DNA from: Olsenella porci
GTDB lineage: Bacteria > Actinomycetota > Coriobacteriia > Coriobacteriales > Atopobiaceae
Length of the DNA: 64,000 bases
Reading direction: 5' to 3'
Assembly (NCBI RefSeq): GCF_009695875.1
Contig: NZ_VUNC01000004.1
Location: 62,001 to 126,000 of the forward strand
Below, in pieces: positions 1 through 64,000 of the stretch (its first letter is position 1; the number at the start of each line of letters is the position of its first letter). The notes below the pieces were generated by a model. That model worked only from the letters and a program-made list of their open reading frames with translations, was not told where the DNA came from and ran no database searches. The translations under genes were made by a program, and so were the position numbers.

Positions 1-345
1 CACGTGCACGCCGTTGGCCGCAAGCACGCCGGCGGCGACGCGCTGGAAGTCCTCGCCCTTCAGGCGGCTGTCACGCGCGATGGCAAGCGTGGGATGGTCG
101 TAGTGTGCGTTGAGGTAGTCTGCCACACCCTGGGTCGCCTGGGCCACCACGTACACGTTCATGCGGTTGGTGCCCACGCCGAGGACGCCGCGCAGGCCCG
201 CCGTGCCAAACGAGAGGTCGCGGTAGAAGGCGTCGTTGAGCCTCTCCTCGTCACCCGACACGAGCCCCTCGAGCTCATCCTTGAGGTCGGGATCGGTGAC
301 GTTGTCCCTCCAAAGCTGGACCTTGGCCTCTGTAGCTTTGTCCAT
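1..345 (-). CDS. Phosphoglucomutase/phosphomannomutase, N-terminal part (cut by window edge)
   Basis: This gene runs off the left edge, so only about the first 115 codons are visible. The protein carries the phosphohexomutase N-terminal motif FGTAGLRG at residues 46-53, then VGTNRMN and an IARDSR segment typical of this alpha-D-phosphohexomutase family. The family interconverts hexose-1- and hexose-6-phosphates in the cytoplasm. The active-site phosphoserine loop lies beyond the edge, so substrate preference cannot be judged. I place the start at the ATG that follows GAGGAG by six bases; another ATG lies two codons upstream but would overlap that ribosome binding site. The gene is divergent from rlmKL. 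Confidence 0.88.
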   Translation of the reverse strand, partial: MDKATEAKVQLWRDNVTDPDLKDELEGLVSGDEERLNDAFYRDLSFGTAGLRGVLGVGTNRMNVYVVAQATQGVADYLNAHYDHPTLAIARDSRLKGEDFQRVAAGVLAANGVHV

Positions 346-607
346 CTGCATCTCCTCGATCGCTCACGGGGCGGGGCGCGCCCCTGTTGGTCGTACAAAC
401 CGCATGATAGTCGCATCCCGCGTTCCGCCCGTCCGCGATACGGCAAACGCGACGCGCTCGGGGGTCATCGGGACCAGTCGAATCCACGGCGTTCAAATCG
501 CCCCCTGTGGTGTCTTGCTGGTAGCTCCCGCCCGGAGGTCCCAGGCAGGCGAGAAGCCCGTATGATGTGGGGAAACGACGGCATTCCCACGGGCGAGAGG
601 TGTCCCG

Positions 608-2929
608 ATGCAACAGCTTGACCAGAACGCGCCAACCCAGGATGGGCAGCCTCGCTTTGTCGCGCGCTGCCCCAAGGGCTTCGAGTCCCTCCTTGCGGGG
701 GAGCTCTCGTCCTTTGGCACCCCCCAGGTACGCCCCCTCCGCGGCCAGGTGAGCTTTGGGGGCACCCTGACCGACGCCTACGGCGTGTGCCTGTGGTCGC
801 GCCTCGCCTCCAGCGTGGTCCTGGAGCTGGGGCACGTGGGGGCGCAGAGCTCGGACGCCCTCTACTCCGGCCTGTACGACATCCCCTGGGAGGACCACGT
901 ACCCATGGGGGCAACCGTCGCCGTAGATGCGCACGGCACCAACGACGCCCTGAGGAACTCCCAGTTCGTGGCCCTGCGCGCCAAGGACGCCATCGTCGAC
1001 CGGCTGCAGGGCAAACGCGGCGTGCGCCCCATGGTCGACACGCACAGCCCCGACGTCCGCGTGTCGGTCCGCGTCTCGCGCGACCGCGCGGCGGTGGGCA
1101 TCGACCTGTCCGGAAGGCCCCTCTTCCGCAGGGGGTACGAGTCCACCCGCAGCCAGCGCTCGGGCGTCGTGCCCCTGCGTCCCGACTACGCCGCCGCCCT
1201 CCTCGAGGTGGGCGGCTGGTGGCGCGCCTGCCGCGATAACGACCCCGCTCTCGCCTCGCTCTACTGCGGCACCGGCACCATCCTCGCCGAGGCAGCCGGC
1301 CAGGCGCTCAACCGCGCCCCGGGGCTGCTCCGCACCTCCTGGGGCTTCACGGGATGGGGCGGGCACGACGGCGACGCATGGAACGCCCTGCTCGATGACG
1401 CCCGCGAGCGAGCGGAGGAGGGAGAGGCCCACGGCTGCACCCTCGTGGCCTACGAGCACCGCGGCAACGTCCAGGCGGAGGCGCGTCAGACCCTCCGGGC
1501 GGCGGGCATCCACGTGGAGCCCCGCTTTGTCGACGCTCCGCAGGTCCCCGCCTGCGTGAGCGAGGCGTCCGGGCGGTCCCTCCTCGTGGCGGACCTCTCC
1601 TGGATCGAGGCGGACGAGGTCGCTACCCAGGCATCCGCCCTCTCGGCCCTCACCGCCGCCATCACGGGGCTGCCGCAGGGCACGCAGGCCGCGGTCCTCT
1701 CCCCCAACGCCATGACCGACCGGGTGATGGGCGGCAGCCCCGTGGAGGAGACGTCCGTGCTGGTGGGCAGGGACGAGGCCTCGATCCGCCTGTACGACCT
1801 GGCCGAGGCGCCCGAGCGCACGACCGTCGAGCTCCCCGGACGAGGCTCCACGCCGGTGCTGGTCCCCACCTCGGAGCAGTTTGCCCGCCGTCTGGCCAAG
1901 GTCGCGAGGCTCCGTGCCAAGTGGGCCCGCAGGGAGGGCATCGACTGCTATCGCGTGTACGACGCCGACCTGCCCGACTACGCGGTGACGATCGACCTGT
2001 TCCAGGGGTCGCAGATCATGCCCGCCAGGGGAAGGCGCGGCCGCTGGCTGCAGGTGAGCGAGTACGCCGCCCCGCGCGAGATCGACCCCGCCCTGGCGCG
2101 CGAGCGGCTGCTCGACGTGCTCTCGATCGCACCCCTCGCCCTGGACGTGCGCCCCGAGAACACCTTCGTCCACGTGCGCACGCGCTCCAAGGGCGGATCG
2201 CAGTACGCCGAGGCGGGTCGAGGCCTCGCGGATCGCCGGAGGGCCTCGCGTCCCGGCCAGGTGCCGCTCCCGCCGGGCTCCCACCTGATCGACGAGGGCG
2301 GCCTGGTGTTCGAGGTCAACTTCTCGTCTCGCCTGGACTGCGGGATCTTCCTCGACCACCGCGAGACGCGCGCAATGGTCCGCGAGATGGCCAAGCAGAC
2401 CATGGGCTCCAAGCGCTTCCTCAACCTCTTCGCCTACACCGGCACTGCCACCTGCTACGCGGCGGACGGAGGCGCCAAGCACACCACCACCGTGGACATG
2501 AGCGCCCCCTCCCTCGACTGGGCGCGGCGCAACATGGAGCGAAACGGCTTTGTGGGGGAGGACCACGAGTTCGTCCAGGCGGACGTCCTGCGCTGGGTGA
2601 GCGACCAGCGCAGGACCAAGAACCGCTGGGACCTGGTGTTCTGTGACGTGCCCACGTTCTCAAACTCGAGCCGCATGAGCGGGAGCTGGGACGTCCAGCG
2701 CGACCACGCCGAGCTCCTCATCGGCATCAGCCGCCTGCTCACCAGGAACGGGGTGGCGGTGTTCTCGTGCAACCGCCGCGACTTCAAGCCCGACGTTGAC
2801 TACCTCGCACGCTATGGCGTCAAGATCGAGGATGTGACCGCCCAGACCATCCCCGAGGACTTCTCCCGCAACCCCAAGGTGCACCACTGCTACCTGGTGA
2901 GAAGAACCGAGATTCCCACCCGCCCGTAG
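608..2929 (+). CDS. rlmL: Bifunctional 23S rRNA methyltransferase RlmKL-type
   Basis: A 773-residue two-domain rRNA methyltransferase. The N-terminus (RCPKGFESLLAGEL) leads into a THUMP-like region. A first Rossmann domain has a CGTGT SAM loop near residue 220. The second, RlmK-like domain has LNLFAYTGT near residue 605 and DVPTFSNS near 680 (the family usually has DPPTFSNS). In gamma-proteobacteria the fused enzyme makes m2G2445 (RlmL half) and m7G2069 (RlmK half) of 23S rRNA. Here the site where RlmL has NPPYGER reads ADLSWIE (about residue 328), so the first half may be catalytically dead. The ATG start follows a purine-rich GCGAGAGG. The gene stands alone and converges on the S10 peptidase gene. 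Confidence 0.88.
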   Translation: MQQLDQNAPTQDGQPRFVARCPKGFESLLAGELSSFGTPQVRPLRGQVSFGGTLTDAYGVCLWSRLASSVVLELGHVGAQSSDALYSGLYDIPWEDHVPMGATVAVDAHGTNDALRNSQFVALRAKDAIVDRLQGKRGVRPMVDTHSPDVRVSVRVSRDRAAVGIDLSGRPLFRRGYESTRSQRSGVVPLRPDYAAALLEVGGWWRACRDNDPALASLYCGTGTILAEAAGQALNRAPGLLRTSWGFTGWGGHDGDAWNALLDDARERAEEGEAHGCTLVAYEHRGNVQAEARQTLRAAGIHVEPRFVDAPQVPACVSEASGRSLLVADLSWIEADEVATQASALSALTAAITGLPQGTQAAVLSPNAMTDRVMGGSPVEETSVLVGRDEASIRLYDLAEAPERTTVELPGRGSTPVLVPTSEQFARRLAKVARLRAKWARREGIDCYRVYDADLPDYAVTIDLFQGSQIMPARGRRGRWLQVSEYAAPREIDPALARERLLDVLSIAPLALDVRPENTFVHVRTRSKGGSQYAEAGRGLADRRRASRPGQVPLPPGSHLIDEGGLVFEVNFSSRLDCGIFLDHRETRAMVREMAKQTMGSKRFLNLFAYTGTATCYAADGGAKHTTTVDMSAPSLDWARRNMERNGFVGEDHEFVQADVLRWVSDQRRTKNRWDLVFCDVPTFSNSSRMSGSWDVQRDHAELLIGISRLLTRNGVAVFSCNRRDFKPDVDYLARYGVKIEDVTAQTIPEDFSRNPKVHHCYLVRRTEIPTRP

Positions 2930-2957
2930 CCGCGGGCCCCAAGGCGAGACACAACAC

Positions 2958-2996
2958 GGCCCCCGCCCGCAGCAGTTCAGGTCGCGGACGGGGGCC
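2958..2996. terminator. GC-rich hairpin between convergent genes
   Basis: GGCCCCCG pairs with CGGGGGCC across an interior of about 23 bases, between the convergent ends of rlmKL and the S10 peptidase gene. The hairpin could serve both directions. There is no clear T-run on either side, so the assignment rests on position and stem strength. Confidence 0.5.
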
Positions 2997-3029
2997 TCTC
3001 CTCTCCCCTGCACAGGGTCGCTATGGTCG

Positions 3030-4550
3030 CTATGCCTTGTTGTAGAACGCCTCCATGTCGGCGGAGAGCGCCTGCAGCGTGGGGACGTCCACGTAGGCCA
3101 TGTGCCCGCAGTTGTAGAGGTGCCACTCCACCCGCTCCTTGAGGCGGGGAGAGAGGAACTGCGTGGACATGTCGTGCACCACGTTCCAATAGGTGGTGGC
3201 GGCGTCGTAGCGACCTCCCAGGATGGAGAGCTTCATGCGCGGATTGCGGCGCAGCGCCGCGGAGATGTCGTAGGCGACGTTAGGGCTCGCGCTGGCGTCG
3301 AGCTTGCCCGGCTCGTGATGCTCCCACTTCCAGTTGGTGCCCACGCGCTCGTAGTTGCTGCTGAGGTAGCGGGCGGGGCCGTGGTAGCCCAGGGTGTCGT
3401 GGCAGAACGAGCGGAAGGCGCTCGTCCAGCTGGCCTCCACGGCGTCGTCCGCGGCGTCCTCGCCCGCAAACCACGCGGCGTCGGACTGCAGCGCCAGCGG
3501 AGCGTCGCTCGTGAAGCGCATGTCGAGCCTGCCGGTGACGAGCCCCTCGTCAGCCAGCAGGTTGCGGCGGAAGTCGTCCAGCGTCACGCGGAGGTGCGCC
3601 CTCCTCACGTGCTCGGCGGGAAGCCCGATGAGCTCGCCCATCTCCCGCGCGACCTCCGCCTCCCGCTCGGCGGGAAGGCGGTCGCCAAGGAGAAGCGCGG
3701 GGGCAAGCGTCTGATCGGTCCAGTCCATGGCGCGCGAGAACCACTCGTCGACGCCGACGCCCTGGCCAGCCTTGCCAAAGTACTGCGCCGTCGCCGCCAT
3801 GGTCGGGGTCATGCCAAGGTGATAGAGGTCCTCTCCCTCGATCACCTGGACCCAGTCGAAGATGGCGCTGAGCATCGTAACGCCGGCGACCTTAACGTCG
3901 CGCTCGCCGAGAAGTCTCATGAGAACCGCGTTGCGGACCGTTCCGTACGACTCGCCAAAGAGGTAGACGGGGCTCTGCCAGCGGCCGTTCTCCTCGAGCC
4001 ACGTTGTGATTGCGCGGCAGAAGGCGTCGGCGTCGCCGTCGACGCCAAACACCTTGTCGGTGTCCGCCCCCTCGGCCACGCTCGACCACCCCGTCCCCAG
4101 CGCGTCCAGGAACACAAGGTCAGTCTGACGCAGCAGCGTGTAGGGGTTGTCCTCAATGCGGATCGGGGTGCCCAGGTGGTCGCAGCCCTCCGTGACCACC
4201 CTGCGGGGCCCGATACCGCCGAAGTTGATGGGCACAGAGGCGCAGCCCGGACCGCCGTTGTACGCGAAGGTGACGGGGCGCTTGGCGGGGTCCTCCCCGT
4301 CGGCCACGTACGAGAGCGAGAACATCTTGCCCACCAGCGCCCCGGTGTCCCCGCGCACGTCGAGGTGGGCCGCCGTTGCCACGTAGTCGATCCTCTCGCC
4401 TGCATGCGCGCCTGAGCCCTCCCACGACAAGTGGGCGCTCGCTGGCTCGGGGGTCTTGAGCCGCGCGTCGGCCGGAACCGTCATGAACGCATCCCTGGGC
4501 ACCGCGGATGCCGCCTGCTCGCGCGGGGCGTTCTCTCCGTCTTCTGCCAT
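3030..4550 (-). CDS. S10 family serine carboxypeptidase-like protein
   Basis: A 506-residue member of the S10 serine carboxypeptidase family (alpha/beta hydrolase fold), whose members remove C-terminal residues from peptides at acidic pH. The oxyanion segment NGGPGC lies near residue 97, the nucleophile elbow GESYG near 199, the catalytic Asp in GGRYDAA near 448 and the catalytic His in CGHMAY near 481, so the triad looks intact. No signal peptide is visible, so it is probably cytoplasmic. The frame stays open for 45 codons upstream, but the ATG at 4550 has GAGAGGAG seven bases before it. It is a single gene, divergent from kup. Confidence 0.9.
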   Translation of the reverse strand: MAEDGENAPREQAASAVPRDAFMTVPADARLKTPEPASAHLSWEGSGAHAGERIDYVATAAHLDVRGDTGALVGKMFSLSYVADGEDPAKRPVTFAYNGGPGCASVPINFGGIGPRRVVTEGCDHLGTPIRIEDNPYTLLRQTDLVFLDALGTGWSSVAEGADTDKVFGVDGDADAFCRAITTWLEENGRWQSPVYLFGESYGTVRNAVLMRLLGERDVKVAGVTMLSAIFDWVQVIEGEDLYHLGMTPTMAATAQYFGKAGQGVGVDEWFSRAMDWTDQTLAPALLLGDRLPAEREAEVAREMGELIGLPAEHVRRAHLRVTLDDFRRNLLADEGLVTGRLDMRFTSDAPLALQSDAAWFAGEDAADDAVEASWTSAFRSFCHDTLGYHGPARYLSSNYERVGTNWKWEHHEPGKLDASASPNVAYDISAALRRNPRMKLSILGGRYDAATTYWNVVHDMSTQFLSPRLKERVEWHLYNCGHMAYVDVPTLQALSADMEAFYNKA

Positions 4551-4793
4551 CTGGGCTCTCCTCTCTGGCCTGCGCCTACCGGCATTTGGCCAACTGCTCG
4601 CAATGGAAACGTCGGATAATTGTATTCCACCTTCCGGCGGCTTAGATTCTCCGAATATGCCCCGCTCAGGACCCCTCCTTTGCATTAGCTTAAAGTGCTA
4701 GCATTCTACATTTGCACTATGCTTTTCTCGTTGGGGAGCCAACACGTTCCCTCCCAAGCGAGACGGCTTAACGCATCCGACTGAAGGAGCGAA

Positions 4794-7055
4794 ATGAGTA
4801 ACGTCAGAGCTGCGGAATCCGGCCGCAGGGCCCACAAGGGGTCGAAGAGCGCCGGGATACCCCTCTCGGCGGGGATGATCCTCGTCACGCTGGGCGTGGT
4901 GTACGGGGACATCGGCACCAGCCCAATGTACACCCTCAAGGCCATCATGTCCGACAACGGCGGGCTCACGACCATGGGAGACGACACGGTAATTGGCGCG
5001 CTCTCCCTTCTCATCTGGACGATCACCCTCATAACCACGGTGAAGTACGTCCTGGTGGCCATGAAGGCGGACAACCACAACGAGGGCGGTATCTTCGCCC
5101 TCTACAGCCTAGTTAAGCGCTGCGCCAAGTGGCTGATCGTCCCCGCCATGATCGGCGGCGCTGCACTTCTCGCCGACGGCATCCTGACCCCTGCCGTCAC
5201 CGTGACCACCGCCATCGAGGGCCTACGCACCATCGGCCCGGTGTACTCGGTCATCGGGGACAACCAGCAGATCGTGATCGTGATCACCATCGTGATTCTG
5301 TGCATCCTGTTTGGCATGCAGCGCGCGGGCACCTCGACCATCGGCAGGCTCTTTGGCCCGGTAATGACCGTGTGGTTCCTCTACCTGGGCATCACGGGGC
5401 TCCTCAACGTGGGCGGCAACCTCAACGTGTTCCGTGCGCTAAACCCCGTGCGCGGCCTTACTTTCCTGTTTGACCACAGGATCAACGCCGCCGGCCTCAT
5501 GGTCCTGGGCAACGTGTTCCTGTGCACCACCGGCGCCGAGGCACTGTACTCCGACATGGGCCACGTGGGCAAGGCCAACATCTATGCCACCTGGCCGTTC
5601 GTGAAGGCGTGCCTGATCCTTAACTACCTGGGGCAGGGAGCCTGGATCCTGGCCAACCGCAACGTCGCGTCGCTCGCCACCGTGGCGGACCTCAACCCGT
5701 TCTTCCAGATGATCCCCGCGAACCTCCGCGCGCTGGCGGTCATCCTCTCGACCTTTGCCGCCATCATCGCGTCTCAGGCGCTCATCACGGGCTCCTACTC
5801 CATCGTCTCGGAGGCCATCCGCCTGGACCTCATGCCCCACATGAAGATCAACTACCCCTCGCAGACCCGCGGCCAGATCTACATCCCGCTGGTCAACAAC
5901 ATCATGTGGGTGGCCTGCATCTTCGTGGTGCTGTTCTTCCAACGCTCCAGCCACATGGAAGCGGCCTACGGCTTGGCCATCACGGTCACCATGCTTATGA
6001 CCACGCTGCTGCTCTACACGTACCTCTCGCAGATTCGTCACAAGCACGGTGCCGCAATCCTCTTTGTGGTCACGTTCGGGCTCATCGAAGCAATGTTCTT
6101 CTTCTCGTCGCTCACCAAGTTCATGCACGGTGGCTACTTCACCGTCCTCATGGCAACGGCAATCTTCTTCGTCATGTACATCTGGCGCCGCGGCACCGCC
6201 ATCGAGCGCACGCAGACGGTGTACCTGCCCGTGAACAAGTACATCGACCAGCTCCAGCAGCTAAGCCACGACGACAACTACCCCTACATCGCTGACAACC
6301 TGGTGTTCCTCACCAACGACTCGTCGCCCGACAAGCTCGACCGCGACATCCTCTACTCCATCCTGGACAAGCGCCCCAAGCGCGCCAAGGCGTACTACTT
6401 CCTCAACGTCCAGGTGACCAACGACCCGTTCACGCACGAGTACATCGTGAACGACTTTGGCACCAACTTTGTGTTCAAGATTCAGCTGCGCCTGGGATTC
6501 AAGGTCAACCAGCGCGTCAACACCTATCTGTACCAGATTGTCGCCGACCTCATGGCACACCACCAGCTGGCTCCGCAGAACCACAAGTACTCGATCTACC
6601 GTGACCACGGCAACGTGGGCGACTTCCGCTTCTGCCTCATTCGCAAGGTGCTCACCCCCGAGTCTGACATCAGCGGCGGCAACGCCAACGTGATCAACCT
6701 CAAGTACGCCATCCGCCACGTTTGCGGCTCGCCCGCTCGCTGGTATGGCCTTGAGAACTCCAGCCTGATCTTTGAGTACGTACCGCTGTTTGGCAAGACC
6801 AAGCGTCAGCACAGGCTCACGCGCGTCACCGAGCCCTCCGGCACCGGCTCCATGAAGCCCGTCAGCGCCGCCTCCGTGGTGGAGGAGGACGAGGGCGACA
6901 TCTTCTCGGACAAGATGGTCAAGGAGCACTCCGAGGTCATCGAGGCTACCGAGCACGAGGTCGTTGGCGGCGACACCGCAAGCTTCCGTCCCCTCGTGAT
7001 TGACGAGGACGAAGACGAGGACGGGTCGGACTCCACCGAGGAGGGCGAGGAGTAG
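4794..7055 (+). CDS. kup: Low-affinity potassium transporter, Kup family
   Basis: A 753-residue Kup/HAK/KT potassium:proton symporter. The N-terminal signature GVVYGDIGTSPMYTLKAIM begins near residue 37 and is followed by about twelve hydrophobic segments to roughly residue 460. A hydrophilic C-terminal domain follows, ending in a strongly acidic tail (DEDEDEDGSDSTEEGEE). The ATG follows GAAGGAGCG at good spacing. The roughly 240-base upstream gap, shared with the divergent peptidase gene, was examined for a ydaO-type c-di-AMP riboswitch and none was recognised. A strong terminator follows. Confidence 0.96.
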   Translation: MSNVRAAESGRRAHKGSKSAGIPLSAGMILVTLGVVYGDIGTSPMYTLKAIMSDNGGLTTMGDDTVIGALSLLIWTITLITTVKYVLVAMKADNHNEGGIFALYSLVKRCAKWLIVPAMIGGAALLADGILTPAVTVTTAIEGLRTIGPVYSVIGDNQQIVIVITIVILCILFGMQRAGTSTIGRLFGPVMTVWFLYLGITGLLNVGGNLNVFRALNPVRGLTFLFDHRINAAGLMVLGNVFLCTTGAEALYSDMGHVGKANIYATWPFVKACLILNYLGQGAWILANRNVASLATVADLNPFFQMIPANLRALAVILSTFAAIIASQALITGSYSIVSEAIRLDLMPHMKINYPSQTRGQIYIPLVNNIMWVACIFVVLFFQRSSHMEAAYGLAITVTMLMTTLLLYTYLSQIRHKHGAAILFVVTFGLIEAMFFFSSLTKFMHGGYFTVLMATAIFFVMYIWRRGTAIERTQTVYLPVNKYIDQLQQLSHDDNYPYIADNLVFLTNDSSPDKLDRDILYSILDKRPKRAKAYYFLNVQVTNDPFTHEYIVNDFGTNFVFKIQLRLGFKVNQRVNTYLYQIVADLMAHHQLAPQNHKYSIYRDHGNVGDFRFCLIRKVLTPESDISGGNANVINLKYAIRHVCGSPARWYGLENSSLIFEYVPLFGKTKRQHRLTRVTEPSGTGSMKPVSAASVVEEDEGDIFSDKMVKEHSEVIEATEHEVVGGDTASFRPLVIDEDEDEDGSDSTEEGEE

Positions 7056-7085
7056 GCACGTCCCCCATCAGGGGAGAGACACGAC

Positions 7086-7130
7086 GGCGCGGGGTCGAAA
7101 CCAATCGTTTCGGCCCCGCGCCCTTTGTTT
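7086..7130 (+). terminator. Rho-independent terminator after kup
   Basis: A near-perfect stem, GGCGCGGGG-T-CGAAAC with GTTTCG-GCCCCGCGCC, closes a very short loop and is followed by CTTTGTTT. It starts about 30 bases after the kup stop codon. Confidence 0.92.
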
Positions 7131-7675
7131 CGGAGGGGTCTCTCCCCTGGCACACTGGCGTATGGCGGGGCATCCCACTCAATAGGCTAAGAATGGACTG
7201 GCCGCTCGTCCATATGGACCAGCCGCGTCTCTATATGCGCTAGGTCGCAATATTTCCCCCTTAGAGCTCTTCCGCAGTTAGAAACCGCCCCCGGTCGCAG
7301 GTCTGGTCCATCTCTCAGCGGACCTGCTGGCAGAAGAATCCCGACGTGAGTACTTGCTTCATACTCCGTCGGCACAGCAGGGGGACCAGCTGCGTTTGCC
7401 CAGTTGAGTTTTCATATGCATTGCAATCATGGCAAGGGACTCCCGATATGAGTGCGCACATCGGGAGTCCTCTGCCGTCCGACCACTAAATGTGGCTCGT
7501 TTGGCAACAAGCTCCCGACATGTGCACTCACATCAGGCGTTTGCTCCCAGGGACGTGGAGTCGTACTTCTCGCATGGCTCGTCTATCTGCGCAAACGTTG
7601 TGATGTCCAGCCTTTTCGAGTGCCGTTCGTCCACGAAAGTTCTCACGCGGGGCGTTTGCTGCCAGCAGGGGTTGA
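7131..7675. other. Non-coding gap of about 545 bp, lower GC, rich in palindromes
   Basis: No open frame here has both a ribosome binding site and protein-like composition. The GC content is visibly lower than in the flanking genes. The stretch contains the 12-bp perfect palindrome GTCCATATGGAC at 7208-7219 and three related inverted repeats from 7341 onward (listed separately). It lies between the kup terminator and the 3' end of the HAD gene, which reads toward it, so no flanking gene needs it as a promoter. It may be a decayed gene or a regulatory or RNA locus. Confidence 0.6.
7341..7538. repeat. Three related inverted repeats (CCGAYRTGAGTGC-type)
   Basis: First copy, 7341-7372: CCGACGTGAGTA pairs with TACTCCGTCGG around a 9-base loop with one bulge. 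Second copy, 7437-7470: GGACTCCCGAT pairs perfectly with ATCGGGAGTCC around 12 bases. Third, weaker copy, from 7512: CTCCCGACATGTGCACTCACATC. All three share a left half close to CCGA-Y-R-TG-AGTGC, which suggests descent from one palindrome. Their function is unknown; they could be protein binding sites or RNA hairpins. Confidence 0.6.
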
Positions 7676-8503
7676 TCAGGCGAGAAGGGCCTCCAGATAG
7701 GCACCCACGCCCGCCTCGTCGTTTGTGCCGCACACGTGGTCGGCGGCACGGAGGACCTGGGGCACGGCGTTTGCCACCGCGACCCCGTCTCCTGCCGCCT
7801 CGATCATCGGGAGGTCGTTGGGAGAGTCACCAAAGGCGACGACGTCATGCGGGTCAACTCCCTCATGCGAGCAGACCCACAGCAGGGCCTCTCCCTTGGT
7901 CGCGCGCTCGTCCCCCACCTCAAGGTTGTTGGGGTGGCTACTCGTGCAGCGGAGCCCGGGGATGCGCGCCACGGCCGCACGCACGGCGGAACGGGCTTCA
8001 TCGGAGCCCAGGTACAGCGTGACCTTCTCCACGTTTGGGTGATTGCGAATGATGTCGTCGGTCCTCTGGTCCAGGACCGTCCTCGTGACCCTGAGCCACC
8101 GCTCGTTCTGCCCGTCGATCCCATAGCGGCCAATGCGCGAGAAGCGCTCGCCGTCCGCCATCGACAGCCCGTCCGCGAAGACGTCGAAGGTGCAGTCGAC
8201 ATCCCTCAGCGCCTCCCAGAGGGCGAGCGTGCGCTCCTCGCCCATCAGCGCCTGCCGGAGCGAGGTTCCCGTACGCACGTCGCTCACCATTGCACCGTTG
8301 CAACTTATGGCAAGGTGAACGGAGGAATGGGAGAGGAGCTCCCGAGGCATCGCCCCGAGCGCCCTCCCCGTGCATGGCACGAACCCCCAACGCCGCCGGG
8401 CGAGGAGGTCGAGCGCCGACATGTTGCCGGCGGGAATCGACTTGTCGGACGCCAGGAAGGTGGAGTCCATGTCCGAGAACGCGAGGCGTCTCTCGCCTGC
8501 CAC
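7676..8503 (-). CDS. HAD superfamily (Cof-type) phosphatase
   Basis: A 275-residue HAD hydrolase of the Cof/IIB type. Motif I is FSDMDSTFL (nucleophile Asp near residue 10), motif II is PCTGR, and motif IV is VAFGDSPNDLPM near residue 223, with the C2-type cap between. Relatives dephosphorylate sugar phosphates or cofactors, but the substrate cannot be read from the sequence. It starts four bases after the citrate synthase stop codon and is almost certainly co-transcribed with that gene. A second Cof-type protein lies at 43952-44797. Confidence 0.88.
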   Translation of the reverse strand: MAGERRLAFSDMDSTFLASDKSIPAGNMSALDLLARRRWGFVPCTGRALGAMPRELLSHSSVHLAISCNGAMVSDVRTGTSLRQALMGEERTLALWEALRDVDCTFDVFADGLSMADGERFSRIGRYGIDGQNERWLRVTRTVLDQRTDDIIRNHPNVEKVTLYLGSDEARSAVRAAVARIPGLRCTSSHPNNLEVGDERATKGEALLWVCSHEGVDPHDVVAFGDSPNDLPMIEAAGDGVAVANAVPQVLRAADHVCGTNDEAGVGAYLEALLA

Positions 8504-8507
8504 GGCC

Positions 8508-9968
8508 CTATCCCCTCTCGTCGATGGGGACGTACTCCTGGTGCGTCATGTACGAGTTGTACGCGGGTCGGATGATGCGGGCGGGCCCGTAGAGCTCCTC
8601 CATACGATGCGCCGCCCAACCCGACATGCGCGCAATCGCGAAGATGGGCGTGTAGAGGTCCTTTGGGATGCCGAGCATGGAGTACACGAAGCCGGTGTAC
8701 ATGTCGATGTTGGTGCTGATGGGCTTTGTGATGCCCCTGACGTCGCGCATGACCTGGGGGCCCAGCCGCTCCACGCGCTCGATGAGGTCGAGCTTGTCCT
8801 CCTGGCCCTTCTCGCGCGCGAGCTTGCGGGCGTAGCCCTTCACGATCTCGGCGCGGGGGTCGGTGATGGTGTAGACGGCATGGCCGAGCCCGTAGATCAG
8901 GCCAGAGCGGTCAAAGGCCTGCTTGTTGAGGACCTTGGTGAGATAGTCAGCCACCTGGTCGTCGCTCGACCAATCGCTGACGCTGGCAGCGCAGTCGTCG
9001 ATCATCTCGCCCGCCTTGGCGTTGGCGCCACCGTGCTTGGGCCCCTTGAGCGAGCCGAGGGCCGCGGCGTAGGCGCTGTAGGCGTCCGTTCCCGAGGACG
9101 AGAGAACACGACAGGTGAACGTGGAGTTGTTTCCGCCGCCGTGCTCCGCGTGGAGCATGAGCATCACGTCGAGCATCATGGCCTCGTCACGCGTGAAGCC
9201 CTGGTCGCCCCTCAGGACGTCCAGAACCGTCTCGGCCATGGTGTAGCCCTCCTGCGCGGGCGGAACCTTCACGCGCTCGCGGTTCTTGGCGGCCTCGTTT
9301 GCCTGGTGTGCAACGCTCGCCACGCGCGGCCAGCGACCAAGGAGCGAAAGGGCCACGTCGATCTCGTGCGTGGGCGAGGTGTCGTCGGGGTTTGGGTCGA
9401 ACGCGTATAGAAGCAGCGTCGCGCGCTGCAGGACGTTCATAATCGAGGTGCTGTACGTCACGCGCGGGAAGAGTCCCAGGTAACCCTCGGGGAGCTGTCG
9501 CCTGGAGCCGATGCGCTCCTTAAAGTCCACGAGCTCCTCCGCCGTTGGCAGAGCGCCCGTGAGCAGCAGATACGAGACCTCCTCATAACCAAAGCGACCC
9601 TCGCCGTGGCACCCCGCCACCAGGTCGGCGATGCTGTACCCGCGATAGGTGAGGTCTCCCCTGTCGGGGACCACCTTGCCGTCCACCTTCTTGTAGCCGT
9701 GCACGTTTGAGATGGTCGTGAGGCCGACCAGGACACCCGTCCCGTCGGCGTTGCGCAGGCCACGCTTTACGTCATAGCGCGTGTACAGCTCGTCGGGCAC
9801 GCGGTCCACGCGCTGCATGCCCTCGTACAGGGTGTCAGACACGGGCGGACGACCCATGCCCACGGACGGCATGGGGTAGGCGTCCGCAATGTGCGTGAAG
9901 GCAGAGGTGTCCTTTGGCGTGAGGAAGCGCCGCTTGGTGCGACCTATGGGCTTGTCTCCTATGGTCAT
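8508..9968 (-). CDS. gltA: Citrate synthase
   Basis: A 486-residue citrate synthase, which condenses acetyl-CoA with oxaloacetate in the cytoplasm. Family motifs include LMLHAEHGGGNNSTF with an active-site His, GPKHGGAN, and YGLGHAVYTITDPRA with the second active-site His. The N-terminal extension (PIGRTKRRFLTPKD) and overall length match the longer synthases of anaerobic Gram-positives. The frame is open six codons upstream from a GTG, but the ATG at 9968 has AAGGAGG immediately before it (spacing is tight, three bases). In a fermenter it probably supplies 2-oxoglutarate for glutamate synthesis (inference). It is followed directly by a HAD phosphatase gene. Confidence 0.95.
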   Translation of the reverse strand: MTIGDKPIGRTKRRFLTPKDTSAFTHIADAYPMPSVGMGRPPVSDTLYEGMQRVDRVPDELYTRYDVKRGLRNADGTGVLVGLTTISNVHGYKKVDGKVVPDRGDLTYRGYSIADLVAGCHGEGRFGYEEVSYLLLTGALPTAEELVDFKERIGSRRQLPEGYLGLFPRVTYSTSIMNVLQRATLLLYAFDPNPDDTSPTHEIDVALSLLGRWPRVASVAHQANEAAKNRERVKVPPAQEGYTMAETVLDVLRGDQGFTRDEAMMLDVMLMLHAEHGGGNNSTFTCRVLSSSGTDAYSAYAAALGSLKGPKHGGANAKAGEMIDDCAASVSDWSSDDQVADYLTKVLNKQAFDRSGLIYGLGHAVYTITDPRAEIVKGYARKLAREKGQEDKLDLIERVERLGPQVMRDVRGITKPISTNIDMYTGFVYSMLGIPKDLYTPIFAIARMSGWAAHRMEELYGPARIIRPAYNSYMTHQEYVPIDERG

Positions 9969-10106
9969 TGTCCTCCTTCGGGTCACGGGAGCGGCAGGGT
10001 GCCCTTGCTTACCGGGCGTGAGACCCGGGGTCAGGCGATTGCCCTCCTCCCCCGTGCGGGAGGGAGTCTCCTTGCGCCTGGGGGCATGCGCCCTGCGCCT
10101 GCCTCC

Positions 10107-10403
10107 CTAGAGGCGATACATGAAGTTGAAGACCTCTTCACGCTGCATGGTGATCTGCACGCCAAGCTCGGACGAGATCTGGGCGAGCTGGTCCTGGATG
10201 GCGGAGAAGTCGGCGCTGGAGCCGGCGAGGTCCACCAGCATGGTCATGGTGAAGATGCCCTGCAGGATCGTCTGCGAGATGTCCAGGATGTTGGCGTCGT
10301 GCCCCGCGAGGGCGGATGTGACCGCGGCGACGATGCCCGGTCGGTCGCTGCCCAGGACAGTGATGATGGCACGCGTCTTGGAGTCGTCGTTCGTGGTTGC
10401 CAC
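10107..10403 (-). CDS. ACT domain protein (UPF0237-like)
   Basis: A 98-residue single ACT-domain protein. After about nine residues it reads TRAIITVLGSDRPGIVAAVTSAL, the usual ACT beta-alpha-beta start, and continues to a second beta-alpha-beta unit ending FNFMYRL. Free-standing proteins of this kind are presumed amino-acid-sensing regulators; no ligand can be assigned. The start is taken as the GTG at 10403, six bases after AAGGGA. An upstream frame to 10457 would add 18 residues but has no ribosome binding site. It is a single gene. Confidence 0.88.
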   Translation of the reverse strand: MATTNDDSKTRAIITVLGSDRPGIVAAVTSALAGHDANILDISQTILQGIFTMTMLVDLAGSSADFSAIQDQLAQISSELGVQITMQREEVFNFMYRL

Positions 10404-10534
10404 AGCAGTTCCCTTCGCCGTTTGCGGGTCAAGGCATAAAAGACGCCTTCCCTCCATGGTAACCCAGGAGAAAAGGCCTCAACCAATTATGGGGGCCCAG
10501 TTGCCCATTTTGAAACCTCGGTGACGGGAGAGAC

Positions 10535-10572
10535 GAGCGGCGCGCCACGTTTGCAACGTGACGCGCCGCAGG
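10535..10572. terminator. Strong hairpin downstream of carD
   Basis: GCGGCGCG-c-CACGTT pairs with AACGTG-a-CGCGCCGC around a three-base loop. It lies about 45 bases beyond the carD stop codon and upstream of the ACT gene, both read leftward. It has no clear U-tract, so termination is likely but not certain. Confidence 0.5.
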
Positions 10573-10614
10573 AAGGGGCCTCTCGCCCGCCGCAGCCGGC
10601 GGGATGGGATCCTA

Positions 10615-11115
10615 CTAGTTGTCCTCGGGCCTCTCGCCCTCCTGTGCCTTGAAGAGCTGCTGCACGTCCTCGACGCTGACGCCGAGGGCGACCGAGAGCT
10701 CCTCGAGCGAGCGCTGGCTGGCTTGCTTGAGAATGCGCTCGTAGGCCACCGGCGGCTTCTTGTTGCGGGCCCTCATCTGGTCGATCCTCACGCGGAAGGT
10801 CTTGACGATGCGGACGGAGTCGCGGCAGGTGCCATGGCGCATCTCGTCCTTGAAGTGCTGCTCCTCGAGCGCGTTGCTCTTGCAGCTAAAGTCCTCGACG
10901 GACATGCTGGGATACTCGTCGATGATCTTCTCCGCCTCGTTCTGGGAGAGGACGGGACGCAGGCGCCCCTCCCCCGAGACCGGGTAGCTGATGCGCATGG
11001 GGTGGCGACCGCCTACGGGCATGAGCATGTAGGACTCGTTGGGCCCGTCCACGATCTCGTCCACCTTGCAGACGCCCTGGCCAGGATGGACGATGTAGTC
11101 TCCAACCTCGTACAT
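10615..11115 (-). CDS. carD: CarD family transcriptional regulator
   Basis: A 166-residue CarD-type protein. It opens with MYEVGDYIVHPGQGVCKVDEI, the RNA polymerase beta-subunit interaction (Tudor-like) domain, and continues into a helical DNA-binding half (about residues 60-160). CarD binds RNA polymerase at promoters, stabilises open complexes and is central to rRNA transcription in actinobacteria. The frame extends eight codons upstream to a TTG. The ATG at 11115 matches the family N-terminus, although its GGAGGG lies about eleven bases away. A plausible promoter precedes it at 11178-11207. Confidence 0.93.
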   Translation of the reverse strand: MYEVGDYIVHPGQGVCKVDEIVDGPNESYMLMPVGGRHPMRISYPVSGEGRLRPVLSQNEAEKIIDEYPSMSVEDFSCKSNALEEQHFKDEMRHGTCRDSVRIVKTFRVRIDQMRARNKKPPVAYERILKQASQRSLEELSVALGVSVEDVQQLFKAQEGERPEDN

Positions 11116-11177
11116 ATACCAACACTCCCTCCGTGTCAACTAAAACAAGTCTACCACGGAGGAAGCAAAGTTCACAC

Positions 11178-11207
11178 ATTTTATCGAATAACCCTTGTGT
11201 TAGGCAA
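11178..11207 (-). promoter_or_regulatory. Candidate sigma-A promoter of carD
   Basis: On the reverse strand a TTGCCT -35 box is followed after 18 bases by a TAAAAT -10 box, about 65 bases ahead of the carD start. It sits in an AT-rich pocket with no coding frame. It was identified by eye only. Confidence 0.55.
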
Positions 11208-11249
11208 CTGTGTGTCGTAGCCTATTGCGTTTTGTCGTTCCTCTCTCCC

Positions 11250-13163
11250 CTATTTGCAGCAGCCCTCGACCCACGTGATGAGGTTGTCCTGCGCGTTCCC
11301 CGACTTCTCGGCGAGCTCGAACCCCTTTGCCCACACCGCCGTGAACGAGAGGTCCTTGACCCCGTCGTAGTTCACGAGTGCGCTTGCCAGGTTGAGCTCG
11401 TTTGCAAGGGAGTTCTCGGACTGGAACAGGCCCGTGTTCACGCGCCAGTGGGGTGCGACGGTCGCCTTCCCAAAGCCGTCGTAGTGGCCGCTCAGCGTGT
11501 AAAGCGGGTTCATTGCGTTTACGCGGTCGGTCACCGTCTGGTCCTCGGAGTCCTTCTTCGCGAGGTCGTTCTTCCAGTCGCTGACGTAGTCCGCCTTCCA
11601 GTTTGAGAGCTTGGCATAGGTGTCCTGGTTCTTGTCGAGCAGGTCGCTTGCCGTGGCGTCAAAGTGGAGCGTGCTCTCGTCACCGATGCCAAAGAGCTGG
11701 TTGGTGGTGTTGGAGCGGTCGAGCGCGTCAAATGCGCAGACCGACTTCTCCGCCTTGCGGCAGTGCTCCACGTAGTTCCAGAGGTCGTTAACGCGCGCGC
11801 TCTGCGCCGATGAGCTGTACGAGAGCCAGCGGTCATCCCCGTTGAGCGCCGAGATGTACGAGGAGGCGGAGTCGTAGACCGTCGACTGGACCTTCGAGAC
11901 CCCCGTGGTCGAGTTGGCGTCCTGGGTCCCGTCCTCCGTGCCGGAGGCAGACTGGTCAGTGGTGGTCGCGTTGGCGTCGGTGCCCCCGGTCACGGCATCG
12001 ATCTCCTCCGACGCCGAGGCGTCGAAGTTGGGGTCGCCGGGGAAGCATGGGTCGGACATGCGCGACGGGGTGTAGGTGAAGGGGAACGACGTATCGTTGA
12101 AGAAGTCGGTCGCGGCACCCTCCACAATCGAGAGGACCTTGTCGTAGTAGGTCCCCGCAAGGTACGTTCCATCCTCCACGGGGTCCAGGGTCAGGCTGTT
12201 GCCGTCCTTGTCACGCAGGTCCATCTGGTTGACGTAGTCCCCGTACGCGTTGGCGAGGTCCTTGGAGAACTGGGCGGTCCAGGTGCCGTCCGCTCGCGCG
12301 TCGTCGCTCGAGAACTGCCCCATCATCCACTCGTACGAGCTGTCAATCGTGTCGTACGAGGTAATCGGACACCAGGAAGCCGACCCAAAGATGGCGTCCG
12401 AGACGTCCTTGCCGTCCACGTCGTGCGTGATGGCACCGATCTCGTCCAGGTACTTGTCAAACAGCGGGGAGTCGCCCATGGAACCCATCACGGCGCTCAG
12501 CCCGCCGCCGGCGCCGTAGCCAAAGGTGAAGATCCTCTCCGCATCGATGGGAAGGCTCTTCTTGTTGTAGCGGATGTAGCGCACCGCCGCCTTGAGGTCC
12601 ACCGCCGGCCAGGGCGCGCCACCCGCGACCAGCTTGCTCGAGTCGCTCTCGTAGCTGCTCGAGCGGCCGCGGAAGCCGGAGTACACGTACACGCACCCCG
12701 CCGAGAGGTAGCGTGACAGCCCGTTGTAGACATACGAGGTGGGGCACGATTGCGGGCTCAAGCGAAGGGAGTTGATGGGCATGAGAACGGGGGCCGTGGA
12801 AGAGGTGAAGTTGCCCACCTTGGCGTCCTCCTTCACCGTGCAGGTGTAGGAGCTCCCCTTCTTCTTGCCCTCAAAGTACCCGCCGGGAACGAAGATGGCG
12901 AGCGACTCGTACGATGTGCTGCCGGGCTTGAGGCAGTACTTGAGCCCAAGCTGGTAGTAGCAGTCGTTCTCCTTGTCATACTTCCAGGCGTCACCGTCCA
13001 GGGCAAGGGACTCAAACTCCTTGAGGTCGACCGACGAGGCCTTGCTGTCGGGCGACGAGTCGCTGCTGCTGCCGCCACCGGTAGCCGCGCGGGAGCATCC
13101 CGCAAGCCCAAGGGCCGCCATGATTGACGAAGCGGTGACAAATTCCCTTCTTGTGAGGTTCAT
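11250..13163 (-). CDS. Tat-exported lipoprotein, tannase-like, with altered nucleophile elbow
   Basis: A 637-residue exported protein. The N-terminus has a twin-arginine motif (NLTRREFV), a hydrophobic stretch and a lipobox ending GLAGC, so it should be a Tat-exported lipoprotein. The body resembles the tannase/feruloyl-esterase-like alpha/beta hydrolases of coriobacteria: AAVRYIRYNKKSLPIDAERI, then an elbow segment, then MGDSPLFDKYLDEIGA and ASWCPITSYDTIDSSYEWM. Where I expect G-T-S-A-G-G in active tannases the sequence has G-Y-G-A-G-G, so the nucleophile serine is missing. A Thr/Ser/Asp-rich insert lies near 11880-12010. It may be a substrate-binding or otherwise inactive homologue. It is a single gene. 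Confidence 0.8.
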   Translation of the reverse strand: MNLTRREFVTASSIMAALGLAGCSRAATGGGSSSDSSPDSKASSVDLKEFESLALDGDAWKYDKENDCYYQLGLKYCLKPGSTSYESLAIFVPGGYFEGKKKGSSYTCTVKEDAKVGNFTSSTAPVLMPINSLRLSPQSCPTSYVYNGLSRYLSAGCVYVYSGFRGRSSSYESDSSKLVAGGAPWPAVDLKAAVRYIRYNKKSLPIDAERIFTFGYGAGGGLSAVMGSMGDSPLFDKYLDEIGAITHDVDGKDVSDAIFGSASWCPITSYDTIDSSYEWMMGQFSSDDARADGTWTAQFSKDLANAYGDYVNQMDLRDKDGNSLTLDPVEDGTYLAGTYYDKVLSIVEGAATDFFNDTSFPFTYTPSRMSDPCFPGDPNFDASASEEIDAVTGGTDANATTTDQSASGTEDGTQDANSTTGVSKVQSTVYDSASSYISALNGDDRWLSYSSSAQSARVNDLWNYVEHCRKAEKSVCAFDALDRSNTTNQLFGIGDESTLHFDATASDLLDKNQDTYAKLSNWKADYVSDWKNDLAKKDSEDQTVTDRVNAMNPLYTLSGHYDGFGKATVAPHWRVNTGLFQSENSLANELNLASALVNYDGVKDLSFTAVWAKGFELAEKSGNAQDNLITWVEGCCK

Positions 13164-13190
13164 GCCTCTGCTACCCCCTTCGCTGCCGGG

Positions 13191-14132
13191 CTAGGCCTGG
13201 CGGATTCCGCGGACCTTCCCGGAGAAGGACTTCTTCGACCTGCGGTCCTCTCCCCAGAAGACGCACGAGAGCATGCCAGGGCCAACGTGGCAACCGATGG
13301 TCGGACCGATGTTGGAGGTCATGATCTCGATGGAGTCGTCCAGGTCGGCCAGCATTGCCCCCAGGCGCATCCCGTCGTGGTCGCAATCCGCGTTGCCAAT
13401 GCAGGCGATTGCAGGGTACTGCGCGTTGGAGTGGTTCTTCTCGTAGTAGTCGACCATCTTCTTCATGGCCTTCTTGCGCCCGCGGGTGACACCAATGATG
13501 GTGAGGCCGCCGTCGAGCTTCCACGACAGGAGCGGCTTGGCGTCCAGCGCACCGGAGACCAGGGCGACCGACTTGGGGATGCGCCCGCCGTGATGCAGGG
13601 TGTCCAGGTTATCCACCATAAAGATGGTCTGCACGTGGTAGCGGGCGTCCTCGATCCAGCGCACGAACTCCTCGGCGGAGAGGCCCTTGTCGCGCTGCTT
13701 CACGGCCTCCTGCATCAGGAGGAAGAGCGACGTAGACGCCAGGAGCGAGTCAACCACGTAGATAGGGACGTCCTCCCCGCGCTCCTCCTTCAGGCGGTCG
13801 AGGGCCGTGCAGGCGCCGTTGTAGCCGCCCGAGATCCCGGTTGAGATGCACACCATGACCGAGGGCAGGCCCGTCTCCAATGCCTCCCTAAAGAGCTTGT
13901 CGTACTCAGCCTGGGAGGGCTGGGAGGTGAGGGGCGCTGCGCCCCAGCGAATGTTCTCGTAGAAGTCGTGCGGGGAACGGGACTGGAAGAGGTCGTCCAC
14001 CCCATGGAAGCCGCCATCGGGCTTGTCAGCCTCAACGTAGGTGAACGGGGCGTACCTGAGCCCCCACTTGTCCATGAGCTCCTGCGAGAAATCGCACGTG
14101 GAGTCACAGAGCAGGTTGAACTTTGCGGGCAT
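13191..14132 (-). CDS. DegV family fatty-acid-binding protein
   Basis: A 313-residue DegV/FakB-type protein. It starts KFNLLCDSTCDFSQELMDK and continues with PLTSQPSQAEY, VCISTGISGGYNGACTA and HHGGRIPKSVALVSGALDAKP, the conserved lipid-binding pocket segments. Family members bind a fatty acid and, as FakB, present it to the kinase FakA; FakA is not in this window. The frame is open far upstream, but the ATG at 14132 has GGAGG seven bases before it and gives the family N-terminus. It is divergent from acylphosphatase and lies 27 bases upstream of the tannase-like gene, so those two could be co-transcribed. Confidence 0.9.
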   Translation of the reverse strand: MPAKFNLLCDSTCDFSQELMDKWGLRYAPFTYVEADKPDGGFHGVDDLFQSRSPHDFYENIRWGAAPLTSQPSQAEYDKLFREALETGLPSVMVCISTGISGGYNGACTALDRLKEERGEDVPIYVVDSLLASTSLFLLMQEAVKQRDKGLSAEEFVRWIEDARYHVQTIFMVDNLDTLHHGGRIPKSVALVSGALDAKPLLSWKLDGGLTIIGVTRGRKKAMKKMVDYYEKNHSNAQYPAIACIGNADCDHDGMRLGAMLADLDDSIEIMTSNIGPTIGCHVGPGMLSCVFWGEDRRSKKSFSGKVRGIRQA

Positions 14133-14220
14133 TGGATTTCCTCCGCCATCGTGGGTTACTGAGCTTCTTTGGGTATTGTACGCGTAAAGGAGGCGTTCTA
14201 ACCCAGCTGGGGGTGTTGGT

Positions 14221-14562
14221 GTGTTTGGCATGAAGCGCGACGATACAGGTGAGAAGGGCGAGGCACGCGAGCTCCCAACGGGGACCCGCCGGCTTTCGCT
14301 CCGCTTTGTGGGCCAGGTGCAGGGCGTTGGCTTCCGCTGGACCTCGCAGCGTGTCGCCGACCGCTCGGGATGCACGGGGTGGGTGAGAAACGAGCCCGAC
14401 GGGAGCGTCTCGATGGAGCTGCAGGGCACCGACGACCAGATTGCGAACTTCTTCGGCAACTTTCAACAGGCGTACTCGCGCTTTCCCATTGACTACCGCA
14501 TCGACGAGAAGTCCGAGATCGAGCCCGATCCCGCGAGCGTGGACTTCCGCGTGAGGTTCTAG
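14221..14562 (+). CDS. acyP: Acylphosphatase
   Basis: A 113-residue acylphosphatase, which hydrolyses carboxyl-phosphate bonds such as those of acetyl phosphate or carbamoyl phosphate. The body has RFVGQVQGVGFRW, holding the catalytic Arg in the VQGVGFR loop, and GWVRNEPDGSVSMELQG with the catalytic Asn. About 20 extra residues precede the usual start. A GTG at 14221 has GGGGG seven bases upstream; an ATG at 14230 would also fit. The final FRVRF matches family C-termini. It is the last chromosomal-type gene before the accessory island. Confidence 0.92.
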   Translation: MFGMKRDDTGEKGEARELPTGTRRLSLRFVGQVQGVGFRWTSQRVADRSGCTGWVRNEPDGSVSMELQGTDDQIANFFGNFQQAYSRFPIDYRIDEKSEIEPDPASVDFRVRF

Positions 14563-14700
14563 AGTGCACTGGCCAGTAGGGACAGTCGGCCTCGTCTCAC
14601 TTCGCAGGTGAGAGGGACGGGGCCATCTGCGTCGGCGCCCGCGCAAATGGCAGCACCGGAAACGGTGCCGAACTGGTAAACCTGCGGGTGGGGGTGCCGA

Positions 14701-14893
14701 TGCTTAATCCCGCTAGCCCTCACGCGGATTTCCGCACGTTCTGCTTAGCGCCACTAGCCCTCATGGGGATTTGAAGGCCAAATGCTTAATCCTCCTAGCC
14801 CTCGTGTGATTCGGGCAGCGAAAAACCAACCTGAGGCCTAGGACAGCTAAGCACCGCGAGGTCAAATCCCACGAGACCTAGGAAGATTAAGCA
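14701..14893 (+). repeat. Composite repeat, copy 1: five 31-bp units on a 41-bp period (three direct, two inverted)
   Basis: Units lie at 14701-14731, 14742-14772 and 14783-14813 in forward sense, then 14823-14853 and 14864-14893 inverted, separated by 9-10 bases of variable sequence. The forward unit is TGCTTA, six variable bases, CTAGCCCTC, three to four variable bases, GG-ATTT. The ends form the perfect 9-bp terminal inverted repeat TGCTTAATC/GATTAAGCA. Inverted units let unit 3 pair with 4 and 2 with 5, giving a long fold-back. The same five-unit architecture recurs at 63331-63526 on the other strand. No transposase, integrase or cas gene is nearby. It accounts for most of the gene-free stretch 14563-14964. 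Confidence 0.85.
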
Positions 14894-14964
14894 CCCCAAT
14901 GCTGTCAGTAGTGCATTACATCATCTGAAGGGCGCCATCCCGACCGAGCCCCATTCCGATCCCC

Positions 14965-15309
14965 TCAGTCAAAGTAGGCCAGATGGATAACGTCTTGGGT
15001 CCCGCTCAACAGGTCATTTATTGTCGGGTAAGGCCCATAGTTCACCATGGTCAACCCGTACTCGTTCCACTCGCGCTCCAGGTTCGCGCGACGCCTATCA
15101 AGCAGTTCCGCCTTGTGTTCATGGGCGCGGGAGTTGCAATATCGTTCGCTTGTGTTCTCGCGCTCGAATTCGTGCGCATCCGCGAGGGCATAGCGGATGG
15201 TTCGGAGAATGAGGCTCATTGCCTTTTCCTCGTTGCCGTCCCCCATCTTCGCAAGCTTGTGCGCGTTGCGGTTGCGGGAATCCCATACCCTATCTTTCTT
15301 CGTTGACAT
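14965..15309 (-). CDS. Hypothetical protein, charged, island gene
   Basis: A 114-residue protein I do not recognise. It is rich in charged residues (AHEFERENTSERY, EHKAELLDRRRANLEREWNEYG), probably mostly helical and soluble, with no signal peptide or membrane span. A strong GGGGGGAG precedes the ATG by five bases, so it is probably translated. Its base composition is visibly less GC-rich than the neighbours, which fits a transferred gene. It lies between the composite repeat and a small hydrophobic peptide gene in the island next to tRNA-Phe. Confidence 0.65.
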   Translation of the reverse strand: MSTKKDRVWDSRNRNAHKLAKMGDGNEEKAMSLILRTIRYALADAHEFERENTSERYCNSRAHEHKAELLDRRRANLEREWNEYGLTMVNYGPYPTINDLLSGTQDVIHLAYFD

Positions 15310-15386
15310 TGAAACTCCCCCCTTATCTCGCTATGATGTGGCTAGCGAAAAGGGGGCGCGGGACATCTCCCACGCCCCCCAACAGG

Positions 15387-15533
15387 CTAACGGGGTCGCT
15401 TGAGATGTTTTGGTGTGTAGCCTCTTTCATCTCTAGTGGCCCCGTCTGCTATCGCGGCAATGAGCGCCGCAATCGCACGTCCTAGGACTTCGCCTATCGC
15501 CCTTATGAGGGCTTCCGCCAATTGGGTGGGCAT
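15387..15533 (-). CDS. Small amphipathic/hydrophobic peptide (48 aa), unknown
   Basis: A 48-codon frame starting MPTQLAEALIRAIGEVLG and continuing with an alanine/isoleucine-rich helix, then a basic tail ending HLKRPR. GGGGGGG lies eight bases before the ATG. Residues 5-30 could form one amphipathic or membrane-active helix, as in small toxins, holins or membrane peptides; none of these is established. The frame is open further upstream (to an ATG at about 15570), so a longer product is possible. It lies 77 bases beyond the start of the charged hypothetical gene and on the same strand. Confidence 0.45.
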   Translation of the reverse strand: MPTQLAEALIRAIGEVLGRAIAALIAAIADGATRDERGYTPKHLKRPR

Positions 15534-15681
15534 ATCAATCACCCCCCCAACCACGTCGTAACTGATTGGCATGTGCCAACCGAACCACCCGCCATCTCGT
15601 GCATAGTGGGCATTTCGGGTGTATGAGGTAGACTCGGAGCATGTGTCCCGAAGGGGGTAACATGAACCCTCGCTTCGCTCG

Positions 15682-15705
15682 GTCGCGCGGCGGAGTCCGC
15701 GCGAC
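15682..15705. other. 8-bp-stem hairpin GTCGCGCG/CGCGCGAC
   Basis: A perfect inverted repeat with an 8-base loop sits between the small peptide gene and the HNH fragment. No T-run follows in either direction, so it is reported as a structure rather than a terminator. Confidence 0.4.
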
Positions 15706-15732
15706 TCCGGTCCATGTTGGGGGGTCAGAGCC

Positions 15733-16083
15733 ATGTCCCGACACGGAACCAACCCCCGATACGCCAACGGCAACGCCAGGAGGAAGCTAAGGGCGAGGCT
15801 CAGGGCCATGTACGAGCGCTGCCCCGTCTGCGGGGCGACGCTCGACTGGGACCACCCGTACCTCCCCAACTCCGCCGAGCTCGACGAGATTGTGCCCGTG
15901 TCCAGGCTCCCGGAGGAGCTGAGGCGCAGGGCGTGCCTCGACCCGGACAACGTGCAGGTGCTCTGCCGCGCTCGACGGCGACCGCTCCATGCTCATTGCG
16001 CTAGGCAAGCAGTACCTGGGACAGAACTTCGACTCCACGATCTTCCACCTGCCGTGCCGGGGAGGGGTGACAATGCGCTATGA
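15733..16083 (+). pseudogene. HNH endonuclease, 3' part replaced (chimeric remnant)
   Basis: The first ~80 residues read as a phage-type HNH nuclease: SRHGTNPRYANGNARRKLRAR, a zinc-type CPVCG, DEIVPVSRLPEELRRR and LDPDNVQVLCR. Exactly where the second zinc knuckle (xCNxxK) should follow, the frame turns into low-quality sequence. In the +1 frame the DNA instead encodes ALDGDRSMLIALGKQYLGQN and on to TMRYE with a stop at 16084-16086, apparently the tail of a different protein. A deletion joining the 5' end of an HNH gene to the 3' end of another gene explains this. The ATG has GGGGGG eight bases upstream. Nuclease activity is unlikely. Confidence 0.7.
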
Positions 16084-16141
16084 GTAACGCACGTTAATTG
16101 GTGAGAGGTGCTACGTTTGGGATGAGTTGGGAGGTGCCTTC

Positions 16142-16420
16142 GTGTACGACAGGGAGGACCTGGACTTCGGCCCGACGGTTCTAAGATTGTTGAGGGCGAG
16201 GGGCCTGACCCAGCAGGGGCTGGCCAACTACTCGAGGTTCGGAAAATCCTATATTTCGAGGCTCGTTTCCTCGCGCGAGATACACATGCCGACGGTAGAC
16301 CGCGCCAAGGTAATCGCCGACTACCTTGGCCTATCTCTGCAGGAGCTGTGGGACGAGTACGTCTCTGATACGCGCAAGTCCGACGGTGCCTACAGAGTCC
16401 GTGGCCGACGTCCGCTCTAA
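16142..16420 (+). CDS. XRE-type helix-turn-helix regulator
   Basis: A 92-residue DNA-binding protein with one Cro/CI-type helix-turn-helix: VLRLLRARGLTQQGLANYSR, FGKSYISRLVSS, MPTVDRAKVIADYLGLSLQELW. No second domain is present. The GTG at 16142 follows GGGAGG by seven bases and is preferred to a TTG fifteen bases upstream, which has no ribosome binding site. It sits at the inner end of the island facing the tRNA-Phe 3' end, a usual place for a phage or element regulator; its target is unknown. Confidence 0.82.
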   Translation: MYDREDLDFGPTVLRLLRARGLTQQGLANYSRFGKSYISRLVSSREIHMPTVDRAKVIADYLGLSLQELWDEYVSDTRKSDGAYRVRGRRPL

Positions 16421-16465
16421 AGAAAAGCAGGCCAGAGAACATAGCCTCTGACCTGCACTTTTTCA

Positions 16466-16541
16466 TGGTGGCGGGGAAGGGAATCGAACCCCTGACACGG
16501 GGATTTTCAGTCCCCTGCTCTACCAACTGAGCTACCCAGCC
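16466..16541 (-). tRNA. tRNA-Phe (anticodon GAA), CCA encoded
   Basis: A 76-nt cloverleaf on the reverse strand. D-arm GCTCAGTTGGTAGAGC, anticodon stem GGGGA/TCCCC with loop CTGAAAA (anticodon GAA), T-loop TTCGATT and 3' CCA are all present. The acceptor stem has a U4-C69 mismatch (GGCTGGG against CCCCGCC). The 3' end faces the accessory island at 14.6-16.4 kb, the usual geometry for integration into a tRNA gene. I searched by eye for a duplicated tRNA 3' end at the far side of the island and found none. Confidence 0.96.
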
Positions 16542-16660
16542 GAAGTGCCTGCAAAGCAAGCTTGTTTAATATAACAAAGATTCGAGGGGCGTCAACCAGA
16601 TTCTAGATTTTTCTTCTCACCCAACAAACTGCCTTCGACGCACCGCCCCCGGAATCAGGG

Positions 16661-16918
16661 TCATACAGTCCAGAACGACTTGCCGTCTTCGGAAAACTCG
16701 GCCCTAACTCCCTTGAAGGAGAGGAACTCCCCCACCTTCTCCCGTGCTGCCTCGAGGGACTGCCGCGACACCTCCTGGATGTCACTCCCCTTTGGAGGGC
16801 CGAAGGTGAAGAACTGGCTCCCACACGTGTCATGGAGATGGACGTAGACGGGTATCCCCTGGCCCTGTAGAACCTTGTTCATCTCCACGACGTCGCCGAT
16901 GCTCACTATCCCTCGCAT
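16661..16918 (-). CDS. Small conserved protein (RDAC-like family)
   Basis: An 85-residue protein beginning MRGIVSIGDVVEMNKVLQGQ and containing VHLHDTCGSQFFTF, which resembles the R/H-D-x-C-G signature of small proteins called the RDAC family in other anaerobes (assignment from memory, moderate certainty). The biochemical role is unknown. Its ATG overlaps the TGA of the upstream DUF2207 gene as ATGA, so the two are translationally coupled. It is intact and soluble, with no signal peptide. Confidence 0.6.
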   Translation of the reverse strand: MRGIVSIGDVVEMNKVLQGQGIPVYVHLHDTCGSQFFTFGPPKGSDIQEVSRQSLEAAREKVGEFLSFKGVRAEFSEDGKSFWTV

Positions 16919-18876
16919 CAGAAGGCACCTCCTCCGCCTCCGCCGCCAAAGCCTCCGCCGCCACCGCCGGAGAACCCTCCACCAAAGCCGCCGCCCGAGC
17001 TATTGGATGACTCGGAGAGGGCAGCCGCGGTGACCTTGTGAGCGGAAGCCGCGGCGTTGGCAAAGACCGTCGCGGGCGTCCCGATGGACGGGCTGTAGTA
17101 GTACCACCCATACACGGGCATGAAGCCGGGGTCGCTCACGACCTCGGGAACCGCGACCTTGAGCTGCTTCACGACCTCGTCGGCGACCCCCAGGACCACG
17201 GCCATCACCAGGAGGCGGTTCCACAAGACCACGTCCCTGGGCACGGCCTCCTCCAGCCGGGTGAAGTCCTTGAGCCACCTGCGCAGGGCCTCGAGCTTGG
17301 CGGTTGTCTCGATTGCCTCGGGGGAGAGATCCTTCATCCCCTTTATGGCGAGTATCGACGCAATGGCACCGACCGCGAGGGCCAGCAGCGAGATCATCCC
17401 CACCCCAACGGTCACGGTCTCGATCACCATGAGGAAGAAGTCGATGATGGCGAGCAACGCGTCCAGAACGAACAGGGCGATGCAGGGAGTCTTGCTCGTT
17501 GCCTTGGGATCGATGTAGAACCCACGCTGAATCGCAACGCCCTCGACGGTGTCCTCCCAGTCCGTGTACTTCTCCGAGAAGAGCTCGGGATTATCCTTGG
17601 CAACCGATTCGATATCGGAGAAGTAGAGCTCGTCCGAGTGCGGCTTTGCCCCGTCCACGTTGGATGCGACGGTCTCGAAGAGGAAGTCGAGCACCGCGTC
17701 GTCAATCCGGGCGGACTTCTTGTCCACCTGCTCCCTCGCGGGGCCATCGAGACGGGTGAGGCGATAGTCGTCCACGGTCTTCTCGCCCAGCAGAATCCGC
17801 TTCTTCGTGAGCTTGACCTGCTCGAGCTTGACCAGGCCAAGGTCGCTCAGGCGCATGAGGGATGCCGTGAAGTCGTCCTGCGTGGGCTTTCCCCCGTTGA
17901 GGAGCGCACCCAGAACCGCAGGATGGTCCTTGGTGGGCACGTCGCGGAAGTACTTGTCGTCGAACTGCGCGGTGTGGTCGCGGACGTACTTCCTCCTGCG
18001 AAGGACCGCTACCACGACGGAGGCCACCCCGGCAGCCACGAAGACCGCGAGGGCGACGTAGCCCATGAGTCGGGCACGCTCGCGCTGTGCGTTTGCCTCG
18101 TCCGCCCACTGCTGCTCCTCGGAGAGGACCGTGTCGAGCCTCTTTTGCTGGGTGACGGCCTCCTGCGAGAGCCATTCCTGCGGGAATACGATGCGCGCCT
18201 CGGCATACTCGGAGGTCCCCACCCCGGGAACGCTGTAGGTAACCGTCCCCGTGGTGCCCACGTCCACGTAGGCGTCCAGCGGGCCGTGCCCCCATGCCCT
18301 GACGTTGCTGCCAGGGACCACCGTGGTGCCGGAGGGAACGGGAAGGTGGATGGAGCAGGTGACGTTCTGCGACTCCACCTGCCATCCATCCGAGACGAAC
18401 TTCCAGTAGAGCTCGCCAGTGTCCTCCCACCTGGTGGCGAGGTTGGTATCGGTGTAGTTGACCGTGAAGCTCGCCGACTCGTCCTCGTGGGCGGAGTAGA
18501 TCTTGACCTCGAGGTAGCCGTCCTCGCGGGTGACGGTGTACGTGCCGTCCTCGCCGCTGCCCGACTCGGCGAACGGGATGAACTGGTCCCCCTCCTGCAG
18601 GCCCACCTGCCCGATGGTGGTCCCTATTCCCGAGTCCTCGTCCCCCGTAGGGATGTCCCAGTACACCCCGTGGAACGAGCCGTCAAAGTTGAACTCGCGG
18701 GTCTCCCTCACCGAGACGGACCCGTCAGAGGCGACCGTCGCGTCGATGTCGACGCTGTCTATGGAGTAGTCGCCGTCCGCCCACGCCAGGGATGGGAGCA
18801 GGACGAGGGCCAGGGTCATCGCGATGAGGGCGGCGAACGCGGGGCGCAGCCTTCTAATCGCAGGTTGCAGGGTCAT
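16918..18876 (-). CDS. DUF2207 predicted membrane protein with glycine-rich tail
   Basis: A 652-residue membrane protein of the DUF2207 family. A signal peptide (ALIAMTLALVLLPSLAWA) precedes an extracellular beta-rich region opening YSIDSVDIDATVASDGSVSV. A membrane segment (YVALAVFVAAGVASVVVAVL) follows near residue 275, then a cytoplasmic region, two more hydrophobic segments near 490-535, and a C-terminal tail that is almost only Gly, Phe and Ser. The function is unknown. GGGAG lies five bases before the ATG at 18876; the frame is open 22 codons further up without a ribosome binding site. It follows the pilus operon by about 104 bases. Confidence 0.85.
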   Translation of the reverse strand: MTLQPAIRRLRPAFAALIAMTLALVLLPSLAWADGDYSIDSVDIDATVASDGSVSVRETREFNFDGSFHGVYWDIPTGDEDSGIGTTIGQVGLQEGDQFIPFAESGSGEDGTYTVTREDGYLEVKIYSAHEDESASFTVNYTDTNLATRWEDTGELYWKFVSDGWQVESQNVTCSIHLPVPSGTTVVPGSNVRAWGHGPLDAYVDVGTTGTVTYSVPGVGTSEYAEARIVFPQEWLSQEAVTQQKRLDTVLSEEQQWADEANAQRERARLMGYVALAVFVAAGVASVVVAVLRRRKYVRDHTAQFDDKYFRDVPTKDHPAVLGALLNGGKPTQDDFTASLMRLSDLGLVKLEQVKLTKKRILLGEKTVDDYRLTRLDGPAREQVDKKSARIDDAVLDFLFETVASNVDGAKPHSDELYFSDIESVAKDNPELFSEKYTDWEDTVEGVAIQRGFYIDPKATSKTPCIALFVLDALLAIIDFFLMVIETVTVGVGMISLLALAVGAIASILAIKGMKDLSPEAIETTAKLEALRRWLKDFTRLEEAVPRDVVLWNRLLVMAVVLGVADEVVKQLKVAVPEVVSDPGFMPVYGWYYYSPSIGTPATVFANAAASAHKVTAAALSESSNSSGGGFGGGFSGGGGGGFGGGGGGGAF

Positions 18877-18980
18877 AACCGCTCCCTTCCGGGTGCGAGC
18901 GCTTCGTCGTCCACGCATCGCAGGGCCTATTCGCATGCACACAAAAGTCTACCAGAGGCCCCCGTGCGACGCCGCAGCCA

Positions 18981-19511
18981 TCACGCCACGGGCGGGCACA
19001 CGAGCGTGATCTTGGTCCCGCACACATCCAGCACGTCGCCGGGGGTCATCTTGGCGAGAGACGACACGTACCTCCCCCTGAGCGTCGCCGGGTTCTCCGA
19101 GCCCCCGTCCTCCACGAGCGCACCACCAAGGCAGGGGGAGATGCGCAGCTGCCGCCCCGCGACCGCCCTCGAATGGAGGACGACATCGTTTGCCGGGAGG
19201 CTCCCCACCGTGATCCCTCCGTCTGGCAAGGGAATCGTCACTTCGAGGTCGTTGCCGCGGAGTCCGATCGACATGCCCCGCGGGGAAAGCCGGCACCCCT
19301 CCCCCAGCACGAGGGTGTCACCCGCCTCGCCCACGGCACCCGGGACCGGATCGGGAGGCCGTGGGATGTCCGGCTCGTCCAGGTCCATCGCCAGCGGGTC
19401 GGGGGCAGGCTCGCCCGTCGGCTCCCTGGCGAAGTCGTACATGCAGCCATAGCACACGTCCATGTCGGAGAACAGCTCCATCCCGCAGCACGGGCAGGTC
19501 TTGGTCTCCAT
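18981..19511 (-). CDS. Zinc-ribbon plus FHA domain protein
   Basis: A 176-residue protein. The N-terminus is a four-cysteine zinc ribbon (CPCCG, then CYGC about 13 residues on), followed by an acidic Pro-rich linker and an FHA-like domain from about residue 75: ITVGSLPANDVVLHSRAVAGRQ carries the phosphothreonine-binding S/R pattern in altered form (usual G-R, S-x-x-H). FHA domains read phosphothreonine, which suggests a link to a Ser/Thr kinase, though none is in the window. The ATG comes one base after the DUF192 stop codon, so it belongs to the Tad operon. Confidence 0.78.
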   Translation of the reverse strand: METKTCPCCGMELFSDMDVCYGCMYDFAREPTGEPAPDPLAMDLDEPDIPRPPDPVPGAVGEAGDTLVLGEGCRLSPRGMSIGLRGNDLEVTIPLPDGGITVGSLPANDVVLHSRAVAGRQLRISPCLGGALVEDGGSENPATLRGRYVSSLAKMTPGDVLDVCGTKITLVCPPVA

Positions 19512-19512
19512 C

Positions 19513-19920
19513 TCACTCCCTTCCGCAGGACTCGGGACAGGCGAGAGGGGCGGACCCTCCGACTCTGCTCCCCCTCAGCAGGCGCAGCTCTACGACGTCG
19601 CCGACGACTGGCCACCACCCGTCGCGACTCGGTCGCTCCAGCACCGTCCGGGCGCCGGGACAGCTGACGACGTTTCCGGGCAAGACGCCCCTCGCGGCGA
19701 GCAACACCCTCCCGTCCCCGGACACGAACGCGACGTCGATGGAATACCTCATCCCATGGGTGTGAATCGAGCCGCACCCCAGGAGGGCGATGGGGTCCGC
19801 GTCGTCCCCCGTGCCCAGGAGCCCCCTCAGCCTCCCCACGACGCCTCCCCTGACCCAGAACCTCCCGACCCTCCTGCCTCCCAGGTCGACGACGTCCAGG
19901 ACCCAACCCTCGCATGCCAT
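19513..19920 (-). CDS. DUF192 protein at end of Tad operon
   Basis: A 135-residue DUF192 protein. The core CGSIHTHGMRYSIDVAFV and a preceding RLRGLLG correspond to the conserved segments of this small beta-rich family, whose biochemical role is not established. Many relatives carry a signal peptide; this one does not show one. The ATG abuts the TadE-like stop codon with no gap, tying it to pilus gene expression. Possible roles are accessory folding or anchoring of the pilus machinery (inference only). Confidence 0.78.
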   Translation of the reverse strand: MACEGWVLDVVDLGGRRVGRFWVRGGVVGRLRGLLGTGDDADPIALLGCGSIHTHGMRYSIDVAFVSGDGRVLLAARGVLPGNVVSCPGARTVLERPSRDGWWPVVGDVVELRLLRGSRVGGSAPLACPESCGRE

Positions 19921-20424
19921 CTACACCACCACCCCCGGTCTGTGACAGTCAACGACGACGGAACGCTCGTGCACGAGCGCGAGCGGGGGCGAGAACCCCA
20001 CGCCCGCAAGGACGAATGACGACGGCCACGGCCGATATCTCAGCGTGCAGGTGAAGGTCGTGAGCGAGGGGGAGAGGGGAAACGTCACCGCCCCCGACGG
20101 AGACGCAGCGGAACCGGATCCCTCCGCCTCGACCGACACCTCGCAGGACTCGCTTGGGAGCGCTCCCTCGAGCGCCGCCCGCACCGACTCGACGTCTGGC
20201 CCGTCTCCCCCGCCCTCGGAGGGAGAGACGCCATGGGCGATGACGCAGTCGGCTGCGGCACGGTCGAACAACGCGCAGGCACCAACGAACCGGACAAGGT
20301 TGTAGGCAACCAGCGCCACCACGATCGTGACCGGCATGAGGACCGCCATCTCCACAGTCATCTGCCCCGACTCGCCGAATGCGTCACGCCTACCCGGCGA
20401 GGAGCCCGCAGCCAGCCCCCTCAT
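19921..20424 (-). CDS. TadE-like pseudopilin
   Basis: A 167-residue TadE/TadF-type pseudopilin. A short basic leader is followed by the processing site ESG|QMTVEMAVLMPVTIVVALVA, with Glu at +5 of the predicted mature end and a single N-terminal membrane helix. The rest is a predicted extracellular domain. Such proteins are needed for Flp pilus assembly and require a prepilin peptidase, which is not encoded in this window. The ATG overlaps the stop codon of the large upstream gene as ATGA. Confidence 0.85.
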   Translation of the reverse strand: MRGLAAGSSPGRRDAFGESGQMTVEMAVLMPVTIVVALVAYNLVRFVGACALFDRAAADCVIAHGVSPSEGGGDGPDVESVRAALEGALPSESCEVSVEAEGSGSAASPSGAVTFPLSPSLTTFTCTLRYRPWPSSFVLAGVGFSPPLALVHERSVVVDCHRPGVVV

Positions 20425-22490
20425 GCCGCACCCCCGAGGGTGGAGAGGTCGAGGACGAGAGGGACGCCGCTCTCGCCCATCCCGGGGATGGGAACCTCCG
20501 CCAGGACGACCTCGCCCTCCCCGAGCATGGACCTCACCTCTGCCTCCATCCTCTCCTCGAGCTCGCCCGGGCTTGCCGGGATCGACTCGATTGCCCTCCT
20601 GACCTGCTCGCCCTTTGCGAGACCCGCCCTGTCCATCACCTCTTGGCTGTTGACCAGCACCGGCTTCACGACCCGCATGTCCGCCGGCTCGAACCCTGCA
20701 TCGCGAACGGCCGCGGAGAGCTCGGACCTGAGCCACGAGGCGACCCTCTCGCCAAAGACGGGACCGATGCCATCGAGCATGTCCTCGGCGACGCGCGACG
20801 CGGACTCGTAGGACGAGCCATACGAGACGAGCAGCCTGCCCCATGCACCGACCACGTCTCCGGCGAAGTCCAGCACGAGGCCGCCGCGTCCCCGCGTGAC
20901 CCCCTCGTACACCGAGGAGAGGACGTCGCTCCCGTCGGTGGAGTCGTCTGGCGCGAGGGTCGCCCCCGCGATGGCGCAGCCCTCGGGCAGCTCGGCCTGG
21001 GAGAGGAACGCCGCGGTGAGCTCCGAGGGGACCGGGACGGAAGCCCCGCGCCGCACGACCGAGACGCATCCGTACGCCCCGGGTGGCACGAGCCTGGGGC
21101 GCGGGACCGACAGCAGGTCGATGGCCGTGCGAAACGTCCCCCTCCCCTCCTCTGCTGCGTCGCGCATGTCCCGCTCCGCGGCGATGGATTCCTCGCGCGC
21201 CCTCTGGTAGGAGCGGGACGCCTCCACGACGATCCTCCAGTAGTGCTCGAACCCATTGGGGATGTTGGTGCTGGCGTTTGCGACGTTGCCCATCGCCTTG
21301 GCGTCCATCTTGCACACCTCGCACCTCAGCACCCCGCCGCCCTCCTCCTCCGCGAGCGAGGCATTGCCCGCGGAAGGACCCGTGGCTCCGGGGCACAAGA
21401 GCGAGCAGTGCAGCGTTATCCCACCCTCCTCGAGCGTGCAGGGCCAGACCACGTCGGTGTAGAGCTCGGTCCCCCTCACCATGTCGCGGTTGTGCGGGAG
21501 CTCGGGGAGGTCGATCTTGACCTCGTCCGGTCCGTCAACGCAGGTCGCCTTCGAGATCTTGTGGTGCGCGTACCGATAGAACTCCTTGCGGGCGCACGAG
21601 CGCTGCAGCTCGTCGGGACCGTTGCCGGCACACGGCTCCGCCTCCCAGCGTGCCAGGTAGTAGTTGCACGCCCTCACCCGGGAGTACTCGAACTCCCATG
21701 CCTCCGGTGACGGGTAGGCGGGGTTCTGCGCCGCGGGGAGTCCGGCCAGCGAGGCAGCCCTGCTCCGCATGCAGAGCGGGTCGTCCACGTTGTCCGCGCG
21801 CCACGCCCTCTCACGCTCCCTCAACGCGCGCTCGTCGGCATCGCGCTTCCTCGCAGACGCCTCGGCGATCCTCTGGCCGCGCCGCTCAAGCTCCTCTCCC
21901 CCCAGCCCATCGTCCAGCGAGGAGAAGTCCGACTTCCCCTGTCGCGGGAGCGGGACCGCCACGCCCGAGTAGGGGATGCCACCCGCCGAGCTCGCCCTCG
22001 CGCACGAGGCGGAGTTCGCCATAACGAGGGAGGGGATCGCCCTCTCGAGGCGCTGGAGCCCGCGCGCAGACGAGCGCGCGAACGACTTCCTCGCGTCGAG
22101 GATCTTCCTCCCCTCCCGAAGGATCGCCGGCGCAGCCTTGCTCACCACCGGGATCGCGGCGACGACCAGACCGACGGCGCACACCATGCTCCCCAGCAGC
22201 CCCATGCTCAGGACGCAGGCGTCCATCACCTGCGCGACGGTCGCGTATCCCGCCACCACGTTGGAGCCGGCCAGCGCGACTGCGTCTGCGACCTCCTGGA
22301 CGTCTGCCGAGCGAGACAGGCTCCACGCCGCCGCGGCGGTTCCAAACGTCAGGACGAGGCTCATGAGCAGAGCCACCGCGACCGCCACCGTGGTGTACCC
22401 TCCCTCGTCGTCCAGGAAGGTCCCGAGCCCAAGCCTGCCGCGAGGGCGCGCGGCTCCTCCCCTATCCCCACATCTCCTGCCACTCCTCAT
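20421..22490 (-). CDS. Large TadG-like pilus-associated protein
   Basis: A 689-residue protein. After a basic leader comes EGGYTTVAVAVALLMSLVLTFG, a pilin-like N-terminal helix, then SLSRSADVQEVADAVALAGSN, the segment typical of TadG/Rv3654c-like Tad proteins. A second hydrophobic stretch (LGSMVCAVGLVVAAIPVV) lies near residue 95. The long remainder has many Cys residues (for example CKMDAKAMGN) and is probably extracytoplasmic. It lacks the +5 Glu of true pilins. The ATG at 22490 has GGGAGG five bases upstream and overlaps the preceding TadE-like gene by 29 bases. TadG proteins are thought to anchor the pilus to the envelope. Confidence 0.72.
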   Translation of the reverse strand: MRSGRRCGDRGGAARPRGRLGLGTFLDDEGGYTTVAVAVALLMSLVLTFGTAAAAWSLSRSADVQEVADAVALAGSNVVAGYATVAQVMDACVLSMGLLGSMVCAVGLVVAAIPVVSKAAPAILREGRKILDARKSFARSSARGLQRLERAIPSLVMANSASCARASSAGGIPYSGVAVPLPRQGKSDFSSLDDGLGGEELERRGQRIAEASARKRDADERALRERERAWRADNVDDPLCMRSRAASLAGLPAAQNPAYPSPEAWEFEYSRVRACNYYLARWEAEPCAGNGPDELQRSCARKEFYRYAHHKISKATCVDGPDEVKIDLPELPHNRDMVRGTELYTDVVWPCTLEEGGITLHCSLLCPGATGPSAGNASLAEEEGGGVLRCEVCKMDAKAMGNVANASTNIPNGFEHYWRIVVEASRSYQRAREESIAAERDMRDAAEEGRGTFRTAIDLLSVPRPRLVPPGAYGCVSVVRRGASVPVPSELTAAFLSQAELPEGCAIAGATLAPDDSTDGSDVLSSVYEGVTRGRGGLVLDFAGDVVGAWGRLLVSYGSSYESASRVAEDMLDGIGPVFGERVASWLRSELSAAVRDAGFEPADMRVVKPVLVNSQEVMDRAGLAKGEQVRRAIESIPASPGELEERMEAEVRSMLGEGEVVLAEVPIPGMGESGVPLVLDLSTLGGAA

Positions 22491-22947
22491 ACGTCCCTCC
22501 CAACCAGCCTGGCCGCAGGTCCTCCTCGACCCTGACGGACAGGACCACCCCCTCCCCGTCGCACATCCCCGCAAGGGCGCCCATCGCCCCCATGAGCGGG
22601 AGGGGCCTCGCATGCCCCCTTATCTGGACGCTCGCCCTCCCGCCATCGAGCGATGGGGACACCTCCCAGTCCGCCCTCCCCCCAACGTGGAGGAGGGGGA
22701 CCTCGGGCACCGCCGCGAGTCGACGCAGCGCGAACTCCCTGCAGTCTTCCAACTCCCCGTCGTAGTCGGTGAGAATCGCGCGGGCGGTCTCGGACGCGGC
22801 GGAGAGCATGACCGCCCGCGTGTAGAGAAGGCAGGCGGGCTCCAGGAGGAGCGCGAGGACGAGCATGAGGGCGGGAAGGAGAACCGCCGCCTCCACGCTC
22901 GACTGCCCGAGCGACGAGCCCCTCTCACTAGAACAGGAGGACGTCAC
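22462..22947 (-). CDS. TadE-like pseudopilin
   Basis: A 161-residue pseudopilin. The leader reads TSSCSSERGSSLG|QSSVEAAVLLPALMLVLALLL, with Glu at +5 and one membrane helix, followed by LLYTRAVMLSAASETARAIL, the usual TadE helix that precedes the extracellular part. The start is taken as the GTG at 22947, four bases after AGGGG. It overlaps the flp-like gene upstream by 20 bases and the TadG-like gene downstream by 29, a tightly packed operon. Confidence 0.8.
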   Translation of the reverse strand: MTSSCSSERGSSLGQSSVEAAVLLPALMLVLALLLEPACLLYTRAVMLSAASETARAILTDYDGELEDCREFALRRLAAVPEVPLLHVGGRADWEVSPSLDGGRASVQIRGHARPLPLMGAMGALAGMCDGEGVVLSVRVEEDLRPGWLGGTYEEWQEMWG

Positions 22948-23179
22948 GCAGCCCCTGCGAGCCGCCAGCCCCCAAGACGTGCGAGGCCGCCTCGAGGGCA
23001 ACGCGCTGCAAGCTCCCGTCGCCGCCCGCCTGCCACACCGAGGCGAGAGCGAGGACGGACGCGAGCAGCGACCCCAGCACGAGCGCGTACTCGAGCGTCG
23101 ATTGCCCTCCCTGCGACCACAGCAGGCGCAGGGAGGCTCGTGTCCCATCAAGATCGCCCCTCCCGTCTCCCCTAGCCAT
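22928..23179 (-). CDS. Second Flp-like pilin
   Basis: An 83-residue pilin-like protein. A longer basic leader ends WSQGG, then QSTLEYALVLGSLLASVLAL follows, with the Flp hallmark Glu-Tyr at +5/+6 after the predicted Gly|Gln cleavage. A short amphipathic tail ends RDVLLF. It differs from the Flp at 23627-23809 in leader and tail and may be a minor pilin (inference). The ATG at 23179 follows GGGAGG at four bases. Confidence 0.8.
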   Translation of the reverse strand: MARGDGRGDLDGTRASLRLLWSQGGQSTLEYALVLGSLLASVLALASVWQAGGDGSLQRVALEAASHVLGAGGSQGLRDVLLF

Positions 23180-23618
23180 CCGTCCTCCCAACCGGGCATC
23201 GCTCCGCCCACTCGCGCGAGTCGAGCCTTCTCCTGGTGACCAGGCTCCCGCCGCCCTCCGCGGGGCGCACCTCGCAGACGTCGACCCAACCGTCTCCCTG
23301 CACCACGCAGCACCAGACCTCCCCTAGCAGGTCGAGGTATCCGGCACGCACGAGCACACACGTCCCCAGGCACTCGTACTCTGCGAGCAGCTCAGCCGCG
23401 CTCTGCTCCACGGGAAGGGGGGAGGGGACGTCCCTGCCGTGTGGGAGAGGCGTTCCGTCGTGCCCCGCGCCTCCGTGGCTCGTGGGCCATGAGCCCTCGT
23501 CCCCCGAGTCCGACGGCACCCCCGCCGTCCCGCTCTCCCCTCCATCCGCCCGTTCCACCTGCACCCTCCCCACGGCAGAGGGGAGGGCGATGAGGGCAGC
23601 GAGGCAGAGCGGGATCAC
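23172..23618 (-). CDS. Secreted protein of Tad locus, unknown
   Basis: A 148-residue protein with an N-terminal hydrophobic segment (IPLCLAALIALPSAVG) that looks like a signal peptide or anchor, then a Gly/Ser/Asp-rich linker and a compact C-terminal region (AELLAEYECLGTCVLVRAGYLDLLGEVWCCVV) with several cysteines. I recognise no family. The start is the GTG at 23618, five bases after GAGGG and nine bases past the flp stop codon. Its place between two pilin genes suggests a role in pilus assembly or display. Confidence 0.6.
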   Translation of the reverse strand: MIPLCLAALIALPSAVGRVQVERADGGESGTAGVPSDSGDEGSWPTSHGGAGHDGTPLPHGRDVPSPLPVEQSAAELLAEYECLGTCVLVRAGYLDLLGEVWCCVVQGDGWVDVCEVRPAEGGGSLVTRRRLDSREWAERCPVGRTDG

Positions 23619-23626
23619 GACAACCC

Positions 23627-23809
23627 TCAGAGGCTGTTCATGCCGTCCGCGATGGCGGTCCAGAGCTCCTGGACCTTCCCCTTGAACGCGACGATCGCGA
23701 TGACCACGAGAACGCCCACCAGGATCGCGTACTCCGTGGTCCCCTGCCCGCTGCAGTCGCGCAGCAACGCGACGGCCCTCCTTCGAACCCCGCACCGTTC
23801 CTCTCCCAT
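23627..23809 (-). CDS. flp: Flp-type major pilin
   Basis: A 60-residue Flp prepilin. The leader MGEERCGVRRRAVALLRDCSG is followed after cleavage by QGTTEYAILVGVLVVIAIVA, with Glu-Tyr at +5/+6, then a short polar tail ending GMNSL, the classic Flp layout. It is the probable main pilus subunit. GGAG lies five to six bases before the ATG at 23809; the frame is open seven codons upstream but that start would overlap the ribosome binding site. Confidence 0.92.
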   Translation of the reverse strand: MGEERCGVRRRAVALLRDCSGQGTTEYAILVGVLVVIAIVAFKGKVQELWTAIADGMNSL

Positions 23810-23845
23810 TCCCTCTCCTTTCATCCGCACCGATGTCGCCTCCGG

Positions 23846-24487
23846 CTAGACCGTCCCCAGCGACGAGCTGAGGAGCGGGCCCAGAATTGCGAGGAGCATC
23901 GCCGGGACGATGAGCGTCCCCAGAGGGACGAGCATCTTCACCGGAACGCGCTCGATCTCCTCCTCCAACTCGGACCTCTGCTCGTCACGGATCACCTGTG
24001 CCTGCGCCTCGAGCGCGTCCGCGAGCGGAGAGCCAAACTCGAGCGCCTGAGACACGATCGAGGCAAAGCTCCCCAGCGCCGAGACCCCCATCTGCCCCGC
24101 AAGCGCCTCCAGCGCCTCGCCCCTGCCGGAGATCCCCATGCGCCATGAGGTCATCGCCTCGCCAAAGGCAGCCGAAAGCTCGGTGTCGTAACGCGAGAGG
24201 TACAGCTCGAGCGAGGCGTCAAACGAGAGCCCCGCCATGAGGCCGAGTGTCAGGACGTCGATGAGCCCGGGCAGCTCGCGCAGGCACGCGGAACGCCTCC
24301 TGTCGAGCTCCGCACGCCGCCTCGACTCCCTGACGACGGGAATCGTCGCCGCCGACTCGGCAATCCCGGACATCCAGCCGGGGGTAGTCTCCCGTACGCG
24401 ACGGGCGTGCCCCGAGGTGAGTCCCATCGTCCCCAGGAACACGGAACCCGCCGCCGCGGTCGCCAGGCACGCTTCCATGGCCCCCAT
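23846..24487 (-). CDS. tadC: Tad pilus inner-membrane protein TadC
   Basis: A 213-residue type II secretion F-domain protein of the TadC type. The GSPII_F core reads LPGLIDVLTLGLMAGLSFDASLELYL and continues to EEIERVPVKMLVPLGTLIVPAMLLAILGPLL, with membrane helices at the N-terminus and C-terminal end. TadB and TadC form the platform on which the ATPase TadA acts. The ATG shares its A with the tadB stop codon (TGATG), so the two are translationally coupled. Confidence 0.9.
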   Translation of the reverse strand: MGAMEACLATAAAGSVFLGTMGLTSGHARRVRETTPGWMSGIAESAATIPVVRESRRRAELDRRRSACLRELPGLIDVLTLGLMAGLSFDASLELYLSRYDTELSAAFGEAMTSWRMGISGRGEALEALAGQMGVSALGSFASIVSQALEFGSPLADALEAQAQVIRDEQRSELEEEIERVPVKMLVPLGTLIVPAMLLAILGPLLSSSLGTV

Positions 24488-25425
24488 CACAGGACACCCC
24501 TCATGAGCCGCCGGATTATGGCGAGCGCCGCGAGGTCCATGAGGGCGGCGATCGCTACCGAGGCGATTCCCACGGGTTGCGTGAGCCCCCTCTGAAAGTC
24601 AGGGGATATGAGCGAGAGCGTGAGGATCATCGCGATGGGCATCGCGCAGACGATGCGCACCGACAACCTCACCTGGGCGGTCTTCACCATCAGGAGGCGC
24701 TCGAACTCCCCCTGCCTCTCGACCAGTCGCGCGGAGTACTCAAAGAGTCCCCTGAGCGGGCTCCCCGTTCGCTGAGAGATCGCAAGCGAGGTGGCGAGAA
24801 GGGCGACCCCCGGGGCGTCGAGCTCCCTGGGGAGGGCCGCCATGACCTCCTCCACCGACTCGCCGCAGCTCAGCCTGAGCGACGCGCGCGAGAACGCCTC
24901 GCCCGCCGCCCCGCGCTCGTGGCTCCCGAGGTAGGACACCGCCTGCGAGAGGGTCTCCCCCGACCCCATCGCCATCGCGAGCGTCCTGAACACCCCTGGC
25001 ATCGCCCGCGAGAGCTCGCGTCGCCTCTCCCGTTTCTTGGATGACCACCACGCCGGGACCGACGACCCCACCACGGCAACGGCGACGGGGAACCCCGCCA
25101 GGGATCGGGAGGCGAGTGAGAGGAGCACAGCCAGCGCAGCGGTTCCCGCAACCAGGGCGGCGCAGCCTCCCTCGTCGTCGGCAAGCTCTTCGGTCACCGC
25201 AAACCTCACTGCAATCGCGCGGGAGGCGCCCTCCCACGACTCGTTTCTCAGGAGGAGACGAACGAGGCGGCCCCTCCCCAGGGCCAGCAGGAGCGGTTTG
25301 AGGGCGCGCCTCGCCCTCCTGGCGATGCCCCCGGAGCCATGGGGCCTCGACAGGACTCCGCCAAGCAGGGTAAACGGAGTCACCCATGCGAGCAGTGCCA
25401 CCGCTAGCACACAGAGCGCCTCCAC
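24487..25425 (-). CDS. tadB: Tad pilus inner-membrane protein TadB
   Basis: A 312-residue TadB-type F-domain protein. Two N-terminal hydrophobic regions (ALCVLAVALLAWVTPFTLLG; ALVAGTAALAVLLSLA) precede the F-domain (MPGVFRTLAMAMGSGETLSQ, LRGLFEYSARLVERQGEFE) and a C-terminal helix pair (IVCAMPIAMILTLSLISPDF). It is the partner of TadC in the pilus platform. The start is the GTG at 25425, about seven bases after GGAGG, inside the last codons of tadA, which it overlaps by 22 bases. Confidence 0.88.
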   Translation of the reverse strand: MEALCVLAVALLAWVTPFTLLGGVLSRPHGSGGIARRARRALKPLLLALGRGRLVRLLLRNESWEGASRAIAVRFAVTEELADDEGGCAALVAGTAALAVLLSLASRSLAGFPVAVAVVGSSVPAWWSSKKRERRRELSRAMPGVFRTLAMAMGSGETLSQAVSYLGSHERGAAGEAFSRASLRLSCGESVEEVMAALPRELDAPGVALLATSLAISQRTGSPLRGLFEYSARLVERQGEFERLLMVKTAQVRLSVRIVCAMPIAMILTLSLISPDFQRGLTQPVGIASVAIAALMDLAALAIIRRLMRGVL

Positions 25426-26753
25426 TCCCCCACCTCCCCGCCTTCGAGTGTGCCCTCGTCCAACGCCCTCTGGACAAAGCCCGGCTCGCCTACCAGGTGC
25501 CAGGACCGCGAACCCTCGTCGAACGAGACGACCTCGCCCAGGCTGACCCCGCCGCCCTCCGCCCTGCCTACGGTGGAGAGCGAGGTGATGTAGCGCCTGC
25601 CGTCGGGGAACCTCTGGCTCATGACCAGCAGGTCGAGGGCGGTCGCTACCTGCTCCTCGATGATGTCGGTGGGGAGGTCCATCCCAAAGCGCGACATCAG
25701 CACCAGCCGCAGGACCGCCTCGTCGGGCGTCCCGGCGTGCAATGTCGTGAGTGAACCGTCGTGCCCCGTGTTCATGGCCTGGAGCATGTCAACCGCCTCC
25801 TCTCCCCTGACCTCGCCGACCACGATGCGGTCGGGCCGCATGCGGAGCGCGTTCTTCACGAGGTCCCTGATGGTGATCTCGCCCGAGCCCTCGATGGACG
25901 CCGTGCGCGCCTCGAGCCGCACGACGTCGGGATGGCTGTCAAACCTGAGCTCCGCCGAGTCCTCGATCGTCACGATCCTCTCCCCCAGGGGGACCTCGCA
26001 CGAGAGCGCGTTGAGGAGCGTGGTCTTGCCCGACCCCGTGCCCCCAGCCACGGCGATGTCCTGGCGCAGCCTCACTGCCCAGCTGAGCAGCGTCGCGTAC
26101 CAGGGCGGGAGCGACCCCAGCTCCACCAGGCGCGCCATCGACGTGATGCGGTTGGAGAACTTGCGTATGGTCACCATGGGCCCATCGATGGCGACGGGAG
26201 GGGCCACGGCGTTCACGCGGTCCCCGTTCTTGAGGCGCGCGTTCACGATGGGGCAGCTGCGGTCGAACCTTCGCCCCAGCGGCGCGAGGATGCGGTCCAC
26301 GACCATGAGGATCTGCTCGTCGGAGTCGAAGACCGTCTCTGCGGGGTGGATGGTGCCGTCCCGTTCGAAGAACAGGGCGTCCTTCCCGTTTACCATGACC
26401 TCGGTGACGCTCTCGTCGTCGAGGAGGCGCTGCAGGGGTCCGAGCCCGCACACGTCGTCGAGCACCTGAGAAACCAGCCGCTCCCCCTCCTCGGGCGAGA
26501 GGGACGCAAATTGTCCGCCGTTGAGGATGGCTCGGCAGGCCACGGCAAGCTCGCCGCGAGACTTCTGCGGGTCACGCGAGGCGGCGATGGATGCCACCGC
26601 CTCGAGCCCCAGCCTCTCGACCAGCTCGTGCTTGAGGACCTCCCTGAGCTCCCGTGCCCTGTTGGGCGAGAGACCCCCGCCCTCCGCCGCCGCAACCCGC
26701 TCCGCTGGCGTCGCTGCACCCTCCTGATCCATGACAAGCTCGAGAACCGACAT
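25404..26753 (-). CDS. tadA: Tad pilus secretion ATPase TadA/CpaF
   Basis: A 449-residue hexameric secretion ATPase of the CpaF/TadA branch. An N-terminal helical domain leads to DDESVTEVMVNGKDALFFER, then the Walker A VAGGTGSGKTTLLNAL near residue 236, the Asp box TIEDSAELRF, Walker B RPDRIVVGEVRGEEAVDMLQ and the His box TGHDGSLTTLHAGTP. It powers Flp pilin assembly. The ATG at 26753 shares its A with the tadZ stop codon and has GGAGG seven bases upstream. Confidence 0.95.
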   Translation of the reverse strand: MSVLELVMDQEGAATPAERVAAAEGGGLSPNRARELREVLKHELVERLGLEAVASIAASRDPQKSRGELAVACRAILNGGQFASLSPEEGERLVSQVLDDVCGLGPLQRLLDDESVTEVMVNGKDALFFERDGTIHPAETVFDSDEQILMVVDRILAPLGRRFDRSCPIVNARLKNGDRVNAVAPPVAIDGPMVTIRKFSNRITSMARLVELGSLPPWYATLLSWAVRLRQDIAVAGGTGSGKTTLLNALSCEVPLGERIVTIEDSAELRFDSHPDVVRLEARTASIEGSGEITIRDLVKNALRMRPDRIVVGEVRGEEAVDMLQAMNTGHDGSLTTLHAGTPDEAVLRLVLMSRFGMDLPTDIIEEQVATALDLLVMSQRFPDGRRYITSLSTVGRAEGGGVSLGEVVSFDEGSRSWHLVGEPGFVQRALDEGTLEGGEVGEWRRSVC

Positions 26754-28102
26754 CACTCCGCCTCCCTTCTCCTGCCGAACAGGCCCCTTCGCCTCCCCGG
26801 CCTCGCCTCGAGCGCGCGCCGTGCGTCCTCGCAGTCGGGGAGGCTCCCCAGCTCCGAGAGGATCTGCGCAACGAGGTAGGAGACCGACTCCGCGAGGTCG
26901 CCCCTCTCGCCCATGAGATCCTCCACCTCGCCGGCGTCGAGGAGCTCCTCGCCCGCCTCGCCCCCGTCGGCGACCATGAACGCCCGTGCACCCTCAAGGC
27001 CCGCCTCCGCCCTTCCGAGCGCGGGCTCAAACCGGGCCCTTGGGTCCGCCATGTTCTGCACGCGCACCATGCGCGTCCTGGCGACTCCCAGCCTCACCGC
27101 GAGCGCACTCGCCCTGCCGAGCGAGGCGAGCGACCCGCGCGCGCCGTCGTGGACGAGGAGGACACGGTCTGCCACCTGCGCCGCTCGTGCCGTCGCCTCG
27201 CAGAACGTGGTCGACGTGTCCACCACCACGAGGTCGTGGCGCGAGGACAGGTAGTTGAGGAGCGTGGGGACGACCGGCGCGACGCGCTCCGCCATCTCGG
27301 GCCGGTCGCAGGGACCCCAGAGGGAGACGCCCTCGGCACACCTGATTCCGAGCCGCCCCATCTGCTCGGCGGTGGGCTCCCCGCCAAGTCGCGCGAGGTC
27401 GGACGGCGACCCGATGCCAAAGCGAGAGCAGAGGTCACCGCACGACAGGTCCAGGTCGACCAGGGCGACCTGCATTCCCCAGGACGCCGCCGCAACAGCA
27501 CAGCATGCAGCGATGGTGGTCTTTCCCACCCCACCCCTCCCGGAGGAGAGGCATAGGATGGGCCCACCGCCGGGAAACACTGCCTCCTCGCTTGAGGAGA
27601 GAGGCGTCAGGCGCTCGCTCGTGACGTCGGGACGCGCTATGCCAGCGGAGGGGGATGCGACCTCGGCGGTCCGTGCCTCTCCCCCTCCCAACCCCGTCCG
27701 GGCGGAGGTGACGTCCGACTCGACGCGCCCCCGCGCCTGGCTGATGGGAGCCCCCTCCTCCCGGACGGGCTCGACGCGCCGCGGGATCTCGACCACGCGG
27801 GTGATGCCTGCCTGCCTTGCCCTTGATCGGAGCGACCCACTCGCCTCGCGCGTGACGAGCAGGACCTCGGATGCCCTGCCGTCGTGCGCGACGGCAGCGG
27901 CGACGTTAACGTCGGAGATGCCGTCCTCGGTAAGCCCGACCACGGCACCCACCGTGTTGGGCTCCTCGTCCTCGAACCTCCTCCTAAGATCCGCTGCGTC
28001 CGCCGCGAACACCAGAGTCGCGAGCGGCGACACGGAATCGAGCGCGCGTGCGAGGTCGCGCCGCGAGCCCCGGGAGCAGCATCCGATCCACAGCTCCGTC
28101 AT
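26753..28102 (-). CDS. tadZ: TadZ/CpaE-like MinD-family ATPase
   Basis: A 449-residue protein with an N-terminal receiver-like atypical domain (about residues 1-125) and a MinD/ParA ATPase domain carrying the deviant Walker A SSGRGGVGKTTIAACC near residue 188 and VALVDLDLSCGDLCSRFG. TadZ proteins localise the Tad machine at the pole. The linker (residues ~125-180) is Ser/Glu-rich. The ATG at 28102 overlaps the cpaB TGA as ATGA. The C-terminus is basic (GRRRGLFGRRREAE). Confidence 0.9.
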   Translation of the reverse strand: MTELWIGCCSRGSRRDLARALDSVSPLATLVFAADAADLRRRFEDEEPNTVGAVVGLTEDGISDVNVAAAVAHDGRASEVLLVTREASGSLRSRARQAGITRVVEIPRRVEPVREEGAPISQARGRVESDVTSARTGLGGGEARTAEVASPSAGIARPDVTSERLTPLSSSEEAVFPGGGPILCLSSGRGGVGKTTIAACCAVAAASWGMQVALVDLDLSCGDLCSRFGIGSPSDLARLGGEPTAEQMGRLGIRCAEGVSLWGPCDRPEMAERVAPVVPTLLNYLSSRHDLVVVDTSTTFCEATARAAQVADRVLLVHDGARGSLASLGRASALAVRLGVARTRMVRVQNMADPRARFEPALGRAEAGLEGARAFMVADGGEAGEELLDAGEVEDLMGERGDLAESVSYLVAQILSELGSLPDCEDARRALEARPGRRRGLFGRRREAE

Positions 28103-28854
28103 CGTCCCTCGCCCCCCTGGTCGCCAGATCCCCCGGCGGACGCCTTTGAGTCCGCGGAGGCGACGTCCTCGCCCTGCTCCCGTTGCTCGGGGGCAGAGGT
28201 GGCCTGGTCCGCCTTGCCTGCCGCGATGTCCTCGGAGGGCAGCACGAGCCGTAGGTCTCCCCTGGTGCTGGCGGAGAGGACTCGCTCCACGTCCTCCGGC
28301 CTCACCGCGAGGGTCAGCTCGCGGGAGTCCATCCCCAGCGACCCCTCCTGCGTGGACGAGAGGACCCTGAGGCCACGGGCGATGACCTTGGCCCCGGAGT
28401 CGCCGAGCTGGTAGGCGGTGAGCGATGCCCCGGCGGGAACGCCGCTCGTGACGCCAACCCTCTCGGACGTGGGGATGCTCACGGCAACGTACCCGGAGGG
28501 AACCTGGACCATGGGAGAGGGGTCCTCGAAGCTGGTCTTGGTGAGCGGGGCGTTCTTTGCCACGGGAATGGCGACCTTGCTCCCCATGACCACGTCGAGG
28601 CTGGTGATCGCCCCCTCGGGGGCGAGGGACGAGACCCAGCCCCTCTCGCGGACGTTTGCCTTGCTGACCTCGTCCCCCGCCTTGAGGTTCTTGGTTGCCA
28701 CGACGAGGCTCACGACGTCACCGCCAAAGCGCGCCGCAGCCTCCTCGCGAACAGAGTCCGCCTCGGCACGGACGTGCCCCGCGTACACGACGAACAACAG
28801 GGCGGCAAGGACGGCGCACGCCGTCGACAGCGCCAACCTGAAGCGCAGAGACAT
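28099..28854 (-). CDS. cpaB: CpaB/RcpC-like SAF-domain pilus protein
   Basis: A 251-residue protein with one N-terminal membrane helix (LALSTACAVLAALLFVVYAG), a SAF domain (VVSLVVATKNLKAGDEVSKANV, then VVMGSKVAIPVAKNAPL), a RcpC-type C-terminal domain (VAVSIPTSERVGVTSGVPAG) and an acidic Ser/Gly tail. In Gram-negatives CpaB/RcpC works with the secretin; here no secretin is present, as expected for a single-membrane cell. The ATG at 28854 has GGGGAGG six bases before it; two upstream in-frame ATGs (28890, 28920) are weaker. It is the first gene of the Tad operon. Confidence 0.88.
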   Translation of the reverse strand: MSLRFRLALSTACAVLAALLFVVYAGHVRAEADSVREEAAARFGGDVVSLVVATKNLKAGDEVSKANVRERGWVSSLAPEGAITSLDVVMGSKVAIPVAKNAPLTKTSFEDPSPMVQVPSGYVAVSIPTSERVGVTSGVPAGASLTAYQLGDSGAKVIARGLRVLSSTQEGSLGMDSRELTLAVRPEDVERVLSASTRGDLRLVLPSEDIAAGKADQATSAPEQREQGEDVASADSKASAGGSGDQGGEGR

Positions 28855-29038
28855 AAGTGACCTCCCCAGAAGCGTTCGAATTGCCCACATGGGCGATTCT
28901 CCCGTCTGGGGAGGCGGCATCGGGACACCTTCTGAAATAGCCCCGCAGCTAGGTTGTGCATACGTTGCCCGCAGCTGCGGGCGACCGAACGCGCCTGTTC
29001 GGATATGCCAACGCGTGGCCAGCGACCCGCAAGCGTCG

Positions 29039-30223
29039 CTAGAGGGTCACGTCGGGATCCAGCTCCGCAGCCGAGGCACGCATCTCGGAGGCAAGGGAGA
29101 CGTACGTCTCGACGCGCTCCGGAGGGACCTCCCCCGAGTCGGCGAGGTCTCGCACGGCGCACCCGGGCTCGTGCGTGTGGGTGCAGTCGCGGAAGCGACA
29201 CTCTCCGGCCGCCTGCGCCACGCGGGGGAACAGCTTTGCCAGGCCGCGCTCGTGCCCGATCAGCGGGAGGCTGCGCAGGCCCGGCTCGTCGACGATGACG
29301 CCGGCGTTGGGAAGCGAGACCATCCGACGTGCCACCGTGGTATGCCTGCCCGCATCGTCAGACGCCCTGACCGACCCCGTCTGGAGCACCTCGTGCCCCA
29401 GGAGCGCGTTGAGAAGCGTGGACTTGCCGGCACCGGACTCCCCGAGGACGATGGCGATGCTGCCGGGTGGCACGAGGGCGCGAACGCCCTCCGTCCCCCA
29501 TCCGGCACCGGAGCCGAGCGCGACGCTGGGAAGGTCGCCGTCCTCCTCATCCGCGCCCGCGCAGCACGCGACCACGGGAACCTGGTCACCCAGCACCGCA
29601 CGGACCGACGAGATGGAACGGGCTAGACCGTCGGCACCCGCCCTGTCGGCCTTGGTGAGCACGACGGCGACCGACGCCCCGCAGTCCAGGGCGATGACAG
29701 CGGACCGCGCGATGCGATTGACGTCCACGCCCGATGCGCCGAGCGCCTGCGCCACGAGGACGGTGTCCACGTTTGCGGCGAGGGTCTGCCTCTCTCCCCT
29801 GGACCCGCCGCGCCAGCGCGCGATGTCACTCTCGCGCGGCAGGATCTGCCGGATGATGGCCATGTCGTGCCCCTGGGGGACGAGGACGCACACCCAGTCG
29901 CCCACGGCGACACGCGAGAACTCGCCCTTGGTGAGAGACGCGGCAAACTCCGCTCGGACGAGGCCGTCCTCGGTCGCGACGGCGGGATACCCGCGGTCGA
30001 GCCTCACGACGCAGCCGATTGCGGGAGAGGCGCCCTCCCCCAGCTCGCGCACCGCGTCGCATGACGCCTCGTCGAACGCTCGAAACTGAGGGGGAGTGGC
30101 GTGCAGCTCCCCTAGGGTGGGAAGGTCCTGGAGCGAGGAGAGCGCAGGAAGGGAGCCGACGCCCTCCCCGCGCAGACGGGCGGGACGCGAGCCCCTGCCC
30201 TTCCTGTTTGCCCTCCTCGCCAT
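29039..30223 (-). CDS. rsgA: Ribosome biogenesis GTPase RsgA
   Basis: A 394-residue circularly permuted GTPase. An OB-fold N-terminal part (GCVVRLDRGYPAVATEDG, VAVGDWVCV) precedes G4 VVLTKADRAG near residue 186, G1 VLGESGAGKSTLLNALLG near 259 and G3 VDEPGLRSLPL, then a zinc knuckle CRFRDCTHTHEPGC. RsgA (YjeQ) acts late in 30S subunit maturation. A basic, poorly conserved N-terminal extension of about 60 residues is present. GGGAGG precedes the ATG. The P-type ATPase gene ends 19 bases upstream on the same strand, so the two are probably co-transcribed. Confidence 0.95.
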   Translation of the reverse strand: MARRANRKGRGSRPARLRGEGVGSLPALSSLQDLPTLGELHATPPQFRAFDEASCDAVRELGEGASPAIGCVVRLDRGYPAVATEDGLVRAEFAASLTKGEFSRVAVGDWVCVLVPQGHDMAIIRQILPRESDIARWRGGSRGERQTLAANVDTVLVAQALGASGVDVNRIARSAVIALDCGASVAVVLTKADRAGADGLARSISSVRAVLGDQVPVVACCAGADEEDGDLPSVALGSGAGWGTEGVRALVPPGSIAIVLGESGAGKSTLLNALLGHEVLQTGSVRASDDAGRHTTVARRMVSLPNAGVIVDEPGLRSLPLIGHERGLAKLFPRVAQAAGECRFRDCTHTHEPGCAVRDLADSGEVPPERVETYVSLASEMRASAAELDPDVTL

Positions 30224-30242
30224 GGGACCTCCCGCGAGCGCG

Positions 30243-32918
30243 CTAGGCGCGCCTCTTCTCGACCGCCCTCATGATTGCCTTGTAGGCCTCGACGATGGGG
30301 ATGATGCAGGCCGCAAGCAGCATCGCGATCGCGTACTCCCCTACGTTGATCTCGGCAAAGCCGAAGGCGACGGAGAGCGGGGTCTCGATCACCACGAAGG
30401 TGAGGACGAGGGACCCGGCGAACGCGAGCCAGAGCCACACGTTCTGGGTGGGGAGCTTGAAGACGGACTGGCGACGGCTCCTCATGTTGAAGGAGTGGAA
30501 CATCTCGACCATCGAGAGGGTGAGGAACGCCATGGTCATGCCGTCCCTGCCCAGGTTGGCGCCGGAGATCACGTCGGACAGGGGCACGTTCTCGATGGAG
30601 AGGCCCACAAAGTAGGAGATGAGCGTGAGGGCTGCGATGACGATGCCCTGGACCAGGCAGTCGAGCCACATGCCTCCGGCGAACACGCCGTCGTCGGCGT
30701 TACGCGGGCTGCGCTTCATCAGGCCGGGCTCGGCGACCTCCATGGCCATGGCGAGCGCGGGGAAGCAATCGGTGATGAGGTTGATCCACAGCAGGTGCGT
30801 GGGCTCGAGGATGGTGAAGCCGATCAGCGAGGCAACGAAGACCGAGATTACCTCGGCGAGGTTGGACGAGAGCAGGAACGCGATCGCCTTTCGGATGTTG
30901 TCGTAGATCCTGCGGCCCTCCTCCACGGCCTCGACGATCGTGGCGAAGTTGTCGTCCGCAAGGACCATGTCGGCGACGTTCTTTGTGACGTCGGTGCCGG
31001 TGATGCCCATGCCCACGCCGATGTCTGCGCGCTTGATGGAGGGCGCGTCGTTGACGCCATCACCGGTCATGGCGACGATCTTGCCCTTCTTCTTCCAGGT
31101 GTCGACGATGCGGACCTTGTGCTCCGGCTGCACGCGGGCGTACACGCCAAAGTCCTCGATCCTGTCCATGAACTCCTCGTCGGAGATCTTGTCCAGCTCC
31201 GCGCCGGTGATCGCCTGGGAGCGGTCCTTGATGATGCCGAGCTCGCGGGCGATGGCGACGGCGGTGTCGATGTGGTCGCCCGTGATCATGACGACCCTGA
31301 TGCCGGCGTTGTGAGCCTCGCCGATGGCGCCCTTGACCTCGGGCCGGACGGGGTCGATCATGCCGGAGAGGCCGATGAGCGTCATGTCCTGCTCCAGGTA
31401 GGAGGCGTCATAGCTCTCGGGCTCGTGGTCCCATACGCGGCGGGCGGCGGCCATGACGCGCAGCGCGTCGTCTGCCATGGCCTTGTTCTTGCGGAGCATG
31501 AGCTCGCGGGTCTCGTCCGTAAGGGGCACCACGCCGTCGGACGTGAGGATGCTGGTGCAGCGCTTGATGATCTCGTCGGGAGCGCCCTTGGTGTGCTGGA
31601 CGATCCTGCCGTTGACGTCCTGGTTGACGACGGACATCATCTTGCGGCCCGAGTCGAAGGGGGCCTCCCCCAGGCGCGGGTTGGCGGAGTCGAGGTCGGC
31701 GGAGGTGAAGCCGCGCTTGGCGGCATCCGCAACCAGGGCCGCCTCGGTGGGCTCGCCCACGGCCTTGCCCTCGGCGTCGTCCCACTTGGCGTCGGAGCAC
31801 AGGGCCATGCAGGTAACCAGGGAGTCGATGTTCTGGGTCTCGTGGCGCACGACGGTCATCTTGTTCTGGGTGAGTGTGCCAGTCTTGTCCGAGCAGATAA
31901 GCTGGGTGCATCCAAGGGTCTCGACGGCGGTGAGCTTGCGGATGATGGCGTTGTGCTGGCTCATCTTGGTGACGCCGATGGAGAGCACGATAGTCACGAC
32001 GGCGGCGAGGCCCTCGGGGATTGCCGCGACGGCGAGCGAGACGGCCACCATGAAGGTATTGAGCACGAGGTTGATGTTGGAGAAGAAGCCCATGCCGTGC
32101 TTGAGCCAGGTCACGACGAAGACGAGGGCGCAGATGATGATGCACGCGACGGAGAGGACCCTCGACAGCTCGTCGAGCTTCTTCTGCAGCGGGGTCTCCT
32201 CGTCCTTGGCCTGCGAGAGGGCGTCGGCGATCTTGCCCATCTCGGTGTCCATGCCGCAGGCGACCACGACGGCGCGGCCACGGCCGTACACGACCGTGGA
32301 ACCCATGTAGCACATGTTCTTGCGGTCGCCGAGCGGGATGTCGTCCTGCCCCTCCGCCAGGGAGAGGGAGTCGGCGTGCTTCTCGACGGGCACGGACTCG
32401 CCGGTGAGCGCGGCCTCCTCGATCTTCATGGAGGCGCACTCGATGATGCGGCAGTCGGCCGGGACGGCGTCGCCCGCCTCGAGGATGACGACGTCGCCCG
32501 CAACGAGCTCGGAGGAGTGGACCGAGACGATCCTTCCGTCCCTCACCACCTTGGACTGGGCGGCAGACATCTCCTGGAGCGCAGCGAGCGCCTCCTCCGC
32601 CTTGCTCTCCTGCACCACGCCGAGGACGGCGTTGACGATGACGACGAAGCAGATGATGATGACGTCGGCGAAGTCCGCCTCGCCCTGCACCATGCCCGTG
32701 ATGGCCGAGATGACCGCCGCCACAATCAGCATGATGATCATGGGATCGGCCATCTGCTGGAAGAACCTCACGATGACGGGGGTCTTCTCGGCCTCCTTGA
32801 GCTTGTTGGGCCCGTCCTTCTCGAGGCGGCGCGCCGCCTCTGCCTGGGACAGGCCGGAGTCTGCGTCGGTCGCGACCCCCTTGACAACGTCATCGACGGG
32901 AGACAGGTATTCCTTCAA
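30243..32918 (-). CDS. P-type calcium-translocating ATPase (PMCA/SERCA-type)
   Basis: An 891-residue P2-type cation ATPase. After an N-terminal cation-ATPase domain (SQAEAARRLEKDGPNKLKE) it has the TM4 motif PEGLAAVVTIVLSIG, the phosphorylation site CSDKTGTLTQNKM, KGAPDEIIKRC, the hinge MTGDGVNDAPSIKRADIG and the TM5-6 segment NLAEVISVFVASLIGFTILEP, as in Ca2+ exporters. Ca2+ is the likely substrate, but Mn2+ is possible. I take a TTG start at 32918 because AGGAGG lies five bases before it and the product then begins KEYLSPVDDVVKGVATDAD; no ATG with a ribosome binding site exists nearby. Confidence 0.92.
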   Translation of the reverse strand: MKEYLSPVDDVVKGVATDADSGLSQAEAARRLEKDGPNKLKEAEKTPVIVRFFQQMADPMIIMLIVAAVISAITGMVQGEADFADVIIICFVVIVNAVLGVVQESKAEEALAALQEMSAAQSKVVRDGRIVSVHSSELVAGDVVILEAGDAVPADCRIIECASMKIEEAALTGESVPVEKHADSLSLAEGQDDIPLGDRKNMCYMGSTVVYGRGRAVVVACGMDTEMGKIADALSQAKDEETPLQKKLDELSRVLSVACIIICALVFVVTWLKHGMGFFSNINLVLNTFMVAVSLAVAAIPEGLAAVVTIVLSIGVTKMSQHNAIIRKLTAVETLGCTQLICSDKTGTLTQNKMTVVRHETQNIDSLVTCMALCSDAKWDDAEGKAVGEPTEAALVADAAKRGFTSADLDSANPRLGEAPFDSGRKMMSVVNQDVNGRIVQHTKGAPDEIIKRCTSILTSDGVVPLTDETRELMLRKNKAMADDALRVMAAARRVWDHEPESYDASYLEQDMTLIGLSGMIDPVRPEVKGAIGEAHNAGIRVVMITGDHIDTAVAIARELGIIKDRSQAITGAELDKISDEEFMDRIEDFGVYARVQPEHKVRIVDTWKKKGKIVAMTGDGVNDAPSIKRADIGVGMGITGTDVTKNVADMVLADDNFATIVEAVEEGRRIYDNIRKAIAFLLSSNLAEVISVFVASLIGFTILEPTHLLWINLITDCFPALAMAMEVAEPGLMKRSPRNADDGVFAGGMWLDCLVQGIVIAALTLISYFVGLSIENVPLSDVISGANLGRDGMTMAFLTLSMVEMFHSFNMRSRRQSVFKLPTQNVWLWLAFAGSLVLTFVVIETPLSVAFGFAEINVGEYAIAMLLAACIIPIVEAYKAIMRAVEKRRA

Positions 32919-33276
32919 TTGTTCCTCCTGGGTCAGAGTCCTCTCGCGCCCGGCAGATTGATGCCCGCTAATAATTCCCCAGGAGGGGCAAGGGCTCACC
33001 AAGGCTGCCATGCCAGACGCCTTGCGTACGCGTATTTATACCACCCAAACGGACTCCACAGACCCCCATGCGCCAGATATCCGAGAGTCGGGCGAGGGGG
33101 GACGGTCCTCTCCCCCCCGCGTGCGCACACGGTTGACCGTTCATCGATATACATGTCCTCCTGACTTGTCCGCTATCGACAAAAGGCGTGGTAGGCGTAT
33201 CTGCCCTGAGCTAAAATATCCACGTAATCGAATCAGGCAGGCAGTTGTAGGAACCGGAGCAGTCGAAGGGAATCTC
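32919..33276. promoter_or_regulatory. Divergent control region between P-type ATPase and ldhA, with TTGTC-N7-GACAA
   Basis: This 358-bp gene-free stretch separates two divergent genes. It contains the exact inverted repeat TTGTC-N7-GACAA at 33166-33182, about 95 bases ahead of ldhA. Redox repressors such as Rex bind palindromes of the type TTGT-N-ACAA at lactate dehydrogenase genes, so a Rex-like site is possible, but the half-sites do not match the usual Rex consensus. A TAAAAT at 33212-33217 could be the ldhA -10 box; I see no convincing -35. Confidence 0.45.
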
Positions 33277-34281
33277 ATGAAAATCCTCGTGTACGGCACC
33301 AAGAGCTACGACAGGGACTCGTTTGAGAGGGAGCTTCCCAAGTACCCCGAGCTGAAGGTCGACTTCACCGAGACCAACCTGACCCCGCTGACCGCGACCC
33401 TGGCCCAGGGCTACGACGCCGTCTGCGCCTTTGTCAACGCCGACGTCTCGGCCATGACGCTCGAGGTGCTGCGCGGCCTAGGCGTGGGCCTCGTCCTCAT
33501 GCGCTGCGCGGGCTTTGACGCCGTGAACGTGGAGTTTGCCAAGAGTCTGGGCATGAAGGTCACCCGCGTCCCGGCCTACTCCCCCGAGGCGATCGCCGAA
33601 CACGCCATGGCGCTCGCGCTGGCCGCCAACCGCCGCATCTGCAAGGGCTACAACCGCGTGCGCGAGAACAACTTCTCGCTCACCGGCCTCGTTGGCGAGA
33701 CCCTGCACGGCAAGACCGCGGGCATCATCGGCACGGGCCGCATTGGCGCCGCGCTCTGCCGCATCTGCAAGGGCTTTGGCATGACGGTCCTGGGCGCCGA
33801 CCTGTACCCCAACCAGAGGCTGGTCGACGAGGAGCACGTGATCGACGAGTACGTTGACTACGACACCCTGTACGAGAGGGCGGACCTCATCAGCCTCCAC
33901 GCCTTCCTCAACGAGGAGAGCCACCACATGATCAACGACGAGGCGATCGCCAAGATGAAGGACGGCGTCATCTTCGTCAACACCGGTCGCGGCGGCTTGG
34001 TGGACACCCAGGCGCTCATCCGCGGCATCCTCTCTGGCAAGATCGGCGCCGCTGGCCTCGACGTGTACGAGGAGGAGAACGAGAACGTGTACCAGGACCG
34101 CGCCGGCGAGGTGTTTGAGTCCATCCCCGCGCGCCTCTGCTCGTTCCCCAACGTTGTCATGACCTCCCACCAGGCGTTCTTCACGCGCGAGGCCCTTGGC
34201 CAGATTGCGACGGTCACGCTCGAGAACGCCAAGGCCTACGCCACGGGCGGGGAGTTTGTGGACCGCAGCGTGGTCTGCTAG
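33277..34281 (+). CDS. ldhA: D-lactate dehydrogenase (D-2-hydroxyacid dehydrogenase)
   Basis: A 334-residue D-isomer-specific 2-hydroxyacid dehydrogenase, probably reducing pyruvate to D-lactate with NADH. Motifs are VLMRCAGFDAVNVEFA, the YSPEAIAEHAMALALAANR segment, the NAD-binding GIIGTGRIGAALCRI near residue 148, FVNTGRGGLVDTQAL with the catalytic Arg context, and SHQAFFTREAL with the active-site His. The ATG at 33277 has GAAGGG six bases upstream; the frame is open 267 bases further up without a ribosome binding site. It is followed at 34456 by pyruvate kinase on the same strand, a sensible fermentation pairing. Confidence 0.93.
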   Translation: MKILVYGTKSYDRDSFERELPKYPELKVDFTETNLTPLTATLAQGYDAVCAFVNADVSAMTLEVLRGLGVGLVLMRCAGFDAVNVEFAKSLGMKVTRVPAYSPEAIAEHAMALALAANRRICKGYNRVRENNFSLTGLVGETLHGKTAGIIGTGRIGAALCRICKGFGMTVLGADLYPNQRLVDEEHVIDEYVDYDTLYERADLISLHAFLNEESHHMINDEAIAKMKDGVIFVNTGRGGLVDTQALIRGILSGKIGAAGLDVYEEENENVYQDRAGEVFESIPARLCSFPNVVMTSHQAFFTREALGQIATVTLENAKAYATGGEFVDRSVVC

Positions 34282-34455
34282 GGGGAGACGCCCTGCCTGT
34301 CTTTCGTTTCGGCTTGCGTTCACATGACGTTTGAACAACAAAGCCAAAAGGGAGGCAGGCTATACTTCGAAAGGCATCTGCCATATGCGCATCATGGCGG
34401 ACCGCCTCGCGAAAGTGAGACGTGCCGCCAATCCATACGATGAGGAAGGAACGAA

Positions 34456-35907
34456 ATGGTAGCTAAGAGGACCAAGATCGTCTGCACCATGGGCCCTGCG
34501 ACCGAGAGCGATGACGTACTGAGGGAGCTCATCAAGAGCGGCATGAACGTGGCGAGGTTCAACTTCAGCCACGGCAGCCACGACTACCACCGCAAGAACA
34601 TCGAGCGCGTTCGCCGCATCTCCGAGGAGCTTGGCATCCCCGTCGCCATCATGCTCGACACCAAGGGTCCCGAGGTCCGCACCGGCCTACTCGAGGGCGG
34701 CCAGAAGGTCACCGTCAACACCGGCGACGAGATCGTGGTCACTGCCCAGCCCACCACCGAGGACTTTCACGGCAATGCCAAGCACATCTCCCTCGACTAC
34801 CTCGACCTTCCCAAGGAGGTCACCAAGGGCTCCGTTATCCTCATCGACGACGGCCTGGTTGGCCTTGAGGTCACGGGCGTCGAGGGCCAGGACATGCATT
34901 GCACCGTCACCAACGGCGGCGAGATCGGCGAGAAGAAGGGCGTAAACGTCCCCAACGTCGAGATCGGCCTTCCCTCCGTCACCGAGCAGGACCGTGCCGA
35001 CATCATGTTTGGCTGCGAGCTGGGCATCGACGCCATCTCCGCGTCGTTCATCCGCAACGCCAAGGCAGTCGACGAGATTCGCACCCTCTGCGCCGAGAAC
35101 GGCATGCGCAACGTCTACATCTTCCCGAAGATCGAGAGCGCCATGGGCGTGAAGAACTTCGACGAGATCCTGGCGGTCTCCGACGGCATCATGGTCGCCC
35201 GTGGCGACCTGGGCGTCGAGGTCCCCGCGGCTGAGGTCCCCCACATCCAAAAGACCATCATCCGCAAGTGCAACAACGCCTACAAGCCGGTCATCACCGC
35301 GACGCAGATGCTCGACTCCATGATCCGCAACCCGCGTCCGACGCGCGCCGAGGTCAGCGACGTCGCCAACGCCATCTACGACGGCACCGACTGCGTCATG
35401 CTCTCCGGCGAGACGGCCGCGGGCAAGTACCCCGTCCAGGCGGTGCAGACCATGGCGTCCATCTGCCTCGAGACGGAGAAGTACCTCCTCGAGCGCACCG
35501 AGTACCACGACCGTGGCGGCATGCGCAACGTCAACAGCGCCATCGGTGCGGCTGCCGTCGAGGTCGCCGATCGCGTGGGCGCCAAGTGCATCATCTGCCC
35601 CACGCACTCCGGCCGCACCGCTCGCCTGATCTCTAACTTCCGCCCCAAGCTCCCGATCTACGCCATGTCCCCCTCCAACCACGCCATCCGCAAGACGTGC
35701 TTCCAGTGGGGCGTGAAGGCGTTCAAGACCACCGAGCAGGGCTCCCTCTCCGCAACCTGCTACAACGCGCTCACCGTTGCCAAGGAGAAGGGCATCGCGA
35801 ACAAGGGCGACCTCGTCGTCGTCACCGCGGGCGACCCGCAGACCTCCCCGTCGCAGGGTGACTACATCACCTCGACCAACATGGCAATGGTCGCCCAGAT
35901 TCAGTAG
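34456..35907 (+). CDS. pyk: Pyruvate kinase
   Basis: A 483-residue pyruvate kinase, which makes pyruvate and ATP from phosphoenolpyruvate. KIVCTMGPATES starts the barrel, followed by MNVARFNFSHG, MLDTKGPEVRTG, the signature IFPKIESAMG, MVARGDLGVEVPAAEVP and KPVITATQMLDSM, then the C-terminal allosteric domain (CIICPTHSGRTARLISNFRP). AAGGA lies five bases before the ATG. A TATACT box at 34361 may be its -10, without a clear -35. A terminator follows. Confidence 0.97.
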   Translation: MVAKRTKIVCTMGPATESDDVLRELIKSGMNVARFNFSHGSHDYHRKNIERVRRISEELGIPVAIMLDTKGPEVRTGLLEGGQKVTVNTGDEIVVTAQPTTEDFHGNAKHISLDYLDLPKEVTKGSVILIDDGLVGLEVTGVEGQDMHCTVTNGGEIGEKKGVNVPNVEIGLPSVTEQDRADIMFGCELGIDAISASFIRNAKAVDEIRTLCAENGMRNVYIFPKIESAMGVKNFDEILAVSDGIMVARGDLGVEVPAAEVPHIQKTIIRKCNNAYKPVITATQMLDSMIRNPRPTRAEVSDVANAIYDGTDCVMLSGETAAGKYPVQAVQTMASICLETEKYLLERTEYHDRGGMRNVNSAIGAAAVEVADRVGAKCIICPTHSGRTARLISNFRPKLPIYAMSPSNHAIRKTCFQWGVKAFKTTEQGSLSATCYNALTVAKEKGIANKGDLVVVTAGDPQTSPSQGDYITSTNMAMVAQIQ

Positions 35908-35930
35908 CACGACCGCCCGATAGACAGTAC

Positions 35931-35966
35931 ACGGGGTTCCCGCATCTCCGCGGGAGCCCCGTTTGT
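35931..35966 (+). terminator. Rho-independent terminator after pyk
   Basis: ACGGGG-tt-CCCGC pairs with GCGGG-ag-CCCCGT around a short loop and is followed by TTTGTTAT, 23 bases after the pyk stop codon. Confidence 0.9.
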
Positions 35967-36059
35967 TATGTCCATCACTCCGCAAGGGCGACAAGGCGAG
36001 AGGGGGCTCCCACCGTTGGATGGAAGCCCCCCCTCCTCGTCGTGGCTGTGCCTGTCTCG

Positions 36060-37397
36060 CTACCTCTCGCAGAGCCAGTACCTGCATCCGAAGGCGGGAA
36101 CCTCTGAGCCACCACCAAAGTCGTGGTCCTCACCCGTGATGAGATCGCGCGCCCTGCCGCACCCGGCGTCGAAGTGCAGCGTCTGGGGCGCGTCGGAGGC
36201 GTTTACCGCCACAATCACGCGCTGGTCCGCGGAGGAGCGCTGAAACACGAGTGCCGTGGGACCCACCTGGAGCTGCCGGTAGTCACCCAGCATGAGGGCC
36301 GTGGAGCCCCTCCTCGCGTGTGCGAGGGAGGCAATCCAGTCGCTGAGCGAGTTCCACTCCGGGGCGTCGAGGGCGGGGCGGATCTCGTGGTCCCCGTAGT
36401 TCTGCTCGCCCTCTATCCCCCACTCGCTGCCGTAGTACACGCAGGGGACGCCCGGCATGCCAAACAGGAGGCCGTAGAGCGGCTCCAGCTGCCTCTTGTC
36501 GTCCAGCTTGGTGGCGATGCGCGGGACGTCGTGGTTGTCCGCGAAGTCGAGCAGGTGGAGCCCCGTGTACAGGTCCCAGGGTGCGTCACCGCTCTGGCGG
36601 TCGAGGGAGTAGGCGACCTCGTGCATGTTGGCCGAGTTGAACGAGCTCCAGAGCCCCTTGTACACCTCGTAGTTTGTGACCGTGTCGCAGAGGTCGTCGC
36701 CCATCCACTGGCGGTAGTCGCCAAACATGGTCTCGCCCAGGAGGAGGAACTTCTGGCCCCGGCGCTCGGACAGCTCGTTAGCGATCTGGCGCAGGTACCC
36801 CAGGAAGCCGCGGTCGAGGCAGTACGCAACGTCCAGGCGCAGACCGTCGATGTCGTAGTCTCGCTCCCAGCCGCGGATGACGTCTGCGAGGTATGCGTTG
36901 AGGTCAAAGTTGGAGTGGTTGAGCTTCACGAGCTCGTCCACCCCCTGCCAGCACTCATAGGAGAGGTGGTCGTCCCAACGGTCGTTGCCACCCCAGTCGA
37001 TGCAGAACCACCCCGCGTAAGGGCTCGCCTCACGCTTCTCTAGAACGTCTCGGAAGGCCCAGAAGTCCCTTCCCACGTGGTTGAAGACGCCGTCGAGAAG
37101 CACCCTCACGCCAGCCTTGTGGCAGGCGTCGACGAAGGCGCGAAGGTCCTCTCCTGTACCCAGCCTGCGGTCGACCTTGGTGTAGTCGACGGTGTCATAC
37201 CCGTGACTCTGGCTCTCGAACACGGGGTTGAGTATGAGCGCGTTGGCATTGAGCCGGGCCATCTGATCCACCCAGCCATTTGCCGTGAGCTGGGCAAGCC
37301 TATGGACGGTCTCGGATGTTCCGTCGTTCTGGTACGGCGCCCCCGTGAGGCCAAGCGGATAGATTTGATAGAAGACGGATTCCTCGTACCAGCTCAT
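36060..37397 (-). CDS. GH13 alpha-amylase-family enzyme (intracellular)
   Basis: A 445-residue GH13 glycoside hydrolase without a signal peptide. Conserved regions are VRVLLDGVFNHVG (region I), DGLRLDVAYCL with the nucleophile Asp (II), LLGETMFGDY with the acid/base Glu (III) and FADNHDVPRIA with the transition-state Asp (IV). PGVPCVYYGSEWGIEG follows. The short length and the MPGVPCVYYGSEWGIEGE segment resemble neopullulanase/cyclomaltodextrinase-like or oligo-1,6-glucosidase-like enzymes lacking the N-domain. It probably trims imported maltodextrins; exact specificity is uncertain. The ATG has AGGGGGA just upstream. It is transcribed alone or after ferritin. Confidence 0.9.
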   Translation of the reverse strand: MSWYEESVFYQIYPLGLTGAPYQNDGTSETVHRLAQLTANGWVDQMARLNANALILNPVFESQSHGYDTVDYTKVDRRLGTGEDLRAFVDACHKAGVRVLLDGVFNHVGRDFWAFRDVLEKREASPYAGWFCIDWGGNDRWDDHLSYECWQGVDELVKLNHSNFDLNAYLADVIRGWERDYDIDGLRLDVAYCLDRGFLGYLRQIANELSERRGQKFLLLGETMFGDYRQWMGDDLCDTVTNYEVYKGLWSSFNSANMHEVAYSLDRQSGDAPWDLYTGLHLLDFADNHDVPRIATKLDDKRQLEPLYGLLFGMPGVPCVYYGSEWGIEGEQNYGDHEIRPALDAPEWNSLSDWIASLAHARRGSTALMLGDYRQLQVGPTALVFQRSSADQRVIVAVNASDAPQTLHFDAGCGRARDLITGEDHDFGGGSEVPAFGCRYWLCER

Positions 37398-37449
37398 GTT
37401 TCCCCCTTGGAACGGTTCGTCGGCATGGCGATCAGGTCGACCCTCATGA

Positions 37450-37476
37450 AGGGGGCCCGGACGAACCGGGCCCCGA
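37450..37476 (-). terminator. Hairpin after ferritin gene
   Basis: GGGGCCCGG pairs with CCGGGCCCC around a five-base loop, 18 bases beyond the ferritin stop codon on the reverse strand. It is followed there by CCTTCATG, a weak U-tract. Confidence 0.7.
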
Positions 37477-37491
37477 GTAACTGCCTATGCC

Positions 37492-38007
37492 TTACATGGG
37501 CATCGTGGGCGCGACGAAGGTGCGAGCCTGGTACTCGCGGTCGAGGTCGTAGAGTCCCTTGGGATCGCTGCCAAACAGCTCCATGTTCTTGACCATGTCA
37601 GAAGCGTTGGTCTCCTCCTCGCCCTGCTCCTTCACGAACCAGTCGAGCAGCTGCATGGTCTTGAAGTCGTGCACGTCATAGGCTGCCGCATAGCACTCGT
37701 TGATGCAGCTAGTGATGTAGCGCTCGTGCTCCAGGCCAGCCTGAAGGGGCTCGAGGTCGCTCGAGAAGGTCTTGTCGGGCTCGGCGATGGCGAGCATCTT
37801 CACGTTGACATCGTTGTCGAGCAGGTAGCGACGCAGGATCTTGGCGTGGGCGACCTCCTCCTGAACCTGGATCATGTACCAGTTGGCAAAGCCCTTGAGC
37901 CCGCGCTCGTCGTAGTAGTCGGCGAACGTGAGGTACAGGTACGCCGAGTAGAGCTCCTTGTTGATCTGGGTGTTGAGTAGGTCCGCAACCTTGCCGTCAA
38001 GTGCCAT
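37492..38007 (-). CDS. ftnA: Bacterial ferritin (FtnA-type)
   Basis: A 171-residue non-haem ferritin. The four-helix bundle opens LLNTQINKELYSAYLYLTFADYYDE (ferroxidase Glu in NKELYSAYLY) and has WYMIQVQEEVAHAKIL with the EE-x-x-H ferroxidase motif, then EHERYITSCINECYAAA. It stores iron and detoxifies Fe2+ in the cytoplasm. The ATG at 38007 has AAAGGA six bases upstream; a longer open frame upstream has no support. It is a single gene with its own hairpin. Confidence 0.94.
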   Translation of the reverse strand: MALDGKVADLLNTQINKELYSAYLYLTFADYYDERGLKGFANWYMIQVQEEVAHAKILRRYLLDNDVNVKMLAIAEPDKTFSSDLEPLQAGLEHERYITSCINECYAAAYDVHDFKTMQLLDWFVKEQGEEETNASDMVKNMELFGSDPKGLYDLDREYQARTFVAPTMPM

Positions 38008-38206
38008 GGGACGTCCTTTCTCCGTGGTTTGGTACCTCTCTATTCGTACCCCCTTTCGCCCCGTGGGTGGCACGCCACACAAGACGAAACGAGACCGCCA
38101 CGCCACCATCACGGGCGACGGAACGTGTTGGGGCGGAGGTGCCACGCCCCTCTCCCCCGTCCGACGTGTGGGAGCGCCATAATGGGGCGGATTGGGGGGT
38201 GGTGCC

Positions 38207-38407
38207 ATGGATGCACCAAAGATCGGCGAGTCGACGAGGGAGGAGCGCTCCGCCTACGTGAGCGCGCGGTTCCCCTGCCTGTCAGACTGCGACCTGTGCG
38301 GCAACTGCGCGACGTTCCACGGGAGGGAGCCGCTTCTGGCCTTTGCCGACTACGTTGCCGGCAGGGAGGAGTTTGGGGACGTGCTTGCCCGGTACCGCAG
38401 GCGCTAG
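38207..38407 (+). CDS. Small cysteine-rich protein, unknown
   Basis: A 66-residue protein whose core reads ARFPCLSDCDLCGNC followed by ATFHGREPLLAFADYVAG. The C-x3-C-x2-C-x2-C spacing suggests a metal or Fe-S site. I recall similar tiny proteins in clostridia but no assigned function. GGGGGG lies upstream of the ATG at 38207. The last four bases overlap the 3' end of the convergent GntR gene. Confidence 0.68.
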   Translation: MDAPKIGESTREERSAYVSARFPCLSDCDLCGNCATFHGREPLLAFADYVAGREEFGDVLARYRRR

Positions 38408-39162
38408 GCGCGCTGGGTCTCGCTGGAGATGACGCAGCGGTTTGCGGGGAGCCACACGCTCCCCCACTCAAACGGCGTGCCGTCGTCCAGGCGCACGAGC
38501 TGGTCCAGCTCGAGGACGGGGGCGTGCTCGTCGCACTCCAGGTAGCCACCGCGCACCTTGCCGGCGGTACGAGCGGTGTAGACCATCTCGGAGCGGCCGA
38601 TCTGATGTCCGCTCGTGCGCTCGACGGCAGCGAACAGCTTCTCGGTGCCAAAGTCGCTCTGCTCCAGCCCGGGGCACGCGGCGAGGTTGAGGTGGCTCTC
38701 TATGAACATGACCGCGCGGCGGCTGACGTAACGGACCCTGCTGAGGTAGAGGAAGTCGTCCCCCACGCCAATCTGCAGGTTCTCGGCGCAAAGCGGACCG
38801 GCTGGCCTGACCTGACACTCGATGACCCGGGTCTGGTACTTGATGCCCTGGCTGCTCATGGACTCGCCAAACGAGAGGAGCCGGTTGGAGGAGGGCCGCG
38901 CCATGACGGGTTGCACCACGAAGGTGCCACGGCCGCGCTGCTGCACGAGGAGCCCCTCGTCCACCAGCTGCCTGATGCCCTTCTGGACCGTGCCGCGCGA
39001 GAGGTGGAGCATGTTCATGAGCTCGTGCTCCGACGGGATGGGCTCGTCGACGCCCCAGTCCTTGGAGTAGATCTTCTCCCTCACGTAGTCCGAGACCTGC
39101 ACGTACAGCAGGTCCCCCTCGGCTGACTTGTCGATTGGCGTGGAGGCCTTGGTCCTATGCAT
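38404..39162 (-). CDS. GntR-family regulator, HutC/UTRA type
   Basis: A 252-residue GntR regulator. The N-terminal winged helix reads LYVQVSDYVREKIYS, IPSEHELMNMLHLSRGTVQKGI and GLLVQQRGRGTFV; a UTRA effector domain occupies residues ~95-245. HutC-type members usually sense a sugar phosphate or small metabolite and repress nearby genes; the target here is not clear. Its ATG overlaps the stop of the upstream phospholipase-like gene by eight bases, so they form one unit. Confidence 0.9.
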   Translation of the reverse strand: MHRTKASTPIDKSAEGDLLYVQVSDYVREKIYSKDWGVDEPIPSEHELMNMLHLSRGTVQKGIRQLVDEGLLVQQRGRGTFVVQPVMARPSSNRLLSFGESMSSQGIKYQTRVIECQVRPAGPLCAENLQIGVGDDFLYLSRVRYVSRRAVMFIESHLNLAACPGLEQSDFGTEKLFAAVERTSGHQIGRSEMVYTARTAGKVRGGYLECDEHAPVLELDQLVRLDDGTPFEWGSVWLPANRCVISSETQRA

Positions 39163-39871
39163 GCGCCCTCTCCCTTCGGAGCTCGGGTGCCACGGCCCCC
39201 TGGCGGGCGTAGGCCAGGAGTCCCTCCCCTATCACGTTCTGCACCTCGTCGAAGACGGTGCTAAAGAAGTCGGACGAGAGGAGCCTGTACACGGGGTCGC
39301 CGTCGAAGTGGTTGACCCAGTTGTTCCTCACGATCTGGTTGGCGACCTCCACGGCCGCTCGGGCGTCGCGCACGTCTATCGCATACTGGGGGAACTCCGC
39401 CGCCTGCCGAACCAGGTTTGGCGTGGGCTCACAGGTCATGCCTATACGAAGCGTCCTGCCAAACAGGTCGAAGTCACCCTGCTTGCGAATGCGGGTGTCC
39501 TCCCCCGGCTTGAGGCCGCGACGAAGGAGAAGCGCGTTGACGGCGTGGTTGTAGCGGTTGTCCGCCACCAGGTGGCACCACGCGCCCAGCGTGGCGTCCG
39601 AGACCCTGCCATTCGCGTCCGCGGAGGGAAGGGCGTAGCGCTCCCAGAACTCCCAGTAGTGCGGCTCGGGCATGAAGCCGGGATCCGCAAAATGCGTGAC
39701 CCGGTACTCGATCCTGCGGTCGGGGTTCTTGACCATGTAACCCACGTTGATGTCGGGGACGAAATTCCCAAAGAGGAAGGCGTTCTGGTCGCCAATGCCA
39801 AGGGCAGACGGGTCCCCCACGGAGCGGAGGGTCGCCTCGACATGTGCGATGTGGATGTTCCAGCTTGGCAT
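39155..39871 (-). CDS. Zinc-dependent phospholipase C-like protein
   Basis: A 238-residue protein resembling the zinc-dependent phospholipase C/S1-P1-like family of Gram-positives. It begins MPSWNIHIAHVEATL, then has NAFLFGNFVPDINVGY, RVTHFADPGF and LGAWCHLVADNRYNHAVN, where His and Asp are placed as metal ligands. There is no signal peptide, unlike secreted phospholipases, so an intracellular role is likely. It is the first gene of a two-gene unit with the GntR regulator. Confidence 0.72.
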   Translation of the reverse strand: MPSWNIHIAHVEATLRSVGDPSALGIGDQNAFLFGNFVPDINVGYMVKNPDRRIEYRVTHFADPGFMPEPHYWEFWERYALPSADANGRVSDATLGAWCHLVADNRYNHAVNALLLRRGLKPGEDTRIRKQGDFDLFGRTLRIGMTCEPTPNLVRQAAEFPQYAIDVRDARAAVEVANQIVRNNWVNHFDGDPVYRLLSSDFFSTVFDEVQNVIGEGLLAYARQGAVAPELRRERAHA

Positions 39872-39914
39872 ACGGCCTATCCTACCATGCGTTTCAGTTG
39901 CGGGGAGAGAAGAC

Positions 39915-39956
39915 GGCCCCTCCCCCGCGAGGCTTTTCAGACCGGGGGAAGGGGCC
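39915..39956 (-). terminator. Hairpin after pheT
   Basis: GGCCCCTCCCCC pairs with GGGGGAAGGGGCC (one bulge) around about 17 bases, starting 12 bases beyond the pheT stop codon on the reverse strand. The U-tract is poor. Confidence 0.65.
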
Positions 39957-39968
39957 CTGGGATCCCGC

Positions 39969-42440
39969 CTAGCCGCGCACCTCTCCGCCAGTGGACTTGA
40001 TCACCTTGGTCACCAGCTTGTTGTGCGCCCTCTCGACCTCCTCGGACGAGAGCGTGTGGTCCGCGGCGCGGTACTCGAGCGAGAACGCCATGGACTTCTT
40101 GCCCGCCCCCACGCGCTTCTCGTCGCGGTAGACGTCAAAGAGCTCGACGCTCGCCAGCAGCTTGCCGCCCGCACTCCTAATGCGCTGGGACACCTGCTCG
40201 TAGGACATGGACTCGTCCACGACCAGGGCGAGGTCGATCTTGACGCCGGGGAGCGTGGGCACCTCCTGGTAGGGCAGCTCGTCCTGGGCAAGCCTGAGGA
40301 GAGGTGCCTCGCTGAGCTCGAAGGCGACGACCGGGTCGTCGATGCCAAAGTTGCCGAGCGCCCGCGGGTGGATGTTGCCCACCCACCCCAGCAGCTCGCC
40401 CTGCGCGAGGACCTCTGCGGCACGACCGGGCTGGAGCCAGGGGTACTCGTCCGGATCGGCGACGCGGAAGCGCACCTTGGTGATCCTGAGCGCCTCCAGC
40501 AACGTCTCGACCACGCCCTTGGCATCGTAGAAGTCGAGGTTGGCGTACTTCTTGTTCCACGCGTCATCGGCCCAGCGCCCGCTCATGACGCCGGCGACGT
40601 AGGTAGGCTCGTCGGGCTGGCTCTTGCCCTCGTGGCCAAAGAAGACGCGTCCCAGCTCGTACAGATGCACGTTCTGGACGCCGTGGTCCTTGTTGTAGGC
40701 GACGGAGCGGAGAAGCCCGGGGATCATGTCGCGGCGCATCTCGCCCTGGTCGGCGACGAGGGGATGCAGGATCTTCACCGGAATGCCCTTGCCGCGCTCG
40801 GGCATGCCCAGGCGCTCTAGGTCGCGCGGGTCGGCGAAGTTGTACGTGCTGGTCTCGCTGAGGCCGGCGGAGCGCAGCGTGGCACAGATCTTGCGAGTGC
40901 GGCGCTGCTCCACGGAGAGGCCCCCAGCGTGGTTGCGCGCTGCGGGGAGCGTCGGCTCCACGTCACCCTCGCCCCAAAGGCGCAGGACCTCCTCCACAAG
41001 GTCAATCTCGCGCGTGAGGTCGTGACGGTTGGTGGGCGCGACCACGGTCATGGGGTCGTGCTCGCCCTCCCCCTCACTCACCTGGCAGCCAAGACGGCGC
41101 AGCCTCTGCGCCATGAACGACGTCTGGATGGGAGCCCCGCAGAGAGCGCGCACCCGGTCGGGCCTTAGCTTGATGGTCGCGGGCAGCGCAGGAACGGGGT
41201 ACTCGTCGACCATGCCCTCGCAGACCTGGGCGCCGCAGCACGCCTCGAAGAGGGCGGCGGCTATGTTGGAGACATCGGCGCAGCGGGCGGTGTCGACCTG
41301 GCGCTCGTAGCGGATGGAGGCCTCGCTCATGAGGTCGAGGTTGCGGCTCGTACGGGAGATGTGGCCCTTCTCGAAGCTAGCGCTCTCGAGCAGGACGTCG
41401 ACGGTCCCCTCGTCGATCTCGGAGTTCTGGCCGCCCATCACGCCTGCAAGGGCGACCGGGGTCCTCCCGTCGTCGGTGATGACCGCCATGTCGGGCGTGA
41501 GGTCCCTCTCCTGGCCGTCGAGGGTCACGATCGACTCGCCCTCGCGCGCCGCGCGGACGACGATGTGGCGCTTGCCGTCGCGCTCGGAGAGCTTGCCCAG
41601 GTCAAAGGCGTGGAGCGGCTGCCCCGTGAGGTACATGACGTAGTTGGTGACGTCGACCACGTTGTTGATGGGCCTGGAGCCCGCCGCCATCACGCGCCTT
41701 GCCAGCCACTCGGGGCTGGGGCCGATCTTCACGTTGCGTACCACGCGGGCGGTGTAACGCGGGCAGAGCGAGGGGTCGTCAATCGTGACGTCGACGAGGT
41801 CCGCCGTGCGCCCTGCGTCCGCCGACTCCTCCGCAATGGAGGGGAGCTCGGCGTGAACGTCCTCGTCGAGCATGGCGGAGACCTCGGTGGCCATGCCGAG
41901 CATGCTCAGGCAGTCGGGTCGGTTGGGCGTGATCTCGCAGTCGATGACGGTGTCGGTGAGGCCCCTCCACTCCAGGAAGTCGACGCCCACGGGCGCGTCC
42001 TTGGGGAGGATCATGATGCCGCTGTGGTCGTCGTCCAGGCCGAGCTCGCGGCTGGAGCAGTTCATGCCAAGGGACTCGATGCCGCGTAGCTTGCCCTTCT
42101 TGATCTTCACCCCGCCGGGAAGGGTGGCGCCGACGAGCGCCGTCACGGTCTTGTCGCCCTGCTCAAAGTTCTGGGCGCCGCAGACCACCTGCAGCGGGAC
42201 GGGGTTGCCGTCCTCGTCGACGTTGTGGGACCCCACGTCCATCTTGCACACGTACATGTGGTCGGAGTTAGGGTGCGGGACCTTCTCCAGCACCTGGGAG
42301 GTGACGACGCCCGTGATCTCGGCCCCGACCCTCTCCACGGACTCGACCTCCGTACCGGTGCGTACGAACTCCCTCACCAGGTCCTGGGGATCCTGGGGGA
42401 GGTCAACCATGCTCTTGAGCCACTCGTAGGAGACGCGCAT
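39969..42440 (-). CDS. pheT: Phenylalanyl-tRNA synthetase beta subunit
   Basis: An 823-residue PheT. It has the N-terminal MRVSYEWLKSMVDLP, the EMAP-II-like tRNA-binding domain with KVPHPNSDHMYVCKMDVG near residue 55, B3/B4 editing domain segments, B5, the catalytic-like core, and the C-terminal FDX-ACB anticodon-binding domain (DLALVVDESMSYEQVSQRIR). With PheS it forms the (alpha-beta)2 enzyme that charges tRNA-Phe, whose gene is at 16466-16541. AAAGG lies eight bases before the ATG. It is translated from the pheS transcript, 55 bases downstream. Confidence 0.97.
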   Translation of the reverse strand: MRVSYEWLKSMVDLPQDPQDLVREFVRTGTEVESVERVGAEITGVVTSQVLEKVPHPNSDHMYVCKMDVGSHNVDEDGNPVPLQVVCGAQNFEQGDKTVTALVGATLPGGVKIKKGKLRGIESLGMNCSSRELGLDDDHSGIMILPKDAPVGVDFLEWRGLTDTVIDCEITPNRPDCLSMLGMATEVSAMLDEDVHAELPSIAEESADAGRTADLVDVTIDDPSLCPRYTARVVRNVKIGPSPEWLARRVMAAGSRPINNVVDVTNYVMYLTGQPLHAFDLGKLSERDGKRHIVVRAAREGESIVTLDGQERDLTPDMAVITDDGRTPVALAGVMGGQNSEIDEGTVDVLLESASFEKGHISRTSRNLDLMSEASIRYERQVDTARCADVSNIAAALFEACCGAQVCEGMVDEYPVPALPATIKLRPDRVRALCGAPIQTSFMAQRLRRLGCQVSEGEGEHDPMTVVAPTNRHDLTREIDLVEEVLRLWGEGDVEPTLPAARNHAGGLSVEQRRTRKICATLRSAGLSETSTYNFADPRDLERLGMPERGKGIPVKILHPLVADQGEMRRDMIPGLLRSVAYNKDHGVQNVHLYELGRVFFGHEGKSQPDEPTYVAGVMSGRWADDAWNKKYANLDFYDAKGVVETLLEALRITKVRFRVADPDEYPWLQPGRAAEVLAQGELLGWVGNIHPRALGNFGIDDPVVAFELSEAPLLRLAQDELPYQEVPTLPGVKIDLALVVDESMSYEQVSQRIRSAGGKLLASVELFDVYRDEKRVGAGKKSMAFSLEYRAADHTLSSEEVERAHNKLVTKVIKSTGGEVRG

Positions 42441-42495
42441 GATACTTGCCTTTCTGTGCGGGGCGTGCCCGCAGACGGTTGCTTGCGGACGCGGG

Positions 42496-43563
42496 CTAGA
42501 ACTGCCTCAGGAATCGCATGTCACCGGTCATGAGCATGCGGAGGTCAGGCAGGTCGTAGCGAAGGGCTGCGACGCGCTCCACGCCGATGCCAAACGCAAA
42601 GCCGGAGTACTTCTCGGGGTCGATGCCCACGTACCCAAACACGTTGGGGTCGACCATGCCGCAGCCCAGGATCTCGAGCCAGCCGGTCCCCTTGCAGAAG
42701 CGGCAGCCCTCTCCGTGGCACACGCCGCACGAGACGTCCACCTCGCAGCTGGGCTCGGTGAACGGGAAGAAGTGCGGGCGGTAGCGGGTGGCGCGGTCCT
42801 TGCCAAAGATCTCGCGCGTGAAGTAGTCGAGCGTGCCCTTGAGGTCGCCAAAGGTGATGCCCTCGTCCACCACGAGGCCCTCGACCTGCGTGAACTGGGG
42901 CAGGTGGTTGGCATCGGGCGTGTCAGGACGGAAGACGGTACCCGGGCAGATCATGTAGATGGGGGGCTTCTTCTCCTCCATCACGTGGACCTGGACGCCC
43001 GAGGTCTGGGTGCGAAGCAGCACGTCGGACTCGCCGAGGACGTGCGCCTCCTTCCCCTCCGGGGCGTTGTCCTCGACGTAGAAGGTGTCCTTCGCCGAGC
43101 GGCTGGGGTGGTCCTCAGGAGCGTTGAGCGCGGTGAAGTTGTAGTAGGTGGTCTCGACGAACGGGCCGTCCTCGACCGTGTAGCCCAGCCCGCAGAAGAT
43201 GTCCTCGATCTCCTCGCGTATCTGGTTCACGAGGTGCTGGGTGCCCGGGGAGAGCCTCCTACCCGGCAGCGTGACGTCCGCCTCCTCTGCGGAAAACCTG
43301 CGCTCCATGGCCTCACGGGCAAGCTGCACCTTGCGCTGCTCGATCGCTGCCTGGACGTTTGCGCGCACCGTGTTGGCGAGCTTTCCCATGGTGGGTCGCT
43401 CCTCGGGAGGGACCTTGCCCATCATGTGCATGATGGTGGTGATGGACCCCTTCTTGCCCAGCGCCTGTACGCGAACCCGCTCCAGGTCCTCGAGCGACTT
43501 GGCGCCCTTGAGCATCTGGTCAACCTGCTCCTGAATGGCATTCAGGTCGTCTGACATCGCCAT
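42496..43563 (-). CDS. pheS: Phenylalanyl-tRNA synthetase alpha subunit
   Basis: A 355-residue PheS catalytic subunit. The N-terminal coiled coil (residues ~5-85) precedes the class II core with HPSRSAKDTFYV, LRTQTSGVQVHVME (motif 2), PHFFPFTEPSCEVDV, and AFGIGVERVAALRYDLPDLR (motif 3). Four Cys in CGVCHGEGCRFCKG could bind metal, as in some bacterial PheS. AAGGGG lies nine bases before the ATG at 43563; a second ATG two codons on is also possible. Expression is controlled by the T-box just upstream. Confidence 0.97.
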   Translation of the reverse strand: MAMSDDLNAIQEQVDQMLKGAKSLEDLERVRVQALGKKGSITTIMHMMGKVPPEERPTMGKLANTVRANVQAAIEQRKVQLAREAMERRFSAEEADVTLPGRRLSPGTQHLVNQIREEIEDIFCGLGYTVEDGPFVETTYYNFTALNAPEDHPSRSAKDTFYVEDNAPEGKEAHVLGESDVLLRTQTSGVQVHVMEEKKPPIYMICPGTVFRPDTPDANHLPQFTQVEGLVVDEGITFGDLKGTLDYFTREIFGKDRATRYRPHFFPFTEPSCEVDVSCGVCHGEGCRFCKGTGWLEILGCGMVDPNVFGYVGIDPEKYSGFAFGIGVERVAALRYDLPDLRMLMTGDMRFLRQF

Positions 43564-43579
43564 GCTGCGAAACCCCTTC

Positions 43580-43850
43580 CAAAAAGAAAACCGCCCCTGA
43601 GCCCAATGCCCAAGGACGGAGACTTCCGCGGTACCACCTTGATTGGCGCGCACGTTTTCTCTCGCGCGTGCCCACTCTTGCGTCGCGTGTCGTGCGACGG
43701 ACGGCTTGCCTACTCGCGCTCGCGCGCTTTGAGCTCGCAGCTGGTGGAGTGAACTCCGACCGCCGGCCTGCGTGGGAGCCTCTCAGCCTACGAGCTCCCT
43801 CTCTTCTCCACTGACCACGCGACGAACGGACCTCTCCGTCATTGCCTAGT
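43580..43850 (-). promoter_or_regulatory. T-box riboswitch (Phe, specifier UUC) controlling pheST
   Basis: On the reverse strand the leader holds the T-box sequence AAGGTGGTACCGCGG (43627-43642), an AGAGAGGGAGC element, and a stem GGAG-TTC-ACTCC (43746-43757) that places codon UUC, phenylalanine, in the specifier position. After the T-box comes a terminator, CCGTCCTTGGGC/GCTCAGGGGCGG, followed by TTTTCTTTTT at 43581-43590. Uncharged tRNA-Phe should stabilise the antiterminator and allow pheST expression. The 5' limit is approximate. Confidence 0.93.
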
Positions 43851-43951
43851 GGCACAGGATAGCACAGGACCCCTTCTTGGCGAGGAGAAGCCGGGGTACC
43901 ACTCGGACACCATATCGTCGGGCGGACGGGCCCAGGGCCCCGCGCCCTGAC

Positions 43952-44797
43952 TCATTCGTGGAACGGCCACTCCCCCGCCGCGAGCCCCTCGATGGCCTGG
44001 GCGACGGCGTCGTCCTCGCAGGCTCCGATGTGCCAGCGCGCCGCCCGCGCCGCCTCCTCCGTGGCGTTTGCGACCGCGACCGAGTTGGGGACCCGCGCGA
44101 ACATGCTCAGGTCGTTGCCGGCGTCTCCAAACACCACGACCTCGTCGAGCGAGATGCCCAGCGCGTCCGCCAGGCAGTCGATCCCGCTCGCCTTGTTCCA
44201 GCCCGCACGCATAACGTTGGTGAAGCCCGGCTCGGGAAAGTCGAAGTCGAGCCCCTCCACCGCCTGGTTGAGGCCCTCCACGAACGCCCTCGTCTCGTCG
44301 TCGCCGGGGCGCCTGCCGTCCCGGGCGAGAAACGCGTTCGCCTTGGTCGCGGGGAAGTCGGGGAGGCCGAGCGGCCCTCCGTCGGGGGCCGTCCTGCAGG
44401 CCCTCGCATACGCCGGGAACACGACGGCGAGGTCCTCGAGCCTGCCCGCAACGAGCGTGGGGACATCCCCGTCGAAGGCGATAAGGCCGGAGCCCGGGAT
44501 GTCCCTCAGGTGCCTGACGACGGGCGCCAGGATGTCACCGTCAAAGCGTGCCTCGCGCAGCCTCTGGCCATCCAGGAACACCTGGTTGCCGTTGGTCGCC
44601 ACGCAGGTCTTGCAGCACTCCTCGTCTCCCCCAAAGAACGGCGGGATCCAGCCGTAGCCCCTCCCGCTCGCCGGCCCCACATGGATTCCCGCGTCGAGCG
44701 CGGCGTGGAAGGCGGCGACCGTCCCGGGCGAGACCCGCTCGGCCCCGTGGGGAAGGATGGTCCTGTCTATGTCCGTGAGAATGAGCTTGATTCCCAT
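43952..44797 (-). CDS. HAD superfamily (Cof-type) phosphatase
   Basis: A 281-residue Cof-type HAD hydrolase. Motif I is LILTDIDRTILP (Asp near residue 8), motif II region VGPASGRGYGW, and motif IV VVFGDAGNDLSMF near residue 222, with a large C2 cap between. It is probably a sugar-phosphate phosphatase; the substrate is unknown. AGGAGG lies five bases before the ATG at 44797. It lies 34 bases after the DeoR gene on the same strand and may share its transcript, which would link it to sugar metabolism. Confidence 0.88.
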   Translation of the reverse strand: MGIKLILTDIDRTILPHGAERVSPGTVAAFHAALDAGIHVGPASGRGYGWIPPFFGGDEECCKTCVATNGNQVFLDGQRLREARFDGDILAPVVRHLRDIPGSGLIAFDGDVPTLVAGRLEDLAVVFPAYARACRTAPDGGPLGLPDFPATKANAFLARDGRRPGDDETRAFVEGLNQAVEGLDFDFPEPGFTNVMRAGWNKASGIDCLADALGISLDEVVVFGDAGNDLSMFARVPNSVAVANATEEAARAARWHIGACEDDAVAQAIEGLAAGEWPFHE

Positions 44798-44831
44798 CGT
44801 CGCCTCCTGGCATCCGCCGCCTTGCTCCAGC

Positions 44832-45683
44832 CTAGCGCACCCGCGCCCGCGACGGGGCGACGCCGGTCGCCTCGCCGTTAGGAGACGAGGCGGGAGCAAG
44901 GAGGAGCCTGCAGTCCGACTCGTCCGCCTCCCGCCCCAGGACCCCCTCCGGGTCCGCCTCGCACACCACGGCGTCGGCGTCGCGCAGCGACCCAAAGCGC
45001 ATCAGGCCCCTGCCGCCCACCTTGGAGGAGTCGAGCAGCACCACGGTCCTGTCCGCGCACGACAGGAACGCGCGCTTGAGCTCGGCCATCGCCTGGTAGT
45101 TGGTCATGAGTCCCCTGCCGGGAACGAGCGCGGTGGGACTGACGAACGCGACGTCGGGGTGGAGGGCGCCCAGCGCGGCGAGGGCGAGGGGCCCGCAGGT
45201 GTAGCGGTGACCCTTACGCAGGCTCCCGCCGAGCATCACCACGTCCAGCGCGGGCATCGAGCGGTCCACGAAGTCGGCGATCGTGAAGTCATCGGTAACC
45301 ACGGTTACGCCTGCTCGAGAGCCCAGCGCGCGCACCAGCTCGAGCGCAGTGGTGCCAGAGTCCACCAGGATGGAGTCGCCGTCCCCCACCAGCTCGGCGG
45401 CTCGCGCCCCTATCGCCCGCTTGGCGTCCGCGTGGACGTTGACCCTGCTGTCCTGGATCGAGACCGTGAGCGTGCGCGAGAGGGACACGGCACCGCCGTG
45501 GGTGCGGCGGAGCTTGCCGTCGCGCTCGAGCGCGTCGAGGTCGGCACGCGCGGTCACCCTCGACACGCCAAAGGCGTCGGCGACCTCCGCCACCTGCAGC
45601 GAGGAGCGCTGGTCGAGCATCTGCAGGATGGCCGCCCTCCGCTCCTCTGCGTATAGGCCCCTCTCCCCCGCAGGACTCTCCAT
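44832..45683 (-). CDS. DeoR-family transcriptional regulator of sugar metabolism
   Basis: A 283-residue DeoR-type repressor. The winged helix-turn-helix reads RRAAILQMLDQRSSLQVAEV, AFGVSRVTARADLDAL and GKLRRTHGGAV; the sensor domain has DSILVDSGTTALELVRAL and VVTDDFTIADFV, the sugar-phosphate isomerase-like fold. It is divergent from an aldolase-kinase operon, so it probably represses fructose or tagatose use and is relieved by a sugar phosphate (inference). The ATG at 45683 has GGGAG about ten bases upstream; an ATG at 45749 lacks a site. Confidence 0.9.
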   Translation of the reverse strand: MESPAGERGLYAEERRAAILQMLDQRSSLQVAEVADAFGVSRVTARADLDALERDGKLRRTHGGAVSLSRTLTVSIQDSRVNVHADAKRAIGARAAELVGDGDSILVDSGTTALELVRALGSRAGVTVVTDDFTIADFVDRSMPALDVVMLGGSLRKGHRYTCGPLALAALGALHPDVAFVSPTALVPGRGLMTNYQAMAELKRAFLSCADRTVVLLDSSKVGGRGLMRFGSLRDADAVVCEADPEGVLGREADESDCRLLLAPASSPNGEATGVAPSRARVR

Positions 45684-46001
45684 GCGCGTCTCACTCCCTG
45701 CCGTCGCGGACGGCCGCGTGCCCCGTCCTATCGTCTCCTCTCGCCCCATTGTGCAGCATTTGTGTTTCCTTTGCTTGCCTGTGGAGAAACGCTTTTCCTT
45801 TTCGTTGGTTGCGTTTTGCAGGCATACGACATTGTAGGGGGCATATCAAAAGGGTTTCCTGACCCATGGGCTGCGTTTGCTTTCTCACGGCATAGCCTGG
45901 CGGTACCCGCCGCCGGGAACCCGCGCACGTCGAACCCCCTAGAATGCAGGGCGAAGGCAAGGGGTCCGGAGAAGCCGGACGTCGTCCGAAGGGAGTCACA
46001 G
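45684..46001. promoter_or_regulatory. Divergent control region, DeoR regulator / aldolase operon
   Basis: A 318-bp gene-free stretch between divergent genes. It is AT-richer than its surroundings and has the direct repeat TGCGTTT(T)GC at 45810-45819 and 45872-45880, plus several TTTGC/TTTCC runs. Such short repeats are compatible with DeoR-type operators. A TACAAT on the reverse strand at 45831-45836 and a TAGAAT on the forward strand at 45940-45945 are possible -10 boxes; both lack a clear -35. Confidence 0.4.
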
Positions 46002-46853
46002 ATGCTGGTCACCACCAAGGACATGCTGCTCAAGGCCCAGGAGGGCCACTACGCCGTGGGCGCGTTCAACGTCGAGAACCTGGAGTTTGTGATGGCGGTC
46101 GTGAGGGCCGCGGAGGACAGGCACTCTCCCGTCATCATGCAGACCACCCCGGGCACCATCAAGTACGCCAACCTGGACTACTTCGCCGCCATGGTCAGGG
46201 TCGCCGCCGAGCAGGCGAGCGTGCCCGTGGCACTGCACCTGGACCACGGCGACGGCTTTGACCGCTGCATGCAGGCCCTGCGTGCCGGCTACACGTCGGT
46301 CATGATCGACGGCTCCCACGTCCCCTTCGAGGACAACATGGCCCTCACCGAGAGCGTGACCAAGGTCGCCAACGCCATGGGCGTGCCCGTCGAGGCGGAG
46401 CTCGGCAAGGTGGGTGGCAAGGAGGACGACGGCCCGGCGGTCAAGGGCGAGAACCCCTTCACCGATCCCGACGAGGCCCAGGAGTTCGTGGCGCGCACCC
46501 AGTGCAGCTCGCTCGCCGTTGGCGTGGGCACCGCGCACGGCGTGTACAAGGGCACCCCGCACATCGAGCAGGAGATTCTGAAGGAGATCCGCCGCAAGGT
46601 CGACGTGCCCCTGGTTCTCCACGGGACGTCCGGCGTGCCCGACGACCAGGTCGCCGAGGCCATCCGCAACGGTATCTGCAAAGTGAACTACGCCACCGAA
46701 CTTCGCCAGGCCTTTACCCGCGGCTTCATGGGCTACATGGGCGAGAACCCCACCAACTTTGACCCCAAGAAGCCGTCCAAGCCCGGCATGGAGGAGATCT
46801 ACAAGGTCGTCACCAGCCACATGGACAACCTCGGCTCCACCAACAAGGCTTAA
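46002..46853 (+). CDS. Class II fructose/tagatose-bisphosphate aldolase
   Basis: A 283-residue class II (zinc) ketose-bisphosphate aldolase. Signature residues: PVALHLDHGDGFDRCMQAL, MIDGSHVPFEDN, VEAELGKVGGKEDD, GVGTAHGVYKG and LVLHGTSGVPDDQ, with the zinc His in LDHG, AHG and LHG. It splits fructose-1,6- or tagatose-1,6-bisphosphate into dihydroxyacetone phosphate and glyceraldehyde-3-phosphate. The sequence fits both Fba and GatY/KbaY branches, so I leave the symbol blank. AGGGAG lies six bases before the ATG. It is first in an operon with a 1-phosphofructokinase-type kinase, though a hairpin separates them. Confidence 0.92.
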   Translation: MLVTTKDMLLKAQEGHYAVGAFNVENLEFVMAVVRAAEDRHSPVIMQTTPGTIKYANLDYFAAMVRVAAEQASVPVALHLDHGDGFDRCMQALRAGYTSVMIDGSHVPFEDNMALTESVTKVANAMGVPVEAELGKVGGKEDDGPAVKGENPFTDPDEAQEFVARTQCSSLAVGVGTAHGVYKGTPHIEQEILKEIRRKVDVPLVLHGTSGVPDDQVAEAIRNGICKVNYATELRQAFTRGFMGYMGENPTNFDPKKPSKPGMEEIYKVVTSHMDNLGSTNKA

Positions 46854-46870
46854 ACTGACCCCTGTCGCGA

Positions 46871-46910
46871 GGGCCCACGCCGTCACAGGCGCGGGCCCTC
46901 TCTTCGTGCA
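46871..46910 (+). terminator. Intercistronic hairpin between aldolase and kinase genes
   Basis: GAGGGCCC pairs with GGGCCCTC with GCGC-containing inner sequence, followed by TCTTC. It lies within the 80-base gap and may attenuate or process the transcript, since the kinase gene follows closely with no obvious new promoter. Confidence 0.7.
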
Positions 46911-46933
46911 ACCGCAGAAAGGGGACCAAAGAG

Positions 46934-47854
46934 ATGATCTACACCCTCACGCCCAACCCCGCCATCGACATGAACGTCACGGCGGACTCCGTCGCGCCCA
47001 ACCGCGTCTCGCGCACCCGCGACGCCGTCTACACCCCCAACGGCAAGGGGCTCAACGTGAGCTTCACGCTGCGGCACTTTGGCGTTGACGCCCCAATCCT
47101 GGGCTTCTTCGGCGGTTTCTCGGGCAGGTTCATCGTGGACGGCGCAAGGGAGATGGGCTGCGAGGTTCATCCCGTCGAGGTCGACGGGATCACGCGCATC
47201 AACACCTTCGTCTCGTGCGGTGACGACGAGTACAAGTTCCCCAATGCGGGCTGCCCGGTCTCCCGCGAGCACCAGGAGGAGATGCTGCGCCTGGTCGACA
47301 CGCTCCCCGACCTCGAGTGCCTGGTCGTCTCCGGTTCCCTCTCCCCGCAGATCGAGCCCACCTACTACGACGAGCTCCTGGAGCACGTGCACGCACGCGG
47401 CGGCGAGGTCGTGCTGGACATGAGCCACCGGCACCTCGCCCAGCTGGTCGAGGGCGCCCCTCTCCTCATCAAGCCCAACGACGAGGAGGTTGCCGCCATC
47501 TTCGGTGTCGACATCCACGACGAGGCCGACATCGTGCGCGCGCTGCACCTCATCCACGAGCGCGGCTGCAAGAACATCCTCCTCACCCTTGGCGCGGCGG
47601 GTGCGTACTTCTACGACGGGGGGCACGTGTGGCGCGCCAACGCCGCGAAGGTCAGGATGTACTCCACCGCCTGCGCCGGCGACGCCACCCTGGCCAGCTT
47701 CCTCTCGCTGTGGTTCTTCGACCGCGACGATGTCCCCGCCGCGCTCACGAGGGCGATGGCAACGGGCGCAAACGTCGCGATGAGCGCCGGGTTGGGCGAC
47801 TTCGCACAGGTCGCGGAGCTCGAGAGACAGATCGAGGTCGAGGTCGTGGAGTAG
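46934..47854 (+). CDS. PfkB-family 1-phosphofructokinase / tagatose-6-phosphate kinase
   Basis: A 306-residue PfkB-type kinase of the hexose-phosphate group. MIYTLTPNPAIDMNV is the usual FruK/LacC start, with PNGKGLNVSFTLRHFG following. LIKPNDEEVAAIFG and AGAYFYDGG lie in the second half, and CAGDATLASFLS holds the catalytic base Asp in the GD motif. It probably makes fructose-1,6-bisphosphate from fructose-1-phosphate (or the tagatose equivalent) and hands it to the aldolase encoded upstream. AAAGGGG lies about nine bases before the ATG. Confidence 0.88.
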   Translation: MIYTLTPNPAIDMNVTADSVAPNRVSRTRDAVYTPNGKGLNVSFTLRHFGVDAPILGFFGGFSGRFIVDGAREMGCEVHPVEVDGITRINTFVSCGDDEYKFPNAGCPVSREHQEEMLRLVDTLPDLECLVVSGSLSPQIEPTYYDELLEHVHARGGEVVLDMSHRHLAQLVEGAPLLIKPNDEEVAAIFGVDIHDEADIVRALHLIHERGCKNILLTLGAAGAYFYDGGHVWRANAAKVRMYSTACAGDATLASFLSLWFFDRDDVPAALTRAMATGANVAMSAGLGDFAQVAELERQIEVEVVE

Positions 47855-47887
47855 TCTTCGGCGCCGACGATTCCGTGCGGTACGAGC

Positions 47888-47922
47888 GAGGGGGTCCCGA
47901 CCAGGTCGGGACCCCCTCCTTT
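47888..47922. terminator. Rho-independent terminator between convergent genes
   Basis: GAGGGGGTCCCGAC pairs perfectly with GTCGGGACCCCCTC around three bases and is followed by CTTT. It lies after the kinase gene and before the convergent EIIA gene end, and can serve both. Confidence 0.92.
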
Positions 47923-47945
47923 GGTGCTATGGAACAACCCCAGCG

Positions 47946-48401
47946 CTAGGCATCGAGCCCGTCGTTGATGCGCTCGGCGATGGCCGCGGGGTCATCAGCC
48001 GCGAGGACGTCCTTGCGGAAGGTCTCGTCCATCAGCATGACGGCGACCTTGGAGAGGAGCTTGAGGTGCGTGGTGCCCGCCTCGCCGCCGGGGACGCAGA
48101 GCGCGATGGCGACCTTGATGGGCTTGTTGTCCATGGACTCCCACTCGACGTCGCCCGCGAACTTGACGACCAGGACCGCGGCCTTCTTGACAGCATCCGC
48201 CTTGGCGTGCGGGATGGCGAAGCCCTCCATCATTCCCGTGGTGCCCTCTGCCTCGCGCGCCTTGAACGCGTCCAGGACGGCCTTCTCGTCGTCCGCGATG
48301 CCAAGCTTAACAGCCTGGGCGGACAGGAACTCGAGGGCCTCCTCCACGTTCTTCGCGGGGTTGTTCAGAAAGACATGGGAAGCCTGCACAAAGTCACTCA
48401 T
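47946..48401 (-). CDS. PTS fructose-type EIIA protein
   Basis: A 151-residue PTS EIIA of the fructose/mannitol family. The active-site segment GFAIPHAKADAVKKAAVLVV holds the phosphorylated His near residue 66, and AIALCVPGGEAGTTHLKLLSKV follows. It receives phosphate from HPr and passes it to an EIIB; no EIIB, EIIC or HPr lies in the window. AAGGAG lies seven bases before the ATG at 48401. It converges on the aldolase-kinase operon and is separately transcribed. Confidence 0.9.
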   Translation of the reverse strand: MSDFVQASHVFLNNPAKNVEEALEFLSAQAVKLGIADDEKAVLDAFKAREAEGTTGMMEGFAIPHAKADAVKKAAVLVVKFAGDVEWESMDNKPIKVAIALCVPGGEAGTTHLKLLSKVAVMLMDETFRKDVLAADDPAAIAERINDGLDA

Positions 48402-48588
48402 CTGAGCTCTCCTTCTCGTTGGTGGACCATGCCCACGCGACGACCTTGCTGCCGTTCCTCCTGCTGTGCCGGCAGGCCTTGAACGCCAAGGACAGGATAC
48501 CACCGATGAACAAGCCTACCGCGACGACGGACGGCAACGGCGGCGGCCCGTCGACCACGGGCGGTGCCGTCACCGCGCAGCCACCGGA

Positions 48589-49557
48589 CTAGGCCCTCAC
48601 ACGCCGCTGCTGGAGCGCCGCGTACGCCACGCCATACATACCCGCCTTGTTCCCCAGGGAACACGGGAGAATCTTGGCGCCTGCCGACGTGGCGAGGCAG
48701 TGCGAGCGGAAGGCAGTGGAGAGCGACTCGCCGAAGAGGTCGAAGGCGCCCGCGACCCCGCCGCCGATCAGGTAGGCGGCGGGGTCTATGACGCAGCTGA
48801 TCTGCGCGAGGGCGAGGCCGAGCTTGTCACACATGTCCCCCACCGCCCTGACAGCGGCGGGATCCTGAGCCTTGTAGGCCTCGAACACCGAGATGGTGTC
48901 GGTCGCGTGCTCGATCTTTGCGGCCTCCAGGCCAAGGTGCGCGCACTGCTCGCGGTACATGCGGACAAGGCCCTTTGCCGATGCGTACTGCTCGAGGCAG
49001 CCCTTGCGTCCGCACCCGCACGAGAGCGTCTCGTTGGGCTCGACGGTGATGTGGCCGATCTCGCCACCGGCACCGAAGGCGCCCGAGACGAGCCTGCCGT
49101 TGACGATGACGCCACCGCCCACGCCCGTGCCCAGGGTGACCATCACGAACGAGCCAAAGCCCTTGCCCGAGCCCTGCCAAAGCTCCCCGAGGGCAGCGGC
49201 GTTAGCGTCGTTCACAAAGGCCAGGGCGCTGTCGGGGAACTTCGCAGCCAGGGCTGCCATGAGGCCTTCGGGGTCGAGCTGGATGTTGGGGAGCATGCCG
49301 ACGCGCCCCTGGTCGTCCACGGGACCGGGGACGTCGAGGCCAACCGCCACGACGTCGCCGTCCTCGCGGCCGCAGTTCTCCACGAGGCCGTGAAGGCCCT
49401 CGGTGACCCTCGAGAACGCCTCCTCGCCCACCAACGCCCCGGTCGGGATCTTGGTGACGTCCACGAGCTTGCCGTCCGTGGTGAAGAGGCCGGCCTTGAT
49501 CGAGGTCCCGCCCACGTCAATTCCAAGGACGCATTCGTTCTGGGTGGTGTCTGCCAT
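48589..49557 (-). CDS. ROK-family glucokinase
   Basis: A 322-residue ROK kinase. The phosphate-binding LGIDVGGTSIKAGLF is near the N-terminus, AVGLDVPGPVDDQGR and FVNDANAAALGELWQG hold the catalytic Asp, and the zinc site reads CGCGRKGCLEQYAS after the metal His segment GEIGHITV. It probably phosphorylates glucose from glycogen or maltodextrin breakdown; mannose or other hexoses are possible. GGAG lies five bases before the ATG at 49557. No repressor-type DNA-binding domain is present. The 187-base gap to EIIA contains no convincing gene. Confidence 0.92.
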   Translation of the reverse strand: MADTTQNECVLGIDVGGTSIKAGLFTTDGKLVDVTKIPTGALVGEEAFSRVTEGLHGLVENCGREDGDVVAVGLDVPGPVDDQGRVGMLPNIQLDPEGLMAALAAKFPDSALAFVNDANAAALGELWQGSGKGFGSFVMVTLGTGVGGGVIVNGRLVSGAFGAGGEIGHITVEPNETLSCGCGRKGCLEQYASAKGLVRMYREQCAHLGLEAAKIEHATDTISVFEAYKAQDPAAVRAVGDMCDKLGLALAQISCVIDPAAYLIGGGVAGAFDLFGESLSTAFRSHCLATSAGAKILPCSLGNKAGMYGVAYAALQQRRVRA

Positions 49558-49804
49558 GTGCTCTCCATCCTCTCGCCCTCCCCCAAGGGAGAGGGGAATC
49601 CCTCGCCTGCAACGGCCCCGACGGGCCAATCAGGAACAGAGTATCGCTGGGAAGGGCCTCGGTGGGAGGTGAATGCCGCTGAGCCTGGGGAGAAGCCCGA
49701 ACGCGACGCGGCATGCCCCCTCCTCACGCTAGACTCAAGCCATGGAATCGCAACGCGGCGCCATCCCCGGACGGGACGGCCGCGAGAGACGGAGGAGGAC
49801 GAGC

Positions 49805-51439
49805 ATGTCAGACCCCAGCAGCATGCATGACTTCGAGGACATCGACGAGGTAGAGGGCGCCGAGACGAGAAGGGAGCCCACACCGACACGCGTCCCGGGC
49901 GCACCCTCCGTCCCCAATCCCGCGGCGATAGGCAACCCCAAGGAGGACTTGGCCAGCCTGGACGGGCTCGAGCGGCACCTCTACGCCCACCGCTATGCCG
50001 AGATCGGGATCGACTGCTACGGTCCCTCGATCGACCCCTCCCGCGCGACCGCGGACCGCGGAGAGGCACAGGCGATCCTCAAGGAGGAGGACCAGGCGCT
50101 CCTGTGCTCCGCCGGGACGGGCGCCCTCCTCGACCGGCTTGCGTCGGAGTCCTCGCTCCTGAGCCCCATGCAGAGGGCGCAGGTGAGGGTGCTCCACCGC
50201 GACCGCGACCGACTCGTCGGTGTCCCAGCCCAGAAGCAGTCCGCCCTCACCAGGCTCCTCGCCGAGTCCGACCAGGTGTGGCACAAGGCCAAGGCCGAGA
50301 ACGACTGGACCTCGTTCGAGCCCTACCTCAATCGAATCGTTGTGGCCATGAAGGAGATTGCCTCCCTGCGCGACCCCTCGCGCGACCCCTACGACGTGTG
50401 GCTCGACGAGTTTGAGCCGGGCACCGACCGGGCCTTCTACGACAACTTCTTCGCCGAGGTCAAGGGCGCGGTGGTCCCCCTCTACGCCGAGATCCGCAAG
50501 CGCGGCTGGCAGCCGGACCGCTCGGTCATCGAGGGGCACTTCGACGAGAGGCGCCAGTGGGAGCTCGCGCACGACCTCATGGCCCTTGAGGGCCTGGACC
50601 CCGACGTCATGTTCCTCACCAGCACCGAGCACCCCTACTCCGACGCCCTCACCACCAACTACGCAATCATCGCCGCGCACGTGTACCCCGACGACGTGGT
50701 GAGCAACGTCTACACCATGCTCCACGAGGGCGGCCATGCGCTATACGAGACGGGCGTAAACCCCGCGTTCAACTACACCTCCCTCAAGGGCGGCACCTCC
50801 ATGGGCATGCACGAGGGCCAGTCCCGCTTCTTCGAGAACTACGTCGGGCGCGACCGCGCCTTCGCCCCTCGGCTGCTCGAGGTCATGGCCCGGCACTTCA
50901 GGGGCCAGCTGGGAAGGGTCACGCCCAACCAGTTCTACCTGGCGACCAACCGGGCCGAGGGCCAGCCCATCCGCACCGAGGCGGACGAGCTCACCTACCC
51001 GCTCCACATCCTCGTTCGCTACGAGATCGAGCAGGCGCTGTTCTCCGGCGAGGCCAAGGCGGCCGACGTGCCCGCGCTGTGGAGGAAGAAGTACCACGAC
51101 TACCTTGGCGTGGACGTAAAGGACGACACCCACGGCGCGCTCCAGGACAGCCACTGGTCGGACGGCCTCCTGGGCTACTTCCCCACCTATGCCCTGGGCG
51201 GTGCCTTTGGCGCCCAGCTCAGGCACCAGATGATCGTGGAGGGCATGGACTGGGACAGCGTCCTGGGCAGCGGTGACCTGGCGCCCATCCGCGAGTGGCT
51301 CCGCGACCGCGTGTGGCAATGGGGACGCGCCAAGGACAGCGGGCAGATCATCCAGGACGCCTGCGGCGAGCCCTTCTCCGCGCGGTACTACGTCGAGTAC
51401 CTGGACGAGAAGTTCTCCGACATCTACGGCCTGCGATGA
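49805..51439 (+). CDS. M32 (thermostable Taq-type) metallocarboxypeptidase
   Basis: A 544-residue M32 carboxypeptidase. The metal site is YTMLHEGGHALYETGVN (HExxH), with SMGMHEGQSRFFENYVGR downstream supplying the third ligand, and TYPLHILVRYEIEQALFSGE and HWSDGLLGYFPTYALG are family blocks. It removes C-terminal residues from peptides. The first ~55 residues are acidic and Pro-rich and not conserved. The start is taken at the ATG 49805 after AGGAGG; another ATG at 49742 lacks a site. dtd follows with an ATGA overlap. Confidence 0.94.
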   Translation: MSDPSSMHDFEDIDEVEGAETRREPTPTRVPGAPSVPNPAAIGNPKEDLASLDGLERHLYAHRYAEIGIDCYGPSIDPSRATADRGEAQAILKEEDQALLCSAGTGALLDRLASESSLLSPMQRAQVRVLHRDRDRLVGVPAQKQSALTRLLAESDQVWHKAKAENDWTSFEPYLNRIVVAMKEIASLRDPSRDPYDVWLDEFEPGTDRAFYDNFFAEVKGAVVPLYAEIRKRGWQPDRSVIEGHFDERRQWELAHDLMALEGLDPDVMFLTSTEHPYSDALTTNYAIIAAHVYPDDVVSNVYTMLHEGGHALYETGVNPAFNYTSLKGGTSMGMHEGQSRFFENYVGRDRAFAPRLLEVMARHFRGQLGRVTPNQFYLATNRAEGQPIRTEADELTYPLHILVRYEIEQALFSGEAKAADVPALWRKKYHDYLGVDVKDDTHGALQDSHWSDGLLGYFPTYALGGAFGAQLRHQMIVEGMDWDSVLGSGDLAPIREWLRDRVWQWGRAKDSGQIIQDACGEPFSARYYVEYLDEKFSDIYGLR

Positions 51440-51897
51440 GGGCGCTGGTACAACGGGTGACCCACGCGGAGGTCGCGGTGGGCGGCCAGGAGGTCGGGCA
51501 CTGTGGGAAGGGCTGGCTCGTCCTTCTCGGCGTCGGGCCGGGAGACACGAAGGACAGCGCGCGACGTCTGTGGGAGAAGGTCCGCGACCTCCGGGCCTTT
51601 GACGACAGCGAGGGGAAGATGAACCTCTCGCTTACCGACGTGGAAGGCGAGGTGCTGGTGGTGAGCCAGTTCACGCTGTACGCTGACGTCCGTCACGGCA
51701 GGAGGCCCAGCTTCACCGGCGCGGCGTCACCGGACGTCGCCGAGCCGCTGTACGAGTACTTCTGCTCCCTCGCGGAGCGGGACGCGGCACACGTGGGAAG
51801 GGGCGTGTTTGGCGCCGAGATGGCAGTCTCGCTGGTGAACGACGGCCCCGTGACCCTTATGATCGATACGGACGAGCTGTCACGCCGCAGGGCGTGA
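51436..51897 (+). CDS. dtd: D-aminoacyl-tRNA deacylase
   Basis: A 153-residue Dtd, which hydrolyses D-aminoacyl-tRNAs. It begins MRALVQRVTHAEVAVGG, has VLVVSQFTLYADVRHGRRPSF (the SQFTL active-site block) and ends with MAVSLVNDGPVTLMIDT (the N-x-GP-V-T motif). The ATG overlaps the M32 stop codon as ATGA, so it is translationally coupled; mscL follows 59 bases later on the same strand. Confidence 0.96.
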   Translation: MRALVQRVTHAEVAVGGQEVGHCGKGWLVLLGVGPGDTKDSARRLWEKVRDLRAFDDSEGKMNLSLTDVEGEVLVVSQFTLYADVRHGRRPSFTGAASPDVAEPLYEYFCSLAERDAAHVGRGVFGAEMAVSLVNDGPVTLMIDTDELSRRRA

Positions 51898-51956
51898 CGA
51901 GCGTGACGCGGGGCGGCGGGAGAGGCCCGTCCGTCCGCGGCAAGGGGAGGAGTCCC

Positions 51957-52394
51957 ATGCGCAAGTTCATGAGTGAGTTCAGGGAGTTCATCGCCAGGGG
52001 CAACGTGATGGACATGGCAGTGGGCGTCATCATCGGCGGCGCCTTCACGGCCATCGTCACCTCGCTCACCGACAACATCATCAACCCCCTCATCACCTTC
52101 CTTACAGGCGGTGGGACAGACATCTCCGGCCTCGTGGTACCGGGAACGGCAATCGACTTTGGCAAGTTCATCAGCTCGGTGATCAACTTCCTCATTGTCG
52201 CCCTCATCGTGTTCTGCATCGTCAAGGCCATGAACAAGTTCCAGGAGGCGGAGGAGCGCCTTCTCAAGAAGGAGAAGGTCGAGGAGGAGAAGGCCAGCCC
52301 CACCTGCCCGCACTGCCTGGAGGAGGTCAAGGAGGGGGCGACCCGCTGCCCGCACTGTGGTGGCGAGATTCCCGGCGGTGCACACGTAGCGTAG
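51957..52394 (+). CDS. mscL: Large-conductance mechanosensitive channel with C-terminal zinc ribbon
   Basis: A 145-residue MscL. MRKFMSEFREFIARGNVMDM leads into TM1 (AVGVIIGGAFTAIVTSL), then the periplasmic-side loop and TM2 (ISSVINFLIVALIVFCIVKAMN). A coiled-coil tail is followed by TCPHCLEEVKEGATRCPHCG, a four-Cys zinc ribbon not found in most MscL proteins. The channel releases solutes on hypo-osmotic shock. The ATG at 51957 has GGAGG six bases upstream. A terminator follows. Confidence 0.95.
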   Translation: MRKFMSEFREFIARGNVMDMAVGVIIGGAFTAIVTSLTDNIINPLITFLTGGGTDISGLVVPGTAIDFGKFISSVINFLIVALIVFCIVKAMNKFQEAEERLLKKEKVEEEKASPTCPHCLEEVKEGATRCPHCGGEIPGGAHVA

Positions 52395-52412
52395 GGCTTC
52401 GCAAGGCCTCGA

Positions 52413-52450
52413 TGGGGCGGCACCGTCTGCAGGCGGTGCCGCCCCATTTC
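52413..52450 (+). terminator. Rho-independent terminator after mscL
   Basis: GGGGCGGCACCG pairs with CGGTGCCGCCCC around a short loop, followed by ATTTC, 18 bases after the mscL stop codon. Confidence 0.88.
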
Positions 52451-52601
52451 CTGCCATTCGCGTGAGCAAGTCGCAGGTTTTCAGAGAGCCGGGAAGAGTG
52501 GGCTGGACTGAGGACATTCCTCTTGGGTATGACGTAAGTGCACCAGCGGTGCCCGTCCTGGGTTAGAGGATGATGCGGGCGGCGCTAGGTGTTTCGATTT
52601 G

Positions 52602-52635
52602 GAAAGCCCGGTTGCCGCCGGGCTTTCTTCATTTC
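52602..52635 (+). terminator. Rho-independent terminator with no gene in front
   Basis: GAAAGCCCGG pairs perfectly with CCGGGCTTTC around a six-base loop and is followed by TTCATTTCC. The nearest upstream gene, mscL, already has its own terminator, so this one should end a separate short transcript. Confidence 0.85.
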
Positions 52636-52794
52636 CTTGCGCTATCCGTTGCTGTGCTTATGCTCCCCTGCCGTCTCCCTCACCTCCCTGGCGATGCCGA
52701 GGGCGGATTGGGTGATGCTCGCGACGAGCGCGAGGGCTAGCCTCCAACACCCCGCCAAGATAACCGCACGCTCTACATTTCCCCGAGTATCTCG

Positions 52795-52823
52795 TTGACA
52801 CACCTTGTCGATAGGTGCATAAT
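52795..52823 (+). promoter_or_regulatory. Consensus sigma-A promoter with operator-like spacer, no gene downstream
   Basis: TTGACA and CATAAT are separated by exactly 17 bases. The spacer is the inverted repeat CACCT-N7-AGGTG, which fills it completely. Transcription would run rightward into the antisense side of the macrodomain gene; no forward gene follows until 54120. Confidence 0.75.
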
Positions 52824-52997
52824 TCCCTCAATTCCTAGTCACACGCTAGGTTATTTCGGGAACAGGGCAGATGGGCGCACCACGCGATGCATGACTCCTC
52901 TCCCGTGCAGACGCCTTCCCCCACGTGCAAATGGCACGACGGCGCGCCCACCTGCCATCCTCCCCTTTCGATGCGTGACAACCCAGCGCCGTCCGGG

Positions 52998-53543
52998 TCA
53001 GGGCAGCTCCAACTCCAGCCCGTCGGGCTGCTCGCGGCAGGGAACGAGCTCCCTCGCCACCTTCGTTGCCCGCCGGTACTCCCCCAGGCCGAACATGGCG
53101 AGCACGATGCGGTCGAACCTCTCCGCATAGGGACGCAGTGCGTCCACCGACACCTCCACGGCATCCTCCAGCGGATATCCGTAGACCCCGCACGAGATCG
53201 CGGGGAACGCGATTGAGCGGTCGCCCACGCCCAGAGCCGCCTCGCAGCTCTCTCGATAGCATGATGCGAGGAGAGACGCACACCTTCCGTCACGTCGCTC
53301 GTCGTACACGGGGCCCACGGTGTGGACCACGTGCCTGACGCCCGCGATGTCGTACGCCCCGGTCACGCGCGCCTCTCCCGTTGGGCAGCCGCCGAGCCGC
53401 TTGCACTCCTCGAGGAGCCGCGGACCCGCCGCGCGATGAATCGCACCGTCGACACCTCCCCCGCCCATGAGCGTGGAGTTGGCGGCATTCACGATCGCGT
53501 CGACCCGCTGGTCCAGGACGGAGCCGTGCACCATGAGGACCAT
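52998..53543 (-). CDS. Macrodomain protein (ADP-ribose / O-acetyl-ADP-ribose hydrolase-like)
   Basis: A 181-residue macrodomain. DAIVNAANSTLMGGGGVDGAI is the conserved ADP-ribose-binding block with the catalytic-type Asn and GGGGVDGAIH loop, followed by CPTGEARVTGAYDI, VVHTVGPVY and FPAISCGVYGYPLEDAVEV. Such proteins remove ADP-ribose from proteins or deacetylate O-acetyl-ADP-ribose. The ATG has only a weak site; it follows the next gene by two bases and is probably translated by coupling. Confidence 0.92.
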   Translation of the reverse strand: MVLMVHGSVLDQRVDAIVNAANSTLMGGGGVDGAIHRAAGPRLLEECKRLGGCPTGEARVTGAYDIAGVRHVVHTVGPVYDERRDGRCASLLASCYRESCEAALGVGDRSIAFPAISCGVYGYPLEDAVEVSVDALRPYAERFDRIVLAMFGLGEYRRATKVARELVPCREQPDGLELELP

Positions 53544-53545
53544 GG

Positions 53546-53836
53546 CTACCTGCCCTGGCCAAAGAGCAGGTCGCGGCGACCCTTACGCTGCGGGATATCC
53601 TGCTCGTCCGGCTGAAAGCGCTCGCATACGTTCTTGGTCCTCAGGTACTCCTTGCCATAGGGGTCGATGACGGGGACCAGGCCTTCCTTGCGGTCGCAGA
53701 AGAACATGTCGGGCCGCTTGGACACGTGCGGGTCGGCAAGGGTGTAGCCACGCGCGCAGGCACCCTGGTACAGCCCCGTATGCTCGTTCTGCGTGAAGCT
53801 CGCAAAGATGCAGTCGCTGCAGTGATATCCGCTCAT
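53546..53836 (-). CDS. Cysteine-containing conserved hypothetical protein
   Basis: A 96-residue protein: GYHCSDCIFASFTQ, then GACARGYTLADP, FFCDRKEGLVP and NVCERFQPDEQDIPQRKG. Five spaced Cys, with the first pair as C-x2-C, suggest a metal or Fe-S site. I recognise no function. GGAGGG lies five bases before the ATG. It is upstream of the macrodomain gene and co-transcribed with it, which hints at a nucleotide or stress-related role (inference). Confidence 0.7.
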   Translation of the reverse strand: MSGYHCSDCIFASFTQNEHTGLYQGACARGYTLADPHVSKRPDMFFCDRKEGLVPVIDPYGKEYLRTKNVCERFQPDEQDIPQRKGRRDLLFGQGR

Positions 53837-54119
53837 GCGCGCCCTCCACCTGAAGTCGACGGTCGAGTATGGTCCCCGGCGAATGGTTCTTCCCCAATCC
53901 GGGAGGCGGGAGTCGGGGGCTCCGCCAAGCGGACCGCCATGCCCCGCAGACGGGACGAGGTGATGGGAAGGCGAGTCTCCACCGACGTTTTATCACTTCT
54001 CGCGGAGGGAACCTCAAGCGGCCACGGGAGCACCCCTATACTCCCCTCTCATGCAGGGGTGGCGCCTCCTGCCACCATGACCTGCGTAAACGTTGGACCA
54101 CGAGGAACGGGGGGAGCAC

Positions 54120-55100
54120 ATGTCTTCGGAGGGTGCTTGGCAGGTGGCCTCGGGGGAACGCGTGAGCCTCGCCTCGTCCGACGGCACCACGACCCTGAGG
54201 GGGTACCTCTGGGAGGCCAAAGCCGCCAGCAAGCCCGCCCCACGAGGCATCGTCGTGCTAGTCCACGGCATGTGTGAGCACATCGAGAGGTACGAGGGCT
54301 TTGCGCGGACGCTGGCACGTGCCGGGTTCGCGGTCTGCGGGTACGACCAGATTGGCCACGGGGCGAGCGCGGACGAGAGCCGCTGGGGGGACATCCCCTC
54401 CCGGGGTGGCGCGGACTTCCTGGTGGAGGACGTCGGCCGCATGCGCCGACTGGCCGAGGACCGCTGGGGCGCGGGGGTTCCGCTCTTTGTGTTTGGCCAC
54501 TCCATGGGCAGCTTCGTGACGCTCAACTACGTCCAGCGCCACGGCGAAGGCCTTGCCGGCGCGGTGATCTGTGGAACGGGGACGGTCGGCGTCTCCAAGG
54601 CCCGCATGGGCAACAGGGTCGCACACCTGATTTGCGCCACGAGGGGAGACAACCACAAGAGCCCCCTGCTCCACTCCATGGCGGACGGCGCCTACTCAAA
54701 GGCGATCCCCGGAGCTCGCACCGAGTTTGACTGGCTGTCGTTTGACCGGCGGAACGTGGACGACTACATCGCCGACCCCGCCTGTGGATTTCCGTTCTCG
54801 GCCGGCGGATACGCAACGCTCACAAAGCTGACGGAGCGCGCCTGCGACCCCGCATGCGCACGCAGCATCCCATCTGGCCTCCCGCTCCTGTACATAGGGG
54901 GCGCAGGCGACCCGGTGGGCGACTTTGGCAAGGGGGTGCGCGCCGCCGCAGACCTCGCTCGCAGCAGCGGGGTGAGGGACGTCACCTGCACGGTCTACGA
55001 AGGCATGCGGCACGAGATACTGCAGGAGGCGGACGCCGAGAGGGTCATGGCGGACGTCGTCGCCTGGATGTCGCGGCGATGCGGGGAGGAACGGGCATGA
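54120..55100 (+). CDS. Serine hydrolase of the monoacylglycerol lipase type
   Basis: A 326-residue alpha/beta hydrolase. [20 protein letters not shown] is the oxyanion HGxx-type block, [14 protein letters not shown] the nucleophile elbow (Ser near residue 129), [16 protein letters not shown] holds the Asp and [12 protein letters not shown] the His, the layout of monoglyceride lipases. It has no signal peptide. GGGGGAG lies just upstream of the ATG at 54120. Its stop overlaps the glycerol kinase ATG as ATGA, which supports release of glycerol as the reaction. Confidence 0.85.
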
Positions 55101-56584
55101 AGCGCTTCGTGATTGCACTCGACCAGGGAACCACCTCGTCGCGAGCGGTGCTGGTGGACCACGACGGCACGGTCGTGGACAGCGTCCAGCGAACCTATCA
55201 CCAGATCTACCCCAAGCCGGGCTGGGTGGAGCACAACCCGCAGGAGATCCTCTACTCCCAGCTGGGCTCGCTCACCGAGCTCGTGAGCCGCCACCACCTC
55301 AGCGAGTCTAACGTGACCGCAATCGGCATCGACAACCAGCGCGAGACCACGATCGTGTGGGACCCGTCGACCGGAGAGCCCATCGCCAACGCCATCGTGT
55401 GGCAGTGCCGCAGGACAGCCTCCATGGTGGAGGAGCTCTGCGGCGACCCCAAGGTGGCGCAGGCGATCAGGGACAAGACCGGCCTTCTCCCCGACGCGTA
55501 CTTCTCCGCGAGCAAGATCAAGTGGCTCCTTGACAACGTCCCCGGCGCCCGCGAACGGGCCGAGGCGGGGGAACTCCTCTTTGGGACGGTCGACACCTGG
55601 CTGCTGTGGGTCCTCTCGGGCGGCATGGTGCACGCGACGGACATGACGAACGCCAGCCGCACGATGCTCTACAACATCCACGAGTGTCGCTGGGACCAGG
55701 ACCTTCTCGACCTCTTTGGCATCCCCGCCTGCATGATGCCCGAGGTCCTGCCATCCGCCCACGTGTTTGGCGAGACGTCCTACCCGGGCATCCCCTCGGG
55801 AATCCCCATCGCGGGCATCGCCGGGGACCAGCAGAGCGCCCTCTTTGGCCAGTGCTGCTTTGAGCCAGGAGAGGCCAAGAACACCTACGGCACCGGCTGC
55901 TTCCTCCTGATGAACACCGGAGACCAGCCCGTGGCGTCAAAGAACAACCTGGTGACGACCATCGCCGCCGCTCCGCCCGAGGCGGCGAAGACCCAGTATG
56001 CGCTCGAGGGGAGCGTCTTCGTCGCCGGTGCGCTCATCCAGTGGCTGCGAGACGAGCTGGGCATCGTGCGCTCCGCGGAGGACACCGAGTACCTCGCCCG
56101 CAGCGTGCCAGACACCGGCGGCGTCTACATTGTCCCCGCCTTCACGGGACTCGGCGCCCCGTACTGGAACCCCGATGCCCGCGGTCTGATCTGCGGGCTC
56201 ACCCGCGGCACAACGCCCGCGCACATCGCGAGGGCGGCACTCGAGGCACTCGCCTACCAGACCTGTGACCTCGTCCGTGCCATGGAGGCCGACGCAGAGC
56301 GCAGGATCGTCACGCTCGACGTGGACGGCGGAGCTTCCAGGAACGGCTTCCTCATGCAGTTCCAGGCAGACGTCCTGAGGGCGCGCATACACCGCCCGAG
56401 CAACATAGAGACGACCTCGATGGGCGCCGCCTATCTCGCCGGCCTCACCACGGGGTTCTGGGATGACACCGACGAGGTGCGCTCGCTGCGGAAGGGAGGG
56501 GACGTGTTCGTGCCCACCATGCCCGAGGGCAACGCAGAGCGGCTTCTTGAGGGGTGGGCACGGGCCGTGCAGCGCGCAATGTGA
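55097..56584 (+). CDS. glpK: Glycerol kinase
   Basis: A 495-residue FGGY-family glycerol kinase. [41 protein letters not shown]-type segment [32 protein letters not shown], and [13 protein letters not shown] are all characteristic, and [15 protein letters not shown] sits near the C-terminus. It makes glycerol-3-phosphate from glycerol and ATP. No glpF or glpD lies in the window. It is translationally coupled to the upstream lipase-like gene. Confidence 0.96.
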
Positions 56585-56649
56585 CTTTTGGAAATTTTTT
56601 AAACTCGGTTAACTTGCCGTCCACCGACGCTTTAGGCCCGTCCACCAGT

Positions 56650-56664
56650 GGTTATGATTTAACC
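56650..56664. other. Inverted repeat GGTTA-N5-TAACC upstream of the M20 gene
   Basis: A perfect 5-bp inverted repeat overlapping a TATGAT (56653-56658) that may be the -10 box of the M20 peptidase gene. The surrounding 105-base gap is AT-rich. It could be an operator; the evidence is limited to sequence symmetry. Confidence 0.35.
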
Positions 56665-56689
56665 ATCCACGCGAGACAGGGGAGCACGG

Positions 56690-57889
56690 ATGGACGCCAC
56701 GCTGCTTAGACACGCCCGAAGCTACGCAAGGAACTACCACGAGGAGGAGGTCCGTCTCCTCTCCAAGCTGGCGGCGATCCCCTCCCCCACGCATCACGAG
56801 GGCAGGCGCGAGGCGTTTATCGCCGATTGGCTCCGTCGCCAGGGCGCAAAGGACGTACGCATCGACGAGCAGGGTAACGTGCTCTGCCTCCTTCGCGGCA
56901 GGCATCCCCGCAAGGACGGGAAGCCGCGCGACGTCGCCGTGTTCTCCGCCCACACCGACATCGTGTTCCCCGACACCGACCCGCTTCCTGTGCGCATCGA
57001 GCACGGTCGCATGATGGCGCCGGGGGTGGGCGACGACACCGCAAACCTGGTGGCGCTCATGGCGGCAACCAGGCACCTGCTCCACGACGAGGGCGCCTAT
57101 GACCGCGCCACGCGCGACGTGGACATCCTGGTGGTCGCCGACACCTGCGAGGAGGGGCTGGGCAACCTCGCCGGAACGCGCGCCCTCTTCGAGGGGCTCC
57201 GCGACAAGGGAAGGCACGTACGCTCGTTCTGCTCGTTTGACCTCTACCTCTCGCAGTGCATCAGCCATGCCGTGGGGTCCGAGCGCTTCAGGATCCGCGT
57301 CAAGACCCAGGGCGGCCACTCGTACCAGAACTTCGGCCGACCCAACGCGGTCGAGGTCCTGTGCCAGGTCATCGAGGCGCTCTATGCCATCGAGCTCCCC
57401 GTGGACCCCGACACGGGTGCCAAGACCACCATCAACGTGGGTCACATGGAGGGTGGTGGCACCGTCAACTCCATCGCCTCCCAGGCGGGTGCCCTCTTCG
57501 AGTTCAGGAGCGAGTCCGCGGCAAACCTCAAGCGCATGGAGGGCCTGTTCAGGGCTGCCCTCGACTCGTGCCGGCGTGACGGCGTCGACATCGAGGTCGA
57601 GACCATCGGCGTCCGCCCCGGCAACGGCCCGGTCGACGCGCGCAGGCTCGCCGCACTCGCAAAGCGGAGCGCTGACACCATCCGCTCTGTCACGGGGCGC
57701 GATGTAGACGCCTCCCCCGCCTCCACTGACGCCAACATCCCCCTCTCCCTTGGCATCCCCTCCATCTGCGTGGGCGCCGTGAGGGGCTCGCTCCTCCACA
57801 CGCGCGACGAGTGGGTCGACCTCGCGAGTCTGGAGGACGGGCTCGCCCTGGTCCTCTCCCTCATGCTCCAGGCCTCGGACGCTCTGTAA
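56690..57889 (+). CDS. M20-family metallopeptidase (peptidase T-like)
   Basis: A 399-residue M20 peptidase. Metal-site motifs are FSAHTDIVFPD (His, Asp), MAPGVGDDTANLVAL (bridging Asp), VVADTCEEGLGNL (Glu pair) and SPASTDANIPLS (Asp), with LLHTRDEWVDL giving the last His. A dimerisation domain (RIRVKTQGGHSYQNFG) sits in the middle. It resembles peptidase T and related di/tripeptidases, removing N-terminal residues; the substrate is not certain. The ATG follows GGGGAGCACGG. It stands alone, 105 bases after glpK. Confidence 0.9.
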   Translation: MDATLLRHARSYARNYHEEEVRLLSKLAAIPSPTHHEGRREAFIADWLRRQGAKDVRIDEQGNVLCLLRGRHPRKDGKPRDVAVFSAHTDIVFPDTDPLPVRIEHGRMMAPGVGDDTANLVALMAATRHLLHDEGAYDRATRDVDILVVADTCEEGLGNLAGTRALFEGLRDKGRHVRSFCSFDLYLSQCISHAVGSERFRIRVKTQGGHSYQNFGRPNAVEVLCQVIEALYAIELPVDPDTGAKTTINVGHMEGGGTVNSIASQAGALFEFRSESAANLKRMEGLFRAALDSCRRDGVDIEVETIGVRPGNGPVDARRLAALAKRSADTIRSVTGRDVDASPASTDANIPLSLGIPSICVGAVRGSLLHTRDEWVDLASLEDGLALVLSLMLQASDAL

Positions 57890-58086
57890 GAGTGATTCTC
57901 TTGCATCGGAATATTCGGTGGGCGGCAGGTTTTTCTAGGTGAGAAAAACAGCCACGGTTGCGCATCTTCCGAGGTAATGGCGCTACTACCTTCCTAAGCA
58001 GGGCATCTCTCCCCCAGCTCATTCTTGAGCATTCATGCACGCATCCCTCATAGTTACCTTTTGTGCATGCATGCCCTAAGATGACT

Positions 58087-58106
58087 GATGCGAGAAGTGA
58101 CGCATC
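58087..58106. other. Inverted repeat GATGCG-N8-CGCATC before the PASTA gene
   Basis: A perfect 6-bp inverted repeat about 20 bases upstream of the PASTA gene start, near a TAAGAT that might be a -10. It could be a 5' leader hairpin or operator. Confidence 0.35.
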
Positions 58107-58127
58107 TTTCATCGGGGGGAGGTTTGC

Positions 58128-59235
58128 GTGCGAGACCAGCAGGACGACGAACGGCCCGTGTCCGCGGAGGCGGATGAGACGCCGCGAAGGGGCAGGCACT
58201 TCGCAAAGCCGGACGAGCAGGACCTCTCCAAGGACGACGGCAGGTCATCTGCTTCCCCCGCACCTGCCTCGCACGACGATTCCCCAAAGCCCAGCACAGG
58301 CCAAGGCGTGCCTGCGCCCCGTGAGACCACGCTGCCCGACGTCACGACCACCCAGGACGAGGAGTCAAACCCGTCGTCCACGGGAGCCGTGACCGCCGCG
58401 TCGGTGGACGTCACGGGCATCCTCCCCAGGGGGAGCCGTGGAGCCGCCCGGCGGCATCGTCTGCGCGCCATCCCCCCGCTGGGCGCGCGCCCTCGCCTTT
58501 GTGGTGGTGACGGGCATCCTGGGCTCGTCCCTCATCCTCACCAACTGCTTTGGCCTGGTGGCGCATGTGGACGTGCCCGACGTGGTGGGGCAGACCAGCT
58601 CGGACGCCTCCCAGTACCTTGAGCAGGACGGTCTGCAGGTGACCGTGGAGGAGCAGGACACCGACAACGCCGCGGACTACGGCAAGGTCATTGCCACCTC
58701 CCCCTGCCAGGGGACCTCCGTGGCGGTTGGATCAACCGTAACGGTGAAGGTGGGGAAGTCCGCCTCCCCGACCAAGGACGTCCCCAACCTCGTGGGGCTC
58801 ACCGAGGATGAGGCCCTGGGCAAGATCGCCCAGACCGGCTTCTTCGTGAAGGACGACGTGATGCACGCATACTCGAGCACCGTCGCGGCGGGCAAGGTCA
58901 TCAGCCAGGGCCCCGCCGCAGGAGTTCCGGAGAAAATGGGCACCAAGATTGACCTTGTGATCTCTGATGGTCCAAGTCCCGACTCCAAGGCAGGCGGCCT
59001 CGTCTCCGAGGAGGACACGCGCGAGAGCGTCTCGATCCCCGACCTCTCTGGCATGTCGTATACGGGAGCGTCCCAGCTCCTGAGCGGAATGGGCCTGATT
59101 GTGGAGCGCGGAACCGACGTGAGGACCGACGACGTCACCGCCGGCTCGATAGCCAACACCACGCCGGGGACCGACCAGACTGTGAGGGTCGGCTCCACCG
59201 TTGTGGTTCAGGTGGCGACTCCCACGAACTCGTAG
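58128..59235 (+). pseudogene. Membrane-anchored PASTA-repeat protein, frameshifted at a C6 tract
   Basis: Two overlapping frames make one protein. The first (from GTG 58128, GGGGAGG five bases upstream) gives a hydrophilic, disordered N-terminus ending RRHRLRAIP. The second frame gives RWARALAFVVVTGILGSSLIL, a membrane helix, and then three PASTA repeats (about 58563-58757, 58764-58960, 59020-59220). Removing one C from the six at 58472-58477 joins them cleanly across the junction. The gene may be phase-variable, inactive, or carry a sequencing error. A shorter product from the GTG at 58438 is conceivable but lacks a site. PASTA repeats bind muropeptides; no kinase domain is present. Confidence 0.78.
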
Positions 59236-59334
59236 CTCCCGGCCCGAGCCACCCGGCGGCGGGACGTTCCGCAGCCGAGATGCCACGCTCCTCTCCCCCG
59301 CCGCAATCGCGTCGGTCCGGATGGCCTCTGTCCC

Positions 59335-60816
59335 CTAGCTCCCCTGCCTGTCCGCGCTGGGGGTCTCCACCTGGTCCGGCTCGATTCCCTCCCCCTGCGC
59401 GGGCGCCTCCTCAAGCTGCGAGAATCGCTCGGCGAGCAGCGGGCTGTTCTTGGTCAGCCGCTTGATGGTGAGGTCCTCCGCCTTGCGGTTTGCCCTGCTC
59501 AGGTGGGTCTCGGTCAGGCGGAACGACTCGCGGATTCTCTCGAGCTGCGAGATGGCGCGGTCGATGCCGTCGATGGCGTCGGAGAGCTTCTTCGAGGCGT
59601 GCTCGTAGTCGCGCCCAAAGCCTGCCTTGAAGTCCCCGAGGGCCTGGTTGAAGTACTCGATGTCGATGCTCTCGCCCTTGAGTCGCTCGATCTGGCGACG
59701 GTAGTCGAGCGTGCCCTGCGCCACCGACTGGAGGAAGGTGAGCAGCGGGATGAAGAACTGGGGGCGGATCACGTACGTCTTGGGATGGGAGCACATGCCG
59801 CTCACGTCGACGATCCCCTGGTTGTAGAACTCGTTGTCCTTCTCGAGCGTGGTGACGAGGACGGCATACTCGCAGTTCTTGTTGCGGCGGTCGCGATCGA
59901 GCTTGTCCAGGAAGTCGGCGTTCTTGTGCCGGTTGGTGGACTCACCCTCCTCGTTCTTCATCTCGAACATGACCGACAGGTACTCGGTGCCCGCCTCGTC
60001 GTAGTCCCTAAAGACGAAGTCTCCCTTGCTCCCTGCCACGACCTCGTTGTCCTTGCCAAAGGTGGCGAGGGGGAAGGCGCTCCTCCACTTGTTGAACTCG
60101 GTTTCGCAGTGCTGCTCCAGGCTCTCCCCCACCATCTTGACCGTAAGGCGAGACTGCATGGACTTGTAGTCCTCGAGCTCCTTGTCCTTCTGGCGGATGA
60201 TCTCCTCCTGCCGGCGGAGCGACGAGGCGCGCTCGTCCTCGAGCTGCTGGGAGAGGCGCTTGGTCTCGCTCTGCGCGAGCTCCGCCCTATGGCGGAAGTC
60301 GTCCCGCTCCCGCTCCACCGCTGCGGTCGCCTGGCTCACGGCGAGCGCCTTACGGTCCTCGAATGCCTCTCCCTGCGCCTTGATCTGCTGCCGCAACTCG
60401 CCAATCTGCCGGTCCCTCTCGGCAAGCGTGCGGTCTGCCTCGCCCCGCTGCTTCTCCTCGCGGAGCCTTGCAGCGGCCTCCTGCGCCTCAAGCTGCGCCT
60501 TGAGGGACGCGACCTCCTCCCGCGACTGCGCGCGGGCGCCCTCGAGGGCAAGCTCCTGCTGCGACTTGGCAGCCTCGATCTGTGCCTTGAGCTGGGCGAT
60601 CTGCTGGTCCCTCTTGGCGACCTCCCCCTGCGACGCCTCTCTGGCCCTCGCCGCCGCCTCGGCGACCGCCGACTCCCTCTCGCGCTCGAGCGCCTTGGTT
60701 TGTGCCGAGAGCTCGCGGTTGAACTCGGCGTCGCGCACCTGGCGGACGATGTCCGCAAACTTGGACTCGTCCTCCTCGAACACCGTGTGGCACTTGGGGC
60801 ACTCGATCTCGATCAT
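59335..60816 (-). CDS. DUF2130 protein: zinc knuckle, coiled coil, nuclease-like C-terminus
   Basis: A 493-residue protein. The N-terminus IEIECPKCHTVFEEDESKFAD carries a C-x2-C that may bind zinc. Residues ~40-240 are a charged coiled coil rich in E, R, Q and A. The C-terminal DUF2130 region (residues ~265-420) reads FVFRDYDEAGTEYLSVMFEM and FLDKLDRDRRNKNCEYAVLV, with Glu and Asp placed as in PD-(D/E)XK-like folds. Its function is not established. GGGAGG lies four bases before the ATG. Confidence 0.88.
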   Translation of the reverse strand: MIEIECPKCHTVFEEDESKFADIVRQVRDAEFNRELSAQTKALERERESAVAEAAARAREASQGEVAKRDQQIAQLKAQIEAAKSQQELALEGARAQSREEVASLKAQLEAQEAAARLREEKQRGEADRTLAERDRQIGELRQQIKAQGEAFEDRKALAVSQATAAVERERDDFRHRAELAQSETKRLSQQLEDERASSLRRQEEIIRQKDKELEDYKSMQSRLTVKMVGESLEQHCETEFNKWRSAFPLATFGKDNEVVAGSKGDFVFRDYDEAGTEYLSVMFEMKNEEGESTNRHKNADFLDKLDRDRRNKNCEYAVLVTTLEKDNEFYNQGIVDVSGMCSHPKTYVIRPQFFIPLLTFLQSVAQGTLDYRRQIERLKGESIDIEYFNQALGDFKAGFGRDYEHASKKLSDAIDGIDRAISQLERIRESFRLTETHLSRANRKAEDLTIKRLTKNSPLLAERFSQLEEAPAQGEGIEPDQVETPSADRQGS

Positions 60817-60894
60817 GCGTCCTCCCTGCTCCTAGTCGACCGTCTCACAGAGCATACCCGTGACCCCGGACGAGAGGCGATGACGCCCGCGAGC

Positions 60895-61269
60895 CTACTC
60901 GCCCCCATGGCGCCGCAGCCCCTCCTCCCACAGGCGCTCCCGCTCGCGGGCGGGGACCGGCTCCCACTCCTCGCCGGCGAGTCCCGGCGACTCGACGAGC
61001 AGCAGCTTTTTGGCTCGCGTCATGTGGTGGAGACGCCACTCGAGCCTGCAGGCGGACGAGCGGTCCGAGGCGCGCCACAGGCCCACGAGTGCCACGGCGG
61101 GGTGACGCTGGGTGTAGCGTGCGCCGGGAGCCTTCCGCGACAGGTGCTCGGCCACGCGCCGGGCCACGTCGGTGGTGATGCCGGAGTAGAGGGAGCCGTC
61201 CTCGCATCGAAGCACGTACACCCGGTAGGGCCACGCAACATCCCGCGGCGCATCGTTCCTCTCCCCCAT
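60895..61269 (-). CDS. GIY-YIG single-domain nuclease-like protein
   Basis: A 124-residue GIY-YIG protein of the UvrC-like/YhbQ type. YRVYVLRCEDGSLYSGITTDVARRVAEHL contains the two-part signature (YVL, YSG) and the catalytic Arg in ARRVAEH; a Glu in LVESPGLAGEEW could be the metal ligand. Related proteins act on DNA ends or stalled forks, but this one is uncharacterised. The ATG at 61269 follows GAGGGGG by six bases. Confidence 0.88.
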   Translation of the reverse strand: MGERNDAPRDVAWPYRVYVLRCEDGSLYSGITTDVARRVAEHLSRKAPGARYTQRHPAVALVGLWRASDRSSACRLEWRLHHMTRAKKLLLVESPGLAGEEWEPVPARERERLWEEGLRRHGGE

Positions 61270-61451
61270 GTCACACCCCCTCGATTTGGTCGCGCGAAAC
61301 ACTCCGACAGGCATCACTACGATTCTGACCCCATTTGGGGACATCAGGACACGCTCGGTCCGCGCTAGATTTCCCCGAGGTGCCCAGTTTTGCACACGAT
61401 AGCGCCCGCCTGCTAAAATGTACCGTTGACCGTAAGTTTTTGTCCGAATGC

Positions 61452-61483
61452 TTGACAAGCGGTTCTTCGCGTAAATGTATAAC
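61452..61483 (+). promoter_or_regulatory. Candidate promoter of esterase gene
   Basis: TTGACA at 61452-61457 is followed after 18 bases by TGTATA (61476-61481), about 25 bases before the ATG. The short leader fits. A second TTGACC lies 28 bases further up. Confidence 0.5.
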
Positions 61484-61506
61484 CGAATCTGCAACAAAGG
61501 CGGGCG

Positions 61507-63063
61507 ATGACCATGAAGCGCGAACTCCACACCATCCACAGCGACGCCCTGGGCCAGGACATGTCCATGATCGTCTACGGAGAGAAGGGCTACCCCATCG
61601 TTGCCTTCCAGACCCAGGACCACACCTGCGAGTCGTTTGAGCAGGATGGCCTTCTCGAGCCCCTCGCCGAGTATGTCGAGGGCGGGCGAATCCAGCTGTT
61701 CTCCGTTGACAACGCAGACCAGGGGAGCTGGAGCGACCTCGCCGGGGACAAGGCAGAGAGGGCACAGCGCCAGGAGGACTACTTCCGCTTTGTGACCGAC
61801 GAGCTGCTGCCCCAGGTACACAAGCTCAACGGCTCCGACCTGCGCCCGCTGGCAATGGGCTGCTCCATGGGTGCCACGCACGCAGCACTCGCGGCGCTCC
61901 GGCGTCCGGACCTGTTCCAGGGTTGCCTCTCCCTCTCGGGCGTCTATCGCGCGAGCTACTTCTTTGGCGACTGGTCCAACCCCACGCTCTACGACAACGA
62001 CATCGTCTCGTTCCTCCCCAACATGCCCCTCGACCACCCCTACGTGGAGCTGTACCGCCATCGCAGCCTGCTGTTCTGCGTTGGGCAGGGCGCGTTTGAG
62101 GACGGCCAGGACGACGTCCGCGCCATTGATCACGAGCTCGACCGCCTGGGCGTGCCCCACTGGTGCGACTTCTGGGGCTACGACGTGAACCACGACCCCT
62201 ACTGGTGGAAGAAGCAGCTCCGCTACTTCATGCCCCTCATGCTTGAGGACATTCAGAAGGAGCTTGCGTCCGAGGGCGTGGACGTTGCGGCTAAGACCAA
62301 GCCGGTTGCCAAGGCGGAGGCAAAGCCCGCTGCAAAGGCCACCGCGAAGCCGGCAGCCGCCAAGAAGGCGGCTCCCAAGGCCGTTGCCAAGCCCCAGGCG
62401 AAGGCTTCCGCGAAGGCAAGCGAGAAGCCCGCGGCAAAGGCAGAGCCCAAGGCTAAGCCGGCGGCGCAGGGCGCTGCCAAGTCCGCCGCCGCGATGAAGG
62501 CCCCTGCGAAGGCCGCGCCCGCGACCAAGGCTGCAGAGAAGCCCGAGGCAACCAAGGCCGCTTCCGCAAAGTCGGATGCCAAGACGGCCCCCAAGGCAAC
62601 GGTCGCGAAGGCGGCAGCCAAGCCCGCGGCAAAGGCAGAGCCGGCGGCAAAGGCCGCTGCAAAGGCGACCACTAAGACCACACCCAAGACCGCCGCGAAG
62701 GCAGCCGCAAAGCCGGAGCCCAAGACCGCTGCGAAGGCGACCGTGAGTGCAAAGGCCGCACCCGCCAAGGCAACGGCGGCTGCCGCGGCGAAGCCCGTCT
62801 TCTCGCCCAAGCCCGCGGCAAAGGCTGCGAAGACGGAGGCCAAGGCAGTCTCGCCCAAGCCCGCTTCGAAGACCACGACGGCAGCTAAGCCTGAGCCCAA
62901 GGCGTCCGAGACTAGCGCAACCAAGCCTGCCGCTACCAAGACCGTCGCGGCAAAGCCGGCGGCGACCAAGTCGACCGCCGCGAAGAGCGCCGCGGGCAAG
63001 GCATCCGCAAAGGGTGGCACCACCCGCACGAAGACCGTGAGGTCCAGCAGGAAGAAGAAGTAG
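61507..63063 (+). CDS. Esterase-like alpha/beta hydrolase fused to a histone-H1-like Lys/Ala/Pro tail
   Basis: A 518-residue protein in two parts. Residues 1-258 form an esterase-D-type alpha/beta hydrolase: LRPLAMGCSMGATHAALAAL carries the nucleophile elbow (Ser near residue 120) and WGYDVNHDPYWW the probable catalytic His. From about residue 259 to the end the chain is almost only Ala, Lys, Pro, Thr and Glu in AKPAAK/KAAAKP-like repeats, with the basic end TRTKTVRSSRKKK. Such tails resemble bacterial histone-H1-like proteins and should be disordered and strongly positive. No signal peptide is visible. The start is the first of two ATGs. Confidence 0.85.
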   Translation: MTMKRELHTIHSDALGQDMSMIVYGEKGYPIVAFQTQDHTCESFEQDGLLEPLAEYVEGGRIQLFSVDNADQGSWSDLAGDKAERAQRQEDYFRFVTDELLPQVHKLNGSDLRPLAMGCSMGATHAALAALRRPDLFQGCLSLSGVYRASYFFGDWSNPTLYDNDIVSFLPNMPLDHPYVELYRHRSLLFCVGQGAFEDGQDDVRAIDHELDRLGVPHWCDFWGYDVNHDPYWWKKQLRYFMPLMLEDIQKELASEGVDVAAKTKPVAKAEAKPAAKATAKPAAAKKAAPKAVAKPQAKASAKASEKPAAKAEPKAKPAAQGAAKSAAAMKAPAKAAPATKAAEKPEATKAASAKSDAKTAPKATVAKAAAKPAAKAEPAAKAAAKATTKTTPKTAAKAAAKPEPKTAAKATVSAKAAPAKATAAAAAKPVFSPKPAAKAAKTEAKAVSPKPASKTTTAAKPEPKASETSATKPAATKTVAAKPAATKSTAAKSAAGKASAKGGTTRTKTVRSSRKKK

Positions 63064-63086
63064 GGACGCAACAAGGTCCTGACGAT

Positions 63087-63125
63087 ACGGGGACGGTTCC
63101 GCGCAGGGACCGTCCCCGTTTTTCT
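63087..63125 (+). terminator. Rho-independent terminator after the esterase gene
   Basis: ACGGGGACGGT pairs perfectly with ACCGTCCCCGT, followed by TTTTC, 23 bases after the stop codon. Confidence 0.93.
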
Positions 63126-63330
63126 GGCTCGCCCATACGCCCCGGGGAGCGGCGGACGCATTGAGCCCGTTGAGCGCGCACCGCACCCCGGGTTCGTTCG
63201 AGCTGAGCCTCGGCTTGCTGAGTCTTATCGCCCGGGGAGTCTTCTCGCCCGGAGTCCGTGCCCCGGGACGGTTCTCCAGACCTAGAGAGCGGGCGTATTG
63301 CCATAGCCCGAGGCCCCTCCTTGCCGGTCA
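63126..63330. other. Non-coding gap, left part
   Basis: No credible gene: open frames here are antisense or lack ribosome binding sites. Composition is GC-rich and unremarkable. With the following composite repeat it makes a gene-free stretch of about 480 bases between the esterase terminator and the acyl carrier protein gene. Confidence 0.6.
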
Positions 63331-63526
63331 TGCTTAGTCTTCCCCGACCTCGTGTTGATTTGTCCTCGCGCTGCTAAGCTCCCCCCCCCGGCCTCATGGG
63401 GTTTTCCGTCGCGCTACCCACACGAGGGCTAGCGACATTAAGCATCTGCCTCCGAAATCCGCATGAGGGCTAGCGATGCTAAGCAGCGTGCCCCAAAACC
63501 CACACGGGAGCTAGTGGAGCTAAGCA
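63331..63526 (-). repeat. Composite repeat, copy 2 (inverted relative to copy 1): five 31-bp units on a 41-bp period
   Basis: Units at 63331-63361 and 63372-63404 are in forward sense; those at 63414-63444, 63455-63485 and 63496-63526 are inverted. Read on the reverse strand this is three direct then two inverted units, the same plan as 14701-14893. Unit starts are 41, 42, 41 and 41 bases apart. The gap before the last unit (GCGCGAGGAC on the reverse strand) matches its counterpart CCGCGAGGTC in copy 1, so the whole element is conserved, not just the units. The unit at 63372 has a run of nine C in place of CTAG and the one at 63331 has CCCG. Confidence 0.85.
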
Positions 63527-63602
63527 CCCCCGACTGAGGCGACGCCAGGCGAATGACTCCCCCGTTATGCCGGCGGAAGCCGTTGTCGGGCGCGCCGCCT
63601 CG

Positions 63603-63848
63603 CTACTCTCCCTGAGCCAGGTCCAGCACCATCTGGTAGATGCCCTGGGCAGTGTTGAAGTTCTGCGGCACGATGTCCTTGGCGGGCACCGACACGTCGA
63701 ACTCGTCGTCAATCGCCCCGATGATCGAGAGGATATCGAACGAGTCCAGGATGCGGTCGTCCACCAGGTTCACCGCCGTGGAGAAGTCCACGCCGTCCTT
63801 GATCTGGTCCAGCATGTCGATGACCTGCTCAAGCGTGATGTCGTCCAT
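63603..63848 (-). CDS. Acyl/peptidyl carrier protein-like
   Basis: An 81-residue carrier protein. MDDITLEQVIDMLDQIKDG is the first helix, and RILDSFDILSIIGAIDDEF holds the phosphopantetheine Ser (residue 36) in a DSFD motif. VSVPAKDIVPQNFNTAQGIY forms the last helices. It lacks the usual housekeeping ACP sequence (no DSLD/TVEL), so it probably serves a dedicated pathway such as lipid, teichoic acid or exopolysaccharide modification. AAGGGA lies eight bases before the ATG. It follows a partial gene on the same strand. Confidence 0.86.
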   Translation of the reverse strand: MDDITLEQVIDMLDQIKDGVDFSTAVNLVDDRILDSFDILSIIGAIDDEFDVSVPAKDIVPQNFNTAQGIYQMVLDLAQGE

Positions 63849-63911
63849 GTCTGTGTTCCCTTCTCGCCCCCATGCCGGGGACACCACATGGGGCGTTGGC
63901 CCCACAACTTG

Positions 63912-64000
63912 CTATATCCCCATGCCCGGTACGGCTAGCGGCTGGTTGAGCACGCTCGTCTCGACCCTTTTGCGCGCAACGTGCCAACCGTCCTTCCCGC
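63912..64000 (-). CDS. C-terminal end of an unidentified gene (cut by window edge)
   Basis: The reverse strand has an open frame entering from the right edge and ending at TAG (63912-63914): about 28 residues including GWHVARKRVETSVLNQPL then AVPGMGI. It lies 63 bases upstream of the carrier protein gene on the same strand and may be its partner enzyme, but too little is visible to assign a family. Confidence 0.5.
   Translation of the reverse strand, partial: GKDGWHVARKRVETSVLNQPLAVPGMGI

What the first reader, a model, noticed from the sequence alone, without database searches (positions are those of the whole stretch)
14701..14893. Undescribed-looking composite repeat: five 31-bp units, 41-bp period, three direct plus two inverted
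Seen directly: five copies of a 31-bp unit (TGCTTA, variable, CTAGCCCTC, variable, GGATTT) start 40-41 bp apart, the last two flipped, with a 9-bp perfect terminal inverted repeat. 41 bp is about four helical turns, so all units face the same side of the DNA. Inverted units allow a nested fold-back (3 with 4, 2 with 5) in RNA or as a cruciform. I know of no named element with this plan. It could be a non-autonomous mobile element (MITE/BIME-like), a nucleoid or regulator binding array, or a structured RNA. No transposase, RAYT, integrase or cas gene is adjacent.
Basis: partly seen in the sequence, partly recalled or inferred. Interest (0 to 1): 0.85.

Follow-up and report, generated by a model that had tools for sequence, protein, structure and literature searches.

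The report
Private helically phased intergenic DNA arrays
This bacterium carries about 31 copies of a between-gene DNA array in which up to seven 31-letter signposts stand 41 letters apart and all point to the middle; related genera carry arrays of the same build with completely different signposts, which suggests an undescribed class of DNA-protein landing platforms.

Summary
The window array (14701-14893) is one of about 31 in its genome (118 pattern hits, 0 in the control). In all 31, forward units precede reverse units (P about 1e-16 under random orientation). The pitch is 41 bp and the central gap 7-9 bp. Nearly all are intergenic, enriched between convergent genes and scarce between divergent ones. 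A second array lies in this window (63331-63526).

The motif TGCTTARCNNCNCTAGSCCTCRTGYGGATTT is absent from the other 139 family genomes searched and from 84,980 species genomes. The architecture is not private. Genus g24 has 24-26 alternating arrays of another unit on an exact 41/82-bp lattice. Genus g26 has convergent arrays of a third unit, pitch 31/32/41/42. Within g26 the motif differs between species and array copies are young, so arrays disperse.

Facing units show no covariation, single units do not fold, and no RAYT gene exists in this genome. I read the arrays as helically phased DNA sites for an unidentified, rapidly changing DNA-binding protein, spread like a non-autonomous BIME/MITE. 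RNA, cruciform, REP, CRISPR and regulon readings are not supported. The protein and the function are inferred.

The parts
14701..14731 (+). unit F3 (outer forward unit), TGCTTAATCCCGCTAGCCCTCACGCGGATTT
   Evidence: PWM 41.6 bits
14742..14772 (+). unit F2, pitch 41
   Evidence: 46.0 bits
14783..14813 (+). unit F1 (innermost forward); 3' block diverged, of the central-unit subtype also seen in L055, L052, L061 and L046
   Evidence: (32.1 bits)
14814..14822 (.). central 9-bp gap between the facing 3' ends
14823..14853 (-). unit R1 (innermost reverse)
   Evidence: 36.7 bits
14863..14893 (-). unit R2 (outer reverse), pitch 40
   Evidence: 32.0 bits
63331..63361 (+). second array in the window: outer forward unit of the variant with TCCCC instead of CTAG
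   Evidence: L048:4862, 26.9 bits
63372..63402 (+). degenerate forward unit on the lattice slot (TGCTAAGCTCCCC...), approximate limits
   Evidence: sequence in the 52-bp gap of L048
63414..63444 (-). second array: innermost reverse unit
   Evidence: 36.5 bits
63455..63485 (-). second array: reverse unit, the best-scoring of the genome
   Evidence: 49.4 bits
63496..63526 (-). second array: outer reverse unit
   Evidence: 34.5 bits
14221..14562 (+). left neighbour: acylphosphatase gene; the array starts 139 bp after its stop
   Evidence: PF00708, E 5e-17
14965..15309 (-). right neighbour: 114-aa protein without Pfam match; convergent with the left neighbour

Best explanation
The element is a dispersed extragenic DNA array. 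Each 31-bp unit is an asymmetric recognition site with three conserved blocks roughly one helical turn apart. Units are set about a whole number of helical turns apart (31, 41-42, 82 bp), so an unidentified sequence-specific protein, probably an oligomer, can bind neighbouring units cooperatively on one face of the DNA, with two oppositely oriented protein rows meeting at the centre. Arrays arise by copying to new intergenic sites, as a non-autonomous BIME/MITE-like element would (inferred from G081/G082, where copies are young), and in this genome are then held at the motif while spacers drift. The protein's specificity, or the protein itself, changes from genus to genus. The likely effect is architectural, or a transcription barrier at gene ends, rather than control of a regulon. 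Shown: anatomy, copy number, orientation grammar, location, motif privacy, shared lattice in other genera, dispersal and empty sites in G081, motif conservation against spacer drift. Inferred: the bound protein, cooperativity, the function, the transfer mechanism.
For: 118 motif hits, control 0. 31 of 31 arrays are forward-then-reverse, P about 10^-15.9 under random orientation; same-strand neighbours are 41 bp apart in 56 of 64 pairs. Conserved positions are 87% identical between arrays while spacers and positions 7-12 sit at the expectation for independent positions (0.327 vs 0.332; 0.386 vs 0.391): with variable and conserved positions interleaved within one unit, this points to selection on the motif at DNA level. 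Flanking genes are unrelated housekeeping genes. Arrays are over-represented between convergent genes (11/31 vs 12/111, p 0.002) and under-represented between divergent ones (1/31 vs 28/111, p 0.004). Lag analysis blind to the motif finds 41/82 in G000 and 82 in G023. G023: 133 hits of its own motif, 24 arrays of three or more units, alternating, 82-bp repeat. G081/G082: convergent arrays of a third motif, drifted between the two species, pitch 31/32/41/42; G081 copies up to 96% identical; 532 bp with array against 128/135 bp in G025/G023 at one orthologous site.
Against: No binding protein has been found, and no expression or footprint data exist here. Central pairs do fold better than shuffled sequence (mean z -3.2; whole arrays -5.2), as any inverted repeat would, so a hairpin role is not excluded. 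Units in G000 keep some shared ancestry (67 identical 6-mer pairs against 21.6 expected; excess of similar units), so part of the motif conservation could be due to copying. Pitch is not one single value across genera, and G023 arrays alternate rather than converge.
Confidence: 0.6

Rival explanations
1. Purely selfish non-autonomous element (MITE/BIME-like): units are binding or cleavage sites of a transposase acting in trans, with no host function; arrays in G000 are old copies.
For: Dispersed young copies in G081/G082, empty orthologous sites, species-level motif turnover, extragenic location, avoidance of promoter regions.
Against: In G000 the motif stays at 87% while interleaved positions are random, which neutral decay of dead copies does not give. 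Copies end at unit edges with varying unit number rather than at fixed termini. No flanking sequence is shared between arrays. No cognate transposase was found; no Y1 transposase in G000 or G023.
Confidence: 0.25
2. Structured RNA or cruciform: facing units form long hairpins that terminate or stabilise transcripts.
For: Arrays lie at gene ends; inverted units fold (z -3.2 for the central pair, -5.2 whole array).
Against: 0 of 12 predicted pairs has a compensatory change; facing units are no more alike at variable positions than units from different arrays in G000 (0.365 vs 0.382) or G023 (0.458/0.495 vs 0.489). Single units do not fold (z 0.01). Same-strand units at fixed helical pitch have no role in a hairpin. 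No Rfam match, no terminator-like site in the window region.
Confidence: 0.08
3. Classical REP/BIME with a RAYT transposase.
For: Extragenic, tens of loci, species-specific sequence, composite orientation, IS110 insertions into units as known for REPs (PMC1525189).
Against: Unit not palindromic, no terminal GTAG/CGTC tag, no Y1_Tnp (PF01797) in G000 or G023, inter-unit distance fixed rather than variable as reported for BIMEs (PMC2817692).
Confidence: 0.04
4. Regulator binding sites of one regulon.
For: Asymmetric, conserved sites in intergenic DNA.
Against: Neighbours are unrelated (enolase, gltX, ffh, mfd, metK, queA, acylphosphatase) and arrays avoid divergent promoter regions.
Confidence: 0.03

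Closest known systems
BIME / REP (repetitive extragenic palindromes with RAYT transposases; PMC2817692, PMC3733652)
   Same: Extragenic, tens to hundreds of units per genome, species-specific sequence, units in composite arrays with inverted orientation, thought to bind proteins and to be dispersed; IS elements insert into them (PMC1525189).
   Different: Units here are not palindromic, lack the end tags, have fixed helical pitch, are convergent in G000/G081, and no RAYT-type transposase is in G000 or G023.
MITEs (non-autonomous transposable elements; own knowledge)
   Same: Short, gene-less, dispersed copies with overall inverted symmetry; empty orthologous sites.
   Different: No constant terminal repeats or full-length copies in G000; variable unit number; motif kept while spacers drift; no target duplication shown.
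Arrays of transposase sites at Mu/Tn7 ends, and plasmid iterons (own knowledge)
   Same: Repeated asymmetric 20-30 bp sites at helical spacing, bound cooperatively.
   Different: About 31 chromosomal loci with no cargo, no replication gene and no cognate transposase nearby.
Intergenic TAACTGA direct repeats of Beggiatoaceae (PMC4679880)
   Same: Many intergenic sets of direct repeats with unknown binding protein.
   Different: Heptamers close to start codons and proposed to act in translation; no inverted half, no 41-bp lattice.

Membership tests
REP/BIME | unit is an imperfect palindrome | tested here: not met
   mean fold z of 97 units 0.01
REP/BIME | cognate RAYT (Y1_Tnp) gene in the genome | tested here: not met
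   PF01797: none in G000 and G023; a fragment in G081 and a broken copy in G082
REP/BIME | GTAG or CGTC tag at one end of the unit (PMC3733652) | tested here: not met
   unit ends are TGCTTA and GGATTT
REP/BIME | extragenic, species-specific, composite clusters | tested here: met
MITE | homologous dispersed copies | tested here: met
   G081 copies up to 96% identical; in G000 only traces
MITE | constant terminal inverted repeats and target-site duplication | tested here: inconclusive
   flanks share nothing; ends vary by whole units; no close strain to map insertion points
CRISPR array | direct repeats with unique spacers of 25-40 bp and cas genes | tested here: not met
   10-bp spacers, inverted half, no cas among the flanking genes scanned
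structured RNA family | Rfam match or compensatory base pairs | tested here: not met
protein-binding array | a protein binds the units | not testable with these tools
   needs pull-down or ChIP
protein-binding array | motif conserved against drifting neighbours, spacing in whole helical turns | tested here: met
   41/82 in G023, 31/32/41/42 in G081

The most novel reading that the evidence does not exclude
A coriobacterial class of extragenic platforms in which a fast-evolving DNA-binding protein and tens of helically phased arrays co-evolve, so that each genus, and even species within g26, has a private recognition sequence while the lattice is kept: a bacterial analogue of rapidly turning-over centromere- or boundary-type sites.
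Probability: 0.3. Interest if true: 0.9.

Novelty: new variant of a known kind. Interest (0 to 1): 0.72.

Why it matters
If right, Coriobacteria hold an unrecorded class of genome-wide DNA platforms whose geometry is conserved while the sequence turns over between genera. That gives a direct handle on an unknown DNA-binding protein and on why bacteria keep such extragenic arrays. It also shows how to find such systems: by lattice (lag) analysis, since search by sequence similarity cannot see them across genera.

Tried and rejected
Rfam search of the array: nothing. Exact motif in 84,980 species genomes, in viral contigs, and array BLAST against phages and plasmids: nothing. Profile of the four central units against 140 family genomes: only the own genome. 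Pattern in 60 relatives: single chance-like hits. Hairpin/covariation test in G000 and G023: negative. RAYT: absent from G000 and G023. IS110 as mobiliser: the elements in G081 are insertions into units; the third G081 copy and the G000 copy have no units beside them. The de novo scan also flagged coding repeats (e.g. L109, L131), rejected as codon-periodic; lags that are multiples of 3 were left out for this reason. Distribution along the G023 chromosome: the origin could not be placed (weak GC skew, no dnaA among the long ORFs at the contig start), so no claim. One shared array interval between G000 (L044) and G023 (L102, his genes) may be coincidence.

Full report
Observation. The 193-bp block is real: five 31-bp units at 14701, 14742, 14783 (+) and 14823, 14863 (-). 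It lies 139 bp downstream of an acylphosphatase gene and 72 bp from the end of a convergent 114-aa gene of unknown family. In the window the motif has 10 hits against 1.78 expected.

Genome-wide family. The pattern with up to 3 mismatches has 118 hits in the 2.36-Mb genome and none for the reversed control. A weight matrix on 31 extracted loci gives 147 units including weak ones (122 above 20 bits). Consensus TGCTTARCNNCNCTAGSCCTCRTGYGGATTT. All 31 arrays read forward-then-reverse; under random orientation P is about 10^-15.9. Same-strand neighbours are 41 bp apart in 56 of 64 pairs. The central gap is 7-9 bp. Innermost units often lose the GGATT block on one side; outer ones lose the CTAG block (TTCYC variant), and decayed units continue outward on the lattice.

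Location. 28 of 31 arrays lie wholly between called genes; the other three overlap the edge of a called gene, one of them at a called start that may be wrong. They are enriched between convergent genes (11/31 vs 12/111) and scarce between divergent ones (1/31 vs 28/111). G023 shows the same tendency (8 of 23 convergent against 26 of 193 intergenic intervals; pooled p 5e-5 and 0.005, where the G023 background was reduced by an estimated number of array intervals). Gene calls are my own codon-usage calls, not a curated annotation. Neighbours are unrelated housekeeping genes.

DNA, not RNA. Facing units are not more alike at variable positions than units of different arrays (0.365 vs 0.382); no predicted pair shows a compensatory change. 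Between arrays, conserved positions are 87% identical, while positions 7-12 and spacers sit at the expectation for independence. Because variable and conserved positions interleave within 31 bp, I infer selection on the motif as a DNA site. Residual ancestry exists: repeated 6-mers (67 identical pairs vs 21.6) and a shared central-unit subtype, for example the window's F1 with the innermost reverse unit of L055.

Private motif, shared lattice. The motif is absent from the other 139 family genomes by profile and from 84,980 species genomes by exact pattern; the genus holds one genome. A motif-blind scan of relatives found the same geometry with other sequences. G023 (genus g24): TCACANWANYTNNCCWSNCRTCCA, 133 hits in G023 and only single chance-like hits in two other family genomes; alternating arrays, mostly of 6-8 units, 39-40/42-43 bp, 82 per same-strand repeat. 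G081 (genus g26): nnCAGCGCARAANNNNNTCGAGGGCGYGA, 61 hits, convergent arrays with pitch 31/32/41/42 and a 6-bp centre. G082, same genus: at least 40 hits of a drifted, nearly uniform form CGGCGCAAAACCCGGTCGAGTGCGGGA, pitch mostly 31/42. G025, same genus: no G081 motif, one small possible array of another unit at 31-bp pitch (L121:4898-5057). Pitches are close to whole helical turns (3, 4, 8).

Dispersal. G081 arrays are mostly 78-96% identical to each other over 150-300 bp, spacers included, and end at unit edges with varying unit number. One G081 array interval is 532 bp where G025 and G023 have 128 and 135 bp. Three G000 array loci have compact array-free counterparts in G023. So arrays are gained at new intergenic sites; how is unknown. 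Two G081 arrays carry an IS110-family element inserted within a unit, which parallels IS insertion into REPs (PMC1525189).

Interpretation. I favour a helically phased binding array for an unidentified protein, dispersed like a BIME/MITE and maintained. REP membership fails on palindrome, tag and RAYT. The papers found on bacterial extragenic repeats (PMC2817692, PMC3733652, PMC4679880) do not describe this plan in what I read of them, and the library held is limited to open papers. The protein, the function and the transfer mechanism are not shown.

Noticed in passing
L213:4298-5977 and L217:5224-6892 (G081): A 1.7-kb IS110-family element (383-aa DEDD/Transposase_20 protein) is inserted within array units in two of its three G081 copies; arrays may be preferred targets of it.
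   Followed up: partly
L045:2109-2341 (own genome C9 about 249658-249890): Another palindromic repeat class (CGTGTGTACACACGCG with flanking TTTCTGCCA), three copies 104 and 73 bp apart; G023 has similar CGTGCACACG...TTTCAAAACGTG pairs at lag 61 (L105, L106, L118).
   Followed up: no
L045:1690-1806 (own genome C9): Large inverted repeat of 55-56 bp arms with TCCCGTAAG...CTTACGGGA ends, 62-bp repeat.
   Followed up: no
L046:5121-5995: A 347-bp segment beside an array is duplicated 530 bp downstream at 98% identity; two array units reappear at 5579 and 5620.
   Followed up: no
L140:1497-1684 (G036) and L172:15900-16110 (G113): Further inverted intergenic repeats with private sequences (GTGTGGGTGCTAATC; GTGCCCCGC...GAGTGACGAGAA with 73-bp lag), possibly the same class in genera g7 and g4.
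   Followed up: partly
L121:4898-5057 (G025): Small convergent array of TTYGGTCRCCCRAATCG units at 31-bp pitch in a species that lacks the motif of its congener G081.
   Followed up: partly
window 15700-16541: HNH-type and Xre-type small genes beside tRNA-Phe, looking like a small island near the array (read from ORF translations only).
   Followed up: no
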